Shown here: piece by piece, positions 1-50,885 of the stretch
Position numbering within the stretch: the first letter of the stretch is position 1
Layout: each line of letters starts with the position of its first letter
From: Chitinophagales bacterium
Lineage (GTDB): Bacteria; Bacteroidota; Bacteroidia; Chitinophagales; CAIOSU01
DNA length: 50,885 nucleotides
NCBI GenBank assembly: GCA_040877935.1
Contig: JBBDNB010000055.1
Span: 1 to 50,885 of the forward strand
Direction: 5' to 3'
The notes under the pieces: generated by a model
The model's database searches: none
What the model was told of the DNA's origin: nothing
The model's input: the letters and a program-made list of their open reading frames with translations, nothing else
Made by a program: the position numbers and the translations under genes

Positions 1-94
1 GTCATTGAAAAATTAATGGGATCTTAGATTTATGGTGCTTTTCGACCAGACACTATTTACCATTAGCGTAATAATTCCCCATCCATTTTTCAAA

Positions 95-654
95 ATGACC
101 TCATTGAATATTCAGACTAAAAGGCTTTACATCAGAAATCTTAAAATAGAAGATCTGGAAAATTCCATTTTTACCGATCAAACCCTGCAATATGCAAGCA
201 TCAGGGGTTTGATGTAATGAATATGGAACAGGCAATGGGCTTTGTCAAAATACATTCAAACAAAAAATTCGGAAAGGCGGGTGAGTGGGTGCAGTATGGA
301 ATTGAAAACAGGGAAACAAAAAAAATCATTGGCGACTGTGCGATTAAGATCAAGCAATCAGACATTAGAATAGCGGAAATTGGAATTACAATTTCCCACA
401 CTGAACAGCGGAAGGGCTATGCTAAACAGGTCATGATTGGCATTCTGGATTTTTTATTTAGCATTGAGGATTTCCACCGGGTTGCCGAAAGAGTGGATGT
501 TAAAAATACAGCATCCATAAAACTGCTGGAAAGCATTGGTTTTAGAAAGGAAGGGCATTTTATAGAAAACATCTTTTTCAACGGAAAATGGGGTAGTGAA
601 TTTCAATACGCTATGCTGAGAAGGGAATGGGAGAGTAAAATAAAATTGTTGTAA
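95..654 (+). pseudogene. GNAT-family (RimJ/RimL-like) N-acetyltransferase, frameshifted
   Basis: Two adjacent reading frames together make one GNAT acetyltransferase of normal length (about 185 aa). The first part starts at ATG 95 with the family's usual opening (IQTKRLYIRNL, then a helix to YASIRG). The second continues as GFDVMNMEQAMGFV and holds the acetyl-CoA region (AEIGITISHTEQRKGYAKQVM) and the C-terminal VKNTASIKLLESIGFRKEG motif typical of RimJ/RimL proteins. The frame breaks inside the G4 run at 204-207; one more G would restore a continuous protein. Such enzymes acetylate the N-terminal amine of proteins or small amines; the substrate cannot be told here. It is either a recent pseudogene or a sequencing error. 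The gene converges on the next one with 2 nt between the stops. Confidence 0.75.
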
Positions 655-656
655 CC

Positions 657-1154
657 CTACTTCCTAAACATTTTAGGATAAATAAAGAAATCAATCTGTG
701 CGCTATTCTCCCTGATCTGTCCCCATTGCTCTACATTGAAGGAAAGGGCAACAACACCTGAGGTGGGCACTTTATCAAAGCTCCTGTTGCTCAATAATTC
801 ACAGATATAGCTCAGTGTAGGTTCATGTCCAAACAGCATGGTACTATTTACTTCATTAGGCAAACCAAGAATCAAGGTTTTCATTTCATCAACCGAACTG
901 GCATAAATTCCCGACAGCGTTTTAACTTCAGATTTTGAAAAACCGAGTTCTTCTGCAAAAATTTCGGCTGTAGTGAAAGCTCTTTTTGCAGGGCTACTGA
1001 CCCAGTGTTCGGGGAAAATATTCTTTGCTTTAAGATGCCGTGCCATAATAATGGCATCTTCTGTCCCGCTTTTTTTCAGCGGGCGCTCAAAATCTCTCAA
1101 TGCTCTGTATTTCCAACTTGACTTTGCATGTCGAACTAAGTAGAGTTTTTTCAT
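657..1154 (-). CDS. SixA-like histidine phosphatase
   Basis: A 165-aa cytoplasmic protein of the histidine phosphatase (phosphoglycerate mutase-like) superfamily. The catalytic RHA motif is at residues 8-10 of the start LYLVRHAKSSW, and the second conserved His is in MLFGHEPTLSYI. The short length and the lack of other domains match the SixA branch, which removes phosphate from phosphohistidine residues; the natural target is unknown. It ends 2 nt from the GNAT gene on the other strand and has its own upstream region facing phoH. Family assignment is firm; the SixA-type role is inferred from length and similarity. Confidence 0.8.
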   Translation of the reverse strand: MKKLYLVRHAKSSWKYRALRDFERPLKKSGTEDAIIMARHLKAKNIFPEHWVSSPAKRAFTTAEIFAEELGFSKSEVKTLSGIYASSVDEMKTLILGLPNEVNSTMLFGHEPTLSYICELLSNRSFDKVPTSGVVALSFNVEQWGQIRENSAQIDFFIYPKMFRK

Positions 1155-1467
1155 AGCTGCTGATATTTATTCACCTTATGCAATTGTTTTATTGATGCCT
1201 TTAAAATATAAACCACAGAGCAATAATATTGTTTTATCTCAGCTTATCTCAAATTAAAATAGCAGTATAAAACAATGTTTTTTTAAAAATTGTTGTTACT
1301 ATTTTGTTAATAAATCAAATTTATTCACAGAAAAAAATGTGTAGCTTTTACTCGATAATCGAGATTTGAATGCTCCGAGGCTTGCCTCGTAATCAAAAGT
1401 ATTTTTTCCAAATAAATGACTCGTGGGCTTGCCCCGAGGTTGTTTACTTTTAAATCAAAATTTGAAA
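1155..1467. other. Intergenic spacer with three short hairpins
   Basis: About 310 AT-rich bases between the divergent sixA-like and phoH genes. The first 190 bases show nothing I recognise. The right end holds three inverted repeats: CTCGATAATCGAG at 1351-1363, CGAGGCTTGCCTCG at 1376-1389, and the imperfect CTCGTGGGCTTGCCCCGAG at 1420-1438. The last two share the GGCTTGCC core and look like related copies of a small dispersed hairpin element. They lie in the leader of phoH, so they could also affect its mRNA. Confidence 0.5.
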
Positions 1468-2802
1468 ATGCCAGAACAACAAAAAGCAAAAAAGATATTT
1501 GTAATAGATACTTCCGTAATACTCTACAACCACACTTCTATACTTTCTTTTGCCGACAATGACGTAGCCATTCCCATCACAGTACTGGAAGAATTAGACA
1601 ATTTCAAAAAGGGCAATGAGATCAAAAATTTTGAAGCGCGTGAATTCATCAGAACGCTTGACAAGCTATCGGGAGAATATACCATCACGAATTGGACGCC
1701 CCTGAATGGGGGAGGTAAAGGTAAATTCAAAGTGATTTTGAACGAAACCGGAAAGACGGATTCCGACCTTGTTTTTGGGGGCAAAAAAGCGGACCATAAA
1801 ATTCTGAACGCAGCACTTAAACTGGCGGAAGAGGAAAAAGACAAGAAGGTGATTCTGGTTAGCAAGGATATTAATTTGCGATTGAAAGCTAAAGCTCTAA
1901 ACCTTACTGCTGAAGATTTTGAAACCGGCAAAGTAAAAAATATTGATGAGCTTTTTAAAGGCAAAAGCACGATAGATGATGTCGATCCGGAGGTGATCAG
2001 CGCCATATATAAAGATGGCTTTTGTGCTTACAAAGCACTTTTTAGTGAGGAGCCCATTGCCAATCACTATTATATCTTGAAAAACGAGAAAAAATCAGTG
2101 CTGGCCTATTACAATCCCTCTACTGAAATGCTGGAACGCATAGAAAAACGCTATGCCTATCACATCAAACCTAGAAATGCTGAGCAGGTATTTGCCTTAC
2201 ATTCTCTATTCCATCCCGATGTAAAAGTAGTAACACTTCAGGGTGTCTCAGGAACCGGGAAGACCTTGCTGGCGCTATCTGCTGCGCTGGAGCAGGCCAA
2301 GCAATTCAGCCAGATTTTTCTGGCACGACCCATCGTTCCCCTCAGCAATAAAGACATTGGTTATCTTCCGGGAGATATTAAATCCAAGATCAATCCCTAT
2401 ATGGAGCCCATGTGGGACAATCTGAAATTTATAAAAGGACAGTTCAAAGAAACGGAGCGCTCTTATAAAAAAATAGAGTCGATGCTGGAAAGAGAGAAAT
2501 TGCTGATTACCCCACTGGCCTATATTCGAGGACGAAGCATTTCAAATGTTTATTTTATAGTGGATGAAGCGCAGAACTTAACGCCCCACGAAATCAAAAC
2601 CATTATTACCCGTGCCGGTGATGATACCAAAATAGTTTTTACCGGAGACATCAATCAGATAGATACGCCCTATCTCGATTCGCAGAGCAATGGTCTTTCC
2701 TACCTGATAGATAAATTCAAAGGCCAGGATATATACTCACATATCAATCTGGAAAAAGGAGAGCGCTCAGACCTGGCGAATTTAGCCAATCAGTTGTTAT
2801 AG
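1468..2802 (+). CDS. PIN-domain PhoH family ATPase
   Basis: An N-terminal PIN nuclease domain (KIFVIDTSVILYN, first acidic residue near position 14) is followed by a PhoH-type P-loop ATPase with Walker A GVSGTGKT near residue 259 and Walker B VYFIVDEAQN. PIN-PhoH proteins (PhoH2 family) are thought to act in RNA processing as ATP-driven helicase/nucleases; some sit in toxin-antitoxin loci, but no partner is seen here. The start is set at ATG 1468 (MPEQQKAKK), giving 444 aa; an in-frame ATG 45 nt upstream falls inside a hairpin repeat and would add residues unlike the family. The gene stands alone. Confidence 0.9.
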   Translation: MPEQQKAKKIFVIDTSVILYNHTSILSFADNDVAIPITVLEELDNFKKGNEIKNFEAREFIRTLDKLSGEYTITNWTPLNGGGKGKFKVILNETGKTDSDLVFGGKKADHKILNAALKLAEEEKDKKVILVSKDINLRLKAKALNLTAEDFETGKVKNIDELFKGKSTIDDVDPEVISAIYKDGFCAYKALFSEEPIANHYYILKNEKKSVLAYYNPSTEMLERIEKRYAYHIKPRNAEQVFALHSLFHPDVKVVTLQGVSGTGKTLLALSAALEQAKQFSQIFLARPIVPLSNKDIGYLPGDIKSKINPYMEPMWDNLKFIKGQFKETERSYKKIESMLEREKLLITPLAYIRGRSISNVYFIVDEAQNLTPHEIKTIITRAGDDTKIVFTGDINQIDTPYLDSQSNGLSYLIDKFKGQDIYSHINLEKGERSDLANLANQLL

Positions 2803-3025
2803 AAAAAACTTCTTTTTTAAGCCCCTGTATTTCAGATTTTTTCTCTTATCAATAAATAGGATGTAGCTATTATTGGTTATTTGTGTTGAAATTTTGAAAA
2901 TTCCCCACTAATTATTAGTATTTTTTTATCAATTGTTGTAATATTAAGTACTAAGACCACTTGATTTTTAGTCAATTGTGATTGCCTCAAGCATAAGTTT
3001 AATTCAATTTAAACCTTAAAACATC

Positions 3026-5500
3026 ATGGAACAGTTTTTTTACGGGATACTTCCTCAATTCATCGGTCCTGCCATTGCCGGGATCGTTCTTGTATTTTTA
3101 GCTTTGGCCTACAAAGGAGCTGCACTTTGGCTCTGGACTATTTTTGCAGCGGCTTTTCTCTGGGGCTTTGGAGCTCCGGTATGGCTTTGGGCTGTTTTTG
3201 GAGCATTTGCTGTATTATTCAATGTTCCACCATTGCGGCAAAATCTAGTTTCTGCACCAACAATGGCATTTCTGAATAAACTCGGATTCCTACCAACTAT
3301 TTCAGATACAGAAAGAATTGCCCTGGATGCCGGAACAGTCTGGATCGATGGCGACTTTTTCTCGGGCAAGCCCGATTTCAAAAAAATCTTAGAGGAATCC
3401 TATCCTGAATTGTCAGAAGATGAAAAAGCCTTTATGAATGGCCCGGTTGAAGAACTGTGTAAAATGGCCAATGACCACCAAATCCATAAGGATGGCGATC
3501 TGCCAGCCGAAATATGGGACTATATTAAAAAAGAACGCTTTTTTGGTATGACCATTCCAAAAGAATATGAAGGACACGGATTTTCAGCCAGTGGTATGAA
3601 TGCCATTACTGCAAAAATCGGCACAAGGTCTGCACCGCTATGTGTGGATGTAATGGTGCCCAACTCTTTAGGACCTGGCGAATTGCTGACACATTACGGC
3701 ACACCGAAACAAAAAGAATATTATTTGCCTCGCCTGGCGAAAGGAGAGGAAATCCCCTGTTTTGCGTTGACAGAACCCAATGCCGGTTCAGATGCTGCTT
3801 CAATATCCTCTCACGGTGTAGTCTTTAAGGGCGATGATGGCAAACTGTACATGAAATTAAACTGGAACAAGCGTTACATCACTCTGGCAGCAATTTCAAC
3901 CTTGCTTGGGTTGGCTTTTCAGTTAAGAGACCCGGAAAACCTGTTGGGAAAAGGTAAATTTCCCGGCATTACCTGCGCTTTGATTCCAACGAATTTGCCC
4001 GGAGTGGTTTTGGGAAAAAGACACGATCCACTGGGTGTTCCTTTTATCAATTCGCCAACAGAAGGACATGATGTGGTTGTTTCCGTTGATCAGATCATAG
4101 GTGGGCCTGAGCAGGCCGGCAATGGTTGGAGAATGTTGATGGAAACACTGGCCGGTGGAAGGGGCATATTTTTACCCGCGATGGGTCGTGCAGCCGGTAA
4201 AATGCTCGGTTTGGCAGGAGGTGCTTATGCTGGTGTCAGACAGCAATTCGGCCTGGAAATTGGAAAGTTTGAGGGCATTGAGGAAATACTTGCAAAAATC
4301 GGAGGCCTGGGTTATGTGCTTGAGGGCATGAACAGGTTTACCTGCGGTGCTTTGGACAAGGGCAAAAAACCGGCAGTAATTTCTGCACTGGCCAAATATT
4401 GGGCAACTGAACTCAATCGTACTTTGGTTAATGATGCGATGGATATGGTGGGAGGTGCAGGAATTATTATGGGGCCTAAGAATTTGCTGGGCAATTCATA
4501 CATTGCCCTTCCGGTAGGCATTACAGTTGAAGGCTCCAATATTGTAACGCGCTCCCTGATCATTTACGGACAGGGCTTGATTAGATGTCACCCCTATGCG
4601 GTGAAGGAAATGGAAGCCATTATGAACAATGATGCGAAAGCTTTTGACAAAGCCTTTTGGGGACATACAGGAATGATCCTTAGCACTAAGGTGCGTTCTT
4701 TATTATTGAGTTTGACTCGGGGTTGGTTGGCAGGTTCACCTGTTAGCGGTCCTACGGCCAAATACTACAGAAGATTGTCCTGGACTTCTGCCACTTTCGC
4801 ATTTTTATCCAATATTGCATTGATTATGCTGGGCGGTGAACTGAAAAGAAAGGAAAAGTTATCTGGAAAATTTGCCGATATACTTTCCTGGCAATACCTG
4901 GCGATCTGTGCCCTGAGACGCTACGAAGCAGGCGGCAGAAAGAAAGAAGAGCTGCCTTTTGTACAATGGGCCTGTGAATATGCCCTGGCAAAAATCCAAT
5001 TGGCCTTTGATGGGATATACAGCAATTTCCCTGTTCCGCTAATAGGCAGTGTTTTTGCCGGTCCGGTTGCACTGTGGTCGAGATTGAACCCGATTGGCAC
5101 CATGCCTTCCGACAAACTGGGACATAAAGTAGCCAAAACACTATTAAGCCCAGGCCCCTACAGGGATAGCCTGAAAGACGGCTGTTTTGTACCGACCGAC
5201 AGCGAGGAGCAATTTGCCAAACTTGAAAAAGCCTTCGCTTTGGTAGATGAGAGCAAAGGTGTTTATGGTAAAATAAGGAAAGCCATAAAAAGCAAGCAAC
5301 TCAAAAAGGCCAAAGGAAAAATATTGCTGAAAAATGCTTTAGAAGCTGAAGTCATTACGCAGGAGGAATATGAACTGGTATTAAAAACCGAACGGCTGCG
5401 CGATGAAGTTGTACAGGTGGATTCCTTTAGCCTGGAGGAAATGCCCGTGAATATTGAGGTGGTTACAGCGCCTTCAAAAGATACGTCTGTTGCTACTTAG
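3026..5500 (+). CDS. fadE: FadE-type acyl-CoA dehydrogenase
   Basis: At 824 aa it is close to the length of E. coli FadE. The first 75 residues are strongly hydrophobic and should hold two or three membrane helices. The acyl-CoA dehydrogenase core follows, with the flavin/substrate signature FALTEPNAGSDAAS and ETLAGGRGIFLPA, then a long C-terminal region typical of FadE (DUF1974). It catalyses the first, FAD-dependent step of fatty acid beta-oxidation, probably at the inner membrane. No other fatty acid oxidation gene is adjacent; a short soluble acyl-CoA dehydrogenase lies at 36.9-38.0 kb. The frame is complete. Confidence 0.9.
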   Translation: MEQFFYGILPQFIGPAIAGIVLVFLALAYKGAALWLWTIFAAAFLWGFGAPVWLWAVFGAFAVLFNVPPLRQNLVSAPTMAFLNKLGFLPTISDTERIALDAGTVWIDGDFFSGKPDFKKILEESYPELSEDEKAFMNGPVEELCKMANDHQIHKDGDLPAEIWDYIKKERFFGMTIPKEYEGHGFSASGMNAITAKIGTRSAPLCVDVMVPNSLGPGELLTHYGTPKQKEYYLPRLAKGEEIPCFALTEPNAGSDAASISSHGVVFKGDDGKLYMKLNWNKRYITLAAISTLLGLAFQLRDPENLLGKGKFPGITCALIPTNLPGVVLGKRHDPLGVPFINSPTEGHDVVVSVDQIIGGPEQAGNGWRMLMETLAGGRGIFLPAMGRAAGKMLGLAGGAYAGVRQQFGLEIGKFEGIEEILAKIGGLGYVLEGMNRFTCGALDKGKKPAVISALAKYWATELNRTLVNDAMDMVGGAGIIMGPKNLLGNSYIALPVGITVEGSNIVTRSLIIYGQGLIRCHPYAVKEMEAIMNNDAKAFDKAFWGHTGMILSTKVRSLLLSLTRGWLAGSPVSGPTAKYYRRLSWTSATFAFLSNIALIMLGGELKRKEKLSGKFADILSWQYLAICALRRYEAGGRKKEELPFVQWACEYALAKIQLAFDGIYSNFPVPLIGSVFAGPVALWSRLNPIGTMPSDKLGHKVAKTLLSPGPYRDSLKDGCFVPTDSEEQFAKLEKAFALVDESKGVYGKIRKAIKSKQLKKAKGKILLKNALEAEVITQEEYELVLKTERLRDEVVQVDSFSLEEMPVNIEVVTAPSKDTSVAT

Positions 5501-5622
5501 TACCTTATAATTTAACTTCTACCATTTTTTGGCAGAATATTAATATTCTTCATGTCACGTGAAAAGCCTTGTAAACATTGGTCGTCCAAAAGTAAATTAT
5601 TTATCCAAATTTAAATTTCAGA

Positions 5623-5668
5623 TCTGTCGGGGTAGCCACAAGGCATGCCTTGTGGCTACCCCGACAGA
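5623..5668. repeat. 46-nt perfect palindrome (copy 1)
   Basis: Every base from 5623 to 5668 pairs with its mirror around the centre GGCA|TGCC. The inner 28 nt (5632-5659, starting GTAGCCACAAGGC) are identical to 35859-35886. In RNA it would form a very stable hairpin. It lies about 120 nt after the fadE stop and 33 nt after the stop of the minus-strand mini-ORF, so it may act as a two-way terminator, but its reuse elsewhere suggests a dispersed repeat. Confidence 0.85.
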
Positions 5669-5701
5669 ATCTCTAGGCTATCTATGGGTCCAAGCGGTTT
5701 T

Positions 5702-5878
5702 TTAATTCAGGCCTTCTTTCAAATTCGGAAACACCTTCCCTGTTTTTTGCAATAGATATTCCCCATAAGTCCCATCAAAAGAATGTACATTTTCTTTGTC
5801 CCAAAGCTGATGAAAATCATCTTGTGCGAGATTGTAGTTGACAATTCTTTTGATTTCACCTCTTTGGTTCTGGCTCAT
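5702..5878 (-). CDS. Small hypothetical protein (58 aa)
   Basis: A 58-codon frame opens with MSQNQRGEIKRIVNYNLAQ and ends KVFPNLKEGLN. It is hydrophilic, with mixed charge and aromatic residues (FHQLWDKENVHSF), and has protein-like composition. I do not recognise it. Its first 13 or so codons recur, almost identical in DNA, at 35792-35830 next to the second palindrome copy, where the rest is missing and the ATG is changed. That the copies keep the same reading frame supports real coding origin. It could be a complete small gene or the C-terminal remnant of a larger lost gene. Confidence 0.35.
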   Translation of the reverse strand: MSQNQRGEIKRIVNYNLAQDDFHQLWDKENVHSFDGTYGEYLLQKTGKVFPNLKEGLN

Positions 5879-5976
5879 CCAGGTTAGGTTTTATGTTTGC
5901 TAATATTGTCACCCAACAATAAATAGTGGTTTGATAGCTACTTTTAGCCTTTACTGCATCTATGCAAAAGAAGTCT

Positions 5977-5984
5977 TAATTTTG
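5977..5984 (+). promoter_or_regulatory. Bacteroidota -7 box upstream of udk
   Basis: TAATTTTG fits the phylum's TAnnTTTG -7 element and is followed by CA, 19 nt before the udk start codon. No clear -33 TTTG is seen at the usual spacing. Confidence 0.45.
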
Positions 5985-6003
5985 CAGCAAGCCAGTAAAT
6001 TAA

Positions 6004-6621
6004 ATGAACCAAAAACCATACATAGTTGGTGTAGCAGGGGGGAGTGCCTCGGGCAAAACTTCTTTTTTAAAAGTATTGAAAAAGAGAATGCCCGAGGGCA
6101 GTGTCAGTATAGTGTCGCAAGACAATTACTACAAGCCCTTTGATACCCAGGAAAAAGATGAAAACGGGGAAGTGAATTTCGACCTTCCCACTGCCATTTG
6201 CAGAGAGAGTTTCCACCGCGATTTGCAAGCGTTAATGGCCGGTAATACTGTGCGCGTAAAAGAATATACTTTCAATAATTCTGCTAAAATTTCGGGAGAA
6301 ATAGAATTGGCCCCTGCACCTGTCATTGTTATGGAAGGACTCTTTATTTTTCATTACAATGAAATTCGCAGTTTTCTCGATCTAAAAGTATATATTGATG
6401 CCAAAGAAGACATCAAACTGAAAAGAAGGATATTGCGCGATGCCACAGAAAGAGGTTATGCGGAAAACACTGTGCGCTATCAATGGGATCAGCATGTGGT
6501 GCCTTCTTATAAAAAATTTCTACGTCCATACCGCGACAATTCAGACATCATTATCACGAATAATGTTCGGTTTGATAAAGGGCTGGATGTATTGATCAGT
6601 CATTTAAACACTAAAATTTAA
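6004..6621 (+). CDS. udk: Uridine kinase
   Basis: A 205-aa P-loop kinase with Walker A GGSASGKTS near residues 12-20, the uridine kinase signature SQDNYYKPFD near residue 40, and the lid and specificity region KRRILRDATERGYAENTVRYQW. It phosphorylates uridine and cytidine to UMP and CMP with ATP or GTP (pyrimidine salvage, cytoplasm). Length and motifs are normal. The DUF349 gene follows after 14 nt on the same strand and is probably co-transcribed. Confidence 0.92.
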   Translation: MNQKPYIVGVAGGSASGKTSFLKVLKKRMPEGSVSIVSQDNYYKPFDTQEKDENGEVNFDLPTAICRESFHRDLQALMAGNTVRVKEYTFNNSAKISGEIELAPAPVIVMEGLFIFHYNEIRSFLDLKVYIDAKEDIKLKRRILRDATERGYAENTVRYQWDQHVVPSYKKFLRPYRDNSDIIITNNVRFDKGLDVLISHLNTKI

Positions 6622-6635
6622 TTCTTCCTTCTGTT

Positions 6636-8396
6636 ATGAGTAAGCAGGAAATCGTATTGCAATTAGAAGAAACCATTAAGGAAAACGAAGTACAGAAAGT
6701 GCTCGATAAAGTGCGCGTGCTCGAAAAAGAATTTGAGGAAGCCCGCGAGCAAAAAAACAAAGTTGCGCTCAAAGCTTTTTTGGAGGATGAAAACAACCAT
6801 GAGTCGGATTTCGTGGCGCCCAAAGATTCAGCAGACTTTCGTTTTAAAGAGCTTATCAATATTTTTAATGACAAATACGCTGCCTATAAAAAGCAACACA
6901 GCGAAGAACTCAAGGCCAATTACGAGCTGAAAAAAGAGCTTTTGGCGGATTTGAAAAACCTCATAGAAAATGAGGAAACAATAGCCAAAGCCTTTGACAA
7001 ATTTGAAGCCATAAAAGAAAAATGGCGCAATACCGGGGCTGTGCCCAAGCACCTCTACAGTGAATTGCAAAACGAATGGGTGCACCATAATGATCTGTTT
7101 TACTATACGGTAAACATCTACAAAGACCTGAAAAAGCTTGACCTGGATAAAAACCTTGAAGCCAAGCAAAAGGTAGTGGAAAAAATCAATCATCTGAAAG
7201 ATGAAAAATCCATCAAACAGTGCGAGCATTTCGTAAAGCAGTTTCAGGAAGAATGGAGCGAGATCGGGCCTGTTCCGCACGAGAAATGGGAAGCGCTTCG
7301 GGCGACTTACAAAGAAGCACTGGATGCGGTTTACCAAAGAATAAAAGAACATTACAAAAAGGTAAAAGAAGAACAAAAGACCAATCAGGAAGCCAAAGAG
7401 AAAGTAATTGAAACCATCAGAAATATTGATGTCGATGTGCTGGATCATCCCAAAAAGTGGCAAGAGGCTACAAAGCAGGTTTTAGACCAGCAAAAGGAAT
7501 GGAAAGGCATTGGCTTTAGTCCGAGAAAAAAGCGCGAAGTTCTTTTTCAGGATTATCGCGAGGCATGCGATCGCTTTTTCAATGCCAAACAAGCCTATTA
7601 CGAAAAGCTGAAAGAAAAGCGCGAGAAAATTCGTGAGAAAAAAGAAGCGCTGCTCAAAGATTTGGAGCAGTGGAAAGACAGTACGGATTGGCGCAAAGCT
7701 ACGTTGGAAATTAAAAATATACAGGACCGCTGGAAGCAGATCGAGCCGCTTTCGCCCCGCGAAGAAAACCGCATGTGGAAGAAAATGAGAAGCACCTGCG
7801 ATTATTTCTTCGATAAGAAAAGAACTTTTTATGCCACAATGGACGACAGGCAGGAAGAAAATCTGAAAACTAAACAAGCACTGGTTGAAAAGATCAAAAA
7901 AACTGAGCTCAGTGGTGATAAAGAAAAAGACCTTCAGGAGCTAAAGAAAATTGCAGAAGAATGGACCAATATCGGGCCGGTTCCGAGAAAGGAAGTAGAA
8001 AATATTAATACAGCTTACAAGTCAGCTTTAGATGGTCTTTACAAAAATCTTTCGGTAGATGACAGTGAAAAAGAGGCCATTCAGTACCAAAACAGAATGG
8101 ATGCTTTTGTTGCAGCGGGAGAAGATACAGACCTACTCTTTAAAAAGGAAGAGCGTATTCTGAGCGATAAAGTTAAAGGCTTGAAAGATTCAATCATACA
8201 ATATGAAAACAACCTGAGTTTTTTCGGCCACAGCAAAGGCGCAGAAAAATTGCGCAAAGATGTGGAGCAAAGAGTGGAGCAATCGAAAAAGCGCCTGGAA
8301 GAATGGGAGCAAAAATTAAAACTGCTGCGCAAAAACAGAGACCTTTTTCACAAAGCAAAGGCTGAAAAAAAGGAGCAGGCAGATAAGGAAGCTTAA
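6636..8396 (+). CDS. DUF349 repeat coiled-coil protein
   Basis: A 586-aa, highly charged (Lys/Glu-rich) helical protein with no signal peptide. It carries several DUF349 units of about 75 residues, each with a W...G.VP pattern (KEKWRNTGAVPKHLY, QEEWSEIGPVPHEKW, QKEWKGIGFSPRKKR, QDRWKQIEPLSPREE, AEEWTNIGPVPRKEV) and a following FF/Y-rich helix. The C-terminal part is a long coiled coil. The molecular function of DUF349 proteins is not settled. It sits in a likely operon with udk and converges on the HTH gene with 12 nt between. Confidence 0.88.
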   Translation: MSKQEIVLQLEETIKENEVQKVLDKVRVLEKEFEEAREQKNKVALKAFLEDENNHESDFVAPKDSADFRFKELINIFNDKYAAYKKQHSEELKANYELKKELLADLKNLIENEETIAKAFDKFEAIKEKWRNTGAVPKHLYSELQNEWVHHNDLFYYTVNIYKDLKKLDLDKNLEAKQKVVEKINHLKDEKSIKQCEHFVKQFQEEWSEIGPVPHEKWEALRATYKEALDAVYQRIKEHYKKVKEEQKTNQEAKEKVIETIRNIDVDVLDHPKKWQEATKQVLDQQKEWKGIGFSPRKKREVLFQDYREACDRFFNAKQAYYEKLKEKREKIREKKEALLKDLEQWKDSTDWRKATLEIKNIQDRWKQIEPLSPREENRMWKKMRSTCDYFFDKKRTFYATMDDRQEENLKTKQALVEKIKKTELSGDKEKDLQELKKIAEEWTNIGPVPRKEVENINTAYKSALDGLYKNLSVDDSEKEAIQYQNRMDAFVAAGEDTDLLFKKEERILSDKVKGLKDSIIQYENNLSFFGHSKGAEKLRKDVEQRVEQSKKRLEEWEQKLKLLRKNRDLFHKAKAEKKEQADKEA

Positions 8397-8408
8397 ACCT
8401 TTGAAGGC

Positions 8409-8930
8409 TTATTCTATTTTCAGAGTAAATACCCTGCCAAGTCCCGCTTCTACTATTTTTCTGAAGGTAGAAAGCTCTACATCAGTTCTGTTGTTTTCAA
8501 GTCTTGAAATGTAAAACCTGGACGTGCCGCACCTCTCTGCCAATTGCTCTTGTGTCAAACCGGCTTTTATTCTTGCAGCTTTTATCAAGGTTCCGAATTT
8601 TTCAGAAGCAGAAGGCTCAACAGCTTTGCTCATCCTGTAAAGTTCGTCCGGACTCAATTCATAAGGGTGCATTTCTTCATTTCCATCTTCATTAATAAGT
8701 GATACTGGAATATTAGGCCAGGACAATGTATAATTCCTAAGCCTTACTTTTTTGAATTCTTTTTCCTTTAAAAGAGGGAATTCTATATCCCCTGATTTAA
8801 GCTTCCATTTTTTAAATATTTCCTTAAAATCAAGTACTCTATTCTCGCCATTATTGAACATACAGTAAACTTTGAAGCCTTCAATTTTCTGCACTTTAAT
8901 TATCCTCGGAATTATTGGTCTTTTTCTCAT
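8409..8930 (-). CDS. DUF2442-HTH (XRE) fusion, antitoxin-like regulator
   Basis: A 173-aa protein with two parts. Residues 1-90 form a DUF2442 domain (VYCMFNNGENRVLDFKEIF and a conserved LRNYTLSWPN region). Residues 110-173 form an XRE-type helix-turn-helix (IKAGLTQEQLAERCGTSRFYISRLENNRTD). DUF2442 genes are commonly paired with DUF4160 genes, as here: the ATG overlaps the upstream DUF4160 stop by 4 nt. Such pairs resemble toxin-antitoxin modules, with the HTH protein as DNA-binding repressor; this role is inferred. A near-perfect operator candidate lies over the promoter at 9167-9182. Confidence 0.85.
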   Translation of the reverse strand: MRKRPIIPRIIKVQKIEGFKVYCMFNNGENRVLDFKEIFKKWKLKSGDIEFPLLKEKEFKKVRLRNYTLSWPNIPVSLINEDGNEEMHPYELSPDELYRMSKAVEPSASEKFGTLIKAARIKAGLTQEQLAERCGTSRFYISRLENNRTDVELSTFRKIVEAGLGRVFTLKIE

Positions 8931-9160
8931 AAGTCTGGGTTTAATCGTTTAAAATTTTCAAGTAAAAAATCCTGCCTGTTTTTTGCCCAATTAATCACTT
9001 TGCCTCTTTTGGATTTGGGTAAACGCCCAGTATACCTTTTCAATGTTTTAATTTCAATCAGTTCTTCATGTTCTGCATATATTGCATGAAAATGTGGTGG
9101 TGGATGTTCTCTTGAATAAATGTCAATTTTTATTGAGTCAATAATTTTTATAGTAGGCAT
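8927..9160 (-). CDS. DUF4160 domain protein
   Basis: A small 77-aa protein with the DUF4160 hallmark YSREHPPPHFHAIYAEHEELIEI near the N-terminus, then a basic helix (RLPKSKRGKVINWAKNRQDFLLENF). It is the first gene of a two-gene operon with the DUF2442-HTH protein. The family has no confirmed biochemical activity; its constant pairing with DUF2442 suggests it is the effector or toxin-like partner. The start is fixed by ATG 9160, only 6 nt from the operator palindrome, implying a very short leader. Confidence 0.85.
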   Translation of the reverse strand: MPTIKIIDSIKIDIYSREHPPPHFHAIYAEHEELIEIKTLKRYTGRLPKSKRGKVINWAKNRQDFLLENFKRLNPDL

Positions 9161-9166
9161 AAATTA

Positions 9167-9182
9167 TTGTCTAGTTAGACAA
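9167..9182. promoter_or_regulatory. Operator-like inverted repeat of the DUF4160/HTH pair
   Basis: Read on the minus strand, TTGTCTA and TAGACAA form perfect 7-bp arms around a 2-bp centre. The repeat lies between the -7 box and the start codon, over the expected transcription start: a typical site for autorepression by the HTH protein of the operon. Function is inferred. Confidence 0.6.
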
Positions 9183-9190
9183 CAAATATA
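9183..9190 (-). promoter_or_regulatory. -7 box of the DUF4160 operon
   Basis: On the minus strand TATATTTG matches TAnnTTTG exactly and touches the operator palindrome; the start codon is 22 nt downstream. T-rich DNA with TTTG lies upstream but not at ideal -33 spacing. Confidence 0.6.
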
Positions 9191-9293
9191 CAAACAAAAA
9201 AAGTTTCTGGTTGAATTTTTGATTGTGAGTAAATAATTCAGTCCTCATCTTAAGGAGTACAATATTTACAAACTCCATCTCCACAATTTTAGA

Positions 9294-9301
9294 TAGCTTT
9301 G
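9294..9301 (+). promoter_or_regulatory. -7 box directly before lpxK
   Basis: TAGCTTTG matches TAnnTTTG and ends 5 nt before the first ATG of lpxK. With the usual distance to the start site, transcription would begin at or within the tandem ATG codons, so the mRNA could be leaderless. Confidence 0.45.
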
Positions 9302-9306
9302 CTTTT

Positions 9307-10386
9307 ATGATGCCATTGATTGCCTATCTGCGTTATTTGCTCTTTCCTTTTAGCTTACTATACGGAGGCATTATATTTCTGCGAAATAAATTCTATGACT
9401 GGAATATGCTCAAAAGCATACAGTTTCACTTTCCGGTGATTTCTGTAGGCAATTTGTCGGTAGGGGGCACAGGAAAAACACCACATATTGAATATTTGAT
9501 AAAATTGCTGGGCACTCAATACAAACTGGCTGTTTTGAGCCGGGGCTATAAAAGAAAAAGCAGTGGATATAAAATGGTGCAGCGCATGGCCACTGCTAAT
9601 GAAGTAGGCGATGAAGCTTCACTGATAAAAAGTAAATATCCTTTTGTGAATGTAGCTGTGGCTGAAGAGCGGGTTTATGGCATTCCACAATTACTGAGCG
9701 ATGCACCCCAAACACAGGTCTTACTGCTGGATGATGCCTTTCAACACCGCAGTGTTACTCCTGCTATAAACATTCTGCTTACAAGATTCAATAAACCCTA
9801 TACCCGCGATTATATTCTGCCAGCAGGAAGTCTGCGCGAATTCAGAGCATCTGCCAAAAGAGCCGATTTTATTGTTGTGAGCAAATGCCCTGAATCCCTT
9901 AGCAAAGAACAGCGCGAAAGTCTCAGAAAAGAAATAGCTCCTTCAAAAAACCAGTTATTGCTGTTCTCATATTTGAAATACGGCAAAGCATATAACCTGA
10001 TTGACAGTAAAGATAAAATTGAACTGTCCGATCCAGATGCCATCTATTTGTTTAGCGGAATTGCACAGTTAGACGAATTGATGGAATACCTCAAAAGCCA
10101 AAGCAAAGAGGTTTTCAACAGCGAATATCCCGATCACCATAATTTTGATGCTTATGATATGGACAATATCCGCACCGCATTTCAGAATATTGACCGGAAA
10201 AATAAAATACTGCTCACTACAGAAAAAGATGTAGTGCGCTTGATTCCGCACAAGCGATGGGTGCAGGAAAACAAACTGCCCATTTACATACTGCCTGTTG
10301 AAGTGGAGTTTTTCCCGGAAGACAAAGACAGGTTTCAACGAGAGTTGCTGCAATATTTAGAAAAAGTTGTAGAAAAAAATGAATGA
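9307..10386 (+). CDS. lpxK: Tetraacyldisaccharide 4'-kinase
   Basis: A 359-aa LpxK with an N-terminal membrane-associated helix (LRYLLFPFSLLYGGIIFLRN), the P-loop VGNLSVGGTGKTP near residue 48, and the family motifs VLSRGYKR and LLLDDAFQHR. It phosphorylates the lipid A disaccharide precursor at the 4' position on the inner face of the inner membrane. The presence of lpxK shows a lipopolysaccharide-making outer membrane. First gene of a run with pnp, Porin_10 and an O-antigen-ligase-like gene. Two ATG codons are in tandem (9307 and 9310); either could be used. Confidence 0.93.
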   Translation: MMPLIAYLRYLLFPFSLLYGGIIFLRNKFYDWNMLKSIQFHFPVISVGNLSVGGTGKTPHIEYLIKLLGTQYKLAVLSRGYKRKSSGYKMVQRMATANEVGDEASLIKSKYPFVNVAVAEERVYGIPQLLSDAPQTQVLLLDDAFQHRSVTPAINILLTRFNKPYTRDYILPAGSLREFRASAKRADFIVVSKCPESLSKEQRESLRKEIAPSKNQLLLFSYLKYGKAYNLIDSKDKIELSDPDAIYLFSGIAQLDELMEYLKSQSKEVFNSEYPDHHNFDAYDMDNIRTAFQNIDRKNKILLTTEKDVVRLIPHKRWVQENKLPIYILPVEVEFFPEDKDRFQRELLQYLEKVVEKNE

Positions 10387-10409
10387 TTATTTTTGAATAA
10401 AACAAGGTT

Positions 10410-11234
<825 letters not shown>

Positions 11235-11236
11235 TT

Positions 11237-13261
11237 ATGCTTCATAAAGTAAGCTATATATCTGCAAGCAGAAATAATTCGATTGGGCATCAATGTTTAT
11301 TTACGGGATGCCTTTTTGTGTTTGTATTTATATTGTTTCCTTTCACAACATTTGCCCAAGAGGAAGAAGCCGACACTACTTTGCAAATTGTAGAGATAGA
11401 AGAAGAATTGGTCCTGGACACAGTTTTTTCCGACCGAAAATTTTTAGACCGTGGCGCTTCTGAAATTACTTATACAAAAGGAATCAACGGGATAAAGATT
11501 TTCCGACCCGACACCACGCTCGATTATTTTCATATTTACGATCCTGCCAGGCAAAAAGATTTTAGATTTCTGAATACGGGCAATATCGGCAGTGCTGCCC
11601 ATTATATTTTCTTTGACAATTACACACCCTTTGGATTCAGAACCGGGCATGAACAATTTGATGTGTATCGTTTTACAAAAGACAATATTCCTTTTTACAA
11701 CAGCCGTGTTTCTTATTCCAATTTAAAGATCATGATTGGCACCAACAGGGAGCAATTGTATGAAGCCACCCACAATCAGAATATTGGTTCACAGTTTAAT
11801 TTCGGCTTCAATTTCAGACGGGTAGCATCAACAGGATTGTACACCAACCAGGAAACAGGCAACAACAGTGCAGCACTCACTGCCAGGGTCAACAGTAAAA
11901 ACAAACGCTATACGGCACAAACAATCTTGCAGCTCAACAATATGAAATCGCTTGAAAACGGTGGGGTGGAATTTACAGGGATGTTTGACGATACTACATT
12001 TACTACCAAAACCCTGTTAGAAGTCAATTCCCCTAATGCACGTACCGAAGACCGGGAAATGGGCGCCTTGGTAAGACAATCTTATTCATTTGGAAAAAAG
12101 GCCTATGAGAGCATTAATGACACTACAGTGCTCTATGAGTTTTACCCTTCCATAACTTTTTATCACGAGGCGGAGTACAAACGCAGGAAATATCGATTTT
12201 ACGATACCAATCCCGATTCCCTGTTTTACGATGATTTTTATTCCATTTCCGACAGCATTGAAAACCAATATATTTTTAAGGATTTGCGCAATGAATTTGG
12301 CGTGAATTTTTCCAGGATTAAGTGCATCGACACTACTGGAAGTCCGCAGTACAATGATTTTTTAATTCGTGCATCAGCCACTTATGCATACCTGGAGTGG
12401 TTCAATCAATTTCATTTTGAATCTTTGAGCGAGCTCAATGTGAATTTTTCTGTCAGTGATCACCCAAATGTTGAAGGGCGTTTTTTGTATGCTGGAAATT
12501 TAAGAATGGCATTGGCCTCCTACAATCAGGGTGATCTGCGCGCCAATGCCTATCTGGGCTTGCAGGGCGATAAATGGGGACAATTGAAGGTGTTGAGTGG
12601 CTATTCCCGGCAGGAGCCTGCTTATGTTGCACAGCGCTTTTTTATCAGGGATTTTTCCTGGCAAAATGATTTTCAGAAAGAGAATTACTTTTGGTTGGGA
12701 GCCGACTATATTCTACCAAAACACAGACTGGGATTGAGTGGCAGAATGTTTACGCTTAGTAACCTGATTTATTACGACAGCGACAGAAGGCCCGCTCAAA
12801 GCGACAATGCACAGAATGTATTTACAGCAAGTCTCGATCATTCGCTGAGGGTAGGCTGGTTTGGCCTGGACAATTTGCTGCGTGTGCAGTATTTAACCCA
12901 GGATGACGCACTGCGTGTGCCTTTGTTTTGGATGCGCAGCTCGATTTATGCCCAGGGGCGCATCTTTAAAAAAGTAATGCTGGGAAAAGTCGGATTTGAT
13001 ATGTATTACAATACACCCTATGATGCGCTTTACTATTTTCCGATGACCGGACAATTTCAATTGAACGGAAACAATACCCTAAATTATGTACCGCGCCTGG
13101 ATCTGTTCCTTTCTTTCCAGGTGAAATCATTGAGTATTTTCGCCAAAATGCAGAATTTGCTACAAGGGATTGGCGAGCAAAATGGCAACTTTAACTTTTA
13201 TCGCTACCCGGAATACGACAGAGCTTTTAAAGTAGGACTGAGCTGGGATTTTTACAATTAA
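11237..13261 (+). CDS. Porin_10-family outer membrane beta-barrel protein
   Basis: The ATG at 11237 lies 2 nt after the pnp stop and gives 674 aa with a hydrophobic signal segment (FVFVFILFPFTTFAQ) and cleavage around AQ. The mature part is rich in aromatic, alternating beta strands and ends in a typical barrel C-terminus (YDRAFKVGLSWDFYN). Length, the position after lpxK-pnp and sequence style match the Bacteroidota 'putative porin' family (Porin_10). It probably forms an outer-membrane channel; the solute is unknown. Translation is likely coupled to pnp. Confidence 0.82.
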   Translation: MLHKVSYISASRNNSIGHQCLFTGCLFVFVFILFPFTTFAQEEEADTTLQIVEIEEELVLDTVFSDRKFLDRGASEITYTKGINGIKIFRPDTTLDYFHIYDPARQKDFRFLNTGNIGSAAHYIFFDNYTPFGFRTGHEQFDVYRFTKDNIPFYNSRVSYSNLKIMIGTNREQLYEATHNQNIGSQFNFGFNFRRVASTGLYTNQETGNNSAALTARVNSKNKRYTAQTILQLNNMKSLENGGVEFTGMFDDTTFTTKTLLEVNSPNARTEDREMGALVRQSYSFGKKAYESINDTTVLYEFYPSITFYHEAEYKRRKYRFYDTNPDSLFYDDFYSISDSIENQYIFKDLRNEFGVNFSRIKCIDTTGSPQYNDFLIRASATYAYLEWFNQFHFESLSELNVNFSVSDHPNVEGRFLYAGNLRMALASYNQGDLRANAYLGLQGDKWGQLKVLSGYSRQEPAYVAQRFFIRDFSWQNDFQKENYFWLGADYILPKHRLGLSGRMFTLSNLIYYDSDRRPAQSDNAQNVFTASLDHSLRVGWFGLDNLLRVQYLTQDDALRVPLFWMRSSIYAQGRIFKKVMLGKVGFDMYYNTPYDALYYFPMTGQFQLNGNNTLNYVPRLDLFLSFQVKSLSIFAKMQNLLQGIGEQNGNFNFYRYPEYDRAFKVGLSWDFYN

Positions 13262-13298
13262 TAGTCAGCTGAACATATTTTAGCTGAAAAAAGTACAT

Positions 13299-15419
13299 AT
13301 GCGGAACATTGATTCAAGCAATGAAAAATATATGCGCTTTCCATTTTGGATCAAGGCTGTTTGTTTTCTGTTTTTTCCCTTATTGAGCTTGAGTTGTTTT
13401 CCTTTTCTAAGTGAAATTTGGTTGCTTTCACGTTTTGCTGCACTTACACTGTTTACAGGGCTCTTGAGTATTTGGTGCTTGTATTTTGCTCCTGCTACAA
13501 TTAAAGCTGCTTTTCAAAACACGATTATTCACCCGCTTTCTCTGATCTTTCTGCTTTTGTTTGCTTTTCATTTTGCCCAATCATTTAGAAGCAGCGATTG
13601 GCTGAGCAATTTGGGCGATGCTTTTAAAATTATGCAGTGGGCATTGTTGTTTATGCTTATTTATGTGCTGGGGAAATATGATGAGCTGCGTATCCTGATT
13701 CTTAAATCGGTAACCATCGCAATTTTACTTGTGCTAATTGCAGCTTCAATTCAGCTGGGATTAATGCTTTACGCACGAGGAAGCATTGCAATTGGTTATG
13801 ATGAGCTCTATCATGTGGATTCATTGTTTGGTCACAAAAATATTTTCTCCATTAGCCTTTTTACAGGAATTCCGCTACTCATATTGGCGATATATAATTT
13901 AAAAGGTTTTTGGAAATTGCTCAGTAGTGCATTGTTAATACTCAGCCTTTTGTTCATACTTTTTCTTCAGACCCGATCTGTTCTTCTCGCTATTGCATTT
14001 GGGTCCTTTATGGCTTTTTTAGCAGCTGTTCTCAATAAAAACACAAGGATCTGGTTGTGGTGTTTTATTAAAAATAATGTACTCAGGCTAAAATTTATAG
14101 CCCCTGCTATTTTAATAATAACAGCTTTTTTGATTTGGAATACACAATTTCAAAGTTGGGAGAATAATTTTTTCAAACGCATATCCGGACTTGTAGAATG
14201 GGATGAAAGTTTGAGTCACTACAATCACACCATCAAAGAAAGAGTGTATTTGTATTCCAATACCTGGGAATTGATCGGGGAAAAACCACTTGTCGGATAT
14301 GGTGCAGGAAACTGGAAATTTATCTTTCCCTCAAAAGGGCTGACCGGGTTTAAAACCGAGCAGGGTGATGTACATTTCACACGTCCCCACAATGATTTTC
14401 TTTGGGTGTGGATGGAATTGGGTCTGGCGGCATTTTTATGTTTTTCCCTGCTCTTTATATGGGTGTTTTATCAATCTGTAAAGTTCCTTTACCAACAAAA
14501 AAACACAGGCTATCATTTATTGATATTGGCTCTAAGTGTTGGGTTTTTATTGATTTCTATTTTTGACTTTCCTAAAGAAAGGGTTTTCCCCTATACGCTG
14601 TTCACAACAAATCTTGCATTGTATTTCCGCACATTTAAACCATCGAATTCTGCTGTAAAACTTCAATGGCTAAATCCTTTGGTTAAGGTGCTGCTTCCTT
14701 TGTTTGTGTTCGCAAATTTGTTGGTGGTTTTTATACTAACATTAGGACATTTTCATACTAAAAAAGTACTTAAATCCTGGCAATTGAATCAATACGAAAA
14801 AGTGATTGAACACGGATTAAAAGCCAAACAGTGGAAAGTCCCGGTAGATTATTTTGCCTGGCCTGTGGATTATTATATCGGTGAGGCACAATTTCACCAG
14901 GGCGATATTTATAGTGCCCAATCGAGTTTTTTAAAGGCGGAAAAAATTCACCCCTATCACCTTTTAAACCTGAATAATATTGCTTCAACTTATTATTTAC
15001 AAGGCAAACCAGCACTTGCATTGAAATACTATAAGAAGGCACTTTCCCTTTCCTATAATTTTGATGAAGCACTCGTCAATCTGATGTTTTATTACATGAA
15101 CCAAAAAGATATTGACAGGGCTTTGTCTTGCGTGGTTCGCATTCCACCGAATACTTCGCATCCAAAATTCAAGCAAGGAAGGACAAATTTGGTGAACGTG
15201 TTTTTGAAAAACTACCCCAAAAGCATTGAGCAGGCTTCAGTACGAAAATACCTCTTTGCTAAAGTTGGCGACAGCTCGTGGATTGAACAAATGCACCAAT
15301 ACGCATTTGATAATAAAGTATGTTTTCAAAAGGCAGTCTTATCAAATGCATACAAAAAATTGAATATTGAAAACCATATTCAAAAAGAATTTTGCAATAG
15401 ATTTGATACTTTTCGCTAA
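13299..15419 (+). CDS. O-antigen ligase-like membrane protein with C-terminal TPRs
   Basis: A 706-aa protein. About the first 470 residues hold ten or more membrane helices and a large periplasmic loop with the Wzy/WaaL-type region (ERVYLYSNTWELIGEKPLVGYGAGNWKF, HFTRPHNDFLWVWMELGLAAF). The last 200 residues form tetratricopeptide repeats (GEAQFHQGDIYSAQSSFLKAEKIHP, ALKYYKKALSLSYNFDEAL). Such proteins join or transfer glycan chains on undecaprenyl carriers at the inner membrane; the acceptor is unknown. It follows the porin by 37 nt, so it may belong to the lpxK transcript, in keeping with a cell-surface role. Confidence 0.82.
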   Translation: MRNIDSSNEKYMRFPFWIKAVCFLFFPLLSLSCFPFLSEIWLLSRFAALTLFTGLLSIWCLYFAPATIKAAFQNTIIHPLSLIFLLLFAFHFAQSFRSSDWLSNLGDAFKIMQWALLFMLIYVLGKYDELRILILKSVTIAILLVLIAASIQLGLMLYARGSIAIGYDELYHVDSLFGHKNIFSISLFTGIPLLILAIYNLKGFWKLLSSALLILSLLFILFLQTRSVLLAIAFGSFMAFLAAVLNKNTRIWLWCFIKNNVLRLKFIAPAILIITAFLIWNTQFQSWENNFFKRISGLVEWDESLSHYNHTIKERVYLYSNTWELIGEKPLVGYGAGNWKFIFPSKGLTGFKTEQGDVHFTRPHNDFLWVWMELGLAAFLCFSLLFIWVFYQSVKFLYQQKNTGYHLLILALSVGFLLISIFDFPKERVFPYTLFTTNLALYFRTFKPSNSAVKLQWLNPLVKVLLPLFVFANLLVVFILTLGHFHTKKVLKSWQLNQYEKVIEHGLKAKQWKVPVDYFAWPVDYYIGEAQFHQGDIYSAQSSFLKAEKIHPYHLLNLNNIASTYYLQGKPALALKYYKKALSLSYNFDEALVNLMFYYMNQKDIDRALSCVVRIPPNTSHPKFKQGRTNLVNVFLKNYPKSIEQASVRKYLFAKVGDSSWIEQMHQYAFDNKVCFQKAVLSNAYKKLNIENHIQKEFCNRFDTFR

Positions 15420-15464
15420 TAGTTTATTAACTTCAACTGCTTAATCGACTAAATATAATCTATC

Positions 15465-15920
15465 ATGAAAAATTACATATTGTTTTTGTCTGTGTTTCTG
15501 TTTGTTTTTTCTGCCTGTTCAAAAAATGATGCTGATAAAGACGACAATAAAAACTGTGAAGCATATTATGAAGGACCTGATTGTGAAACCAGGCAAACTG
15601 CAAAATTCGAGGGTGAATATACAGGAACCTTTGATGGGTTTAATTACAATAAAAAAGAAATTACAATTGTTCAGGATCTTGCAAAGATAAACGGTTTGCG
15701 AATCACCTTTATCAATGCTGCAATTAATGCTGAACTTACAAGTTCCAAGGCTTTTCAAATCCCGGAACAAGATTTTGACTACGATTTTAATTCAACTATT
15801 GAAGGAACAGGAGCATTGGAAAACAACAGTATATCCATTTCTGGACAAATTTATGTGCCAGAACAAGGAACTAACTCTCCTGAACAAACCATAGATTTCC
15901 AGTACGATGGGGTAAAGTAA
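15465..15920 (+). CDS. Small lipoprotein
   Basis: A 151-aa secreted lipoprotein with a signal peptide and a lipobox ending FSAC (Cys 18). After an Asp/Lys-rich linker, the segment CEAYYEGPDCETRQTAKFEGEYTGTF resembles the short Cys-containing head seen on many Bacteroidota lipoproteins of about this size, followed by a beta-rich domain. The function is not known. It stands 45 nt after the O-antigen-ligase-like gene. Confidence 0.75.
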   Translation: MKNYILFLSVFLFVFSACSKNDADKDDNKNCEAYYEGPDCETRQTAKFEGEYTGTFDGFNYNKKEITIVQDLAKINGLRITFINAAINAELTSSKAFQIPEQDFDYDFNSTIEGTGALENNSISISGQIYVPEQGTNSPEQTIDFQYDGVK

Positions 15921-16027
15921 AATTAATATAACTAAAGCTTTAAAATCAAAACCTGCACAAGCCCGATAATAAAGCCGATTAAAGCCCTAATCAACTCAAT
16001 AATTTGAGGATATTATTAGCAGAGTCA

Positions 16028-17062
16028 TCACATTATTGCACGTATGGAATTGCTATCAAACCATTTTAAAAAAGCATTCCATTTGTCTTTATTGGCTGCG
16101 TTCCATTTCTCAAAACCGGCTTTATCTCCTTCTTTTAGCAACCAGTAATTGTATGCTTCCATATGTCCGGCCTTGGATACCTTGTCCTGGTATCTGAATA
16201 TAACATTTGGATAAGTTTTGTCGTGCCCGTTTTCAATGTAGCTCGACAAAAAATTTTTTCTGATTGTGCTGAGCGAATTAAGATCAATGTTTTTTTCTGA
16301 GCCAATAGCTTCCAGTAATGTTGTTTCATAAACCTTGCAAAAAGGAGTAGAAGAATTGCCCGAAGAAGGGTCCTCTTTGCAAAAACTAAGATTTGGAGTG
16401 CCGCTATTAAGTTGTATTTCACTTTTGTAGGTATCAAAAAGTAATTTACTGATTTCATCTGTTCTTTTTCCTTCTTGCTTTAAACTCATATAGATTTCCC
16501 CATAAATTATGCCCCAGGCTTCATCTTGTGAATCGCAGTATAGTTTAGCCGCCCAATAGTAGTTTTCTGGAAATTTTGGGGATACACGGGTTCCTTTTGT
16601 AAAGGTGTTTAGGGCCTGTTCTTTGTTTTTGGAAAGCAGCTCTAAATAACCGCGTTCCAAATGCAGTGTTCCAGATTTCGGGAAAATTTTAAGCCCTTTG
16701 TCTAAAGTAGCAATTGCTTTTAAACGCTCTCCGTTTAAATTGTAGCAAATTCCCAGCAACTGAAAAACATTGTCGCTGGTTTTTGTTCTTCTGCTTAGTG
16801 GTTCCAGCACTTTTATTGCGCTTTCGTATTTTTTGTCTACATAAAGCGCAAAGGCAATTTCATAAGAATAATCAATATTGTCGGGGTCATTCTTTACAGC
16901 TTCTTCCATCAGACTGATAAAGCGTTCTATTTCACTGCTGTTCATGTCTTTAACAGTGTGCATTCTTTTTGAATAGTTGCTTTCATCAATTCCCTGTCCA
17001 AATACAAATGTGATGCATGTAATAAATGCCAATATGCTTAGAGTGCTAATTTTAGTAATCAT
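16028..17062 (-). CDS. Secreted TPR protein
   Basis: A 344-aa protein with an N-terminal signal peptide (TLSILAFITCITFVFGQG). Residues 40-185 contain four or so tetratricopeptide units (NIDYSYEIAFALYVDKKYESAIKVLEPL, GICYNLNGERLKAIATLDKGLKIFPKSG, LHLERGYLELLSKNKEQALNTFTKG). The C-terminal half is hydrophilic and unrecognised. TPRs bind proteins, so a periplasmic scaffold role is likely; no partner is obvious. The gene stands alone. Confidence 0.75.
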   Translation of the reverse strand: MITKISTLSILAFITCITFVFGQGIDESNYSKRMHTVKDMNSSEIERFISLMEEAVKNDPDNIDYSYEIAFALYVDKKYESAIKVLEPLSRRTKTSDNVFQLLGICYNLNGERLKAIATLDKGLKIFPKSGTLHLERGYLELLSKNKEQALNTFTKGTRVSPKFPENYYWAAKLYCDSQDEAWGIIYGEIYMSLKQEGKRTDEISKLLFDTYKSEIQLNSGTPNLSFCKEDPSSGNSSTPFCKVYETTLLEAIGSEKNIDLNSLSTIRKNFLSSYIENGHDKTYPNVIFRYQDKVSKAGHMEAYNYWLLKEGDKAGFEKWNAANKDKWNAFLKWFDSNSIRAIM

Positions 17063-17190
17063 GATTGCTCTTTTTTACAATATAATGTGAATGGTTTAAA
17101 TCATTTGCCAGTGAAAATAATGAAACTGTAGCACTTTTGATTTCCTGTGTGCTTAATCCCCAATTTCCCAGTAATTTTGGGCTCAAAGGT

Positions 17191-17554
17191 TTATGATCTT
17201 GCGAATTTTAACAAGGGTTGAAAATCACCATTGTCCGCTGTTTTTACTGCATGGAGATAGGCTTGCCGAGCTTCATTTGTTTTGGAGAACTCAACAGCCC
17301 CACAAGAAAAGATTTCTTGTCCAAAGATTTTCTCAATAATAATATCCGCCATCAATCGACTATGCCGGCCATTGCCATTTGGGAAACAGTGAATGCTCAC
17401 AATTCTATGTTTAAAACGAATGGCCATTTCATCCGGGAGATAAGTTTTGTTTTCAATCCAAAATAGTCCGTCATTACAAAGGGTATGCAGTTGTGTTGGA
17501 ATAAGATGTTTGTCAACTCCAAGGTTTTTATTTGATTTTCTGAAGTTCCCCTGT
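17191..17554 (-). pseudogene. Fic family (mobile mystery protein B type), 5'-truncated
   Basis: The C-terminal 120 or so residues of a Fic/DOC protein: GNFRKSNKNLGVDKH, LIPTQLHTLCND, then the Fic motif region IVSIHCFPNGNGRHSRLMADIIIEKIFG. The motif keeps His and GNGR but has Cys for the usual Pro (HPF to HCF). This resembles 'mobile mystery protein B', which normally follows an HTH partner; neither that partner nor the N-terminal 60-70 residues are present. Homology stops near 17553, where the plus strand reads GTAAGCTCCCCCCAAAA, a sequence like an insertion-sequence end. An internal ATG at 17427 gives a 78-aa frame, but this is surely a fragment. Confidence 0.7.
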
Positions 17555-17634
17555 GTAAGCTCCCCCCAAAACAGTAAGCCTTAAAAGTAGAAAAACTAAT
17601 TTTAAAAACTGCAACTATAAGAAAGAGCAAATTT

Positions 17635-18170
17635 TCACTCCTCTAAAACGGCTTTCAGCTTTTCGATTTCCTTTTCGGTTTCGCTTTTCAAACTGCTTTT
17701 TAGCAAAATACCTGCATAGCGCATCACGGGATTCAATCCCAAATCGGTAACCACTACCCAGCGCACATTTGATTTGCCGGGCTGTTCCGTTTTCCTAATT
17801 TCAAATTTGCAATCAAATAATAAATTACTGCTCTCCGGTTCTAAAATGTAGTGCAACACGGGCATTTGAGTAATTCTGGTGATTTTAATGCTGCCCTTTC
17901 CAAGCGCCTTTCTTTCCCAGGTCATAATGGATCCCACTCCGGCACTGGTGCCGGAATACTCCACTTTTAAAGTACTATCGTTTTGGGCATTGATTTCACT
18001 CCATTTTTCCCAATTGCGCAGATTGTCCAAAAAATCCAAAACATCCTCTGGCGAACGATTGATCTCTGTTTTGCTTTCCACTAAAATCCGCTCTGGCAAG
18101 GTAAATCCAATTAAGAAAAAACCAAAACAATGGTGCTGAAAATCAATATCAACCAATAGGCATTTTTCAT
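17635..18170 (-). pseudogene. SRPBCC (polyketide cyclase-like) protein, frameshifted
   Basis: The main frame (from about 18115) encodes a START-like SRPBCC domain: LPERILVESKTEINRSPEDVLDFLDNLRNWEKWSEI, SAGVGSIMTWERKALGKG and a C-terminal helix. The family normally begins with a short membrane helix. That helix is present in another frame starting at ATG 18170 (MKNAYWLILIFSTIVLVF) and runs into a stop. Adding one base to the A6 run at 18116-18121 joins the two into one 178-aa protein. The ATG overlaps the stop of a UvrA remnant, so the gene once followed uvrA. Ligand unknown. Confidence 0.7.
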
Positions 18171-18256
18171 AAGCCCAGCTTTTCCTTTAAATATTGACCT
18201 GTATAAGAAGCTTTGCAATTGGCCAATTCTTCAGGAGTAACGGAAAAAACAAGGTG
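18167..18256 (-). pseudogene. C-terminal stub of UvrA
   Basis: Thirty codons upstream of the SRPBCC gene read HLVFSVTPEELANCKASYTG and then QYLKEKLGL before a stop. This is the end of excinuclease UvrA (usual pattern GGHLVFSGTPEEL...SYTGQYLKEKL). Nothing UvrA-like precedes it: homology ends at about 18258, where unrelated sequence begins. One Gly of the expected SGTPEE is already Val. The rest of uvrA was removed or moved; a full uvrA should exist elsewhere in the genome. Confidence 0.65.
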
Positions 18257-18261
18257 CCTTA

Positions 18262-18372
18262 TTTTGAGTTCAGAAAAAGTAAAAAGCGCTATTCAAAAAT
18301 TGAAAGGCAAATTGAAGCTTCGAAAAACATTACCAATAGGGATTGGCTGCTGGGACAGGAGGGAAAGATATG
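18262..18372 (+). pseudogene. Possible C-terminal tail of an unknown gene
   Basis: In one plus-strand frame the bases just past the UvrA break read FEFRKSKKRYSKIERQIEAS, then KNITNRDWLLGQEGKI and a stop. The composition is protein-like and hydrophilic. It begins almost exactly where UvrA homology ends, as expected at a recombination joint between two broken genes. I do not recognise the family, and with no start and so short a stretch it may be chance. Confidence 0.25.
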
Positions 18373-18381
18373 ATAAAAAAA

Positions 18382-18716
18382 TCACAAAAACTTTTCAATT
18401 TCCTTTTTGAAAATTGGCAAATCAACATTTACAATTTGCCAAATAATTTCAAAATCAATTCCAAAGTACTCATGGACAGCAATGTTTCTCATGCCAATGA
18501 TTTTTAGCCATTCAATTTTGCTGTTTTACTTTTTGTTTCTTCTGAAATATGATTGCAGGCTTCGCCTATTATTTCAAGTTGTTTTACGATAGCAAAACGC
18601 ATCATTGAGTTTTTAGAAAAGCCTTTGCGATCAATACCTTTCAGGTAGGATTCAATTTCAGAAATAGCATCCAGAATATGACGGATACGTTGTTGATCAC
18701 CAAGTTTTCCTTTCAT
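18382..18716 (-). pseudogene. HEPN (DUF86, HepT-like) toxin, frameshifted
   Basis: The intact frame gives 70 aa (KLGDQQRIRHILDAISEIESYLKGIDRKGF, MMRFAIVKQLEIIGEACNHISEE). The remaining third lies in another frame: WLKIIGMRNIAVHEYFGIDF to KEIEKFL, containing the RNase motif R-x4-H (RNIAVH). One added base in the T4 run at 18516-18519 would restore a 111-aa HepT-like protein of normal length. As it stands the product lacks the catalytic motif. HEPN proteins of this type are RNases or RNA-binding toxins held inactive by the MNT partner, here the overlapping upstream gene. Confidence 0.8.
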
Positions 18717-18999
18717 AAATCAATTGCTTATCCTTGTTCACAAAAGGCAATATGTGTTTTGAAAGCGCTTTCTTTGACACCATATCTACTTTTCTTTTGA
18801 GCTTTGCTTCCAGATCCAATTTCATTTTTATGAATTCCAGACCAATATGTTTTGAATAATCCAATTCAAGCAAAATATCTATATCACTGGAAGCATTGGA
18901 TTCCCCCCTTACTCTTGAACCAAACAACCATGCTTTTAATACAGGTTTGTCAGATAAATATTCAGATATAATTCTTATTTGTTCTTTTTCTAAATTCAT
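18697..18999 (-). CDS. MntA-like nucleotidyltransferase antitoxin
   Basis: A 100-aa minimal nucleotidyltransferase with the motif GSRVRGESNASSDIDILLE near residues 27-45 (GSR...DxD). Proteins like this pair with HEPN toxins (MntA/HepT) and can inactivate them by adding AMP to a tyrosine. The gene is complete, precedes the HEPN gene and overlaps it by 20 nt. Because the HEPN partner is frameshifted, this may be an antitoxin left without an active toxin. Confidence 0.85.
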   Translation of the reverse strand: MNLEKEQIRIISEYLSDKPVLKAWLFGSRVRGESNASSDIDILLELDYSKHIGLEFIKMKLDLEAKLKRKVDMVSKKALSKHILPFVNKDKQLIYERKTW

Positions 19000-19135
19000 G
19001 ATTAACAGATTGACTATAACTATTTTGAGTAATCTGGTACTTAAAGCAATTTAATTATTATGTAGGCAAAAGCAAAACCAATTTAGCAAAGGAATTTTTG
19101 TGAATTAAGTTCTTGAAACCCACATTTATATATTT

Positions 19136-19169
19136 ATGCTGGTTCTATTCAGCATTTTTTGATTTTTTT
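19136..19169 (+). terminator. Possible rho-independent terminator
   Basis: ATGCTG and CAGCAT form a 6-bp stem around an 8-nt loop, followed by TTTTTTGATTTTTTT. The orientation is plus strand, yet no plus-strand gene lies within 3 kb upstream. It may insulate the next gene, or be chance in AT-rich DNA. Confidence 0.3.
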
Positions 19170-19255
19170 GTTGTATCCAGGCAGCAATATCCACGATGAA
19201 ATTTCAGCCTGCTTTTTTTATAAGGTTATATCTTTATTCCCTATACTGAATTAAA

Positions 19256-20293
19256 ATGAAATCAAGCGTACTGATCTTTTTGACAATATTCTCAAGCTGT
19301 ATGCTTGTCGGGCAGACTGCTACCGATTCAATCAAAGGAATCAAAAAACTTCCTGTATTTGGCAAACACAAGTACAAATTCAATTACGATGCTTTTGCGC
19401 TTACAAATCCGGCACTTGAAAATCCTAAATTGGGCTGGAGAAGTCCCATGTACAAAGGTGAAGACATCATTTTCGATTTTCAACCAATTTTGACCTTGCA
19501 TTTTTTTAAAAACTACAACAAGAGTGTTAAGCAAGATAAAATTTTGAGCATGGGCTATTATTTTACTTTCAGGCCTCAATTCAGAATGTATAATAAAGAC
19601 TCCAACCCAGTTCAAATGCCTTCTTATCGCTTTTTTATCGGCTTGCAACACCTTTATCGCATCAATAAAAGGAATCTTATCAGTTACAAATTGGAAAGTG
19701 GCCATTATTCAAATGGACAAACGAGTTGCGCTTTTGCTATGGGTTTTGATGAGGGATCTTCAGAATGCGACAGCATCTATAATTTAATCAATCGCAATTC
19801 TGACCTGTCCGAAATGCTCAACAGAAGCAATGGAGATTTTTCAACCAACCTTACCCATACTTCTTTTGCTTACCGGTTTATTCCAAACTTTGATGATTAC
19901 AATACGCCACAACAAATACATACATTTAGTTTTGGCTTAACAATATACCACAACAACTTTTTGGGTCTGATAGACAAGGGAGGTATTGCAGATGAGAACA
20001 TTGATATTTTTGGCAGAACCCGATTTCTTATGGGGTACAATTATTTGTTCAAATGGCAATCCGGATATAGAATACTGGCTGAACAAAATTTTGAATTGAT
20101 TTCAGGGGCACACTCACATGTTAATCCTCTCAGATCAATGACCACATTTACCATTTTCCTTCCCAGAAACATCGGTTTTTTTATTAATTACACATATGGC
20201 CACGACAACTACAATATTCGCTTTGTAGATTCTGGACATCAATTTGGAGCAGGAGTGTCCTGGGATTTGTTTGCGCCTGTTTCCATCAATTAA
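19256..20293 (+). CDS. Outer-membrane barrel protein, possibly OMPLA/PagL-like acyl hydrolase
   Basis: A 345-aa protein with a signal peptide (MKSSVLIFLTIFSSCMLVGQ). The rest is rich in alternating beta strands with aromatic ends, as in small outer-membrane barrels, and closes with GHQFGAGVSWDLF. The segment LESGHYSNGQ (His150, Ser152, Asn153, Gly154) resembles the H-x-S-N-G active site of outer-membrane phospholipase A and the HYSN motif of lipid A deacylase PagL; a later polar strand (FSTNLTHTSFAYRF) could supply a third residue. I infer, without proof, a lipid hydrolase; otherwise it is an unknown barrel. It stands alone. Confidence 0.55.
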   Translation: MKSSVLIFLTIFSSCMLVGQTATDSIKGIKKLPVFGKHKYKFNYDAFALTNPALENPKLGWRSPMYKGEDIIFDFQPILTLHFFKNYNKSVKQDKILSMGYYFTFRPQFRMYNKDSNPVQMPSYRFFIGLQHLYRINKRNLISYKLESGHYSNGQTSCAFAMGFDEGSSECDSIYNLINRNSDLSEMLNRSNGDFSTNLTHTSFAYRFIPNFDDYNTPQQIHTFSFGLTIYHNNFLGLIDKGGIADENIDIFGRTRFLMGYNYLFKWQSGYRILAEQNFELISGAHSHVNPLRSMTTFTIFLPRNIGFFINYTYGHDNYNIRFVDSGHQFGAGVSWDLFAPVSIN

Positions 20294-20452
20294 TGGAAAA
20301 ACTAACCCTAAGCTGAGCTCAACAACGGATATTTATTTGGAATTATTTTTTTTTCACACTTAAAACATGGAAAAACCAAAATGAAATTGCATTTTATAGA
20401 TGATAGTTGAGGAGAATTAAAATAGATTTTTTAACCTTTCAAAAAAACAATT

Positions 20453-21610
20453 ATGAAACCGTTTAATAAAGCAGATTTCAGGAAACTGGCAGAAGAGTCA
20501 GGACAAACATGTATTTCAGTCTATATCCCAACACATAGGGGCGGGCAAGAAGTACTTCAGGACAAGGATAAATTAAAATTCAAAACACAGATACAGGCTA
20601 TAGAAAACCAATTGAAAGAAAAGGGAAAAAGTGCTGATGCAATTAAAAAATTGCTTGCTCCTGCTTATAAGTTGATCGATGACGATGAATTTTGGAGGCA
20701 TCAATCAGATGGTCTTGCTGTATTTATCGCGGAAGATTTTTTCCAATATTACACATTGAACATTGCATTCGGCACCTTCAATGTTATAAACAAGCGCTTT
20801 TACCTGGTTCCGCTACTTCCCTTGTTGAACAATAACCATCCTTTTTATATCCTGAATATGTCGGGAAAAAACATTCAGTTTTTCGAAGCAGATACCTATA
20901 ATATATCCGAGATCAACCTGGAAGATTTTGGTGTGGAAAAGCTTTCAGAAGTCATTAAACCTGAAAGCCCGGAAAATCAATTGCAACAACACAGCGGATA
21001 TGGAAACTCCCAAAGTGCATTAACACATGGGCATGGTGAAGGCAAGGATGTGAAGCATCGCTTGTTGAAAAATTATCTTACAAAACTGGACAATGTGCTG
21101 GTAGATATTATGAACAGCAACAAGGCTCCTTTGGTGCTGGCAGGGGTAGATGACCTGCGTGGACATTTTAGGGAAGTAAGTAAATATCCGATGATTTACC
21201 CCGAACCTATAAGTGGCAACCATGACCGAACCTCAACGGCAGAATTGCATAAATTGGCCCTGCAATTACTCAAAGATCATTTTGAAAAAGAGCAAGTCGA
21301 ACAAAAGAACAAATTCCAAAACCTTGCAGGAACCGGAAAAGCAGAAACAGAAATACACAGCATTGTGAAAAACAGTGTATCAGGCTTAATCGATCAGTTG
21401 TTTGTAACAAACTCGCAGCCTGTGTGGGGACATTACGACAGCCAAAATCACGAGGTGGAAATAGGTGACTCACCGGCCAACAGCCATGAAGACCTGCTGA
21501 ATTTTGCTGCCGTTCAAACTGTTTTAAAAGGTGGAACAGTCTATCTCTTAGAAAAAAATGAAATGCCTGCTGAAAACACTTCCGCTGCTGCGATATACAG
21601 GAATGGTTAA
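20453..21610 (+). CDS. baeRF-like protein (bacterial release-factor-like)
   Basis: A 385-aa soluble protein beginning with FRKLAEESGQTCISVYIPTHRGGQE, followed by LLAPAYKLIDDDEFWRHQSDGLAVFIAEDFF and FNVINKRFYLVPLLPLL, then an eL30-like C-terminal domain region. This layout matches bacterial homologues of archaeal/eukaryotic release factor 1 (baeRF families), suggested to act on stalled or hibernating ribosomes, often near stress genes. Direct evidence of function is thin. Complete and monocistronic. Confidence 0.65.
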   Translation: MKPFNKADFRKLAEESGQTCISVYIPTHRGGQEVLQDKDKLKFKTQIQAIENQLKEKGKSADAIKKLLAPAYKLIDDDEFWRHQSDGLAVFIAEDFFQYYTLNIAFGTFNVINKRFYLVPLLPLLNNNHPFYILNMSGKNIQFFEADTYNISEINLEDFGVEKLSEVIKPESPENQLQQHSGYGNSQSALTHGHGEGKDVKHRLLKNYLTKLDNVLVDIMNSNKAPLVLAGVDDLRGHFREVSKYPMIYPEPISGNHDRTSTAELHKLALQLLKDHFEKEQVEQKNKFQNLAGTGKAETEIHSIVKNSVSGLIDQLFVTNSQPVWGHYDSQNHEVEIGDSPANSHEDLLNFAAVQTVLKGGTVYLLEKNEMPAENTSAAAIYRNG

Positions 21611-21626
21611 TTAATGGCCTGAATTG

Positions 21627-21905
21627 CTATTGCCTTTTCCAGCAATACAGCATATGATCATCCACAAGTTCAGCTGCCTGCGTATATGCATAACAAATGG
21701 TGCTGCCCACAAAGCGGAATTCTCTTGCTTTCAATGCCTTGCTCATTTTTCATAAAATTCTGTTTTGGCAGGGGTTTCCTGCATACTTTTAAAGTTGTTG
21801 ACAATGGGCTTTCCTTCAACAAAAGACCAGATGAATTCAGAAAAATCCTGGCCCTTTTTTTGCATTTGCAAATAGGCCTGGGCATTGCAGACTTCAGAAT
21901 GCTCT
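21627..21905 (-). pseudogene. tag: DNA-3-methyladenine glycosylase I (Tag) 3' remnant
   Basis: Two frames between the baeRF-like gene and fructosamine kinase give the C-terminal 90 or so residues of Tag: CNAQAYLQMQKKGQDFSEFI, WSFVEGKPIVNNF, PAKTEFYE, then in another frame MSKALKAREFRFVGSTICYA, YTQAAELVDDH and a final Cys. These match the family's FVG...P and FKFVGSTICYAFMQA...NDH regions. The N-terminal half with the zinc and catalytic residues is missing. A further one-base loss lies in the T5 run at 21746-21750. The remnant slightly overlaps the end of the intact kinase gene. Confidence 0.7.
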
Positions 21906-22781
21906 GTTCAATATTCCCCTCACCTGCTGCACATAATGCCCACCAAACAAAACCGAATGTACCAGTAAGGGGTAGAGCTGATGCAGTTCTTTGCGTTTTT
22001 CAAAACCGGGCTCAAGTGGAAATTTCTGCTGATAAACTTCAAATAATTTAGAATCAAATCCACCAAACAATTGCATAAAAGCCAGTTCCGTCTCCCTGTG
22101 TCCATAATATACTGCCGGATCAATCAGGCAAGGATTTCCATCTTCATCTACCAGGTAATTGCCACTCCACAAATCACCGTGAAGCAGGGCGGGTTTTTCA
22201 TTTGGGATATTATTTTCCAGGTTTGAAATGACCTGTTCTAATCTCCTGTGGTCGGATTGTGTGAAATGTCCCTGGTCATATGCATCTTGAAACATGGGCA
22301 AAAGGCGCTGTTCGGCATAAAATTCAAACCAATTTGATGTCCATTGATTGGGCTGCACTAAAGAGCCGATATAGTTGGAATAATCCAGCCCAAAGCAATT
22401 GTTCTCAGAAGTGTTCTGATGCAATTCCACCAGATTATGCGCAAAACCTTTCCAGAAATCTACTTTAGGATTTGATGAAGCGATGTATTCCAAAACAAGA
22501 CAGCTTTGACCGGATGCTTCACAAGTGCCTATTACCTGCGGTATATTGAATGCACTTGATTTGCCCAGAAGATCCAAACCGGCAGCTTCTTTGCGAAACA
22601 TTTCAGGATATTTGTCGGCATAATTTTGCTTGACAACAAAAGCAGCATCCCCTGATCTGATTTTATAAACAGCATTAATATCCCCACCGCTGAGTGAATT
22701 CACCTGATCGATTGCGGTGAAATGGGGATTTTTTTCTTGTAGGAGTTTTAATATTTCGTTCTGAGTATCTGCATCAAGCAT
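21894..22781 (-). CDS. Fructosamine kinase family protein
   Basis: About 295 aa from ATG 22781, chosen because it falls 4 nt after the stop of the upstream response regulator; earlier in-frame starts would overlap that gene. Seen: SLSGGDINAVYKI, FVVKQNYADKYPEMFRKEAAGLDLL, and the kinase active site ALLHGDLWSGNYLVDEDGNPCLIDPAVYYGHRE (catalytic HGD..N and a DP metal site), as in ketosamine-3-kinases (FN3K). It phosphorylates sugar-amine adducts so that they break down (protein deglycation). Co-transcription with the regulator is likely. Confidence 0.88.
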   Translation of the reverse strand: MLDADTQNEILKLLQEKNPHFTAIDQVNSLSGGDINAVYKIRSGDAAFVVKQNYADKYPEMFRKEAAGLDLLGKSSAFNIPQVIGTCEASGQSCLVLEYIASSNPKVDFWKGFAHNLVELHQNTSENNCFGLDYSNYIGSLVQPNQWTSNWFEFYAEQRLLPMFQDAYDQGHFTQSDHRRLEQVISNLENNIPNEKPALLHGDLWSGNYLVDEDGNPCLIDPAVYYGHRETELAFMQLFGGFDSKLFEVYQQKFPLEPGFEKRKELHQLYPLLVHSVLFGGHYVQQVRGILNRAF

Positions 22782-22785
22782 AATA

Positions 22786-23454
22786 TCAGGCAATAATATC
22801 ATTTTGTAGTGCATAGCGCACAAGTCCTGCTGTGTTTTTCACATCCAGTTTTTGCAGTAAGTTTCTGCGGTGGGTGTCAACCGTACGAGGACTGATGTTC
22901 AGTTCGGCAGCAATCTCGCTATTGGTCATTTCATTGGCGATCATGCGAATGATCTCAGTTTCTCTTTTAGTAAGGGTAACATTTAAATTGGCTGTAGAAG
23001 AACCTCTTGGACTTTCGGTTTTGTCATTCATAAACCGCGACATCATTATATTGGAGACTTCGGGACTAAAGTAATTTTCACCTGCAATGATTTTTGCTAT
23101 GGCACTTACCAGCTCTTCTTTTCCTGTGTTTTTTAAAATATATCCTTTGGCTCCGGCTTGCAACATTCTTGTAATAAAGCGATGTTCATCATACATTGAA
23201 AGCGCGAGAATATTTACAGCATTATCAATTTTTTTGAGCTCTTTTGTTGCTTCAATGCCATCCATTACCGGCATTTTAATATCCATAATAATAAGATCAT
23301 AATTTCCGGATTTAAACTGCGCTATGGCTTCTTGCCCATTTGATGCTTCTCCGTTTACATTTAAATTTTCAACATCATTGAGTAATGCCTTAATGCCATG
23401 TCGAATCATTGGATGATCATCGACCAATAGTATGCTTACCTTTTCATTCATCAT
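22786..23454 (-). CDS. NarL/LuxR-type response regulator
   Basis: A 222-aa two-domain regulator. The receiver domain has VDDHPMIRHG at the start, phospho-acceptor Asp in LIIMDIKMPVMDG and LALSMYDEHRFITRMLQAGAKGYILK. The C-terminal LuxR HTH is LTKRETEIIRMIANEMTNSEIAAELNISPRTVDTHRRN. It binds DNA after phosphorylation by a sensor kinase. No kinase is encoded nearby, so it is an orphan within this window. The fructosamine kinase gene follows almost without gap. Confidence 0.9.
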   Translation of the reverse strand: MMNEKVSILLVDDHPMIRHGIKALLNDVENLNVNGEASNGQEAIAQFKSGNYDLIIMDIKMPVMDGIEATKELKKIDNAVNILALSMYDEHRFITRMLQAGAKGYILKNTGKEELVSAIAKIIAGENYFSPEVSNIMMSRFMNDKTESPRGSSTANLNVTLTKRETEIIRMIANEMTNSEIAAELNISPRTVDTHRRNLLQKLDVKNTAGLVRYALQNDIIA

Positions 23455-23541
23455 TTGATATTTTGATTCTTAGTTTTTCCTTCTCCTTAAAAAAACTCAA
23501 TAGTTTAATCAATACGTAAAGTATAAATCTTAAAACCCAGA

Positions 23542-25317
23542 TTAATAAATCTCGATTTCAAAAGGCATTCTTGCCTGAACACCCTGCCATTTTTTAAGGG
23601 CATTGATTTTTGCAAAATACTCATATTGCTCTCCGGCTAATGTTTTGAAAATACGCAATTTAATTTCACCTGTCAAACTTTTCATTAGCTGTTCTCTTAA
23701 ATCCTTAACTTCAGGATATTCTTTGATTTTGTAGGATTCAATTCCTGCTTTGTGAACAGCAATAGCAATGGCTTCGTCCAATCCTCCCAATACATCTACA
23801 AGGCCGAGTTCCTTTGCCTGAACACCTGTCCAAACTCTTCCCTGCCCTACACTATCAACATAGCTTATATCCATACCCCTGCCTTCAGAAACACGTTCTT
23901 TAAATGTGAGGTAAACACGATCTACACCACTCTGTATAATTTCTTTTTCATCAGCTCTCATCGGCCGGGTAAGTGTTCCAATATCAGAATATTTGCCGGT
24001 TTGTACTTTATCGAATGTGATACCGAACTTGTTGTTCATCAATCCCTGCACATTAGGTAAAATACCAAAAACACCTATAGATCCGGTAATGGTATTGGCC
24101 TCTGCAAGAATTGTATCTGCTCCACAGGCAATGTAGTAACCACCGGAAGCTGCTACATCTCCCATAGATACAATAACGGGCATGCGCTCATTGGCCATTT
24201 CAAGTTCTCTTAAAATAATATCTGAAGCAAGTGCAGAACCCCCTCCTGAATTCACCCTCAGTACCAGTGCCTTAACATCTTCATCATTCCTTATTTTTTG
24301 TATGGCTTTCAGGTATCTTGCCGAACCGATATCATCAATTTCCCCATCGCCATCAACAATACCGCCCTGGGCAAATAAAACAGCAATTTTATCTTTTTCA
24401 AGCAATTTTTCAGCATCTGTTTTTTTGTTGAAAGCATATTTTCTCAGAGAAACCATTTCCAGTTCATCAGCTTCGTCCAATCCCAGTTCGCTCTTCAGAT
24501 ATTCCTGAACCTGGTCGTAATAAGCCAGTTCATCTACCATTTTATATGCTTTGGCTTCTTCGGGAAATTTCACCAATAAATTATCCGCAATACTGTCAAG
24601 CAATACCGGACTCAAATCACGCCCTTCTGCAATGTCAGCAATAAATCTTCCGTAAAGGTCATTGATCAAAAAAGTAATCTGTTCTCTGTTGGCATCACTC
24701 ATAGAGTCTAAGCGAAACGGCTCTGTAGCACTTTTGTATTTCCCGGCATAAAATATTTGGGGTTCAATTTCTAATTTTTCAAGTGCATGTTTGAAAAATG
24801 CCAGCTCGGTGCGATAGCCCTTAAATTCTAAAAGCCCTACAGGGTTTAGGAATATTCTGTCTGAAACAGAGCTAAGATGATAGCCTCTTTGTGTGAGTAC
24901 TTCTTCATAAGCAAAAATAAATTTGCCACTTTCTTTAAAATCCAACAATGCTTCTCGAATGGATTCCAAAGTTGCAGAACCGGCCATAATGGTAGCTGAT
25001 TCTATATAAATCCCTTTTATATTATCGTCACTTTTAGCTCTTTTTATTGCTTTTCTGATTTCGTATAAACCGGGTGTTTTCTTTGGCTCAAAATCTGAAA
25101 AACTGAAATTTGCAAAAGGATCCTGACTGGCTCTTTCCGGGATTGGATAATTCAATGCAATTTTTAAAACGCTGTTTGGCTTAACTTCCAAATCCTTATC
25201 AACAGTAGCTTTGGATGCAATGCCAGAAACTATGCCGACAAGCAAAAAGATCAATAACAGAAATCCGGCAACAACTCCGAATGTAGATGCGAGGAAAAAT
25301 TTTAAGAACTGTTTCAT
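23542..25317 (-). CDS. sppA: Signal peptide peptidase SppA (long form)
   Basis: A 591-aa inner-membrane protease of the long SppA type (about 67 kDa). One N-terminal membrane helix (FGVVAGFLLLIFLLVGIVSGI) is followed by two tandem ClpP-like domains. The general-base Lys lies in YAGKYKSATEPFR (first half) and the nucleophile Ser in MGDVAASGGYYIACGAD (second half), as in the E. coli Lys/Ser dyad. It degrades leftover signal peptides. Single gene with its own upstream promoter-like box, divergent from folK. Confidence 0.92.
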   Translation of the reverse strand: MKQFLKFFLASTFGVVAGFLLLIFLLVGIVSGIASKATVDKDLEVKPNSVLKIALNYPIPERASQDPFANFSFSDFEPKKTPGLYEIRKAIKRAKSDDNIKGIYIESATIMAGSATLESIREALLDFKESGKFIFAYEEVLTQRGYHLSSVSDRIFLNPVGLLEFKGYRTELAFFKHALEKLEIEPQIFYAGKYKSATEPFRLDSMSDANREQITFLINDLYGRFIADIAEGRDLSPVLLDSIADNLLVKFPEEAKAYKMVDELAYYDQVQEYLKSELGLDEADELEMVSLRKYAFNKKTDAEKLLEKDKIAVLFAQGGIVDGDGEIDDIGSARYLKAIQKIRNDEDVKALVLRVNSGGGSALASDIILRELEMANERMPVIVSMGDVAASGGYYIACGADTILAEANTITGSIGVFGILPNVQGLMNNKFGITFDKVQTGKYSDIGTLTRPMRADEKEIIQSGVDRVYLTFKERVSEGRGMDISYVDSVGQGRVWTGVQAKELGLVDVLGGLDEAIAIAVHKAGIESYKIKEYPEVKDLREQLMKSLTGEIKLRIFKTLAGEQYEYFAKINALKKWQGVQARMPFEIEIY

Positions 25318-25353
25318 AACAAGTAAAGATTTTAATTAAGCTTACTAAGGCTG

Positions 25354-25361
25354 CAAAATTA
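25354..25361 (-). promoter_or_regulatory. -7 box upstream of sppA
   Basis: On the minus strand TAATTTTG followed by CAG matches TAnnTTTG, 36 nt before the sppA start codon. Confidence 0.45.
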
Positions 25362-25469
25362 ATACATTCCCAGCAAAACGAATTTTTTTGAAAAAAACTA
25401 ATTTGACAAGTTCCTGTTAAGGATTTAAAATGCAGTATATTTTTAACTTAGAGCAAATTTTAACCAGAC

Positions 25470-25976
25470 ATGAAAAAAGCAATACTCCTTTGCGGTTCTA
25501 ATATTGGTGAGAGAGAAAATCAGCTGCTATTATCCCAAACTTTGCTGGAATTGGGTGGGCAACTGAATATCCTTAAAATTTCCTCCTTGTATGAAACTGC
25601 CCCCTGGGGCGACCGTGAACAATCTGCATTTCTCAATCAGGCACTTTTGATTGAAACATCACTTAGCCCAATGGAATTGCTCCATCATTTGAAAGATATT
25701 GAAATAAAAGCCGGCAGGGTCAATACCAGAAAATGGGGCCCCCGGGCATTGGATATTGACATTCTTTATTATGGAGATGATGTGATTATAGAAGAAAATA
25801 CACTTTGCATTCCACATGCCGAAGTGCAAAACCGGGCATTTGCTTTGGTTCCCGCTGCAGAAATTGCGCCACACTGGATAGATCCGAGAAATGGAAAAAC
25901 AATTGCTGAACTTTGTGTTTTGTGCCCGGATTCTTTGCCAGTGAAAAAATTAGCACTAACAGGCGATGCAATATGA
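25470..25976 (+). CDS. folK: HPPK, dihydropteridine pyrophosphokinase
   Basis: A 168-aa 6-hydroxymethyl-7,8-dihydropterin pyrophosphokinase of the folate pathway. Motifs: LCGSNIGERENQL, SSLYETAPWGDREQSAFLNQ, and the ATP/Mg site RKWGPRALDIDILYYG (DxD), then IPHAEVQNRAFALVPAAEIAP; the last has Ala where many HPPKs have Pro. It transfers pyrophosphate from ATP to the pterin. The 3' end overlaps the following deoxynucleoside kinase by 11 nt, so the two are surely one transcript. Confidence 0.92.
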   Translation: MKKAILLCGSNIGERENQLLLSQTLLELGGQLNILKISSLYETAPWGDREQSAFLNQALLIETSLSPMELLHHLKDIEIKAGRVNTRKWGPRALDIDILYYGDDVIIEENTLCIPHAEVQNRAFALVPAAEIAPHWIDPRNGKTIAELCVLCPDSLPVKKLALTGDAI

Positions 25977-26598
25977 CTTTCTGACCATTGAGGGAAATAT
26001 AGGCTCCGGAAAAACCAGCCTGAGCAAAATGCTCGCGGAACAGTACAATACCGATCTACTGCTGGAAGAATTTGCCGAAAACCCGTTTCTGCCTGATTTT
26101 TATAAAAACCCCGACCGCTACGCTTTTCAACTTGAACTGTTTTTTATGGCAGGCCGCTATGAGCAGATGAAGGAAAGACTGCTGAACCGGGATTTGTTCG
26201 GGCAGAAAATCATCAGCGATTATCTTTTTTCAAAATCGCTGCTTTTTGCCAGTGTCACGCTGAAAAGCCAGGAATACAAACTTTACCGAAAATTGTTTTC
26301 CATAATCTATTCCAGCCTACCGCTTCCGGGGATCAGCATTTATCTCTGGAATGATATTGATCGCTTGCTTCAAAACATCAAAAAAAGGGGCAGGGACTAC
26401 GAGCAGGAAATATCGGCCGATTACCTGGAAAAAATACAAAATGCCTATTTGAATTATTTCAAGAACCACCACAAAAAGCCCTATCTCATCCTGGATGTTT
26501 CTGATGTTGATTTTGTAAACAACGCTGAAGATTTCAAAAAAATCTCTTCATTGATTGAAGATAGCAATGCTCCCAGGAATGCTGTTGTAAGGGTTTGA
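25966..26598 (+). CDS. Deoxynucleoside kinase
   Basis: A 210-aa kinase of the dNK/dGK/dCK family. P-loop IEGNIGSGKTSLSK at residues 8-21, then LLLEEFAENPFLPDFYKNP, FQLELFFMAGRYEQ, the ISDYLFSKSL region and the lid Arg segment KKRGRDYEQEISADYLEKI. It makes dNMP from deoxynucleosides with ATP (salvage); exact base preference is unclear (deoxyadenosine/deoxyguanosine is common in bacteria). It overlaps folK by 11 nt, a frequent pairing in Bacteroidota. The restriction island begins right after it. Confidence 0.88.
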   Translation: MQYDFLTIEGNIGSGKTSLSKMLAEQYNTDLLLEEFAENPFLPDFYKNPDRYAFQLELFFMAGRYEQMKERLLNRDLFGQKIISDYLFSKSLLFASVTLKSQEYKLYRKLFSIIYSSLPLPGISIYLWNDIDRLLQNIKKRGRDYEQEISADYLEKIQNAYLNYFKNHHKKPYLILDVSDVDFVNNAEDFKKISSLIEDSNAPRNAVVRV

Positions 26599-26622
26599 AT
26601 ACCGAGGGGCATTTTTCGGCAA

Positions 26623-26657
26623 AACCTGAGTTCGGAAATTATTTATTGCTCAGGTTA
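26623..26657. repeat. Dispersed 31-nt repeat with inverted ends (copy 1)
   Basis: Bases 26623-26653 (AACCTGAGTTCGGAAATTAT...) are identical to 50831-50861. In this copy AACCTGAG pairs with CTCAGGTT (26650-26657), giving a hairpin with a 19-nt loop. It starts 24 nt after the deoxynucleoside kinase stop; the other copy starts 10 nt after an exonuclease stop, in the same orientation. It could be a terminator-like or a mobile mini-element. Confidence 0.7.
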
Positions 26658-26659
26658 AA

Positions 26660-26679
26660 CAATGGGTCATGACCCATTG
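26660..26679. repeat. REP-like palindrome, type A
   Basis: A 20-nt perfect palindrome, CAATGGGTCATGACCCATTG, followed by GAATACC. Core GGGTCATGACCC. It is the left-most of a set found only from here to 31047 in this window, surrounding the type IIG gene with the transposase-like insert. Confidence 0.85.
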
Positions 26680-26778
26680 GAATACCCCAGTGGATTAATT
26701 ATTCATTAGTCCTTGACCTTTGTAATAAATGTATAATTTTACCACATCAGATATTCAGGAAAAAACATTATTTACTAA

Positions 26779-29700
26779 ATGGCTCTATTCCAAAACTCAG
26801 TCCTCAATAAACACCTCAACAACCTTGATGATAAAGAGATAGAAAAGGCTTATGAAGCTTTTCGCAGTTATTTCCATGATGCTGATATTCAGGAAAATAT
26901 TAGGCAAAGCAAAGAAGAACAATTTCAGGAAGGTTTTTTAAGAGAACTGTTTGTCAAAATACTTGGGTACACGCTTAACCCACATAAAGACTATAACCTT
27001 ACCACAGAACTCAAAAATGAAAAAGGAGCCAAAAAGACTGATGGCGCAATACTGAAAGATGGTAAAGCATTGGCAGTAATAGAATTAAAGGGAACAGATA
27101 CCAAAGACCTGGACAAGGTAAATGACCAGGCTTTCAGTTACAAAAACCACCACAGCGAATGTGTGTATGTGATTACTTCCAATTTTGAAAAGCTGCGGTT
27201 TTTCATCCACAATGCCGTAGAGCATATTGAGTTTGATTTATTTCATCTTACTCAAGACCAGTTTAAAGTACTTTGGCTTTGCCTTCAGGTTGACAATATT
27301 TTAGAGGGAATACCACTGAAAGCCAATAAGGAAAGTATTCTCAAAGAAGAGCAAATTACCAAACAGCTCTATAAGGACTATTCCAGTTTTAAGCACCAGA
27401 TATGGCAAAACATCTGTAAAAATAGCCCTGAACTCGATCAACTATTATTATTCAAAAAATCACAGAAGCTTTTAGACCGTTTTCTGTTTATCTTTTTTGC
27501 TGAAGATAGCGGGCTCTTGCCTCCCAATTCTATTTTCAGAATGGTTGAGAGATATGATAAGCTTATAGAACTGGATGCGTACAAACCACTGTATGAAATA
27601 TTCAAACAATATTTTGGCTATATCAATACCGGTAGAAAGGGGAAAGCAAGACAGGATGATATTTTTGAATACAATGGAGGCCTGTTTCGAAAAGATGAAA
27701 TACTGGACAATATTCAGATAGATGATGAAGTATTGAAACCCCATGTACTAAGGCTTACTGAATACGATTTTCAAAGTGAAGTGGACGTCAATATTCTTGG
27801 ACATATTTTTGAAAACTCACTGAATGAAATAGAAAACGTAACTGCTGAACTGGAAGGGCAGGAAATAGATAAGAGCAAGACCAAGAGAAAGAAAGACGGT
27901 GTTTTTTACACCCCCAAATACATTACCAAATACATAGTGAAAAACACTGTTGGCAGACTCTGTGAAGAGAAAAAAGCTGAACTTGAAATTGAAGATGAAC
28001 AGTATGCTAAAGGAAGGAGAAACAGAGATAAGAAAGTTGTAAAAAAATTAGACGCTAAGCTTCAACAATACAGAAAGTGGCTATTGGGAATTACCATTTG
28101 TGACCCTGCTTGTGGTTCCGGTGCATTTTTAAACCAGGCATTGGAATTCTTGATAGCGGAACACCAATTTATTGATACTCTTGAGACACAGCTATTAGGT
28201 TATGATTTTGAGTTTCCAGGCGTAGAGGCAAAGATATTGGAACACAATATTTTTGGGGTAGATATAAATGATGAAAGTATTGAAATAGCCAAGCTTTCAC
28301 TTTGGTTGAGAACTGCACAAAGGGGAAGAAAGCTCACTTCTTTGAGCAATAATATTAAATGTGGCAACTCATTGATAGATGATCCTGAAGTAGCAGGAGA
28401 AAAAGCATTCAACTGGCAAAAGGAATTTCCAAATATTTTTAAGCAAAAGGAGCTGGAAGCTTTTCATATAGTATTGACTACACACAACAGTCGTGTTTCT
28501 GAGCGTATGCGCCAGAATAATATTAAGGCTGGTCCGCCTGTCAATCTTAGTTTAGGAGAGGAAATTGCGCTTACTGAAATTTTCAGGAAAATAATTACTG
28601 AAAACAATTACCGCTGCATTGCCTACAATATTTGCAAAGACCATGTACACATGATTTTGGTCTGTGAAGAAGAAGCACTTATCGGAATGGTACAACAGCT
28701 CAAATCGTTGAGCAGTAAAGAGTTTAATCGACTAGATCATCCAATTCCTCCAATGGGTCATCCTCCAATGGGTCACGACCCATTGAAAACCCAATCAGGG
28801 TACAACCCATCAGAGCACAACAATCATTTATGGTCACAAAAGTTTTTCTATGCCAACCTGGATGCCTGGTCATTTGAGCACAAAGGCTATGGCTATAGGG
28901 ATGAATATATCGATCGGGCGCGTGAATACATTAAAAACAATCGATTAAAACACGAATTGCCAGAAAGTAAAAAGCTTGAAAGCATTATTGACACATTTAC
29001 CATAGATCAGGACGAAGCATTTAAACCTCAATTTACCGGGGGATTTGATGTGGTGATTGGGAATCCGCCTTATGTAAAACTGGAAAAAATAAAACCTGTA
29101 TCAGAAGCACTTGAAAAAATCAACTACCAAACCTTTGATAAAAGAGGTGACCTATATGTGCTCTTTGTAGAAAAAGGATTCCAGCTCTTAAAGCAAAATG
29201 GCCTGATTTCATACATTATGCCCAATAAGTGGTTGCAGGCCGGATATGGAAAAAAGCTCAGGGAATTTTTGCTTACAAAACAAATAGATCGGTTAATTGA
29301 CTTTGGTGATATTCAGATTTTTGAAGGAGCCACAACTTATCCGGTTGTCTTTATTGCAAGAGATAATGCACCACAAAAAACATTTTTAGCAGCACTGCTG
29401 AAAGAAACAGTCAGCCAAGATTTTGAATCCAATGTTAACATCAATTCCCATGAATTTACAACAAGTGAATTCAGTGGAGATACCTGGGTTATTTCTTCAG
29501 GAGACGATAACAAGCTACTGAATAGAATTGGCAATAAATTTCCTCCCCTTAAAAAATTTGTGAAAGGTGAGGCTAATTATGGTATTAAAACTGGCTTATC
29601 AAATGCATTTACAATAGATGAAAATATAAAACAATCAATTGTTTCAGCAGACCCTAATGCTACTATTTTTATTAAACCATTTTTGCAAGGAAGGGACATC

Positions 29701-30564
29701 AAACGATATATACCCGCTTCTTCCTTAAATTATATGATAATTATTGAGAAAGGTTTTACAAAATCAGCAATGAACAACACAAATGCTTCTGAGCAAGAAG
29801 CCTGGGAATGGTTTAAAAATAAATATCCTGGTATGGCTGATTGGCTGTTTCCTTTTTCAGAAAAAGCCAGAAAAAGAACGGATAAGGGTGATTTTTGGTG
29901 GGAGCTGAGAACCTGTGATTACTACAACGATTTTGCAAAACCCAAAATCATGTATCAGGTTTTTCAGGTGAAACCCTGTTTTATCTATGATGAACAAGGC
30001 TTATATTGTAATAACTCCATGTGGATACTTCCCACAGACAACAAAGCACTACTCGGAATCTTAAATTCAAAAATGGGCTGGTGGTTGATCACAAAATATT
30101 GCACCCAAATTCAAAATGGTTATCAGTTGATCTGGAAATATTTTGGTCAAATCCCAATTCCTGATGTTTCAGCCTCCAGATTAGAGCCCTTTGTAAATGA
30201 GATAATGAGTCTGAAAGCGCAATTCAACAAACTGGAAATCTCATTCACCACATTATTACAATCAAAATTTACTATAGAGAAACTAAGTAAAAAATTAGAA
30301 AACTGGTATGAGCTGGAATTTTCAGAATTCCTAAAAGAACTGGAAAAAGCCCGAAAAAATGCAGCCAAAGAACAAGGGCAGGAATACAAAAAACTCTCCC
30401 TATCAGAAGAAGCTGAATGGATGAAGTATTTCAATGAGCAAAAAGCCAAAGCCCAGGAACTACAATCCCAAATCAATCAAACTGATAAGGAAATAGACCA
30501 AATGGTGTATGAGCTGTATGGTTTAACAGAGGAGGAAATTGAGGTTGTGGAATCCAACCCCTAA
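26779..30564 (+). CDS. Type IIG restriction-modification enzyme with nested Y1/RAYT transposase-like domain
   Basis: A 1261-aa single-chain enzyme. The N-terminal PD-(D/E)xK nuclease has D88 and E102-L-K104 (AVIELKG). The adenine methyltransferase has motif I DPACGSGAFL (442-451), CGNSLIDDPEVAG near 535, and motif IV NPPY (762-765). The C-terminal half is a TaqI/Eco57I-like target recognition region (FKPFLQGRDIKRY, WWLITKYCTQIQNGYQLIWKYFGQIPIP) and a coiled-coil tail. Between CGNSL and NPPY sits an insert (about 560-735) that begins AFHIVLTTHNSRVSERM, has HUH-type DHVHMILVCEE (H622, H624), LWSQKFFY, and REYIKNNRLKHELP (candidate catalytic Y717). This matches IS200-like/RAYT folds. Residues 658-670 are encoded by a REP palindrome. 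The frame is intact. Separate methylase or specificity genes are absent. Confidence 0.88.
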   Translation: MALFQNSVLNKHLNNLDDKEIEKAYEAFRSYFHDADIQENIRQSKEEQFQEGFLRELFVKILGYTLNPHKDYNLTTELKNEKGAKKTDGAILKDGKALAVIELKGTDTKDLDKVNDQAFSYKNHHSECVYVITSNFEKLRFFIHNAVEHIEFDLFHLTQDQFKVLWLCLQVDNILEGIPLKANKESILKEEQITKQLYKDYSSFKHQIWQNICKNSPELDQLLLFKKSQKLLDRFLFIFFAEDSGLLPPNSIFRMVERYDKLIELDAYKPLYEIFKQYFGYINTGRKGKARQDDIFEYNGGLFRKDEILDNIQIDDEVLKPHVLRLTEYDFQSEVDVNILGHIFENSLNEIENVTAELEGQEIDKSKTKRKKDGVFYTPKYITKYIVKNTVGRLCEEKKAELEIEDEQYAKGRRNRDKKVVKKLDAKLQQYRKWLLGITICDPACGSGAFLNQALEFLIAEHQFIDTLETQLLGYDFEFPGVEAKILEHNIFGVDINDESIEIAKLSLWLRTAQRGRKLTSLSNNIKCGNSLIDDPEVAGEKAFNWQKEFPNIFKQKELEAFHIVLTTHNSRVSERMRQNNIKAGPPVNLSLGEEIALTEIFRKIITENNYRCIAYNICKDHVHMILVCEEEALIGMVQQLKSLSSKEFNRLDHPIPPMGHPPMGHDPLKTQSGYNPSEHNNHLWSQKFFYANLDAWSFEHKGYGYRDEYIDRAREYIKNNRLKHELPESKKLESIIDTFTIDQDEAFKPQFTGGFDVVIGNPPYVKLEKIKPVSEALEKINYQTFDKRGDLYVLFVEKGFQLLKQNGLISYIMPNKWLQAGYGKKLREFLLTKQIDRLIDFGDIQIFEGATTYPVVFIARDNAPQKTFLAALLKETVSQDFESNVNINSHEFTTSEFSGDTWVISSGDDNKLLNRIGNKFPPLKKFVKGEANYGIKTGLSNAFTIDENIKQSIVSADPNATIFIKPFLQGRDIKRYIPASSLNYMIIIEKGFTKSAMNNTNASEQEAWEWFKNKYPGMADWLFPFSEKARKRTDKGDFWWELRTCDYYNDFAKPKIMYQVFQVKPCFIYDEQGLYCNNSMWILPTDNKALLGILNSKMGWWLITKYCTQIQNGYQLIWKYFGQIPIPDVSASRLEPFVNEIMSLKAQFNKLEISFTTLLQSKFTIEKLSKKLENWYELEFSEFLKELEKARKNAAKEQGQEYKKLSLSEEAEWMKYFNEQKAKAQELQSQINQTDKEIDQMVYELYGLTEEEIEVVESNP
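28750..28785. repeat. REP palindrome plus half-site inside the coding sequence
   Basis: A half-site (CCAATGGGTCA, 28750-28760) is followed by a near-perfect full palindrome at 28766-28785, with one mismatch at the centre (GGGTCACGACCC). Both are read in frame and encode PMGHPPMGHDPL within a loop of the RAYT-like insert. No stop codon is created. Confidence 0.8.
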
Positions 30565-30568
30565 CAAC

Positions 30569-30590
30569 CCAAGGGGTCATGACCCCTTGG
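30569..30590. repeat. REP-like palindrome, type B (copy 1)
   Basis: A 22-nt perfect palindrome with arms CCAAGGGGTCA and TGACCCCTTGG, five bases after the stop of the type IIG gene and followed by AATACAAAAG. It differs from type A only at the fifth base of each arm. It is part of the first of three tandem 182-bp units. Confidence 0.85.
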
Positions 30591-30620
30591 AATACAAAAG
30601 CTCTAACTTCATCTGCTCCG

Positions 30621-30746
30621 ATGGGTCATAAAGCACAAGAATTAAAATCACAAATCAACAAGACCGATAAAGAAATAGACCAAATGGTGTATGAGCTATA
30701 TGGTTTAACAGAAGAGGGGATTGAGGTTGTGGAATCCAACTCCTAA
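30621..30746 (+). pseudogene. 41-codon tail copy of the type IIG protein (unit 2)
   Basis: Starts with ATGGGTCAT from a half palindrome (MGHKAQELKSQINKTDKEID) and ends EEGIEVVESNS. It copies the C-terminal tail of the upstream enzyme with small changes (EE to EG, final Pro to Ser). It is probably a non-functional 3' remnant, although it does have an ATG. Confidence 0.6.
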
Positions 30747-30750
30747 CAAC

Positions 30751-30772
30751 CCAAGGGGTCATGACCCCTTGG
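30751..30772. repeat. REP-like palindrome, type B (copy 2)
   Basis: Identical to the 22-nt palindrome at 30569-30590, again five bases after a TAA, and followed by the same AATACAAAAGCTCTAAC. Confidence 0.85.
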
Positions 30773-30802
30773 AATACAAAAGCTCTAACTTCATCTGCTC
30801 CA

Positions 30803-30928
30803 ATGGGTCATAAAGCACAAGAATTAAAATCACAAATCGACAAGACCGATAAAGAAATAGACCAAATGGTGTATGAGCTGTATGGTTTAACAGAAGAGGG
30901 GATTGAGGTTGTGGAATCCAATTCCTAA
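30803..30928 (+). pseudogene. 41-codon tail copy of the type IIG protein (unit 3)
   Basis: Same layout as the copy at 30621-30746: MGHKAQELKS..., ending EEGIEVVESNS, with Asn changed to Asp in QIDKTD. Near identity to unit 2 shows a recent tandem duplication. Confidence 0.6.
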
Positions 30929-30932
30929 CAAC

Positions 30933-30954
30933 CCAAGGGGTCATGACCCCTTGG
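30933..30954. repeat. REP-like palindrome, type B (copy 3)
   Basis: Third identical 22-nt palindrome. After AATACA the sequence departs from the 182-bp repeat (AATTGAAAAAAAAC), marking the right end of the array. Confidence 0.85.
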
Positions 30955-31027
30955 AATACAATTGAAAAAAAACTTCCAAAATCTGGAAACTTTTCCATTC
31001 TATGTGGCACTGCTGGATTTCCTACTC

Positions 31028-31047
31028 CAATGGGTCATGACCCATTG
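31028..31047. repeat. REP-like palindrome, type A (right-most)
   Basis: CAATGGGTCATGACCCATTG, identical to 26660-26679, followed by CAATACC where the left copy has GAATACC. With the left copy it brackets the whole restriction gene and its tail array. Confidence 0.85.
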
Positions 31048-31061
31048 CAATACCTCATTAA

Positions 31062-31089
31062 AAAAGCCCTGCATTGCTGCAAGGCTTTT
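31062..31089. terminator. Hairpin, terminator-like
   Basis: AAAAGCC and GGCTTTT pair around an inner TGCA/TGCA stem and TTGC loop, with one C/A mismatch. The A-run on the left and T-run on the right would allow ending of transcription from either side, most likely of the type IIG gene. Confidence 0.45.
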
Positions 31090-31094
31090 ACTTG

Positions 31095-31112
31095 TGTCGG
31101 GGTGGCAGGATT
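31095..31112. repeat. 18-bp copy of the tRNA-Pro 3' end (att-like)
   Basis: TGTCGGGGTGGCAGGATT is identical to 31261-31278, which covers the discriminator, acceptor strand and part of the T arm of tRNA-Pro. A short duplicated tRNA 3' end is the usual mark left by tyrosine-recombinase integration, but no integrase is seen. A 14-bp inverted repeat (ACAAGACGAAAGCC at 31142-31155, complement at 31250-31263) lies between the copies. Confidence 0.6.
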
Positions 31113-31218
31113 AACAGTGTTGATCCTGATTTGAGGTAGGTACAAGACGAAAGCCTTTTACTCGATTCCTCGCTCTGGCTTTTTATTTTTATACTCATAC
31201 AAGCAAGCTTGATTCACA

Positions 31219-31255
31219 TAAAAAACAAAAAGCCATCCGCTATGCGGACGGCTTT
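31219..31255 (-). terminator. Rho-independent terminator of the tRNA operon
   Basis: On the minus strand, AAAGCC-GTCCGC-ATA-GCGGATGGCTTT forms a strong stem directly followed by TTGTTTTTT, 8 nt beyond the tRNA-Pro 3' end. Confidence 0.8.
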
Positions 31256-31262
31256 CGTCTTG

Positions 31263-31337
31263 TCGGGGTGGCAGGATTCGAACCTGCGGCCCCCTGGTCC
31301 CAAACCAGGTGCGCTAACCGGACTGCGCCACACCCCG
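31263..31337 (-). tRNA. tRNA-Pro (UGG)
   Basis: On the minus strand a 75-nt cloverleaf: acceptor CGGGGTG pairs with CACCCCG, discriminator A, D arm GGCGCAG..., anticodon stem CCTGG/CCAGG around TTTGGGA (anticodon TGG), T loop GGTTCGAATCC. The CCA is not encoded. It follows tRNA-Ser by 20 nt, likely on the same transcript. Confidence 0.93.
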
Positions 31338-31357
31338 TAAAAAATATAAACTATAAG

Positions 31358-31444
31358 CGGAGACGAGAGGATTCGAACCTCCGATACCCTTGCGGGTATA
31401 ACTCCTTAGCAGGGAGCCGCTTTCGACCACTCAGCCACGTCTCC
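31358..31444 (-). tRNA. tRNA-Ser (GCU)
   Basis: On the minus strand an 87-nt class II tRNA: acceptor GGAGACG/CGTCTCC, discriminator G, anticodon loop with GCT inside CTCCCTGCTAAGGAG, a long variable arm (ATACCCGCAAGGGTAT) and T loop GGTTCGAATCC. The CCA is not encoded. First gene of the two-tRNA unit. Confidence 0.93.
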
Positions 31445-31471
31445 GTGATTTTCATTTTTCAAAAGGAAATG

Positions 31472-31479
31472 CAAATGTA
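31472..31479 (-). promoter_or_regulatory. -7 box of the tRNA operon
   Basis: On the minus strand TACATTTG followed by CA matches TAnnTTTG, 27 nt before tRNA-Ser. TTTG-containing T-rich DNA precedes it. It lies between the dnaA stop and the tRNAs. Confidence 0.5.
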
Positions 31480-31519
31480 AGAAAATAAGCGTTCAAAAAA
31501 ACCAATTTGCTGCGCTTTT

Positions 31520-32959
31520 TTATGTCATACTCATTTGTATGCGCTTTTCAATATCCCTGACCTGATCATTAAAACCATCATCTGTGTCGATTAGATTCTG
31601 AATTGCCTGACAGGAATGGATTACAGTACTATGATCACGCCCACCAAAATGTTTGCCGATAATTTTCAGGGAATTTTTGGTGTAATTTTTTGCCAAAAAC
31701 ATAGACAATTGCCTTGCCTGTACAATAGCGCGTTTTCTTGTTTTTTCTTTAAGCTTTTCTACAGGAACACTAAAATGTTCGCAAACGGTTTTTTGAATGT
31801 ATTCAATGGATACTTCCCTGGAAATACTTTTTACAAAATTCTTTATGATCTTTTTAGCGAGATCAAGGTCTATATCTTTTTTATTTAAAGAGGACTGTGC
31901 CAGGAGTGAGATCAAAGCCCCTTCCAATTCGCGCACATTCGTACTTATATTATAGGCTACAAACTCTACTACATCTTTGGGCAGTTCTATGCCATCTGAA
32001 TACATGCGCTTTTCGAGAATAGCGATGCGTGTCTCAAAATCGGGCAATTGCAGATCAGCAGATAAACCCCATTTAAAACGGGAAGTCAATCTTTCCTGCA
32101 TGCCTTCCAAGTCGCGCGGAGAGCGATCGGAGGTAAAAACCATTTGCTTGCCCGACTGGTGCAGGTGATTGAATATGTGGAAGAATATGTCTTGTGTTTT
32201 GTCTTTGTTGGCAAAAAACTCAATATCATCCATGATCAGCACATCTATCAATTGATAGAAGTGGATAAAATCATTTACTGCATTATTTTTCAGCGAATCG
32301 ATGAATTGATTGGTAAATTTTTCGGAAGAAACGTAAAGTACCGTTTTATTAGAATAATTCTGTTTGAATTCATTGCCAATAGCGTGCGCCAGATGTGTTT
32401 TGCCTAGCCCAACTCCCCCGTAGATTACTAAGGGGTTGAAAGCTGTAGTTCCGGCTGGCTTAGTAGCAACAGCATAGCCGGCAGAACGTGCCAAACGATT
32501 ACAATCTCCTTCTATAAAGGAATCGAAATTGTAGGCCGGGCAAAGTTGAGATTCGATGCTCACTTTTTTGAGCCCGGGAATAATAAAGGGGTTTTTAATA
32601 CTTGGATTACTCACGATTAAAGGTGCATTTATGTCTGGATTTTTGTTGTTCCCGGTATTATAGCTCGGGTAATTTACCATAGAAGGCCCTGAAGTACCAT
32701 TGCTGTTTTCTACAACGATTCTGTATTCCAGTTTAGCCTCATCGCCCAATTCTCTTTTAATAATTTTCTTCAGCAGTGAAATATAGTGTTCTTCCAACCA
32801 TTCATAGAAAAATTGACTGGGTACCTGTATAGTAAGTACACTGTTATTTAACTTAACGGGTTTTATTGGTTCGAACCATGTTTTAAAGCTTTGATGATTG
32901 ACATTGTCCTTAATAATTTTCAGACAATTGTCCCATACATCTTCATACGAATCTGTCAT
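31520..32959 (-). CDS. dnaA: Chromosomal replication initiator DnaA
   Basis: A 479-aa DnaA with all four domains: N-terminal DnaB-interaction domain (WDNCLKIIKDNVNHQSFKTWF), a variable linker (about 85-130), AAA+ ATPase with Walker A GGVGLGKTHLAHAIG and Walker B VLIMDDIEFF, and the C-terminal DNA-binding domain with the signature IGKHFGGRDHSTVIHSCQ. It opens oriC and starts replication. No cluster of DnaA boxes (TTATCCACA) is seen on either side and dnaN is not adjacent, so oriC is probably elsewhere, as is common in Bacteroidota. Confidence 0.95.
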   Translation of the reverse strand: MTDSYEDVWDNCLKIIKDNVNHQSFKTWFEPIKPVKLNNSVLTIQVPSQFFYEWLEEHYISLLKKIIKRELGDEAKLEYRIVVENSNGTSGPSMVNYPSYNTGNNKNPDINAPLIVSNPSIKNPFIIPGLKKVSIESQLCPAYNFDSFIEGDCNRLARSAGYAVATKPAGTTAFNPLVIYGGVGLGKTHLAHAIGNEFKQNYSNKTVLYVSSEKFTNQFIDSLKNNAVNDFIHFYQLIDVLIMDDIEFFANKDKTQDIFFHIFNHLHQSGKQMVFTSDRSPRDLEGMQERLTSRFKWGLSADLQLPDFETRIAILEKRMYSDGIELPKDVVEFVAYNISTNVRELEGALISLLAQSSLNKKDIDLDLAKKIIKNFVKSISREVSIEYIQKTVCEHFSVPVEKLKEKTRKRAIVQARQLSMFLAKNYTKNSLKIIGKHFGGRDHSTVIHSCQAIQNLIDTDDGFNDQVRDIEKRIQMSMT

Positions 32960-33066
32960 CGAAAAAAGACGATTTAAACGATTTATAAATAATGACTATT
33001 CAAGCGTGAAAGGAAAACGAAAATGTGAAAAAAAAACAGAAAAAAAAACTAAATATCTATTGATTT

Positions 33067-33972
33067 TTAGCGGACTTTTACAGTCTGCGAAAAAAATTCT
33101 TTTTTCTCTGATTTTTTACTTACAAAAATGTCGATTTTTCCCAGTAAAACGCCTGCCCAGCCAACTTGGTTTATTACAACTTGTTCATTATCAATATTTT
33201 CTATAATCATGGGTGCTTCCATAAACGTATGTGTGTGTCCGCCCAGAATTAAATCAATATTTTTTGTTTGAACGGCCAATTCCATATCAGAAATTTTATT
33301 TGAGTTATAATAATATCCCAAATGAGAAAGACAAATAATTACATGGCATTCTTCCTTACTTTTTAAAAAAAGCGCAAGTTTATTGGCTTCTTTTACGGGA
33401 TCGGAATAGCGGGTTTGACCATATAGTTTTTTGGGAACCAGTCCTTCGAGTTCAATGCCTAATCCAAAAATACCAATCTTAATTCCTTCTCGCTCTATAA
33501 TAGTGAATTTTTCAATCTTTTCAGCCATAATCGTGTCGGAAAAATCATAATTGGCAGAAACAAATGGAAATGTTGCATGGGGCAATTGTTTGTTTAGCCC
33601 TTCAAGACCTGCGTCAAAGTCGTGATTACCAAGAGTTGCAGCGTCATATCCCATCTCGCTCATCAGCTTAAACTCCAGTTCTCCACCGAAATAATTAAAG
33701 TAAGGTGTGCCCTGAAAAATATCCCCGGAATCGAGTAGTACAACATTTTTTTCCTGCTGCCTGATTTTATTTACCAGGGCAGCTCGCCTTGCAAAGCCCC
33801 CTTGTCCGGGATAATATTTGTCGTCCAATGGAAAAGGTTCTATTCTGCTGTGTACATCATTGGTATGCAGCACAGTGATCTTTTTGTAATCAGCAGCGAA
33901 TAATTCTGAGGGAACAAGTGATAATCCTGCCCCTAAAAAAGCACTGTGGTATATGAAATCCCTGCGCCTCAT
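33067..33972 (-). CDS. 5'-nucleotidase, metallophosphatase half
   Basis: A 301-aa secreted enzyme. The start MRRRDFIYHSAFLGAGLSLV has an Arg-rich head and a hydrophobic stretch, perhaps a Tat-type signal. The calcineurin-like phosphoesterase motifs are complete: TVLHTNDVHSRIEPF, LLDSGDIFQG, LGNHDFDAG, CLSHLGYYYNS, LGGHTHTFME. It hydrolyses nucleotides or similar phosphate esters in the periplasm. The C-terminal substrate domain usually fused to it is encoded by the preceding gene; the two overlap by 4 nt. Confidence 0.88.
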   Translation of the reverse strand: MRRRDFIYHSAFLGAGLSLVPSELFAADYKKITVLHTNDVHSRIEPFPLDDKYYPGQGGFARRAALVNKIRQQEKNVVLLDSGDIFQGTPYFNYFGGELEFKLMSEMGYDAATLGNHDFDAGLEGLNKQLPHATFPFVSANYDFSDTIMAEKIEKFTIIEREGIKIGIFGLGIELEGLVPKKLYGQTRYSDPVKEANKLALFLKSKEECHVIICLSHLGYYYNSNKISDMELAVQTKNIDLILGGHTHTFMEAPMIIENIDNEQVVINQVGWAGVLLGKIDIFVSKKSEKKEFFSQTVKVR

Positions 33973-34709
33973 CTTTTTGTGATTCTTCCTTTTGTTTCAA
34001 AATACAGGGAATCTCCGCTGGCATTTACATTTTCACAATAATCTATAAGGGCATCTCTCAGCAATATTCCCGTTTGTATTTGTTTTATCTCCGCAAGTAA
34101 ATGCATTTTATCTCCACCATTGGCCAAATAATCTGAAGTACTTATGGTATAATGATGTTCTGCATCAATAGGCAATCCATTGATGAAAATACTGTCGGCT
34201 TGAGCATTCTTAATTTGAAAAGCGGCACCGCTAATTGGCCAGCCACCATAAGCAGCTATTTGATCAAGCAGCATTTTTAAGGTATCTCCCCTGATATTTT
34301 GTGCTACTATAAAATTATCAAAGGGCATGAGCTCGAAAATTTGAGCTTTCTTAATCCATCCTTTACTGATTGAGCGAAGGCGAATGCCTCCATAATTTAA
34401 AATGGCAAGATCAATGTTTATGCCCAGTTCCTTTTTAGTCCGTTCCAGGCAAACATCTGCCATAAAATTTCCCAATTCAGATTCGGGAAGTCTTTTGTAC
34501 ATATCGGTCTTATTGTAGACCAGTTTTTCCTCCATTTCCGAATCAAGTTCAGATTTGTAGTTATTGATCAGCAATAATGCAGTAGAATCGCGGTCGAGTG
34601 AATCTACTATGCGGTAAGATTCGTATTGCATATCGCTTATCTTATAAGTGCTGCACTGGTAAAAAAGCAGGCAAATAAAGCTAATTGCTATGCAATATAA
34701 ATAATGCAT
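33969..34709 (-). CDS. 5'-nucleotidase C-terminal domain lipoprotein
   Basis: A 246-aa protein with a signal peptide and lipobox-like LLFYQCS (Cys 19). The rest is a 5'-nucleotidase C-terminal (substrate-binding) domain: SELGNFMADVCLERTKKELGINIDLAILNYGGIR, FELMPFDNFIVAQNIRGDTL and YTISTSDYLANGGDKM. It probably works with the metallophosphatase half encoded just after it (ATGA overlap). The upstream gene's stop overlaps this start (TAATG). Confidence 0.87.
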   Translation of the reverse strand: MHYLYCIAISFICLLFYQCSTYKISDMQYESYRIVDSLDRDSTALLLINNYKSELDSEMEEKLVYNKTDMYKRLPESELGNFMADVCLERTKKELGINIDLAILNYGGIRLRSISKGWIKKAQIFELMPFDNFIVAQNIRGDTLKMLLDQIAAYGGWPISGAAFQIKNAQADSIFINGLPIDAEHHYTISTSDYLANGGDKMHLLAEIKQIQTGILLRDALIDYCENVNASGDSLYFETKGRITKR

Positions 34710-35239
34710 TACAGCAGTTGTTTTACTTCTGTGTTGATCATTGTAAGCGCGCGCTGATTTGGAATTCCTCTTTCATTTTTCATATAAAAATTCAAAAGTT
34801 CGCGTCCGTAATCGACACTGCTGCTATCTTCCGGAATCGAGGCGTGAATAATATTAATATGCTTCAGTAAATCGTCTTTAGTGAATTGTATTGCATTCCA
34901 AACATCACGGCTCACATAGATTTGCTGAGATAGATTGTGTTCAAATTCTTCTTTTACTGCTTTAATAAGCAATAACTTCATTTCCTTTGAACTGATCTTT
35001 GGGTCTGAAAATCTGGGAATTAAATTATAGGGCATCAGGCGCTCCATCAAAACAGCCAGCCTTTCATAGGCATTCAGGCGAATGGGCAATGCTTCATTTC
35101 TGCTTTCGTAGCGGAGTTTCAGCTCTTGTTTTTTAGAATCATTTTCAAAAACCGACTTTAAAGTATAGTAGCTTGCCAATAAAACAATTAGTGCCGGCAG
35201 AATGTATTTAAGTATCTCTAAAATAATCTGGACTTCCAT
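34709..35239 (-). CDS. Hypothetical single-pass membrane protein
   Basis: About 176 aa from ATG 35239; the frame is open further upstream only through a GTG, so ATG is preferred. One N-terminal membrane helix (IILEILKYILPALIVLLASYYTL) is followed by a charged, helical cytoplasmic region (ELKLRYESRNEALPIRLNAYERLAVLMERL). This style of protein is common in Bacteroidota but has no known function to me. It leads the three-gene operon with the split 5'-nucleotidase. Confidence 0.72.
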   Translation of the reverse strand: MEVQIILEILKYILPALIVLLASYYTLKSVFENDSKKQELKLRYESRNEALPIRLNAYERLAVLMERLMPYNLIPRFSDPKISSKEMKLLLIKAVKEEFEHNLSQQIYVSRDVWNAIQFTKDDLLKHINIIHASIPEDSSSVDYGRELLNFYMKNERGIPNQRALTMINTEVKQLL

Positions 35240-35307
35240 TTTATTCGTTTTTGGGGTCGTAAATATAGCCTTTAGCACTGCAAATTCAATTGAAACGGAT
35301 TTTAAAT

Positions 35308-35315
35308 TAACTTTG
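35308..35315 (+). promoter_or_regulatory. -7 box upstream of the Fe-S carrier gene
   Basis: TAACTTTG matches TAnnTTTG, 27 nt before the start at 35342. Confidence 0.5.
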
Positions 35316-35341
35316 TTATCAGAAATTAAATTGCAAAAATC

Positions 35342-35686
35342 ATGGAAGAAGTACTGAAAACATCACCGGTTAAATTAACAGAAGGTGCTTACGAGAAAAT
35401 GAAACATATTTTTGAGCAAAAGTCACTTCCTGCTGATCACGGAATCAGAATAGGAGTAAAAGGTGGTGGCTGTGCCGGATTTTCCTATATCTTGGGTTTT
35501 GATAGCCCCAAAGAAAAAGACAGTGTCTATACTTTTAAAGATATGAAGGTGATTATGGAAGATGCGCATGGCATTTATCTTGCCGGTATGGAAATAGATT
35601 ACAAAGACGGGCTGGATGCCAGGGGCTTTATCTTCAATAATCCCAATGCAGATACTACTTGTGGCTGCGGCAGTTCTTTTGGGTGA
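35342..35686 (+). CDS. IscA/ErpA-type iron-sulfur carrier
   Basis: A 114-aa A-type Fe-S assembly protein. The three conserved Cys are present: one in KGGGCAGFSYILGFD and two in the C-terminal TTCGCGSSFG. It holds a cluster or iron and passes it to target enzymes. Divergent from the 5'-nucleotidase operon; a possible promoter lies just upstream. No other Fe-S assembly gene is adjacent. Confidence 0.9.
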   Translation: MEEVLKTSPVKLTEGAYEKMKHIFEQKSLPADHGIRIGVKGGGCAGFSYILGFDSPKEKDSVYTFKDMKVIMEDAHGIYLAGMEIDYKDGLDARGFIFNNPNADTTCGCGSSFG

Positions 35687-36017
35687 TTTTAAGGTTTTAA
35701 TTATATAATTCCACTTTCGGATACCGCCCTATAGCCTATGCCGGATAAACCGGAAATCCTAATTGATAGAAAATAAATCCTACCCTGGACAAGCCAGAAC
35801 CAAAGAGGTAAAATCAAAAGAATTGTCAACCATAACCCCGCAGTAGCACAATCCCGCAGTAGCCACAAGGCATGCCTTGTGGCTACTGCGAGATTGCCTT
35901 GTGGTGGCTTTGGCTACCTCAACAGACTGAAATTTAAATTTGGGAAACCCTGACAATGAAAATCACCATTTTGGTTTTCTCCATTTCATGATAAGTTATT
36001 GATTTTCATTCGTCAAA
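35687..36017. other. 330-bp spacer with inverted copy of the palindrome element
   Basis: Contains the start of a mini-ORF remnant (35792-35830; 38 of 39 bases match the complement of 5837-5875 by eye), a 48-nt palindrome and an AAATTTAAATTT box at about 35932-35943. The order is the same as in the spacer after fadE but inverted and with most of the ORF lost. No intact gene is seen. Confidence 0.7.
35849..35896. repeat. 48-nt palindrome (copy 2)
   Basis: Arms of 24 nt around GGCA|TGCC with a single mismatch (35854/35891). The central 28 nt (35859-35886) equal those of the palindrome at 5623-5668, while the outer arms differ but still pair, which suggests the pairing itself is kept. Confidence 0.85.
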
Positions 36018-36869
36018 TTATGTAATTGAAAAGCAATTGTATAATGCGGGTTTAAAATAGTTGCCAATATCATAGGTTCGGCCATAGGCGAATTTGGCAA
36101 AATCGAGTTTGGTTTCTTCCCAGCCAAATACTTGCATAATTTGACTGACATGGCTCGACAAAAGGCAATTCGAGCCTAAAATCTGTTTGGCAATGGAAAG
36201 CCTGGTTTCATCCCAGTCTTTACTTGCTATGCTGTTTCGGGCAGCATCAAAATCTTGCTGGCTCATTGGAATGGGACATCCAATAGGGCCATTATAGCCG
36301 GGCAATACATAAGCAGGTTCTTCTACATAGGTTGTTGTGGTAGTTGTTGAGCTGCTGTTCCATCCATCGTTTACATGAATATCCATGCCGCCTACGGGAG
36401 TGTTTACTGTAACGCTTACATTTTCTCTTGTAGGATTCCCGCTACGGTGCTCGGTTACCGTTACTGATTTTCTGACAACAGGTCTTGGAGCAGTAGAATA
36501 GCTCATTACCGCTTGTTCAGGAGCAGGAGGCGGTGCTTGTGCAATAGGCACATCTGAAACATAGCGCACAACATATTCTCCTTTCCTGTTTTTGGTAATA
36601 TTGTATGTAACATCAGCGGCTTGCTCAGGGAGGAAAAGATTTTTGTCAATTTCCGGAAGTGCCTTATTTTCAAAAATCACTTTCAGCTTATAATTGGGTT
36701 GAATCAACTCTGTGATTTTCACATTGGTTTCTGCTTCATCATTTTGACGAATGCCATTTAAAACCACCCAGAATTTTTCTCCTTCCTGGGAAAAAATAGT
36801 GAGGTTAGATTGTGCATGGACCATCATAGATGAAAATGCAAGTAGCAGTAAGCTGAAAAAGGACCTCAT
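36018..36869 (-). CDS. DUF4476 domain protein
   Basis: A 283-aa secreted protein: signal peptide (FFSLLLLAFSSMMVHAQS), a beta-rich N-terminal part (about 20-110), a low-complexity Pro/Ser/Thr linker (about 115-190), and a C-terminal DUF4476 domain (MSQQDFDAARNSIASKDWDETRLSIAKQIL, CLLSSHVSQIMQVFGWEETKLDFAKFAYGR). The family is frequent in Bacteroidota and of unknown role. It follows the acyl-CoA dehydrogenase gene on the same strand with only 11 nt between, so it may be read through from it. Confidence 0.82.
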   Translation of the reverse strand: MRSFFSLLLLAFSSMMVHAQSNLTIFSQEGEKFWVVLNGIRQNDEAETNVKITELIQPNYKLKVIFENKALPEIDKNLFLPEQAADVTYNITKNRKGEYVVRYVSDVPIAQAPPPAPEQAVMSYSTAPRPVVRKSVTVTEHRSGNPTRENVSVTVNTPVGGMDIHVNDGWNSSSTTTTTTYVEEPAYVLPGYNGPIGCPIPMSQQDFDAARNSIASKDWDETRLSIAKQILGSNCLLSSHVSQIMQVFGWEETKLDFAKFAYGRTYDIGNYFKPALYNCFSIT

Positions 36870-36880
36870 TTTGTTTGCTT

Positions 36881-38020
36881 TTATTTTAAAACATTACGTG
36901 AAATTACAATTCTTTGTACTTCAGAAGTCCCTTCGTAAATCTGAGTGATTTTTGCATCGCGCATCAATCGCTCAACGTGATATTCTTTTACAAAACCATA
37001 GCCCCCATGTATCTGCACCGCTTCCACGCTTGTTTTCATAGCTGTTTCGGAGGCATATACCTTAGCCATAGCACTTGCGGTGTTGTAATCTTTATTTTGG
37101 TCTTTTAGCCAGGCAGCTTTAATGCAAAGTAAACGTGCTGCTTCAATTTCGGTGGCCATATCTGCCAATTTGAACTGTATGGCCTGGTGATTGCTGATCT
37201 CTGTGCCAAATGCCTTTCTTTCTTTAGAATAGGCCAGCGCCAACTCATAGGAACCCGATGCAATGCCCAAAGCCTGTGAGGCAATTCCGATTCTCCCTCC
37301 TGCCAGGGTTTTCATGGCAAATTTAAATCCAAAGCCATCTTCACCTATGCGGTTTTCTTTTGGTACTACTACATCCTGAAAAGAAATAGAATGCGTGTCA
37401 GAAGCGCGGATACCCAGCTTGTTTTCCTTGGCTCCAACGCTTACACCTTCAGCATTTCTGTCAACAATAAAAACATTGATGCCGCGGTGTCCTTTTTCAC
37501 GGTCAGACTGGGCAATAACCAAATATGTAGATGCGGTGTTTCCATTGGTTATCCAGTTTTTGGTACCGTTGAGCAAATAGTGATCGCCCTGGTCTATTGC
37601 AGTAGTTTGCTGAGAAGTAGCATCTGATCCGGCTTCGGGTTCTGAAAGGCAGAAAGCGCCAATTTTTTCGCCTTTGGCCAGTGGCACCAGGTATTTTTGC
37701 TTTTGTTCTTCGTTTCCATATTCTTCCAGTCCCCAGCAAACCAGCGAATTGTTGACCGACATAATTACAGATACTGAATTGTCAATTTTAGAGATTTCTT
37801 CCATAGCAAGCACATACGAAACCGTATCCATACCGCTACCACCGTATTTAGGGTCAACCATCATTCCGAGGAATCCGAGTTCCGCCATTTTCTTAACATG
37901 CTCTTCGGGGTAGATCATTTTTTCGTCCCGCTCAATTGCCCCTGGTTTCAGGTCGTTTTGAGCAAAATCCCTTGCGGCTTTTTGAATCATTAAATGCTCT
38001 TCGCTCAGTTCAAACTTCAT
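36881..38020 (-). CDS. Acyl-CoA dehydrogenase (short/medium-chain type)
   Basis: A 379-aa soluble flavoprotein with FCLSEPEAGSDATSQQT, the FAD region KTLAGGRIGIASQALGIA, AFGTEISNHQAIQFKLADMATEIEAARLL, and the catalytic Glu in ITQIYEGTSEVQRIVISR near the C-terminus. It oxidises acyl-CoA to enoyl-CoA with ETF as electron acceptor. Motifs fit the butyryl-CoA dehydrogenase-like group. Complete, with normal length; different in type from FadE at 3.0 kb. Confidence 0.92.
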   Translation of the reverse strand: MKFELSEEHLMIQKAARDFAQNDLKPGAIERDEKMIYPEEHVKKMAELGFLGMMVDPKYGGSGMDTVSYVLAMEEISKIDNSVSVIMSVNNSLVCWGLEEYGNEEQKQKYLVPLAKGEKIGAFCLSEPEAGSDATSQQTTAIDQGDHYLLNGTKNWITNGNTASTYLVIAQSDREKGHRGINVFIVDRNAEGVSVGAKENKLGIRASDTHSISFQDVVVPKENRIGEDGFGFKFAMKTLAGGRIGIASQALGIASGSYELALAYSKERKAFGTEISNHQAIQFKLADMATEIEAARLLCIKAAWLKDQNKDYNTASAMAKVYASETAMKTSVEAVQIHGGYGFVKEYHVERLMRDAKITQIYEGTSEVQRIVISRNVLK

Positions 38021-38076
38021 ATTTCTGTGCTTTTAATTGATTTGTAAAATTAGTATTTTTAGCAATTATAAAAGCC

Positions 38077-38568
38077 CTATTTCCGGTTGATTTGCTCAAT
38101 AAGACCTGAGCTGGAAAATCCGGGTAAAAACTCGGCCAGTTTTATTTCTCCGCCATTTTTCAACACAATGTCAGCGCCCACAACTTCTTCAGGTTTATAA
38201 TCTCCACCTTTTACCAAAACATCAGGTAAAATAAACTTGATTAAATCCTCCGGTGTATCCTCTTCAAATACAACTACTGCATCCACACAATGCATTGCTG
38301 CCAGTAAAATAGCGCGGTTCTGTTCATTTTGAAGCGGACGGCTTTCACCTTTTAATCTTTTTACCGAGCTGTCGCTGTTGAGGCCGAGAACAAGTCGGTC
38401 GCCAAAGTCGGCTGCCTGGGCTATGGTGCTGATGTGCCCGGCATGCAGAAGATCAAAACAACCATTGGTAAAAACAATTTTATCATCTCTAAAGCGCCAT
38501 AAGTTGATCTTCCTTTTAAGCGCGGCTTTATCAAAAATTTTAGACTTGAGTTGCTGAAAGGCTTGCAT
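38077..38568 (-). CDS. rfaE2: D-glycero-beta-D-manno-heptose 1-phosphate adenylyltransferase
   Basis: A 163-aa nucleotidyltransferase with the signature VFTNGCFDLLHAGHIS (HxGH) and LGLNSDSSVKRLKGESRPLQNEQNRA, as in the adenylyltransferase domain of HldE. It makes ADP-heptose precursor for the lipopolysaccharide inner core. The kinase half is not nearby; split rfaE1/rfaE2 genes are common. The start is set at ATG 38568, inside the end of the upstream gene (29-nt overlap), which gives the normal N-terminus. Confidence 0.9.
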   Translation of the reverse strand: MQAFQQLKSKIFDKAALKRKINLWRFRDDKIVFTNGCFDLLHAGHISTIAQAADFGDRLVLGLNSDSSVKRLKGESRPLQNEQNRAILLAAMHCVDAVVVFEEDTPEDLIKFILPDVLVKGGDYKPEEVVGADIVLKNGGEIKLAEFLPGFSSSGLIEQINRK

Positions 38569-39574
38569 TGTTTTTATTTTTATTGCTAAGTGGTAGTAAA
38601 ACAAGTGATGAAACTCCTAAAATTAAAACAAAAACTGTTTGCGCCACCCAAACGATCCATCCAAATGCAAAACCAAGTGTAGCAGTTACGCCATATAATA
38701 GCATTACTTCCATAACTGCAATCGGATATGCCCCCAAACCTCCCTGCACCAGAATGAATGCAAAAGTTCCAAACACCAAAATAGACAAAGCTACACCGGG
38801 ACCCAGGTTGCTGGTCACATCCATGCACTGAAACGCCACATATATTGAAAGGTAGTACATCAGCCAGATAGAAATGGAGTGAAAAACAAACATATAGGGC
38901 CGGTCAAGGTCTTTTATGGTCAAAAAACCTTTTACAAATTCCCTTACAAGCAATTTGATTTTCTGTACCAGGCTTGAATTTCTAAACCTACGCGTAAGCC
39001 AGAAAAAAATCATAACGGTGATGATAACGGAAAGTATACTTACCACTATTCCATAACCTTCGGGAACCACGGCTATTAATTTTTTCAAAATAGGCCTAAA
39101 AAGCCTTTCATTGGTAAATTTGAACAAGAGGTCAAATTGTGTTACAACCAAAATGATCAGTAGCAGTGCAAGGGTAATCAAATCCATGATGCGGTCAACA
39201 AATACGGTTCCTATAGACTGGTGCACAGGTATTTTTTCATATTTATTGAGCAGCGCACACCTTGAAATTTCCCCCAGCCTGGGAAATGCAATATTGGCAA
39301 GATATCCTACCATCAGGGCGTAGAAAGTGTTTGCAAAACCAGGTTTGTGCCCAAGGGGCTCCAGCAATATTTGCCAGCGAGCAGAGCGGCTTACATGGCT
39401 GATTATGCCTATAAGGCCAGCAAAAAACAACCAGGCATAGTTTGCCTGGCTGAATGCGTTTTTAATTTGCGTTATTTCCTCTTCCTCAAGGTCTTTCACA
39501 AACCACCATACCAGCCCGAGGCCAATAGCTAAAAAGACAAGGGATTTTAAGGCTGAAATTATTTTTTCTCTCAA
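38540..39574 (-). CDS. Flippase-like (UPF0104/LPG synthase TM) membrane protein
   Basis: A 344-aa integral membrane protein with about eight helices, opening LKSLVFLAIGLGLVWWFVKDLE and containing the family's RSARWQILLEPLG, FPRLGEISRCALL and FVDRIMDLI segments. It belongs to the lysylphosphatidylglycerol synthase transmembrane superfamily, members of which move lipids or serve glycan transfer; the C-terminal synthetase domain is absent. It lies in a run panC-panD-this-rfaE2, a common Bacteroidota order. Function not known. Confidence 0.85.
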   Translation of the reverse strand: MREKIISALKSLVFLAIGLGLVWWFVKDLEEEEITQIKNAFSQANYAWLFFAGLIGIISHVSRSARWQILLEPLGHKPGFANTFYALMVGYLANIAFPRLGEISRCALLNKYEKIPVHQSIGTVFVDRIMDLITLALLLIILVVTQFDLLFKFTNERLFRPILKKLIAVVPEGYGIVVSILSVIITVMIFFWLTRRFRNSSLVQKIKLLVREFVKGFLTIKDLDRPYMFVFHSISIWLMYYLSIYVAFQCMDVTSNLGPGVALSILVFGTFAFILVQGGLGAYPIAVMEVMLLYGVTATLGFAFGWIVWVAQTVFVLILGVSSLVLLPLSNKNKNNASLSATQV

Positions 39575-39586
39575 AATAAAAGTGGA

Positions 39587-39931
39587 TTAACTAAGGCGAT
39601 TGTCTTTAGGGAAAACTGTAATAGGGTTGTGTTTTTTTGCATCTTCAATAGGCATTGTGGCATAGGATATAATGATTACAATATCACCAACCTGTGCTTT
39701 TCTGGCAGCAGGGCCATTCAGACAAATCACTCCACTGCCTCTTTCTCCTTTGATCACATAGGTTTCAATACGTTCGCCATTATTGGCATTGACGATCTGC
39801 ACCTTTTCATGTGGAAGAATATTGGCAGCATCCATTAAATCTTCATCAATAGTAATGCTTCCGATATAATTCAGGTCGGCTTGCGTAACAGCTACACGAT
39901 GTATTTTAGATTTTAAGACTTCTATTTGCAT
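39587..39931 (-). CDS. panD: Aspartate 1-decarboxylase proenzyme
   Basis: A 114-aa pyruvoyl-dependent enzyme. The self-cleavage site Gly24-Ser25 lies in [17 protein letters not shown], and the motifs [39 protein letters not shown] are complete. It makes beta-alanine for pantothenate and coenzyme A. It follows panC with a gap of 12 nt; a TAAATTTG box overlapping the panC stop might give an extra promoter. Confidence 0.95.
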
Positions 39932-39943
39932 GGGGCGGCAAAT

Positions 39944-40792
39944 TTACGAAATTATCAAGTTATCAATGAGCCGAATTTCTTCAACATTAGCAGCAATGCA
40001 AACCACAGCAGAATCCTCTGCGTTCCATTGCTCTAATAATTTTAAATCCCCTGCACTGGCAAGATCGAGATATTCTACCTCTATCAATGGATGTCTATTG
40101 AGTTCCTCAATGATTTCCTTGCGCAATTCCGCAACACTATGGTCTTTGTATTTAGACTTAAATTTTTTCAGAGCTGCATATAAATTTGAAGCTGCCAATC
40201 TGCCTTTTTTACTCAGGCGCATATTTCTTGAGCTCATTGCAAGGCCATCTTCTTCCCTGATAGTATTTACCATAACAACTTTTGTGTTTGGGTGAAAGTC
40301 TTTCGCTAATTTGTGTGTGATTAAATATTGCTGATAATCTTTTTGCCCCATATAAATGGCATCGGGTTTAATAATACTAAGGAAGCGGTGCAGCACCATT
40401 ACTACACCCTTGAAATGGCCAGGCCGATAGCTGCCCTCCATATCCTGATCCAAGCCCGAAAAATCAAAATTTATTTCAGGTAGTTTTCCATCGGGGTAAA
40501 TTTCATTTTCATCGGGCAAAAACAGGATGTCATTGCCTTCCTTTTCCAGTAGGTATATGTCGTTTTCAATGGTGCGCGGATAGGCTTTCAGGTCTGTTTG
40601 TTTATTGAACTGTGTCGGATTTACAAAGATTGAGCAAATGCTCAGGTCATTGTCTTTTTTGGCGGCTTTTAACAATGACAAATGGCCTTTGTGCAAGGCG
40701 CCCATTGTTGGAACGAATCCAAGACCTCTGGAGTTTTCTCTTTGTTTGTCAAGGTATTTCACCAAGTCAGCGGTATGTTTAAAAATAAGCAT
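39944..40792 (-). CDS. panC: Pantothenate synthetase
   Basis: A 282-aa PanC with FVPTMGALHKGHLSLL (ATP-binding HxGH), SIFVNPTQFNKQTDL, GHFKGVVMVLHRFLSIIKPDAIYMGQKDYQQ and the KMSKS-like AMSSRNMRLSKKGR. It joins pantoate and beta-alanine with ATP. It leads the panC-panD operon and is divergent from the GT5 gene at 40916. Confidence 0.95.
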   Translation of the reverse strand: MLIFKHTADLVKYLDKQRENSRGLGFVPTMGALHKGHLSLLKAAKKDNDLSICSIFVNPTQFNKQTDLKAYPRTIENDIYLLEKEGNDILFLPDENEIYPDGKLPEINFDFSGLDQDMEGSYRPGHFKGVVMVLHRFLSIIKPDAIYMGQKDYQQYLITHKLAKDFHPNTKVVMVNTIREEDGLAMSSRNMRLSKKGRLAASNLYAALKKFKSKYKDHSVAELRKEIIEELNRHPLIEVEYLDLASAGDLKLLEQWNAEDSAVVCIAANVEEIRLIDNLIIS

Positions 40793-40852
40793 TAGACATT
40801 GTTTAAAGTCTTGGGAAATAGAAGTTTGAGCACGATTGATGAATAATTTTGC

Positions 40853-40860
40853 TATCTTTG
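40853..40860 (+). promoter_or_regulatory. -7 box upstream of the GT5-DUF4270-glmS run
   Basis: TATCTTTG followed by CA is a textbook Bacteroidota -7 element, 55 nt before ATG 40916. A TTTG lies at 40825-40828, slightly farther than the ideal -33 distance. Confidence 0.6.
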
Positions 40861-40915
40861 CACAAAATTACTCTTATCTCTTTTGATTTATCAATAATCC
40901 AATAATTTTTTAAGT

Positions 40916-41734
40916 ATGGAAAAGGCCAGAGTCCTAATTGTTACTCAGGAAATGAATCCTTATCTCAATCTGAGTGAGATTTCTAAAATTGCCAGAAGCC
41001 TACCGCAACACATCCAGGAAAAAGGTATGGAAATTCGAATATTGATGCCAAGATTTGGCGATATTAATGAGCGCAGACACCGATTACATGAGGTAGTTCG
41101 ACTCTCAGGAATAAATATTACTGTTGCGGATGAAGATTATCCACTGATCATTAAAGTAGCCAGTTTGCCTAATGCGCGCATGCAGGTTTACTTCCTCGAT
41201 AATGAAGACCTTTTTAAGCGCAAAGGTGTTTTTGCCAATGCTAAAGGCGAACCATTTGAGGATAATGCAGAGCGCATGACCTTTTTCTGTAAAGGCGTGT
41301 TGGAAACAGTGAAAAAGTTTGGATGGCCACCTAATATAATTCACTGCCATGGCTGGATGACCGGACTTATCCCTTACTATTTAAAAACAAATTATAAAGA
41401 CGACCCGGTTTTTAACAATTCCAAAGCTATTTTCTCCGTTTACAATGATTTGAAAGGTGGAGTTGCTCCTGAAAGCTTGCAAAATATTGCCGAACTGGAT
41501 GATGAAAATTACCCGGTTGAGTTGGAATTTTTTAACAAAGGGGATGTCAATAGTCTGAATGCAGCCGCAGCTTCATGTGCTGATGGTGTGATTATTGGTA
41601 GCGATAAAGTTGATGCAACTGATTTATTGGCAAAAAACGGAAAACCAATTTTGGAATTTCAGGGAGAAGAGGATTACTTAGCAGCATACCACACTTTTTA
41701 TAATGATCTGCTTTCAGCAGTAGACAGTAAGTAG
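40916..41734 (+). CDS. Starch/glycogen synthase N-terminal (GT5) domain protein
   Basis: A 272-aa protein equal to the N-terminal Rossmann half of glycogen synthase: VLIVTQEMNPYLNLSEISKIARSLP (in place of the usual KxGG loop), MPRFGDINERRHRLHEV, VYFLDNEDLFKRKGVF, ERMTFFCKGVLE and PNIIHCHGWMTGLIPYYLK. The C-terminal catalytic half with the nucleotide-sugar site is missing, and the KTGGL motif is replaced by NLSEI. It is complete as a gene and conserved in this position beside panC in Bacteroidota, so it likely has a non-catalytic or altered role. Confidence 0.82.
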   Translation: MEKARVLIVTQEMNPYLNLSEISKIARSLPQHIQEKGMEIRILMPRFGDINERRHRLHEVVRLSGINITVADEDYPLIIKVASLPNARMQVYFLDNEDLFKRKGVFANAKGEPFEDNAERMTFFCKGVLETVKKFGWPPNIIHCHGWMTGLIPYYLKTNYKDDPVFNNSKAIFSVYNDLKGGVAPESLQNIAELDDENYPVELEFFNKGDVNSLNAAAASCADGVIIGSDKVDATDLLAKNGKPILEFQGEEDYLAAYHTFYNDLLSAVDSK

Positions 41735-41739
41735 CTTAT

Positions 41740-43032
41740 ATGAATCGACTTGTGTTGATAATGCCGTTTTTGTGCGGTATATTTTTTATGAGTTGTAAAA
41801 AACCGGTGATTCAGGAAGATAACCTGATCCCACCTGACCAACTCGGACTGGTTTTTACAGATACTTTTGAGCTTGAAACTTATACCGGAACACAGGATTC
41901 CCTTGTAGCTTCAGATCTTGCTATTAATTTGTTGGGCGGAATGGATGATCCAATTTTCGGAAAATCCTATGCCTCTTTTTACACACAACTCGCATTACCC
42001 AACAACAATCTTGACCTGGGAAATGTGCTGAATTTTGATTCGCTGGTATTGTATTTGAAATTTTCCGAAACCTATGGAAATGTTGAAGCCGGACAAAGTC
42101 TTGTTGTAAAAAGAATGACCGAAGGAATTGATGGTGAAACTGAATATTTTACCAATAAAACTTTTCAAACCGAAGCTACTGAACTGGGCAGAATTGATGA
42201 TTTTAAAGGAGCTGAAGACTCAGTTAATGTAAATGGTGAAAACCAGGCATCAATAATAAAAATTAAGCTGGACGATGCCTTTGGCCAAGAACTGCTCGAT
42301 CAGTCGGGCGGCATTAACTTTAGCAGTACAGAAGCATTTCAAAGCTATTTGAAAGGATTGCATATTGCGCCTGATAAAAACAATATTGGAGAGGCACTTT
42401 ACTATGTTGATTTAGGCGACCCATTTTCCAAATTGGTACTTTATTACAATGACACTTCTGCTTTGGATATTCTGATCAATAATCAAACCAGGGCAGTAGA
42501 AAATTTCGATTTTGACCGCTCCGGGGCTCCAGTAAATGACTATATCAATAACAACAATAAGAAAGACAGCCTGATCTTTGTGCAGCCAATGGCTACAACT
42601 AAAGCAATTGTGCGCATTCCGGATTTACTCAATCTGGAAAACATTATCATAAATAAAGCAGAACTGGTATTTACTGAAGTGCGTGACCCATTCTCTCTGG
42701 GTTATGATGAAAACTTCCCTGCACCAAATCTCATTGTTGCTTTTGGATCTGATTCACTCGGGAGAACACAAACGGTTGCTGATCAATTTGTAAGCTCTGC
42801 CTATTTTGGTGGAGCGCGTGAATCCATTACTATCGATGGAAGTGAAGTGTCACAATACAGAATAAACCTGGCAAGACACTATCAATTTGTAATTGACGAT
42901 AGAAAACAGGATTTTGGTATTTTTATTTTGCCGCTACCAAGCAACAGAATTGCAAATAGAGTAGTCTTTGGAGGAGGGAATCACAGTAGTGCCCCTGCAA
43001 AATTGAGATTAACCTACACAAAAATTGATTGA
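41740..43032 (+). CDS. DUF4270 lipoprotein
   Basis: A 430-aa secreted lipoprotein with signal peptide and lipobox (GIFFMSCKK, Cys 19). The mature part starts DNLIPPDQLGLVFTDTFELETYTGTQDSL and includes LLGGMDDPIFGKSYASFYTQL, hallmarks of DUF4270. It is probably anchored in the outer membrane. Function unknown. Sits 5 nt after the GT5 gene; its stop lies 2 nt before the glmS ATG, so the three genes form one operon. Confidence 0.87.
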   Translation: MNRLVLIMPFLCGIFFMSCKKPVIQEDNLIPPDQLGLVFTDTFELETYTGTQDSLVASDLAINLLGGMDDPIFGKSYASFYTQLALPNNNLDLGNVLNFDSLVLYLKFSETYGNVEAGQSLVVKRMTEGIDGETEYFTNKTFQTEATELGRIDDFKGAEDSVNVNGENQASIIKIKLDDAFGQELLDQSGGINFSSTEAFQSYLKGLHIAPDKNNIGEALYYVDLGDPFSKLVLYYNDTSALDILINNQTRAVENFDFDRSGAPVNDYINNNNKKDSLIFVQPMATTKAIVRIPDLLNLENIIINKAELVFTEVRDPFSLGYDENFPAPNLIVAFGSDSLGRTQTVADQFVSSAYFGGARESITIDGSEVSQYRINLARHYQFVIDDRKQDFGIFILPLPSNRIANRVVFGGGNHSSAPAKLRLTYTKID

Positions 43033-43034
43033 TT

Positions 43035-44879
43035 ATGTGCGGTATTGTAGCATATATTGGTTCTAAAGATGCTTACCCTATTTTAATAAATGGGCTAAAA
43101 AGGTTAGAGTACAGAGGATATGACAGTGCCGGTGTAGCATTGTCCCACAACTCAAAACTTAACACTTATAAAAAGGCTGGGAAAGTAGCTGAACTGGAAA
43201 AATTTAGTGCCACTCAGGATTGTAAAGGAAACATTGGAATTGGCCATACCCGCTGGGCTACCCATGGTGAGCCCAATGATACAAATGCACATCCACACCT
43301 CAACAACAAAGGTGATCTTGCTATTATCCACAATGGAATTATAGAAAACTACGGTTCTTTAAAAAAAGAACTGATAAAAAGGGGCTATACCTTTGAATCG
43401 GATACCGACACAGAAGTGTTGATCAATCTGATCGATGATATCCGAAAACAAGAAAACTGCAATCTTTTTGAAACTGTTCGTATTGCATTGAATCATGTAA
43501 TCGGTGCTTACGCAATAGTGATACTTGATAAAAACAATCCCGATGAATTGATTGCTGCCAGAAAAGGCAGCCCGCTTGTTATTGGAATTGGTGAAGGGGA
43601 ATATTTTATTGCATCAGATGCTACACCTATTGTTGAGCACACAAAAAATGTTGTGTACTTAGATGATGAAGAAATAGCAAAATTGGACCGCAATGGCGAA
43701 TTGCTGATAAAAACCATACAAAACAAGAAAAAAACACCCTATGTAGAAGAGCTGGAACTCAAAATTGAGATGCTTGAAAAAGGGGGCTATGATCATTTTA
43801 TGCTCAAAGAAATTTTTGAGCAACCAAGATCGGTAAAAGACAGTATGCGCGGGCGGCTTAGCTCAGAAAAAGGCTGGGTTTCGCTGGGTGGAATTAAGGA
43901 CTATTTGCAAAAAATGGTAAATGCCGATCGTATAATAATTGTTGCTTGTGGAACTTCATGGCATGCAGCTATGGTAGGCGAATATCTTTTTGAAGATTTG
44001 GCACGTTTGCCAGTTGAAGTAGAGTACGCCAGTGAATTCAGGTACCGCAATCCAATCATCAATGAGAATGATATTGTGATTGCTATTTCCCAATCGGGTG
44101 AAACAGCCGATACCCTTGCAGCAATAGAGCTGGCAAAAAGAAAAGGGGCAACTATTCTCGGAATTTGCAATGTAGTGGGCTCTTCCATTCCCCGTACAAC
44201 TCATGCTGGATCTTATACCCATGCAGGCCCTGAAATTGGCGTGGCCTCGACTAAGGCCTTTACTGCACAAGTTACGGTGCTTACATTAATGGCACTTGCT
44301 GTAGCGCATAAAAAAGGTGCAATTGCAGAATCCAGGTTTCAGCAATTGATTGCTGAAATGGAAATGATCCCTGATAAAATTGCCAGAGTTCTGGAAAACA
44401 GCAATAAAACCATTGAGCATATAGCTTCTATTTATAAAGATTCGCGCAATTTTCTCTATTTGGGAAGAGGTTATAATTTTCCTGTAGCTTTAGAAGGTGC
44501 GCTGAAATTGAAAGAAATTTCCTATATCCATGCCGAAGGTTACCCTGCCGCTGAAATGAAACACGGCCCCATTGCACTGATTGATGAAGAGATGCCTGTT
44601 GTTGTATTGGCAACCAATCAAAGTGCCTATGATAAAATCATTAGCAATATTCAGGAAGTAAAGGCGCGCAAAGGAAAAATCATTGCCATTGTCACTGAAA
44701 AAGACAGTATTATTAGCGAAATGGCGGATTTTGTGATTGAAATCCCGGGAACGGAAGAAGCACTTACTCCATTGCTTTCAAGTATCCCGCTGCAATTACT
44801 CGCATATCATATTGCGTTAATGAGAGGTTGCAATGTAGATCAGCCCAGAAATCTGGCTAAGTCGGTTACGGTAGAGTAA
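43035..44879 (+). CDS. glmS: Glutamine-fructose-6-phosphate aminotransferase
   Basis: A 614-aa enzyme starting MCGIVAYIG, where Cys2 becomes the N-terminal nucleophile after Met removal; this fixes the start at ATG 43035. The glutaminase domain has GIGHTRWATHGEP and HNGIIENYG. Two SIS domains follow (VACGTSWHAAMVGEYLFEDLA, ISQSGETADT, YLGRGYNFPVALEGALKLKEISYIHAEGY) and the C-terminus LAKSVTVE. It makes glucosamine-6-phosphate for cell wall and lipopolysaccharide. Last gene of its operon, converging on radA. Confidence 0.96.
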   Translation: MCGIVAYIGSKDAYPILINGLKRLEYRGYDSAGVALSHNSKLNTYKKAGKVAELEKFSATQDCKGNIGIGHTRWATHGEPNDTNAHPHLNNKGDLAIIHNGIIENYGSLKKELIKRGYTFESDTDTEVLINLIDDIRKQENCNLFETVRIALNHVIGAYAIVILDKNNPDELIAARKGSPLVIGIGEGEYFIASDATPIVEHTKNVVYLDDEEIAKLDRNGELLIKTIQNKKKTPYVEELELKIEMLEKGGYDHFMLKEIFEQPRSVKDSMRGRLSSEKGWVSLGGIKDYLQKMVNADRIIIVACGTSWHAAMVGEYLFEDLARLPVEVEYASEFRYRNPIINENDIVIAISQSGETADTLAAIELAKRKGATILGICNVVGSSIPRTTHAGSYTHAGPEIGVASTKAFTAQVTVLTLMALAVAHKKGAIAESRFQQLIAEMEMIPDKIARVLENSNKTIEHIASIYKDSRNFLYLGRGYNFPVALEGALKLKEISYIHAEGYPAAEMKHGPIALIDEEMPVVVLATNQSAYDKIISNIQEVKARKGKIIAIVTEKDSIISEMADFVIEIPGTEEALTPLLSSIPLQLLAYHIALMRGCNVDQPRNLAKSVTVE

Positions 44880-44886
44880 GATTGAT

Positions 44887-46260
44887 TTATTTGCTGTTAA
44901 AAAGACTGCGGTAAAGATCATGAATCTTCTGTATTTGATAAACCCTTATTTTCAGTTTAGTGTTTTTTGCTTTACTGCTGTATTTAGACACAAATACTTT
45001 TTCAAAGCCCAATTTCTCTGCCTCACCAATTCGTTGCTCAATTCGCGTAACCGAACGCACTTCACCTGACAAACCTACTTCACCTGCAAAGCAATAATTA
45101 TATGGTATTGGCTCATCCTCGAAAGAGGACAATAAAGCCGCCAGTACTGCCAGGTCAATTGCAGGGTCTTCAACTTTTATGCCTCCGGCAATATTTAAAA
45201 AAACGTCTTTATCACCAAACTTAAAGCCCAGCCTTTTTTCTAATACAGCCAATAGCATATTCAATCTGCGCATGTCAAAGCCGGTAGATGAGCGCTGTGG
45301 ATTGCCGTAAACGGCAGGTGAAACCAGTGCCTGAACTTCTATCATCATAGGCCTTTGTCCTTCAATAGTAGCCGCAATGGCTATTCCGCTCAAAAGATCA
45401 TCGCGCTGGGTAATCAAAAGCTCAGATGGATTACTCACTTGTCGCAAACCGCTGCCAAGCATTTCATAAATTCCCAATTCTGCTGTGGAACCAAAGCGAT
45501 TTTTAGACGTGCGCAAAATGCGATAATTGTAATTTACATCACCTTCGAATTGCAACACCGTATCTACCATATGCTCCAATATTTTCGGTCCTGCAATTTG
45601 CCCGTCTTTGGTGATGTGTCCTATCAAAAAAATTGGCACACCTTCCTTTTTGGCGTAATGCTGAAGCTCGTTTGTGCATTCCCGAATTTGGCTCACGCTT
45701 CCCGGTGCAGATTCCAATGCTTGTGATTGCATAGTTTGAATGGAATCAACGATCAATAAGCCTGGCTGGAGCTTTTTTGAGCTTTTAATAATGCGCTGAA
45801 CAATTGTATCGGTCATGATGTAGCAATCATTCTCCTGCATCCCCAGCCGCCTGCCACGCAATGCTATTTGACGGGCACTCTCCTCACCGGAAACGTAAGC
45901 TACTTTTACTTTTTTTAAGGACAGGGCCAGTTGCAACAGCAAGGTAGATTTTCCTATGCCTGGTTCACCACCGATCAATACCAGTGAACCGGGAACAATA
46001 CCACCACCCAAGACTCTGTTCAACTCCAGATCATCGGTGAGAATTCGGAAGGTTTCCAGCAGTTCAATATCGTGTATAGGTGTGGGTTCAATATTTGTTG
46101 ACTCAACTGTACTTGCGGCTTCACGAGCAGGACTACTGCTTTTTTCTACTACCTCTTCTACAAAACTGTTCCATGAATTACAGCTTGTGCATTTGCCCTG
46201 CCACTTAGGGCTTTGATAGCCACATTGTTGACAGATATATACAGTTTTGGTTTTTAACAT
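44887..46260 (-). CDS. radA: DNA repair protein RadA
   Basis: A 457-aa RadA/Sms. The N-terminal zinc finger is CQQCGYQSPKWQGKCTSC, the RecA-like ATPase has Walker A GGEPGIGKSTLLLQ and the RadA motif KNRFGSTAELG, and the C-terminal Lon-like domain is present (AGEVGLSGEVRSV). It drives branch migration in recombination. It ends 7 nt from the glmS stop on the opposite strand. Confidence 0.95.
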   Translation of the reverse strand: MLKTKTVYICQQCGYQSPKWQGKCTSCNSWNSFVEEVVEKSSSPAREAASTVESTNIEPTPIHDIELLETFRILTDDLELNRVLGGGIVPGSLVLIGGEPGIGKSTLLLQLALSLKKVKVAYVSGEESARQIALRGRRLGMQENDCYIMTDTIVQRIIKSSKKLQPGLLIVDSIQTMQSQALESAPGSVSQIRECTNELQHYAKKEGVPIFLIGHITKDGQIAGPKILEHMVDTVLQFEGDVNYNYRILRTSKNRFGSTAELGIYEMLGSGLRQVSNPSELLITQRDDLLSGIAIAATIEGQRPMMIEVQALVSPAVYGNPQRSSTGFDMRRLNMLLAVLEKRLGFKFGDKDVFLNIAGGIKVEDPAIDLAVLAALLSSFEDEPIPYNYCFAGEVGLSGEVRSVTRIEQRIGEAEKLGFEKVFVSKYSSKAKNTKLKIRVYQIQKIHDLYRSLFNSK

Positions 46261-46304
46261 TGTTCAAAATTTCACTTGTAGGCTATGATTTGAAAAGTAT
46301 ATTG

Positions 46305-47240
46305 CTATTCTTCTTTCTCTCTTAAAAAAAGCTCTGCCATCATACATCTTGCACTTCCACCACCAATCATTTCAATGGTTTCCAAATCTGTATGCAGCAA
46401 TTGCGCATGTTTTCCAAGGTTTTCTTTTTGTTGGGCATTTAGGCTGTCAAAAGCATTTTTACTCATCATAAGAAAAAGTGCCCCGTCTTCATTTTGGAGT
46501 TCCAGCATATTGCCCACAAAGTTTTCTTCCTGTTGTTCACGGCTAATTTCTATCAGTTCTTTTCCGCCCCTTGCTATGCTTTTTACGATCAGTTCTTTTT
46601 CTTGCTCATCGGGAATACAGTCCAGACAAATTGCTGCAAAAGCCGTGCCTACACACATTACAACATTAGTATGGTATTGCTCCGCGCCATTTTTCTTATA
46701 GGCATGAAAAAGAATGGGTTTGTAGCCGATGACTTTCCCGAATTTTTTAATTAAAAACTCATCGGTACGGGAGGAGTGACAGGCATAGATGATTTTTCTC
46801 TGATGGTCAAAAACCATACTGCCTGTACCTTCCAAAGCACGATCATCTTTTTCGTAAAAACTCCAGTCCAACACAACTTCAACATTGAAATTACCTCTTA
46901 GATAATCTACAATTTCCGACCTGCGCTCTATTCTTCGATTTTCATTTTTCATGGGAAAAAGAAAAACTTTCCCATCGGGATGCGTAGTAATCCAGTTGTT
47001 TGGAAAAATAGCATCTGGTTTTTCGGGTTTTGCAGTGTCATTTATCACGTGCACAGTAATATTATTGCTTTGCAAAAGATCAACCATGGTATCGAACTCT
47101 CGAATGGCTTTTTGCAAAATTTCCTTTTTCTGTTTTTTTGGCGGCTTATGCTGATAGTCATTGCTTTCAGCTGTTTGTTCATTGTATTGAAATGCTGCCG
47201 GTCTTACCATTAGTATTTGATTACTGCTTTGTATGCTCAT
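46305..47240 (-). CDS. ctlX: Citrulline/arginine hydrolase (amidinotransferase fold)
   Basis: A 311-aa enzyme of the guanidino-modifying superfamily. Motifs: ILMVRPAAFQYNEQTA, the acidic pair PDAIFPNNWITTHPDG, LEGTGSMVFD, AYHTNVVMCVG-type segment (YHTNVVMCVGTAFA) with the catalytic His, and the C-terminal catalytic Cys in GGGSARCMMAE. It matches the CtlX group reported to use citrulline, rather than arginine deiminases proper. Single gene. Confidence 0.85.
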   Translation of the reverse strand: MSIQSSNQILMVRPAAFQYNEQTAESNDYQHKPPKKQKKEILQKAIREFDTMVDLLQSNNITVHVINDTAKPEKPDAIFPNNWITTHPDGKVFLFPMKNENRRIERRSEIVDYLRGNFNVEVVLDWSFYEKDDRALEGTGSMVFDHQRKIIYACHSSRTDEFLIKKFGKVIGYKPILFHAYKKNGAEQYHTNVVMCVGTAFAAICLDCIPDEQEKELIVKSIARGGKELIEISREQQEENFVGNMLELQNEDGALFLMMSKNAFDSLNAQQKENLGKHAQLLHTDLETIEMIGGGSARCMMAELFLREKEE

Positions 47241-47308
47241 AAGTATATTTTTATCCGCTATTTCAATTGTGCGCAGAAAAATTCAACACACATGAAATGG
47301 CTCAATTG

Positions 47309-48391
47309 TTAATTGAAATCTTTTAATTTTATTTTAAGTAAAACAGGTTGGTGATCTGAATGTTTGTAATTCATGTCTATAGTTTTCACTTCCTGTGTTT
47401 CAATATTGGGCGATACCAAATAAAAATCTACAATATAAGTATTGCAGATTTTCGGATTCCAGGCAGCTTTTAAGTCTCTGTTGGTCGATTTGCTTTCATC
47501 ATAAGCCCATTTCCAGTTTTCAGGAAACAACCCTGTTTCCATAGCTTTCCTGTTGATATCTGTGTGTTCAGAATCTTTCACAAAAAGATCGAGGGAAGTA
47601 CCCGGGGGCACTTGATTCCAATCGCCACCAACTACTACATAATTTCCCGATTCGTATTCATCCAGTACAATATCGCGCAAATAAGCCATTTGCTTGCTGC
47701 GCAGGCTGCCATCGTCAAATGCGGAATTGTGGGTATTGATCACTACAAGATCTTTTCCATTGCTGAGCTTAAATCGCTTGAGCAAAAAACAACGATCGAG
47801 CATAAACACCCTTTTTGGCCAATCAAAATTTCCGGGAAATTGATAGCGTTCGGCTTCTGTGGGCTGGTATTTTGAAAAAGAAACCAGTCCGGAATGAATT
47901 CTCCCAAGGCGGTCCCAAGGGCGTTCAAAAGGAGCAGGAACATGTCGCACTTTATAATTAGGGGCATATACTCCAACATAATTATTAAGTTCTGCAGCAA
48001 GGCTTTTGTATTGGTTTTTTAAATAACTACGCCTTGCATTGGAATCCACTTCCTGCAAAAGGATAAAATCTGTATTCTGTTCTATCAGAAATCTTTTAAT
48101 GCCGCTGAAATAACTCCTTGTCCTGTTTTCAGGTGCGCGAACCGATTTACCTCCGTCATAAAAGAAATCTTCCTCAGCACCGAGCCCTGCATATCCTATA
48201 TTCCAGCTTAGAAATGTAAATATACTGTCGCGCGGGTTTTGGTAATTTGAATTACGCAAAGGCAGTTCAATGATCTCCTTTGGCCGGTAATCAGTGATTG
48301 TAGCATATATTATGGTTCCTCCAATATACAATCCATAAAGGAAAGCTAAAGTGAAAAGGAGTTTAAATAATCTTTTTACTAACTTGCTCAT
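47309..48391 (-). CDS. Endonuclease/exonuclease/phosphatase family protein
   Basis: A 360-aa protein from ATG 48391 (MSKLVKRLFKLLFT); a longer TTG-started frame would add an unlikely Cys-rich head. One N-terminal membrane helix is followed by an EEP domain: FTFLSWNIGYAGLG, LLQEVDSNARRS (catalytic Glu), VVINTHNSAFDDGSLR, VVGGDWNQVPPG (Asp/Asn pair) and the closing YKHSDHQPVLLKI (SDH). The enzyme is thus exported or membrane-anchored and hydrolyses phosphodiesters; the substrate (DNA, lipid or nucleotide) cannot be told. Confidence 0.85.
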   Translation of the reverse strand: MSKLVKRLFKLLFTLAFLYGLYIGGTIIYATITDYRPKEIIELPLRNSNYQNPRDSIFTFLSWNIGYAGLGAEEDFFYDGGKSVRAPENRTRSYFSGIKRFLIEQNTDFILLQEVDSNARRSYLKNQYKSLAAELNNYVGVYAPNYKVRHVPAPFERPWDRLGRIHSGLVSFSKYQPTEAERYQFPGNFDWPKRVFMLDRCFLLKRFKLSNGKDLVVINTHNSAFDDGSLRSKQMAYLRDIVLDEYESGNYVVVGGDWNQVPPGTSLDLFVKDSEHTDINRKAMETGLFPENWKWAYDESKSTNRDLKAAWNPKICNTYIVDFYLVSPNIETQEVKTIDMNYKHSDHQPVLLKIKLKDFN

Positions 48392-48613
48392 TGTTTGGTG
48401 TAAATGCCCTAAAAATACCAATTTTAACAACCCAAAACAATTCGAATATTTTTGTTTGAAAATAAAACAGTTCTCATTGCATGAAACGAACATGTCAAAA
48501 AAATTTGACACACATGAGAATGATCAAATTTTTTTGTTTTGTGAGTTCCCTGCATTTGCCGAAACGGCCACGTGCAGGCAGGCATCTGACCGTTGAAAAA
48601 TAAATTTAAACAG

Positions 48614-49450
48614 ATGAAAACGCAGGAGTTTAATTGGAAGAATGCAGACGGCCTAAAAATATTTGGCAAATATCATGCTCCTGAATCCGGGGCAAAAGCT
48701 GTGATTGCTATGGTGCATGGCATGGGCGAACATTGTCAGCGCTATGATTCATGGGCAAAACGCTTCACAGAAAAAGGTTATGCCTTTATTGCTTTTGACC
48801 ATATTGGCCACGGAAAATCAGAGGGAAAGCGCGGGCATGTCAATGCCTATGATCGTTTGCTTGAAAGTGTAGATCAATTGCTTGATAAAGCCAGAGAATA
48901 TTTCCCGGAGCTTCCGGTTTTTTTATATGGACACAGCATGGGGGGCAATGTGGTATTGAATTATGCTATTAAAAACCCCGATGCTAAAATTAAAGGGATA
49001 ATTTGCAGCAGTCCCTGGCTTAAACTGGCCTTTGATCCCCCGGCCATTCAAGTAAAACTCGGTCGTTTGGTCAATAATATTTTTCCGGCATTTACTCAAT
49101 CCACAAAGTTAGATGCCGCAGCTATTTCCCGTGATCCTAAAGAAGTGGAAGCTTATGAAAACGACCCTCTAGTTCATGACCGCATTAGTACTATGTTTTT
49201 TATTTCAGCTCATGAGGCAGGTTTATATGCACTGGAAAATGCAGACAAAATTAAAAATCCCTTATTGCTCTTTCACGGAACTTCTGATCAATTGACATCG
49301 TATAAAGCTTCGGAAGAATTTGCCGATAAAGTTCAGGCACCTCTTAAATTTGAGCTTTTTGAAGGGGCATTTCACGAAATTCACAATGATTATGATCGGG
49401 ATAAACTTTTTCAACTTATTACAAGTTGGTCTGAAAATCTATTGAATTGA
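48614..49450 (+). CDS. Alpha/beta hydrolase (monoacylglycerol lipase/lysophospholipase-like)
   Basis: A 278-aa serine hydrolase (Hydrolase_4). Catalytic triad candidates: Ser in FLYGHSMGGNVVL, Asp in LLFHGTSDQLTSYKA and His in FEGAFHEIHND; the oxyanion region is AMVHGMGEHCQRYDSWA. Members release fatty acids from monoacylglycerol or lysophospholipid. The start is ATG 48614; upstream sequence in frame opens only from a TTG. The exonuclease gene follows after 35 nt. Confidence 0.87.
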   Translation: MKTQEFNWKNADGLKIFGKYHAPESGAKAVIAMVHGMGEHCQRYDSWAKRFTEKGYAFIAFDHIGHGKSEGKRGHVNAYDRLLESVDQLLDKAREYFPELPVFLYGHSMGGNVVLNYAIKNPDAKIKGIICSSPWLKLAFDPPAIQVKLGRLVNNIFPAFTQSTKLDAAAISRDPKEVEAYENDPLVHDRISTMFFISAHEAGLYALENADKIKNPLLLFHGTSDQLTSYKASEEFADKVQAPLKFELFEGAFHEIHNDYDRDKLFQLITSWSENLLN

Positions 49451-49485
49451 TTATGAGATATTATAAGTACACTGCGCGTTGATCT

Positions 49486-50820
49486 ATGTTTGCAATTATT
49501 GATACGGAAACTACCGGGGGAAACCCATCCAAAGACAAAGTAATGGAAATCGCTATCATCATCTACGATGGCGAGAAAGTGATAGAAGAATATTCTACCC
49601 TTGTCAATCCACTGGAGCCCATAGCACCATTTATAAGATCACTTACCGGAATTGATGAGTCGATGGTGAAAGATGCCCCTACTTTTGAAGAAATTGCCGA
49701 TAAAGTATTGGAGATGACTGAAGGAAAAATCTTTGTTGCACATAATGTACGCTTTGACTACGGTATTTTGCGCAATGAATTTCAGCGACTTGGCATTAAG
49801 TTTTTGCGCAAACAATTGTGCACAGTTAAGTTAAGCCGCGAATTGATCCCCGGACACAATTCCTACTCGCTTGGCCGACTTTGCAAGGATCTGGAAATCA
49901 ACCTGGAAGGAAGACACCGGGCATATGGTGATGCTTTGGCAACTGCCGAGCTTTTTGGAAGGTTGTATGTTAATGATAAAGACCGAATCCGCGCATTTAC
50001 TGAAGATGATGTAAAAGACAGTGTTGTTCCGCCTCTCATTAAAAAAGAAATTTTAGAAGACTTGCCTGAAGAAGCAGGCGTTTTTTATTTCCTGGATAAG
50101 GAAAACACCCCCCTGTACATTGGAAAAGGTAAAAATATCCGCAAAAGCCTGATTCGATTGTTGAGTAAGGATTTCGCTTCAGATGCTTACAATCCATTAA
50201 TCGAAAACATCTGTGATATTTCCTATGAAGTTACCGGCAGTGAATTGGTTGCCATGTTGCTGGCACAGGAAGAGCTACTCATTAAAAGACCGCCTTACAA
50301 TTTCACTGTGCGCAAAACACAATACAAATATGGCTTGTTTTCAAGTGTTGATGAACAGGGTTTTCTTAGGTTGAAAATTGATTCACTGGCTGAAAATAAT
50401 AGAGTTCCTTATTTGGAATTTTCCTCAAAAAGAAGTGCGAACAATACATTGAAAAAATTGATGGAAACCCATCAGTTGTGTCCTCTATTATGTGGTTATG
50501 AAAATGAATACCCCGACAGGAAATTACCTAAAGCTTTGGACGCATATAATTTTAAACTTAAAAAAATACTTTCGCGCTATTTGTTTAAAAACGATAATTT
50601 CTTCCTAATAGGCGAAGGACGTTCTCACCATGAACACTCTATTGTTTGGGTCGATAAGCAGAAATACATGGGATTTGGCTTTTTTGAACCGGAATACATC
50701 GAAAATGATATTGAGTCTTTAAAAGAAAGCATTAAACCCAGACCGGTAAGTCCTGAAGCCAGAAAAATAATTTTGCAATACACCCGCAAAAGAAAAAAAG
50801 GTGAGATTATAGCTTATTGA
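49486..50820 (+). CDS. DEDDh exonuclease fused to GIY-YIG domain
   Basis: A 444-aa fusion. Residues 1-170 form a DnaQ-like 3'-5' exonuclease: AIIDTETTGG (Asp-Glu), VAHNVRFDYGIL, and HRAYGDALATAELF (His and last Asp). Residues 190-280 form a GIY-YIG nuclease like that of UvrC/Cho (EEAGVFYFLDKENTPLYIGKGKNIRKSLIRLL, then EELLIKRPPYNF). The C-terminal 150 residues are unassigned. Such fusions probably act in nucleotide excision or related DNA repair. Complete. Confidence 0.88.
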   Translation: MFAIIDTETTGGNPSKDKVMEIAIIIYDGEKVIEEYSTLVNPLEPIAPFIRSLTGIDESMVKDAPTFEEIADKVLEMTEGKIFVAHNVRFDYGILRNEFQRLGIKFLRKQLCTVKLSRELIPGHNSYSLGRLCKDLEINLEGRHRAYGDALATAELFGRLYVNDKDRIRAFTEDDVKDSVVPPLIKKEILEDLPEEAGVFYFLDKENTPLYIGKGKNIRKSLIRLLSKDFASDAYNPLIENICDISYEVTGSELVAMLLAQEELLIKRPPYNFTVRKTQYKYGLFSSVDEQGFLRLKIDSLAENNRVPYLEFSSKRSANNTLKKLMETHQLCPLLCGYENEYPDRKLPKALDAYNFKLKKILSRYLFKNDNFFLIGEGRSHHEHSIVWVDKQKYMGFGFFEPEYIENDIESLKESIKPRPVSPEARKIILQYTRKRKKGEIIAY

Positions 50821-50830
50821 TTTCAATAAT

Positions 50831-50861
50831 AACCTGAGTTCGGAAATTATTTATTGCTCAG
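50831..50861. repeat. Dispersed 31-nt repeat (copy 2)
   Basis: Identical over 31 nt to 26623-26653 and in the same orientation, 10 nt after the exonuclease stop. Here the right arm is incomplete (CTCAGAAT instead of CTCAGGTT), so the hairpin is shorter. Confidence 0.7.
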
Positions 50862-50885
50862 AATGCCAGAAAATAGTGAGATTCG

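What the first reader, a model, noticed from the sequence alone, without database searches (positions are those of the whole stretch)
28440..28990. Y1/RAYT transposase-like domain nested inside a type IIG restriction-modification enzyme
Seen: between methyltransferase regions CGNSLIDD and NPPY of one open frame lies a stretch of about 175 residues that does not belong to the enzyme core. It starts AFHIVLTTHNSRVSERM, has DHVHMIL (HUH-like His622 and His624) and REYIKNNRLKHELP with a candidate nucleophile Tyr717. Known: HUH Y1 transposases of the IS200/RAYT type use an HUH pair and one Tyr to nick hairpin DNA. Inferred: a DNA-nicking or hairpin-binding domain has been built into a restriction enzyme, where it might read REP hairpins, alter target choice or mobilise the gene.
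Basis: partly seen in the sequence, partly recalled or inferred. Interest (0 to 1): 0.88.

Follow-up and report, generated by a model that had tools for sequence, protein, structure and literature searches.

The report
Transposase domain inside a restriction enzyme
A bacterial restriction enzyme carries, in the middle of its DNA-methylating part, a complete single-strand DNA transposase domain, and the genome is sprinkled with small DNA hairpins that match those in and around this gene, which suggests a selfish hairpin-spreading module living inside an anti-phage enzyme.

Summary
Confirmed. ORF 26779-30564 (+, 1261 aa) is a type IIG restriction-modification (R-M) enzyme. Residues 555-753 (28441-29037) are a foreign in-frame module between methyltransferase motifs I and IV: a Y1/HUH transposase domain by Pfam score, by predicted fold (the 30 best Foldseek hits are Y1 transposases) and by conserved His622, His624, Tyr717 and Asn721. 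Fourteen homologues have a 2-residue linker there; 17 fused genes have 167-262 residues. One filled/empty pair is about 90% identical on both sides.

Palindromes of 18-28 bp lie in frame in all 17 fused genes (39 against 1.4 expected), in 1 of 14 unfused ones. In this genome 38 copies of one shape exist: 33 not inside an ORF of 120 aa or more, the other 5 all in type IIG genes. Six lie in or beside the window gene. The only stand-alone Y1 gene found has other hairpins. The inserts form one clade (93/74), yet their presence is scattered over the host-gene tree.

Best reading: a REP/transposase unit (REPtron) living inside an R-M gene, probably spreading its hairpins and moving among homologous genes by recombination. 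Nicking is untested. My literature searches showed no such arrangement. New variant of a known kind.

The parts
26779..30564 (+). Type IIG restriction-modification gene (1261 aa) that holds the nested Y1 domain
   Evidence: ORF; Eco57I, N6_Mtase, TaqI_C, MmeI domains; PADLOC PDLC03609 1094 bits
26935..27204 (+). N-terminal nuclease-like region (HSDR_N_2, residues 53-142; D...IELK motif)
   Evidence: 23.9 bits, just under the cut-off of 25; motif role recalled
28102..28122 (+). Methyltransferase motif I DPACGSG (residues 442-448)
   Evidence: motif name recalled
28441..29037 (+). In-frame insert, residues 555-753: Y1/HUH transposase domain plus linkers
   Evidence: borders against 14 uninserted homologues; fold
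28642..28650 (+). HUH motif His622-Val-His624
   Evidence: DHxH present in 18 of 18 relatives
28766..28785 (+). In-frame REP-like palindrome CAATGGGTCACGACCCATTG (PMGHDPL), with a half copy at 28751-28765, in the linker between the HUH and Tyr parts
   Evidence: DNA folding of 28740-28815 z -3.37
28927..28929 (+). Candidate nucleophile Tyr717
   Evidence: Tyr present in 18 of 18
28939..28941 (+). Asn721 (Tyr+4), probable third metal ligand
   Evidence: conserved; role by analogy with the third ligand mentioned in PMC6006769 (passage)
29062..29073 (+). Methyltransferase motif IV NPPY (residues 762-765)
   Evidence: motif name recalled
29674..30159 (+). TaqI_C-like target recognition region (residues 966-1127), within the exchangeable part
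   Evidence: C parts 27-52% identical in 11 pairs whose N parts are 69-94% identical (2 further pairs had no or only 12 residues of C part)
26660..26679 (.). REP-like palindrome CAATGGGTCATGACCCATTG, 99 bp upstream of the start codon
30570..30589 (.). REP-like palindrome CAAGGGGTCATGACCCCTTG just after the stop codon
30752..30771 (.). REP-like palindrome CAAGGGGTCATGACCCCTTG
30934..30953 (.). REP-like palindrome CAAGGGGTCATGACCCCTTG
31028..31047 (.). REP-like palindrome CAATGGGTCATGACCCATTG, downstream boundary copy
30448..30993 (.). Three tandem 182-bp copies (91% and 77% identical to the first) of the gene's 3' end plus palindrome

Best explanation
A Y1/HUH single-strand transposase domain is nested in frame in a type IIG R-M enzyme, in the loop just before methyltransferase motif IV. 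Together with its own family of palindromes of about 20-24 bp it forms a REPtron-like unit. SHOWN: domain identity, clean borders, conserved catalytic residues, purifying selection in the few pairs testable, palindromes in and around fused genes, dispersed copies outside ORFs in this genome, one clade of inserts scattered over many host genes, a filled/empty pair. INFERRED: the domain binds its palindrome as a single-stranded hairpin, cuts it through Tyr717 and rejoins it elsewhere (as TnpAREP of E. coli does in vitro), which seeds copies between genes and, when the product stays in frame, in loops of its own gene. The R-M enzyme tolerates the domain and protects it from loss. The unit reaches other R-M genes by recombination through conserved flanks, or by its own strand transfer.
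For: Domain: Pfam above cut-off; 30 best Foldseek rows are Y1 transposases; VIA Z 11.7-10.2, including TnpAREP 4er8 at Z 10.4 over 126 residues. DHxH, Tyr and Asn(+4) in 18 of 18. Insert dN/dS 0.20, 0.10, 0.06 and 0.06 in four pairs of five genes. Palindromes (arms 9 or more, loop 2 or less): 39 in the 18 Y1+ genes, all in the 17 fused ones, against 1.37 in codon-synonym shuffles; 1 in 14 Y1- genes against 1.28; 17 of 17 fused genes against 1 of 14, Fisher 7e-8. 23 of the 39 lie in the insert; the 16 in the R-M parts alone still exceed the 1.13 expected and occur in 8 of 17 fused genes against 1 of 14 unfused, Fisher 0.02. Own genome: 44 sites against 0 for the reversed control, 38 near-perfect, 33 of these not inside an ORF of 120 aa or more, the 5 inside all in type IIG genes. 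Six sites in or beside the window gene and five at the C12 paralogue. The stand-alone Y1 gene is flanked by other palindromes. Relatives: near-perfect palindromes in 10 of 11 fused genomes examined against 1 of 14 unfused. Filled/empty pair L022/L039: 96% aa identity over the 206 residues available on the left, 91% over 471 on the right. Y1 presence needs 12 changes on the host-gene tree, at least 7 forced by well-supported branches, while the inserts form one clade, 93/74.
Against: No activity was tested. Outside the fused locus, near-perfect copies are few or absent in most of the 11 fused genomes examined (25 in the own genome, 10 and 5 in two others, 2 or fewer in the other eight), so spreading may be rare or extinct. 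Only 25 of the 39 in-gene palindromes have the CAAKGG...CCMTTG shape; some, such as GAATGTATTCGAATACATTC in the Tyr helix of L043/L044 or one in L020 at a position filled in unfused genes, need not be elements at all. Some genomes without a detected fusion hold many sites of the shape (G283 55, G087 44, G306 25, G389 19, G304 13), so it is not exclusive to the fused domain. The palindromes lack a GTAG head in the copies printed. The tree places the inserts away from the class 2 proteins sampled. The stand-alone relative L017 has no palindrome family. Scattered presence may reflect ordinary recombination, since the modules have mixed histories, and the unfused genes were found with short peptides of the window's own flanks, not drawn at random. 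The model of the methyltransferase plus insert was poor.
Confidence: 0.74

Rival explanations
1. Domesticated part of the enzyme: the Y1 domain now serves restriction, for example by binding or nicking hairpin or single-stranded phage DNA, or by controlling the methyltransferase, and no longer spreads palindromes.
For: Purifying selection on the insert; nuclease-like, methyltransferase and specificity regions are kept in the window gene; most fused genomes examined have few dispersed copies.
Against: Patchy presence and an empty site in a near-identical gene suggest it is dispensable; palindromes also appear in frame in the R-M parts of 8 of 17 fused genes, 13 of these 16 at positions filled in under half of the unfused homologues; a stand-alone form exists.
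Confidence: 0.14
2. The palindromes are unrelated to the nested domain: they are spread by another transposase or are protein-binding sites, and they sit near the gene by chance or for regulation.
For: Genomes without a detected fusion but with many sites of the same pattern exist; the palindromes are symmetric and lack a GTAG head.
Against: 6 of the 44 sites in a 4 Mb genome fall in or beside this gene and 5 at the second fused gene; all 5 copies inside ORFs are in type IIG genes; the association repeats across relatives; the only other Y1 gene found has its own different repeats.
Confidence: 0.08
3. Inert passenger: a single old insertion, kept only because in-frame loops are tolerated, and lost or exchanged by recombination.
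For: The insertion lies at the joint between the conserved N part and the exchangeable specificity part, where recombination is frequent.
Against: Catalytic residues are conserved in 18 of 18 and dN/dS is 0.06-0.20.
Confidence: 0.04

Closest known systems
TnpAREP/RAYT subclass 2.4 (Bertels group 4) with REP insertions inside the tnpAREP gene (PMC6006769)
   Same: Y1/HUH domain; palindromes flanking the gene and inserted in frame between the HUH and Tyr motifs; variable linker; abundant in Bacteroidetes and Cyanobacteria (passages)
   Different: There the table gives 194 aa, NH[IFV]H and YIxNNP for a stand-alone protein; here DHxH and YxxxN[RH]xKH, nested in an R-M enzyme, palindromes also in the R-M parts, no GTAG head in the copies printed, separate clade from the rows sampled
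Y1 proteins with a YIxxQxxHH motif (resemble subclass 1.2 of PMC6006769)
   Same: DHxH, His at Tyr+8, nearest group in the tree (96/95)
   Different: Stand-alone, Gln at Tyr+4; subclass 1.2 is said to be generally without typical terminal secondary structures (passage)
ShiLan domain, homing insertion in a phage methylase (PMC11855218)
   Same: In-frame, apparently non-splicing, patchily present insertion in a DNA methylase gene (abstract and passages)
   Different: The homing enzyme there is an out-of-frame HNH nuclease; here the in-frame domain itself is of a nuclease/transposase class (Y1), with its own palindrome family, in bacterial R-M enzymes
Type IIG R-M enzymes (PADLOC PDLC03609; Eco57I/MmeI-like domains)
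   Same: Host protein; profile collinear over residues 1-558, Eco57I, N6_Mtase and TaqI_C domains
   Different: 14 homologues have no Y1 domain at this place

Membership tests
Y1 transposase superfamily (PF01797) | Profile match over the curated cut-off | tested here: met
   29.1 bits against 23; 32.6 bits in the genome search
Y1 transposase superfamily (PF01797) | HUH-fold | tested here: met
   Foldseek E 1.5e-5, 30 best rows all Y1; VIA Z 11.7
Y1 transposase superfamily (PF01797) | HUH pair, catalytic Tyr, third ligand near Tyr+4 | tested here: met
   18 of 18 relatives
Y1 transposase superfamily (PF01797) | Single-strand cleavage through Tyr | not testable with these tools
   needs biochemistry
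RAYT / TnpAREP (PMC2817692, PMC6006769) | Gene flanked by REP palindromes on both sides | tested here: met
   26660 upstream; 30570, 30752, 30934, 31028 downstream; inverted orientation cannot be told for symmetric palindromes
RAYT / TnpAREP (PMC2817692, PMC6006769) | Copies of the palindrome dispersed between genes | tested here: met
   33 of 38 near-perfect copies not inside an ORF of 120 aa or more, one of them touching the end of one; copy number is below the usual >100 of REPs (PMC2817692, start of abstract)
RAYT / TnpAREP (PMC2817692, PMC6006769) | GT[AG]G head at the palindrome foot | tested here: not met
   none next to the palindromes printed; the most frequent neighbours are TC and GA. 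Atypical structures are reported for subclass 2.6 (passage)
RAYT / TnpAREP (PMC2817692, PMC6006769) | Branches with class 2 RAYTs | tested here: not met
   own clade, sister to YIxxQxxHH proteins; no subclass 2.4 reference was identified among the sampled rows
Type IIG restriction-modification enzyme | Nuclease, N6-MTase and specificity domains in one chain | tested here: met
   motifs; the nuclease profile is just under its cut-off
Type IIG restriction-modification enzyme | Restriction and methylation activity | not testable with these tools
   needs biochemistry
Intein | Self-splicing domain | not tested
   no intein profile among the 9 Pfam families with E up to 0.1; no dedicated search was made

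The most novel reading that the evidence does not exclude
A new kind of in-frame mobile module: a Y1 transposase domain that colonises one exact site in restriction enzymes, where the constant part meets the exchangeable specificity part, and whose hairpins, seeded near both ends of the specificity cassette, make these joints breakable. It would thereby drive both its own spread and the shuffling of restriction specificities.
Probability: 0.2. Interest if true: 0.93.

Novelty: new variant of a known kind. Interest (0 to 1): 0.8.

Why it matters
TnpAREP is described as a domesticated transposase (PMC8266576, start of abstract), and how such units persist and spread is an open question (my knowledge). 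Here one lives inside a defence enzyme that is itself prone to exchange, which gives such a unit a plausible way to persist and travel. Empty and filled alleles, a stand-alone derivative and a defined palindrome family in one genome make the question testable: does the domain move its hairpins, does it help or burden the enzyme, and does it promote exchange of specificity cassettes?

Tried and rejected
Independent transfer of the insert from synonymous divergence: in L043/L044 the insert's dS (0.10) is below the N part's (0.48), but neighbouring windows are also low (0.06-0.28), so I do not claim it. Congruence of histories: without L046, N-insert r 0.30 (p 0.05), insert-C r 0.16 (p 0.14), N-C r 0.20 (p 0.14) on 9 genes; with L046 (10 genes) r 0.63 (p 0.006), 0.26 (p 0.06) and 0.31 (p 0.02): mixed histories, too few genes for more. 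Specificity exchange as an effect of the Y1 domain: N and C parts also disagree between unfused genes (L036 and L039 in the trees), so the domain is not needed for it. The idea that the palindrome pattern is unique to fused genomes was rejected. L017 as a REPtron: its nearby palindrome is single-copy. G283's 518-aa frame was first taken for another R-M fusion; it reads as RecG by eye. The model of window residues 299-1150 (pLDDT 70.9, pTM 0.50) was not used. Mobile carriers: no match in plasmids or phages (E up to 1e-5) and none confirmed among 35 stretches of viral contigs. Rows below the Y1 entries (Thg1, ribosomal S6 and others) were taken as common ferredoxin-like folds.

Literature: I saw titles and starts of abstracts only, and capped lists: 20 of 40 papers; 0 found; 20 of 228; 20 of 604; 16 of 16; 15 of 2,660; 10 of 14. 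None of those listed reports a RAYT or Y1 domain in an R-M enzyme; the library is open-licence PMC only. Word counts in the main texts: PMC6006769 restriction 0, methyl 0, fused 0, fusion 2; PMC2817692 restriction, methyl, fused and fusion 0; PMC8266576 restriction-modification 0, fused 0, fusion 1, a purification tag. One of the two passages in PMC6006769 says that a few unexpectedly long proteins, from gene fusions or annotation errors, were seen in each subclass and discarded: fused Y1 proteins may thus have been met before, without being described there.

Full report
WHAT IS THERE. The window holds one open frame, 26779-30564 (+), of 1261 codons. Pfam finds Eco57I, N6_Mtase, MmeI and TaqI_C domains and, at residues 597-651, Y1_Tnp with 29.1 bits against a cut-off of 23. 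PADLOC calls it a type IIG restriction enzyme-methyltransferase, 1094 bits, the best stretch pairing residues 1-558 with profile positions 1-557. The own genome has three PF01797 matches: this gene, a second fused gene on contig C12 (L041, cut by the contig end) and one stand-alone gene on C43.

BORDERS AND RELATIVES. A genome scan with the insert and its flanks gave 25 loci; a draw of 395 genomes of the phylum gave 6 genomes with a match, the own one included, and a profile search found the same 6 plus two weak matches of 45 bits in frames of 180 and 199 aa. Record titles of the named relatives are mostly Bacteroidota; L016 is labelled Thermus/Deinococcus, a MAG. Translating them: 14 homologues have two residues between the FNWQKEFPxxF-like block and [GD]GFDVVIGNPP; 17 genes (window, L016, L018-L026, L041-L046) have 167-262 residues there (L020 is cut by its contig end). 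The insert is residues 555-753 of the window protein. L017 is a stand-alone 205-aa gene, 48% identical to the window's insert.

FOLD AND CATALYTIC RESIDUES. A model of the insert from 12 sequences has pLDDT 76.9, pTM 0.73, with blocks around the HUH motif (residues 51-100 of the model) mostly at 94-96. Foldseek against the PDB: the first 30 rows are Y1 transposases (ISDra2, IS608, Sulfolobus, TnpAREP 4er8), the next row an unrelated protein with E 0.03. VIA-align: Z 11.7 to 10.2 for 16 Y1 entries, 4er8 with Z 10.4 over 126 residues, then 8.6. DHxH and Y[IV]xxN are present in 18 of 18. Four pairs among five genes give insert dN/dS 0.20, 0.10, 0.06 and 0.06: purifying selection, on little data.

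THE HAIRPINS. The fused genes contain palindromes in frame: in the window CAATGGGTCACGACCCATTG at 28766-28785, between the HUH and Tyr halves; in others also in the loop of the N-terminal nuclease-like domain (for example DGAIL-TREHAPLA-...IELK in L041), near residue 360-450, after the Tyr helix and near the C terminus. Counting palindromes with arms of 9 or more and loops of 2 or less, the 18 Y1+ genes have 39 in 55.3 kb against 1.37 in shuffles that keep the protein and codon use; the 14 Y1- genes have 1 in 42.5 kb against 1.28; all 17 fused genes have at least one, L017 none. 23 of the 39 lie in the insert and 16 in the R-M parts of 8 of the 17 genes, where 1.13 are expected; against 1 of 14 unfused genes this is Fisher 0.02. 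25 of the 39 have the shape CAAKGG...CCMTTG. Of the 38 placed on an alignment (L046 was not in it), the 16 in R-M parts lie at columns filled in under 40% of the unfused homologues in 13 cases and in 57-98% in 3 cases (L020 one, L023 two). A palindrome-like 21 bp stretch is also an in-frame difference between L022 and its unfused counterpart L039.

In the own genome the pattern CAAKGGN8CCMTTG has 44 sites, the reversed control 0; 38 are near-perfect palindromes, 19 of them CAATGGGTCATGACCCATTG. 33 of the 38 are not inside an ORF of 120 aa or more (one touches the end of one); the 5 inside ORFs are in the window gene (1), the C12 gene (3) and the 3' part of a type IIG gene at the start of contig C2 (1), perhaps the rest of the C12 gene. 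The window gene is framed by copies at 26660 and at 30570, 30752, 30934 and 31028. The stand-alone Y1 gene is framed by different palindromes, whose shared core pattern has 6 sites. So different Y1 genes go with different hairpins: this is the strongest argument that the fused domain is the cognate enzyme.

Across relatives: near-perfect palindromes of this shape occur in 10 of 11 fused genomes examined (81 of 99 sites) and 1 of 14 unfused ones (2 of 14 sites); the stand-alone L017 genome has 0 of 3. These counts include the fused genes' own copies. Leaving out those at the fused locus by place, I count from the lists: 25 in the own genome, 10 in G445, 5 in G442, 2 in G449, 1 each in G447, G448 and G444 (for G444 I did not check whether the site's contig is that of L018), none in G446, G450, G451 and G452: 6 or 7 of 11 against 1 of 14, Fisher 0.02 or 0.007. 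The other five fused genomes have 1-4 sites of the pattern, whose pairing was not examined. Against exclusiveness: most of the 395 genomes have 0-5 sites, but G283 has 55, G087 44, G306 25, G389 19, G304 13, G271 11 and G194 10, without a detected fusion; six of these seven hold other Y1 genes, G304 none.

HISTORY. On a tree of the N parts of 29 genes (16 fused) the presence of the insert needs 12 changes, at least 7 forced by well-supported branches; shuffled labels need 9.8 on average, so the trait is not clustered. The unfused genes were picked up by peptides of the same flanks, not at random. L022 (filled) and L039 (empty) share 96% aa over the 206 residues available on the left and 91% over 471 on the right. 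Yet on a tree of 43 Y1 domains the 18 rows of this kind, L017 included, are one clade (93/74; 97/96 without L046), next to Y1 proteins with YIxxQxxHH (96/95) and apart from the class 2 rows, which are not one clade there. L017 nests inside as sister of the window's insert (98/91), which suggests an escape from a fused gene. One capture and later gains, losses or exchanges at one exact site is the simplest history. The enzyme's part after NPPY is exchanged often: in 11 pairs with a comparable C part, N parts are 69-94% and C parts 27-52% identical; in L022/L025 and L043/L044 the divergence starts near the 3' end of the insert. Because unfused genes show the same disagreement (trees), I do not attribute it to the Y1 domain.

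MECHANISM. TnpAREP of E. coli cuts and recombines single-stranded REP in vitro, and those of Stenotrophomonas and Marinomonas cut theirs, activity being lost in a Tyr mutant (PMC8266576, passages); subclass 2.4 genes carry REPs in frame, generally between the HUH and Tyr motifs (PMC6006769, passages). By analogy the nested domain would treat its palindrome, exposed on single-stranded DNA, in the same way. Four stretches with palindromes from the window fold as DNA hairpins (z -1.9 to -4.3). This step is inferred. That the enzyme still restricts is inferred from kept domains and motifs and from low nonsynonymous divergence of N parts.

NOVELTY. Palindromes inside a transposase gene are known (PMC6006769, passages), and in-frame homing insertions in a methylase are known (ShiLan, PMC11855218, abstract and passages). 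A Y1/REP unit nested inside a restriction enzyme was not among the papers listed by searches, though a 2018 survey says that it set aside a few overlong, possibly fused Y1 proteins (PMC6006769, passage). I file it as a new variant: a REPtron-like unit in a new host setting, with a separate Y1 clade and a palindrome type without the GTAG head. It is not filed as a classical RAYT, because the head and the tree position were tested and not met.

Noticed in passing
L081 (G283:C58:1-1559): A different Y1/RAYT domain (MPDHVH, YIEENPLKIGL) lies in frame inside what reads by eye as a RecG helicase frame, with palindromes GCACAGACATTCTTGTCTGTGC and GTAGCACAGACAAGAATGTCTGTGCTAC (GTAG foot) on either side. 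In-frame nesting of REPtrons may be a wider phenomenon.
   Followed up: partly
window 30448-30993: Three tandem 182-bp copies of the 3' end of the R-M gene, each with a palindrome.
   Followed up: no
L047 (G000:C43:38000-43000): Stand-alone RAYT-like gene with two palindromes of its own on each side, GTTCGTAGCAAGGGTGCTACGAAC and ATCCGTAGCGCCTCGCTACGGAT; the pattern CGTAGCN6GCTACG has 6 sites in the genome.
   Followed up: partly
L044 (G054:C10): The fused gene's frame ends at 767 aa; pieces of the C-terminal part continue in another frame, and the specificity part differs from that of the same-genus L043.
   Followed up: no
G087, G283, G306, G389: Many CAAKGGN8CCMTTG sites without a detected fused Y1/R-M gene; their source was not traced.
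   Followed up: partly
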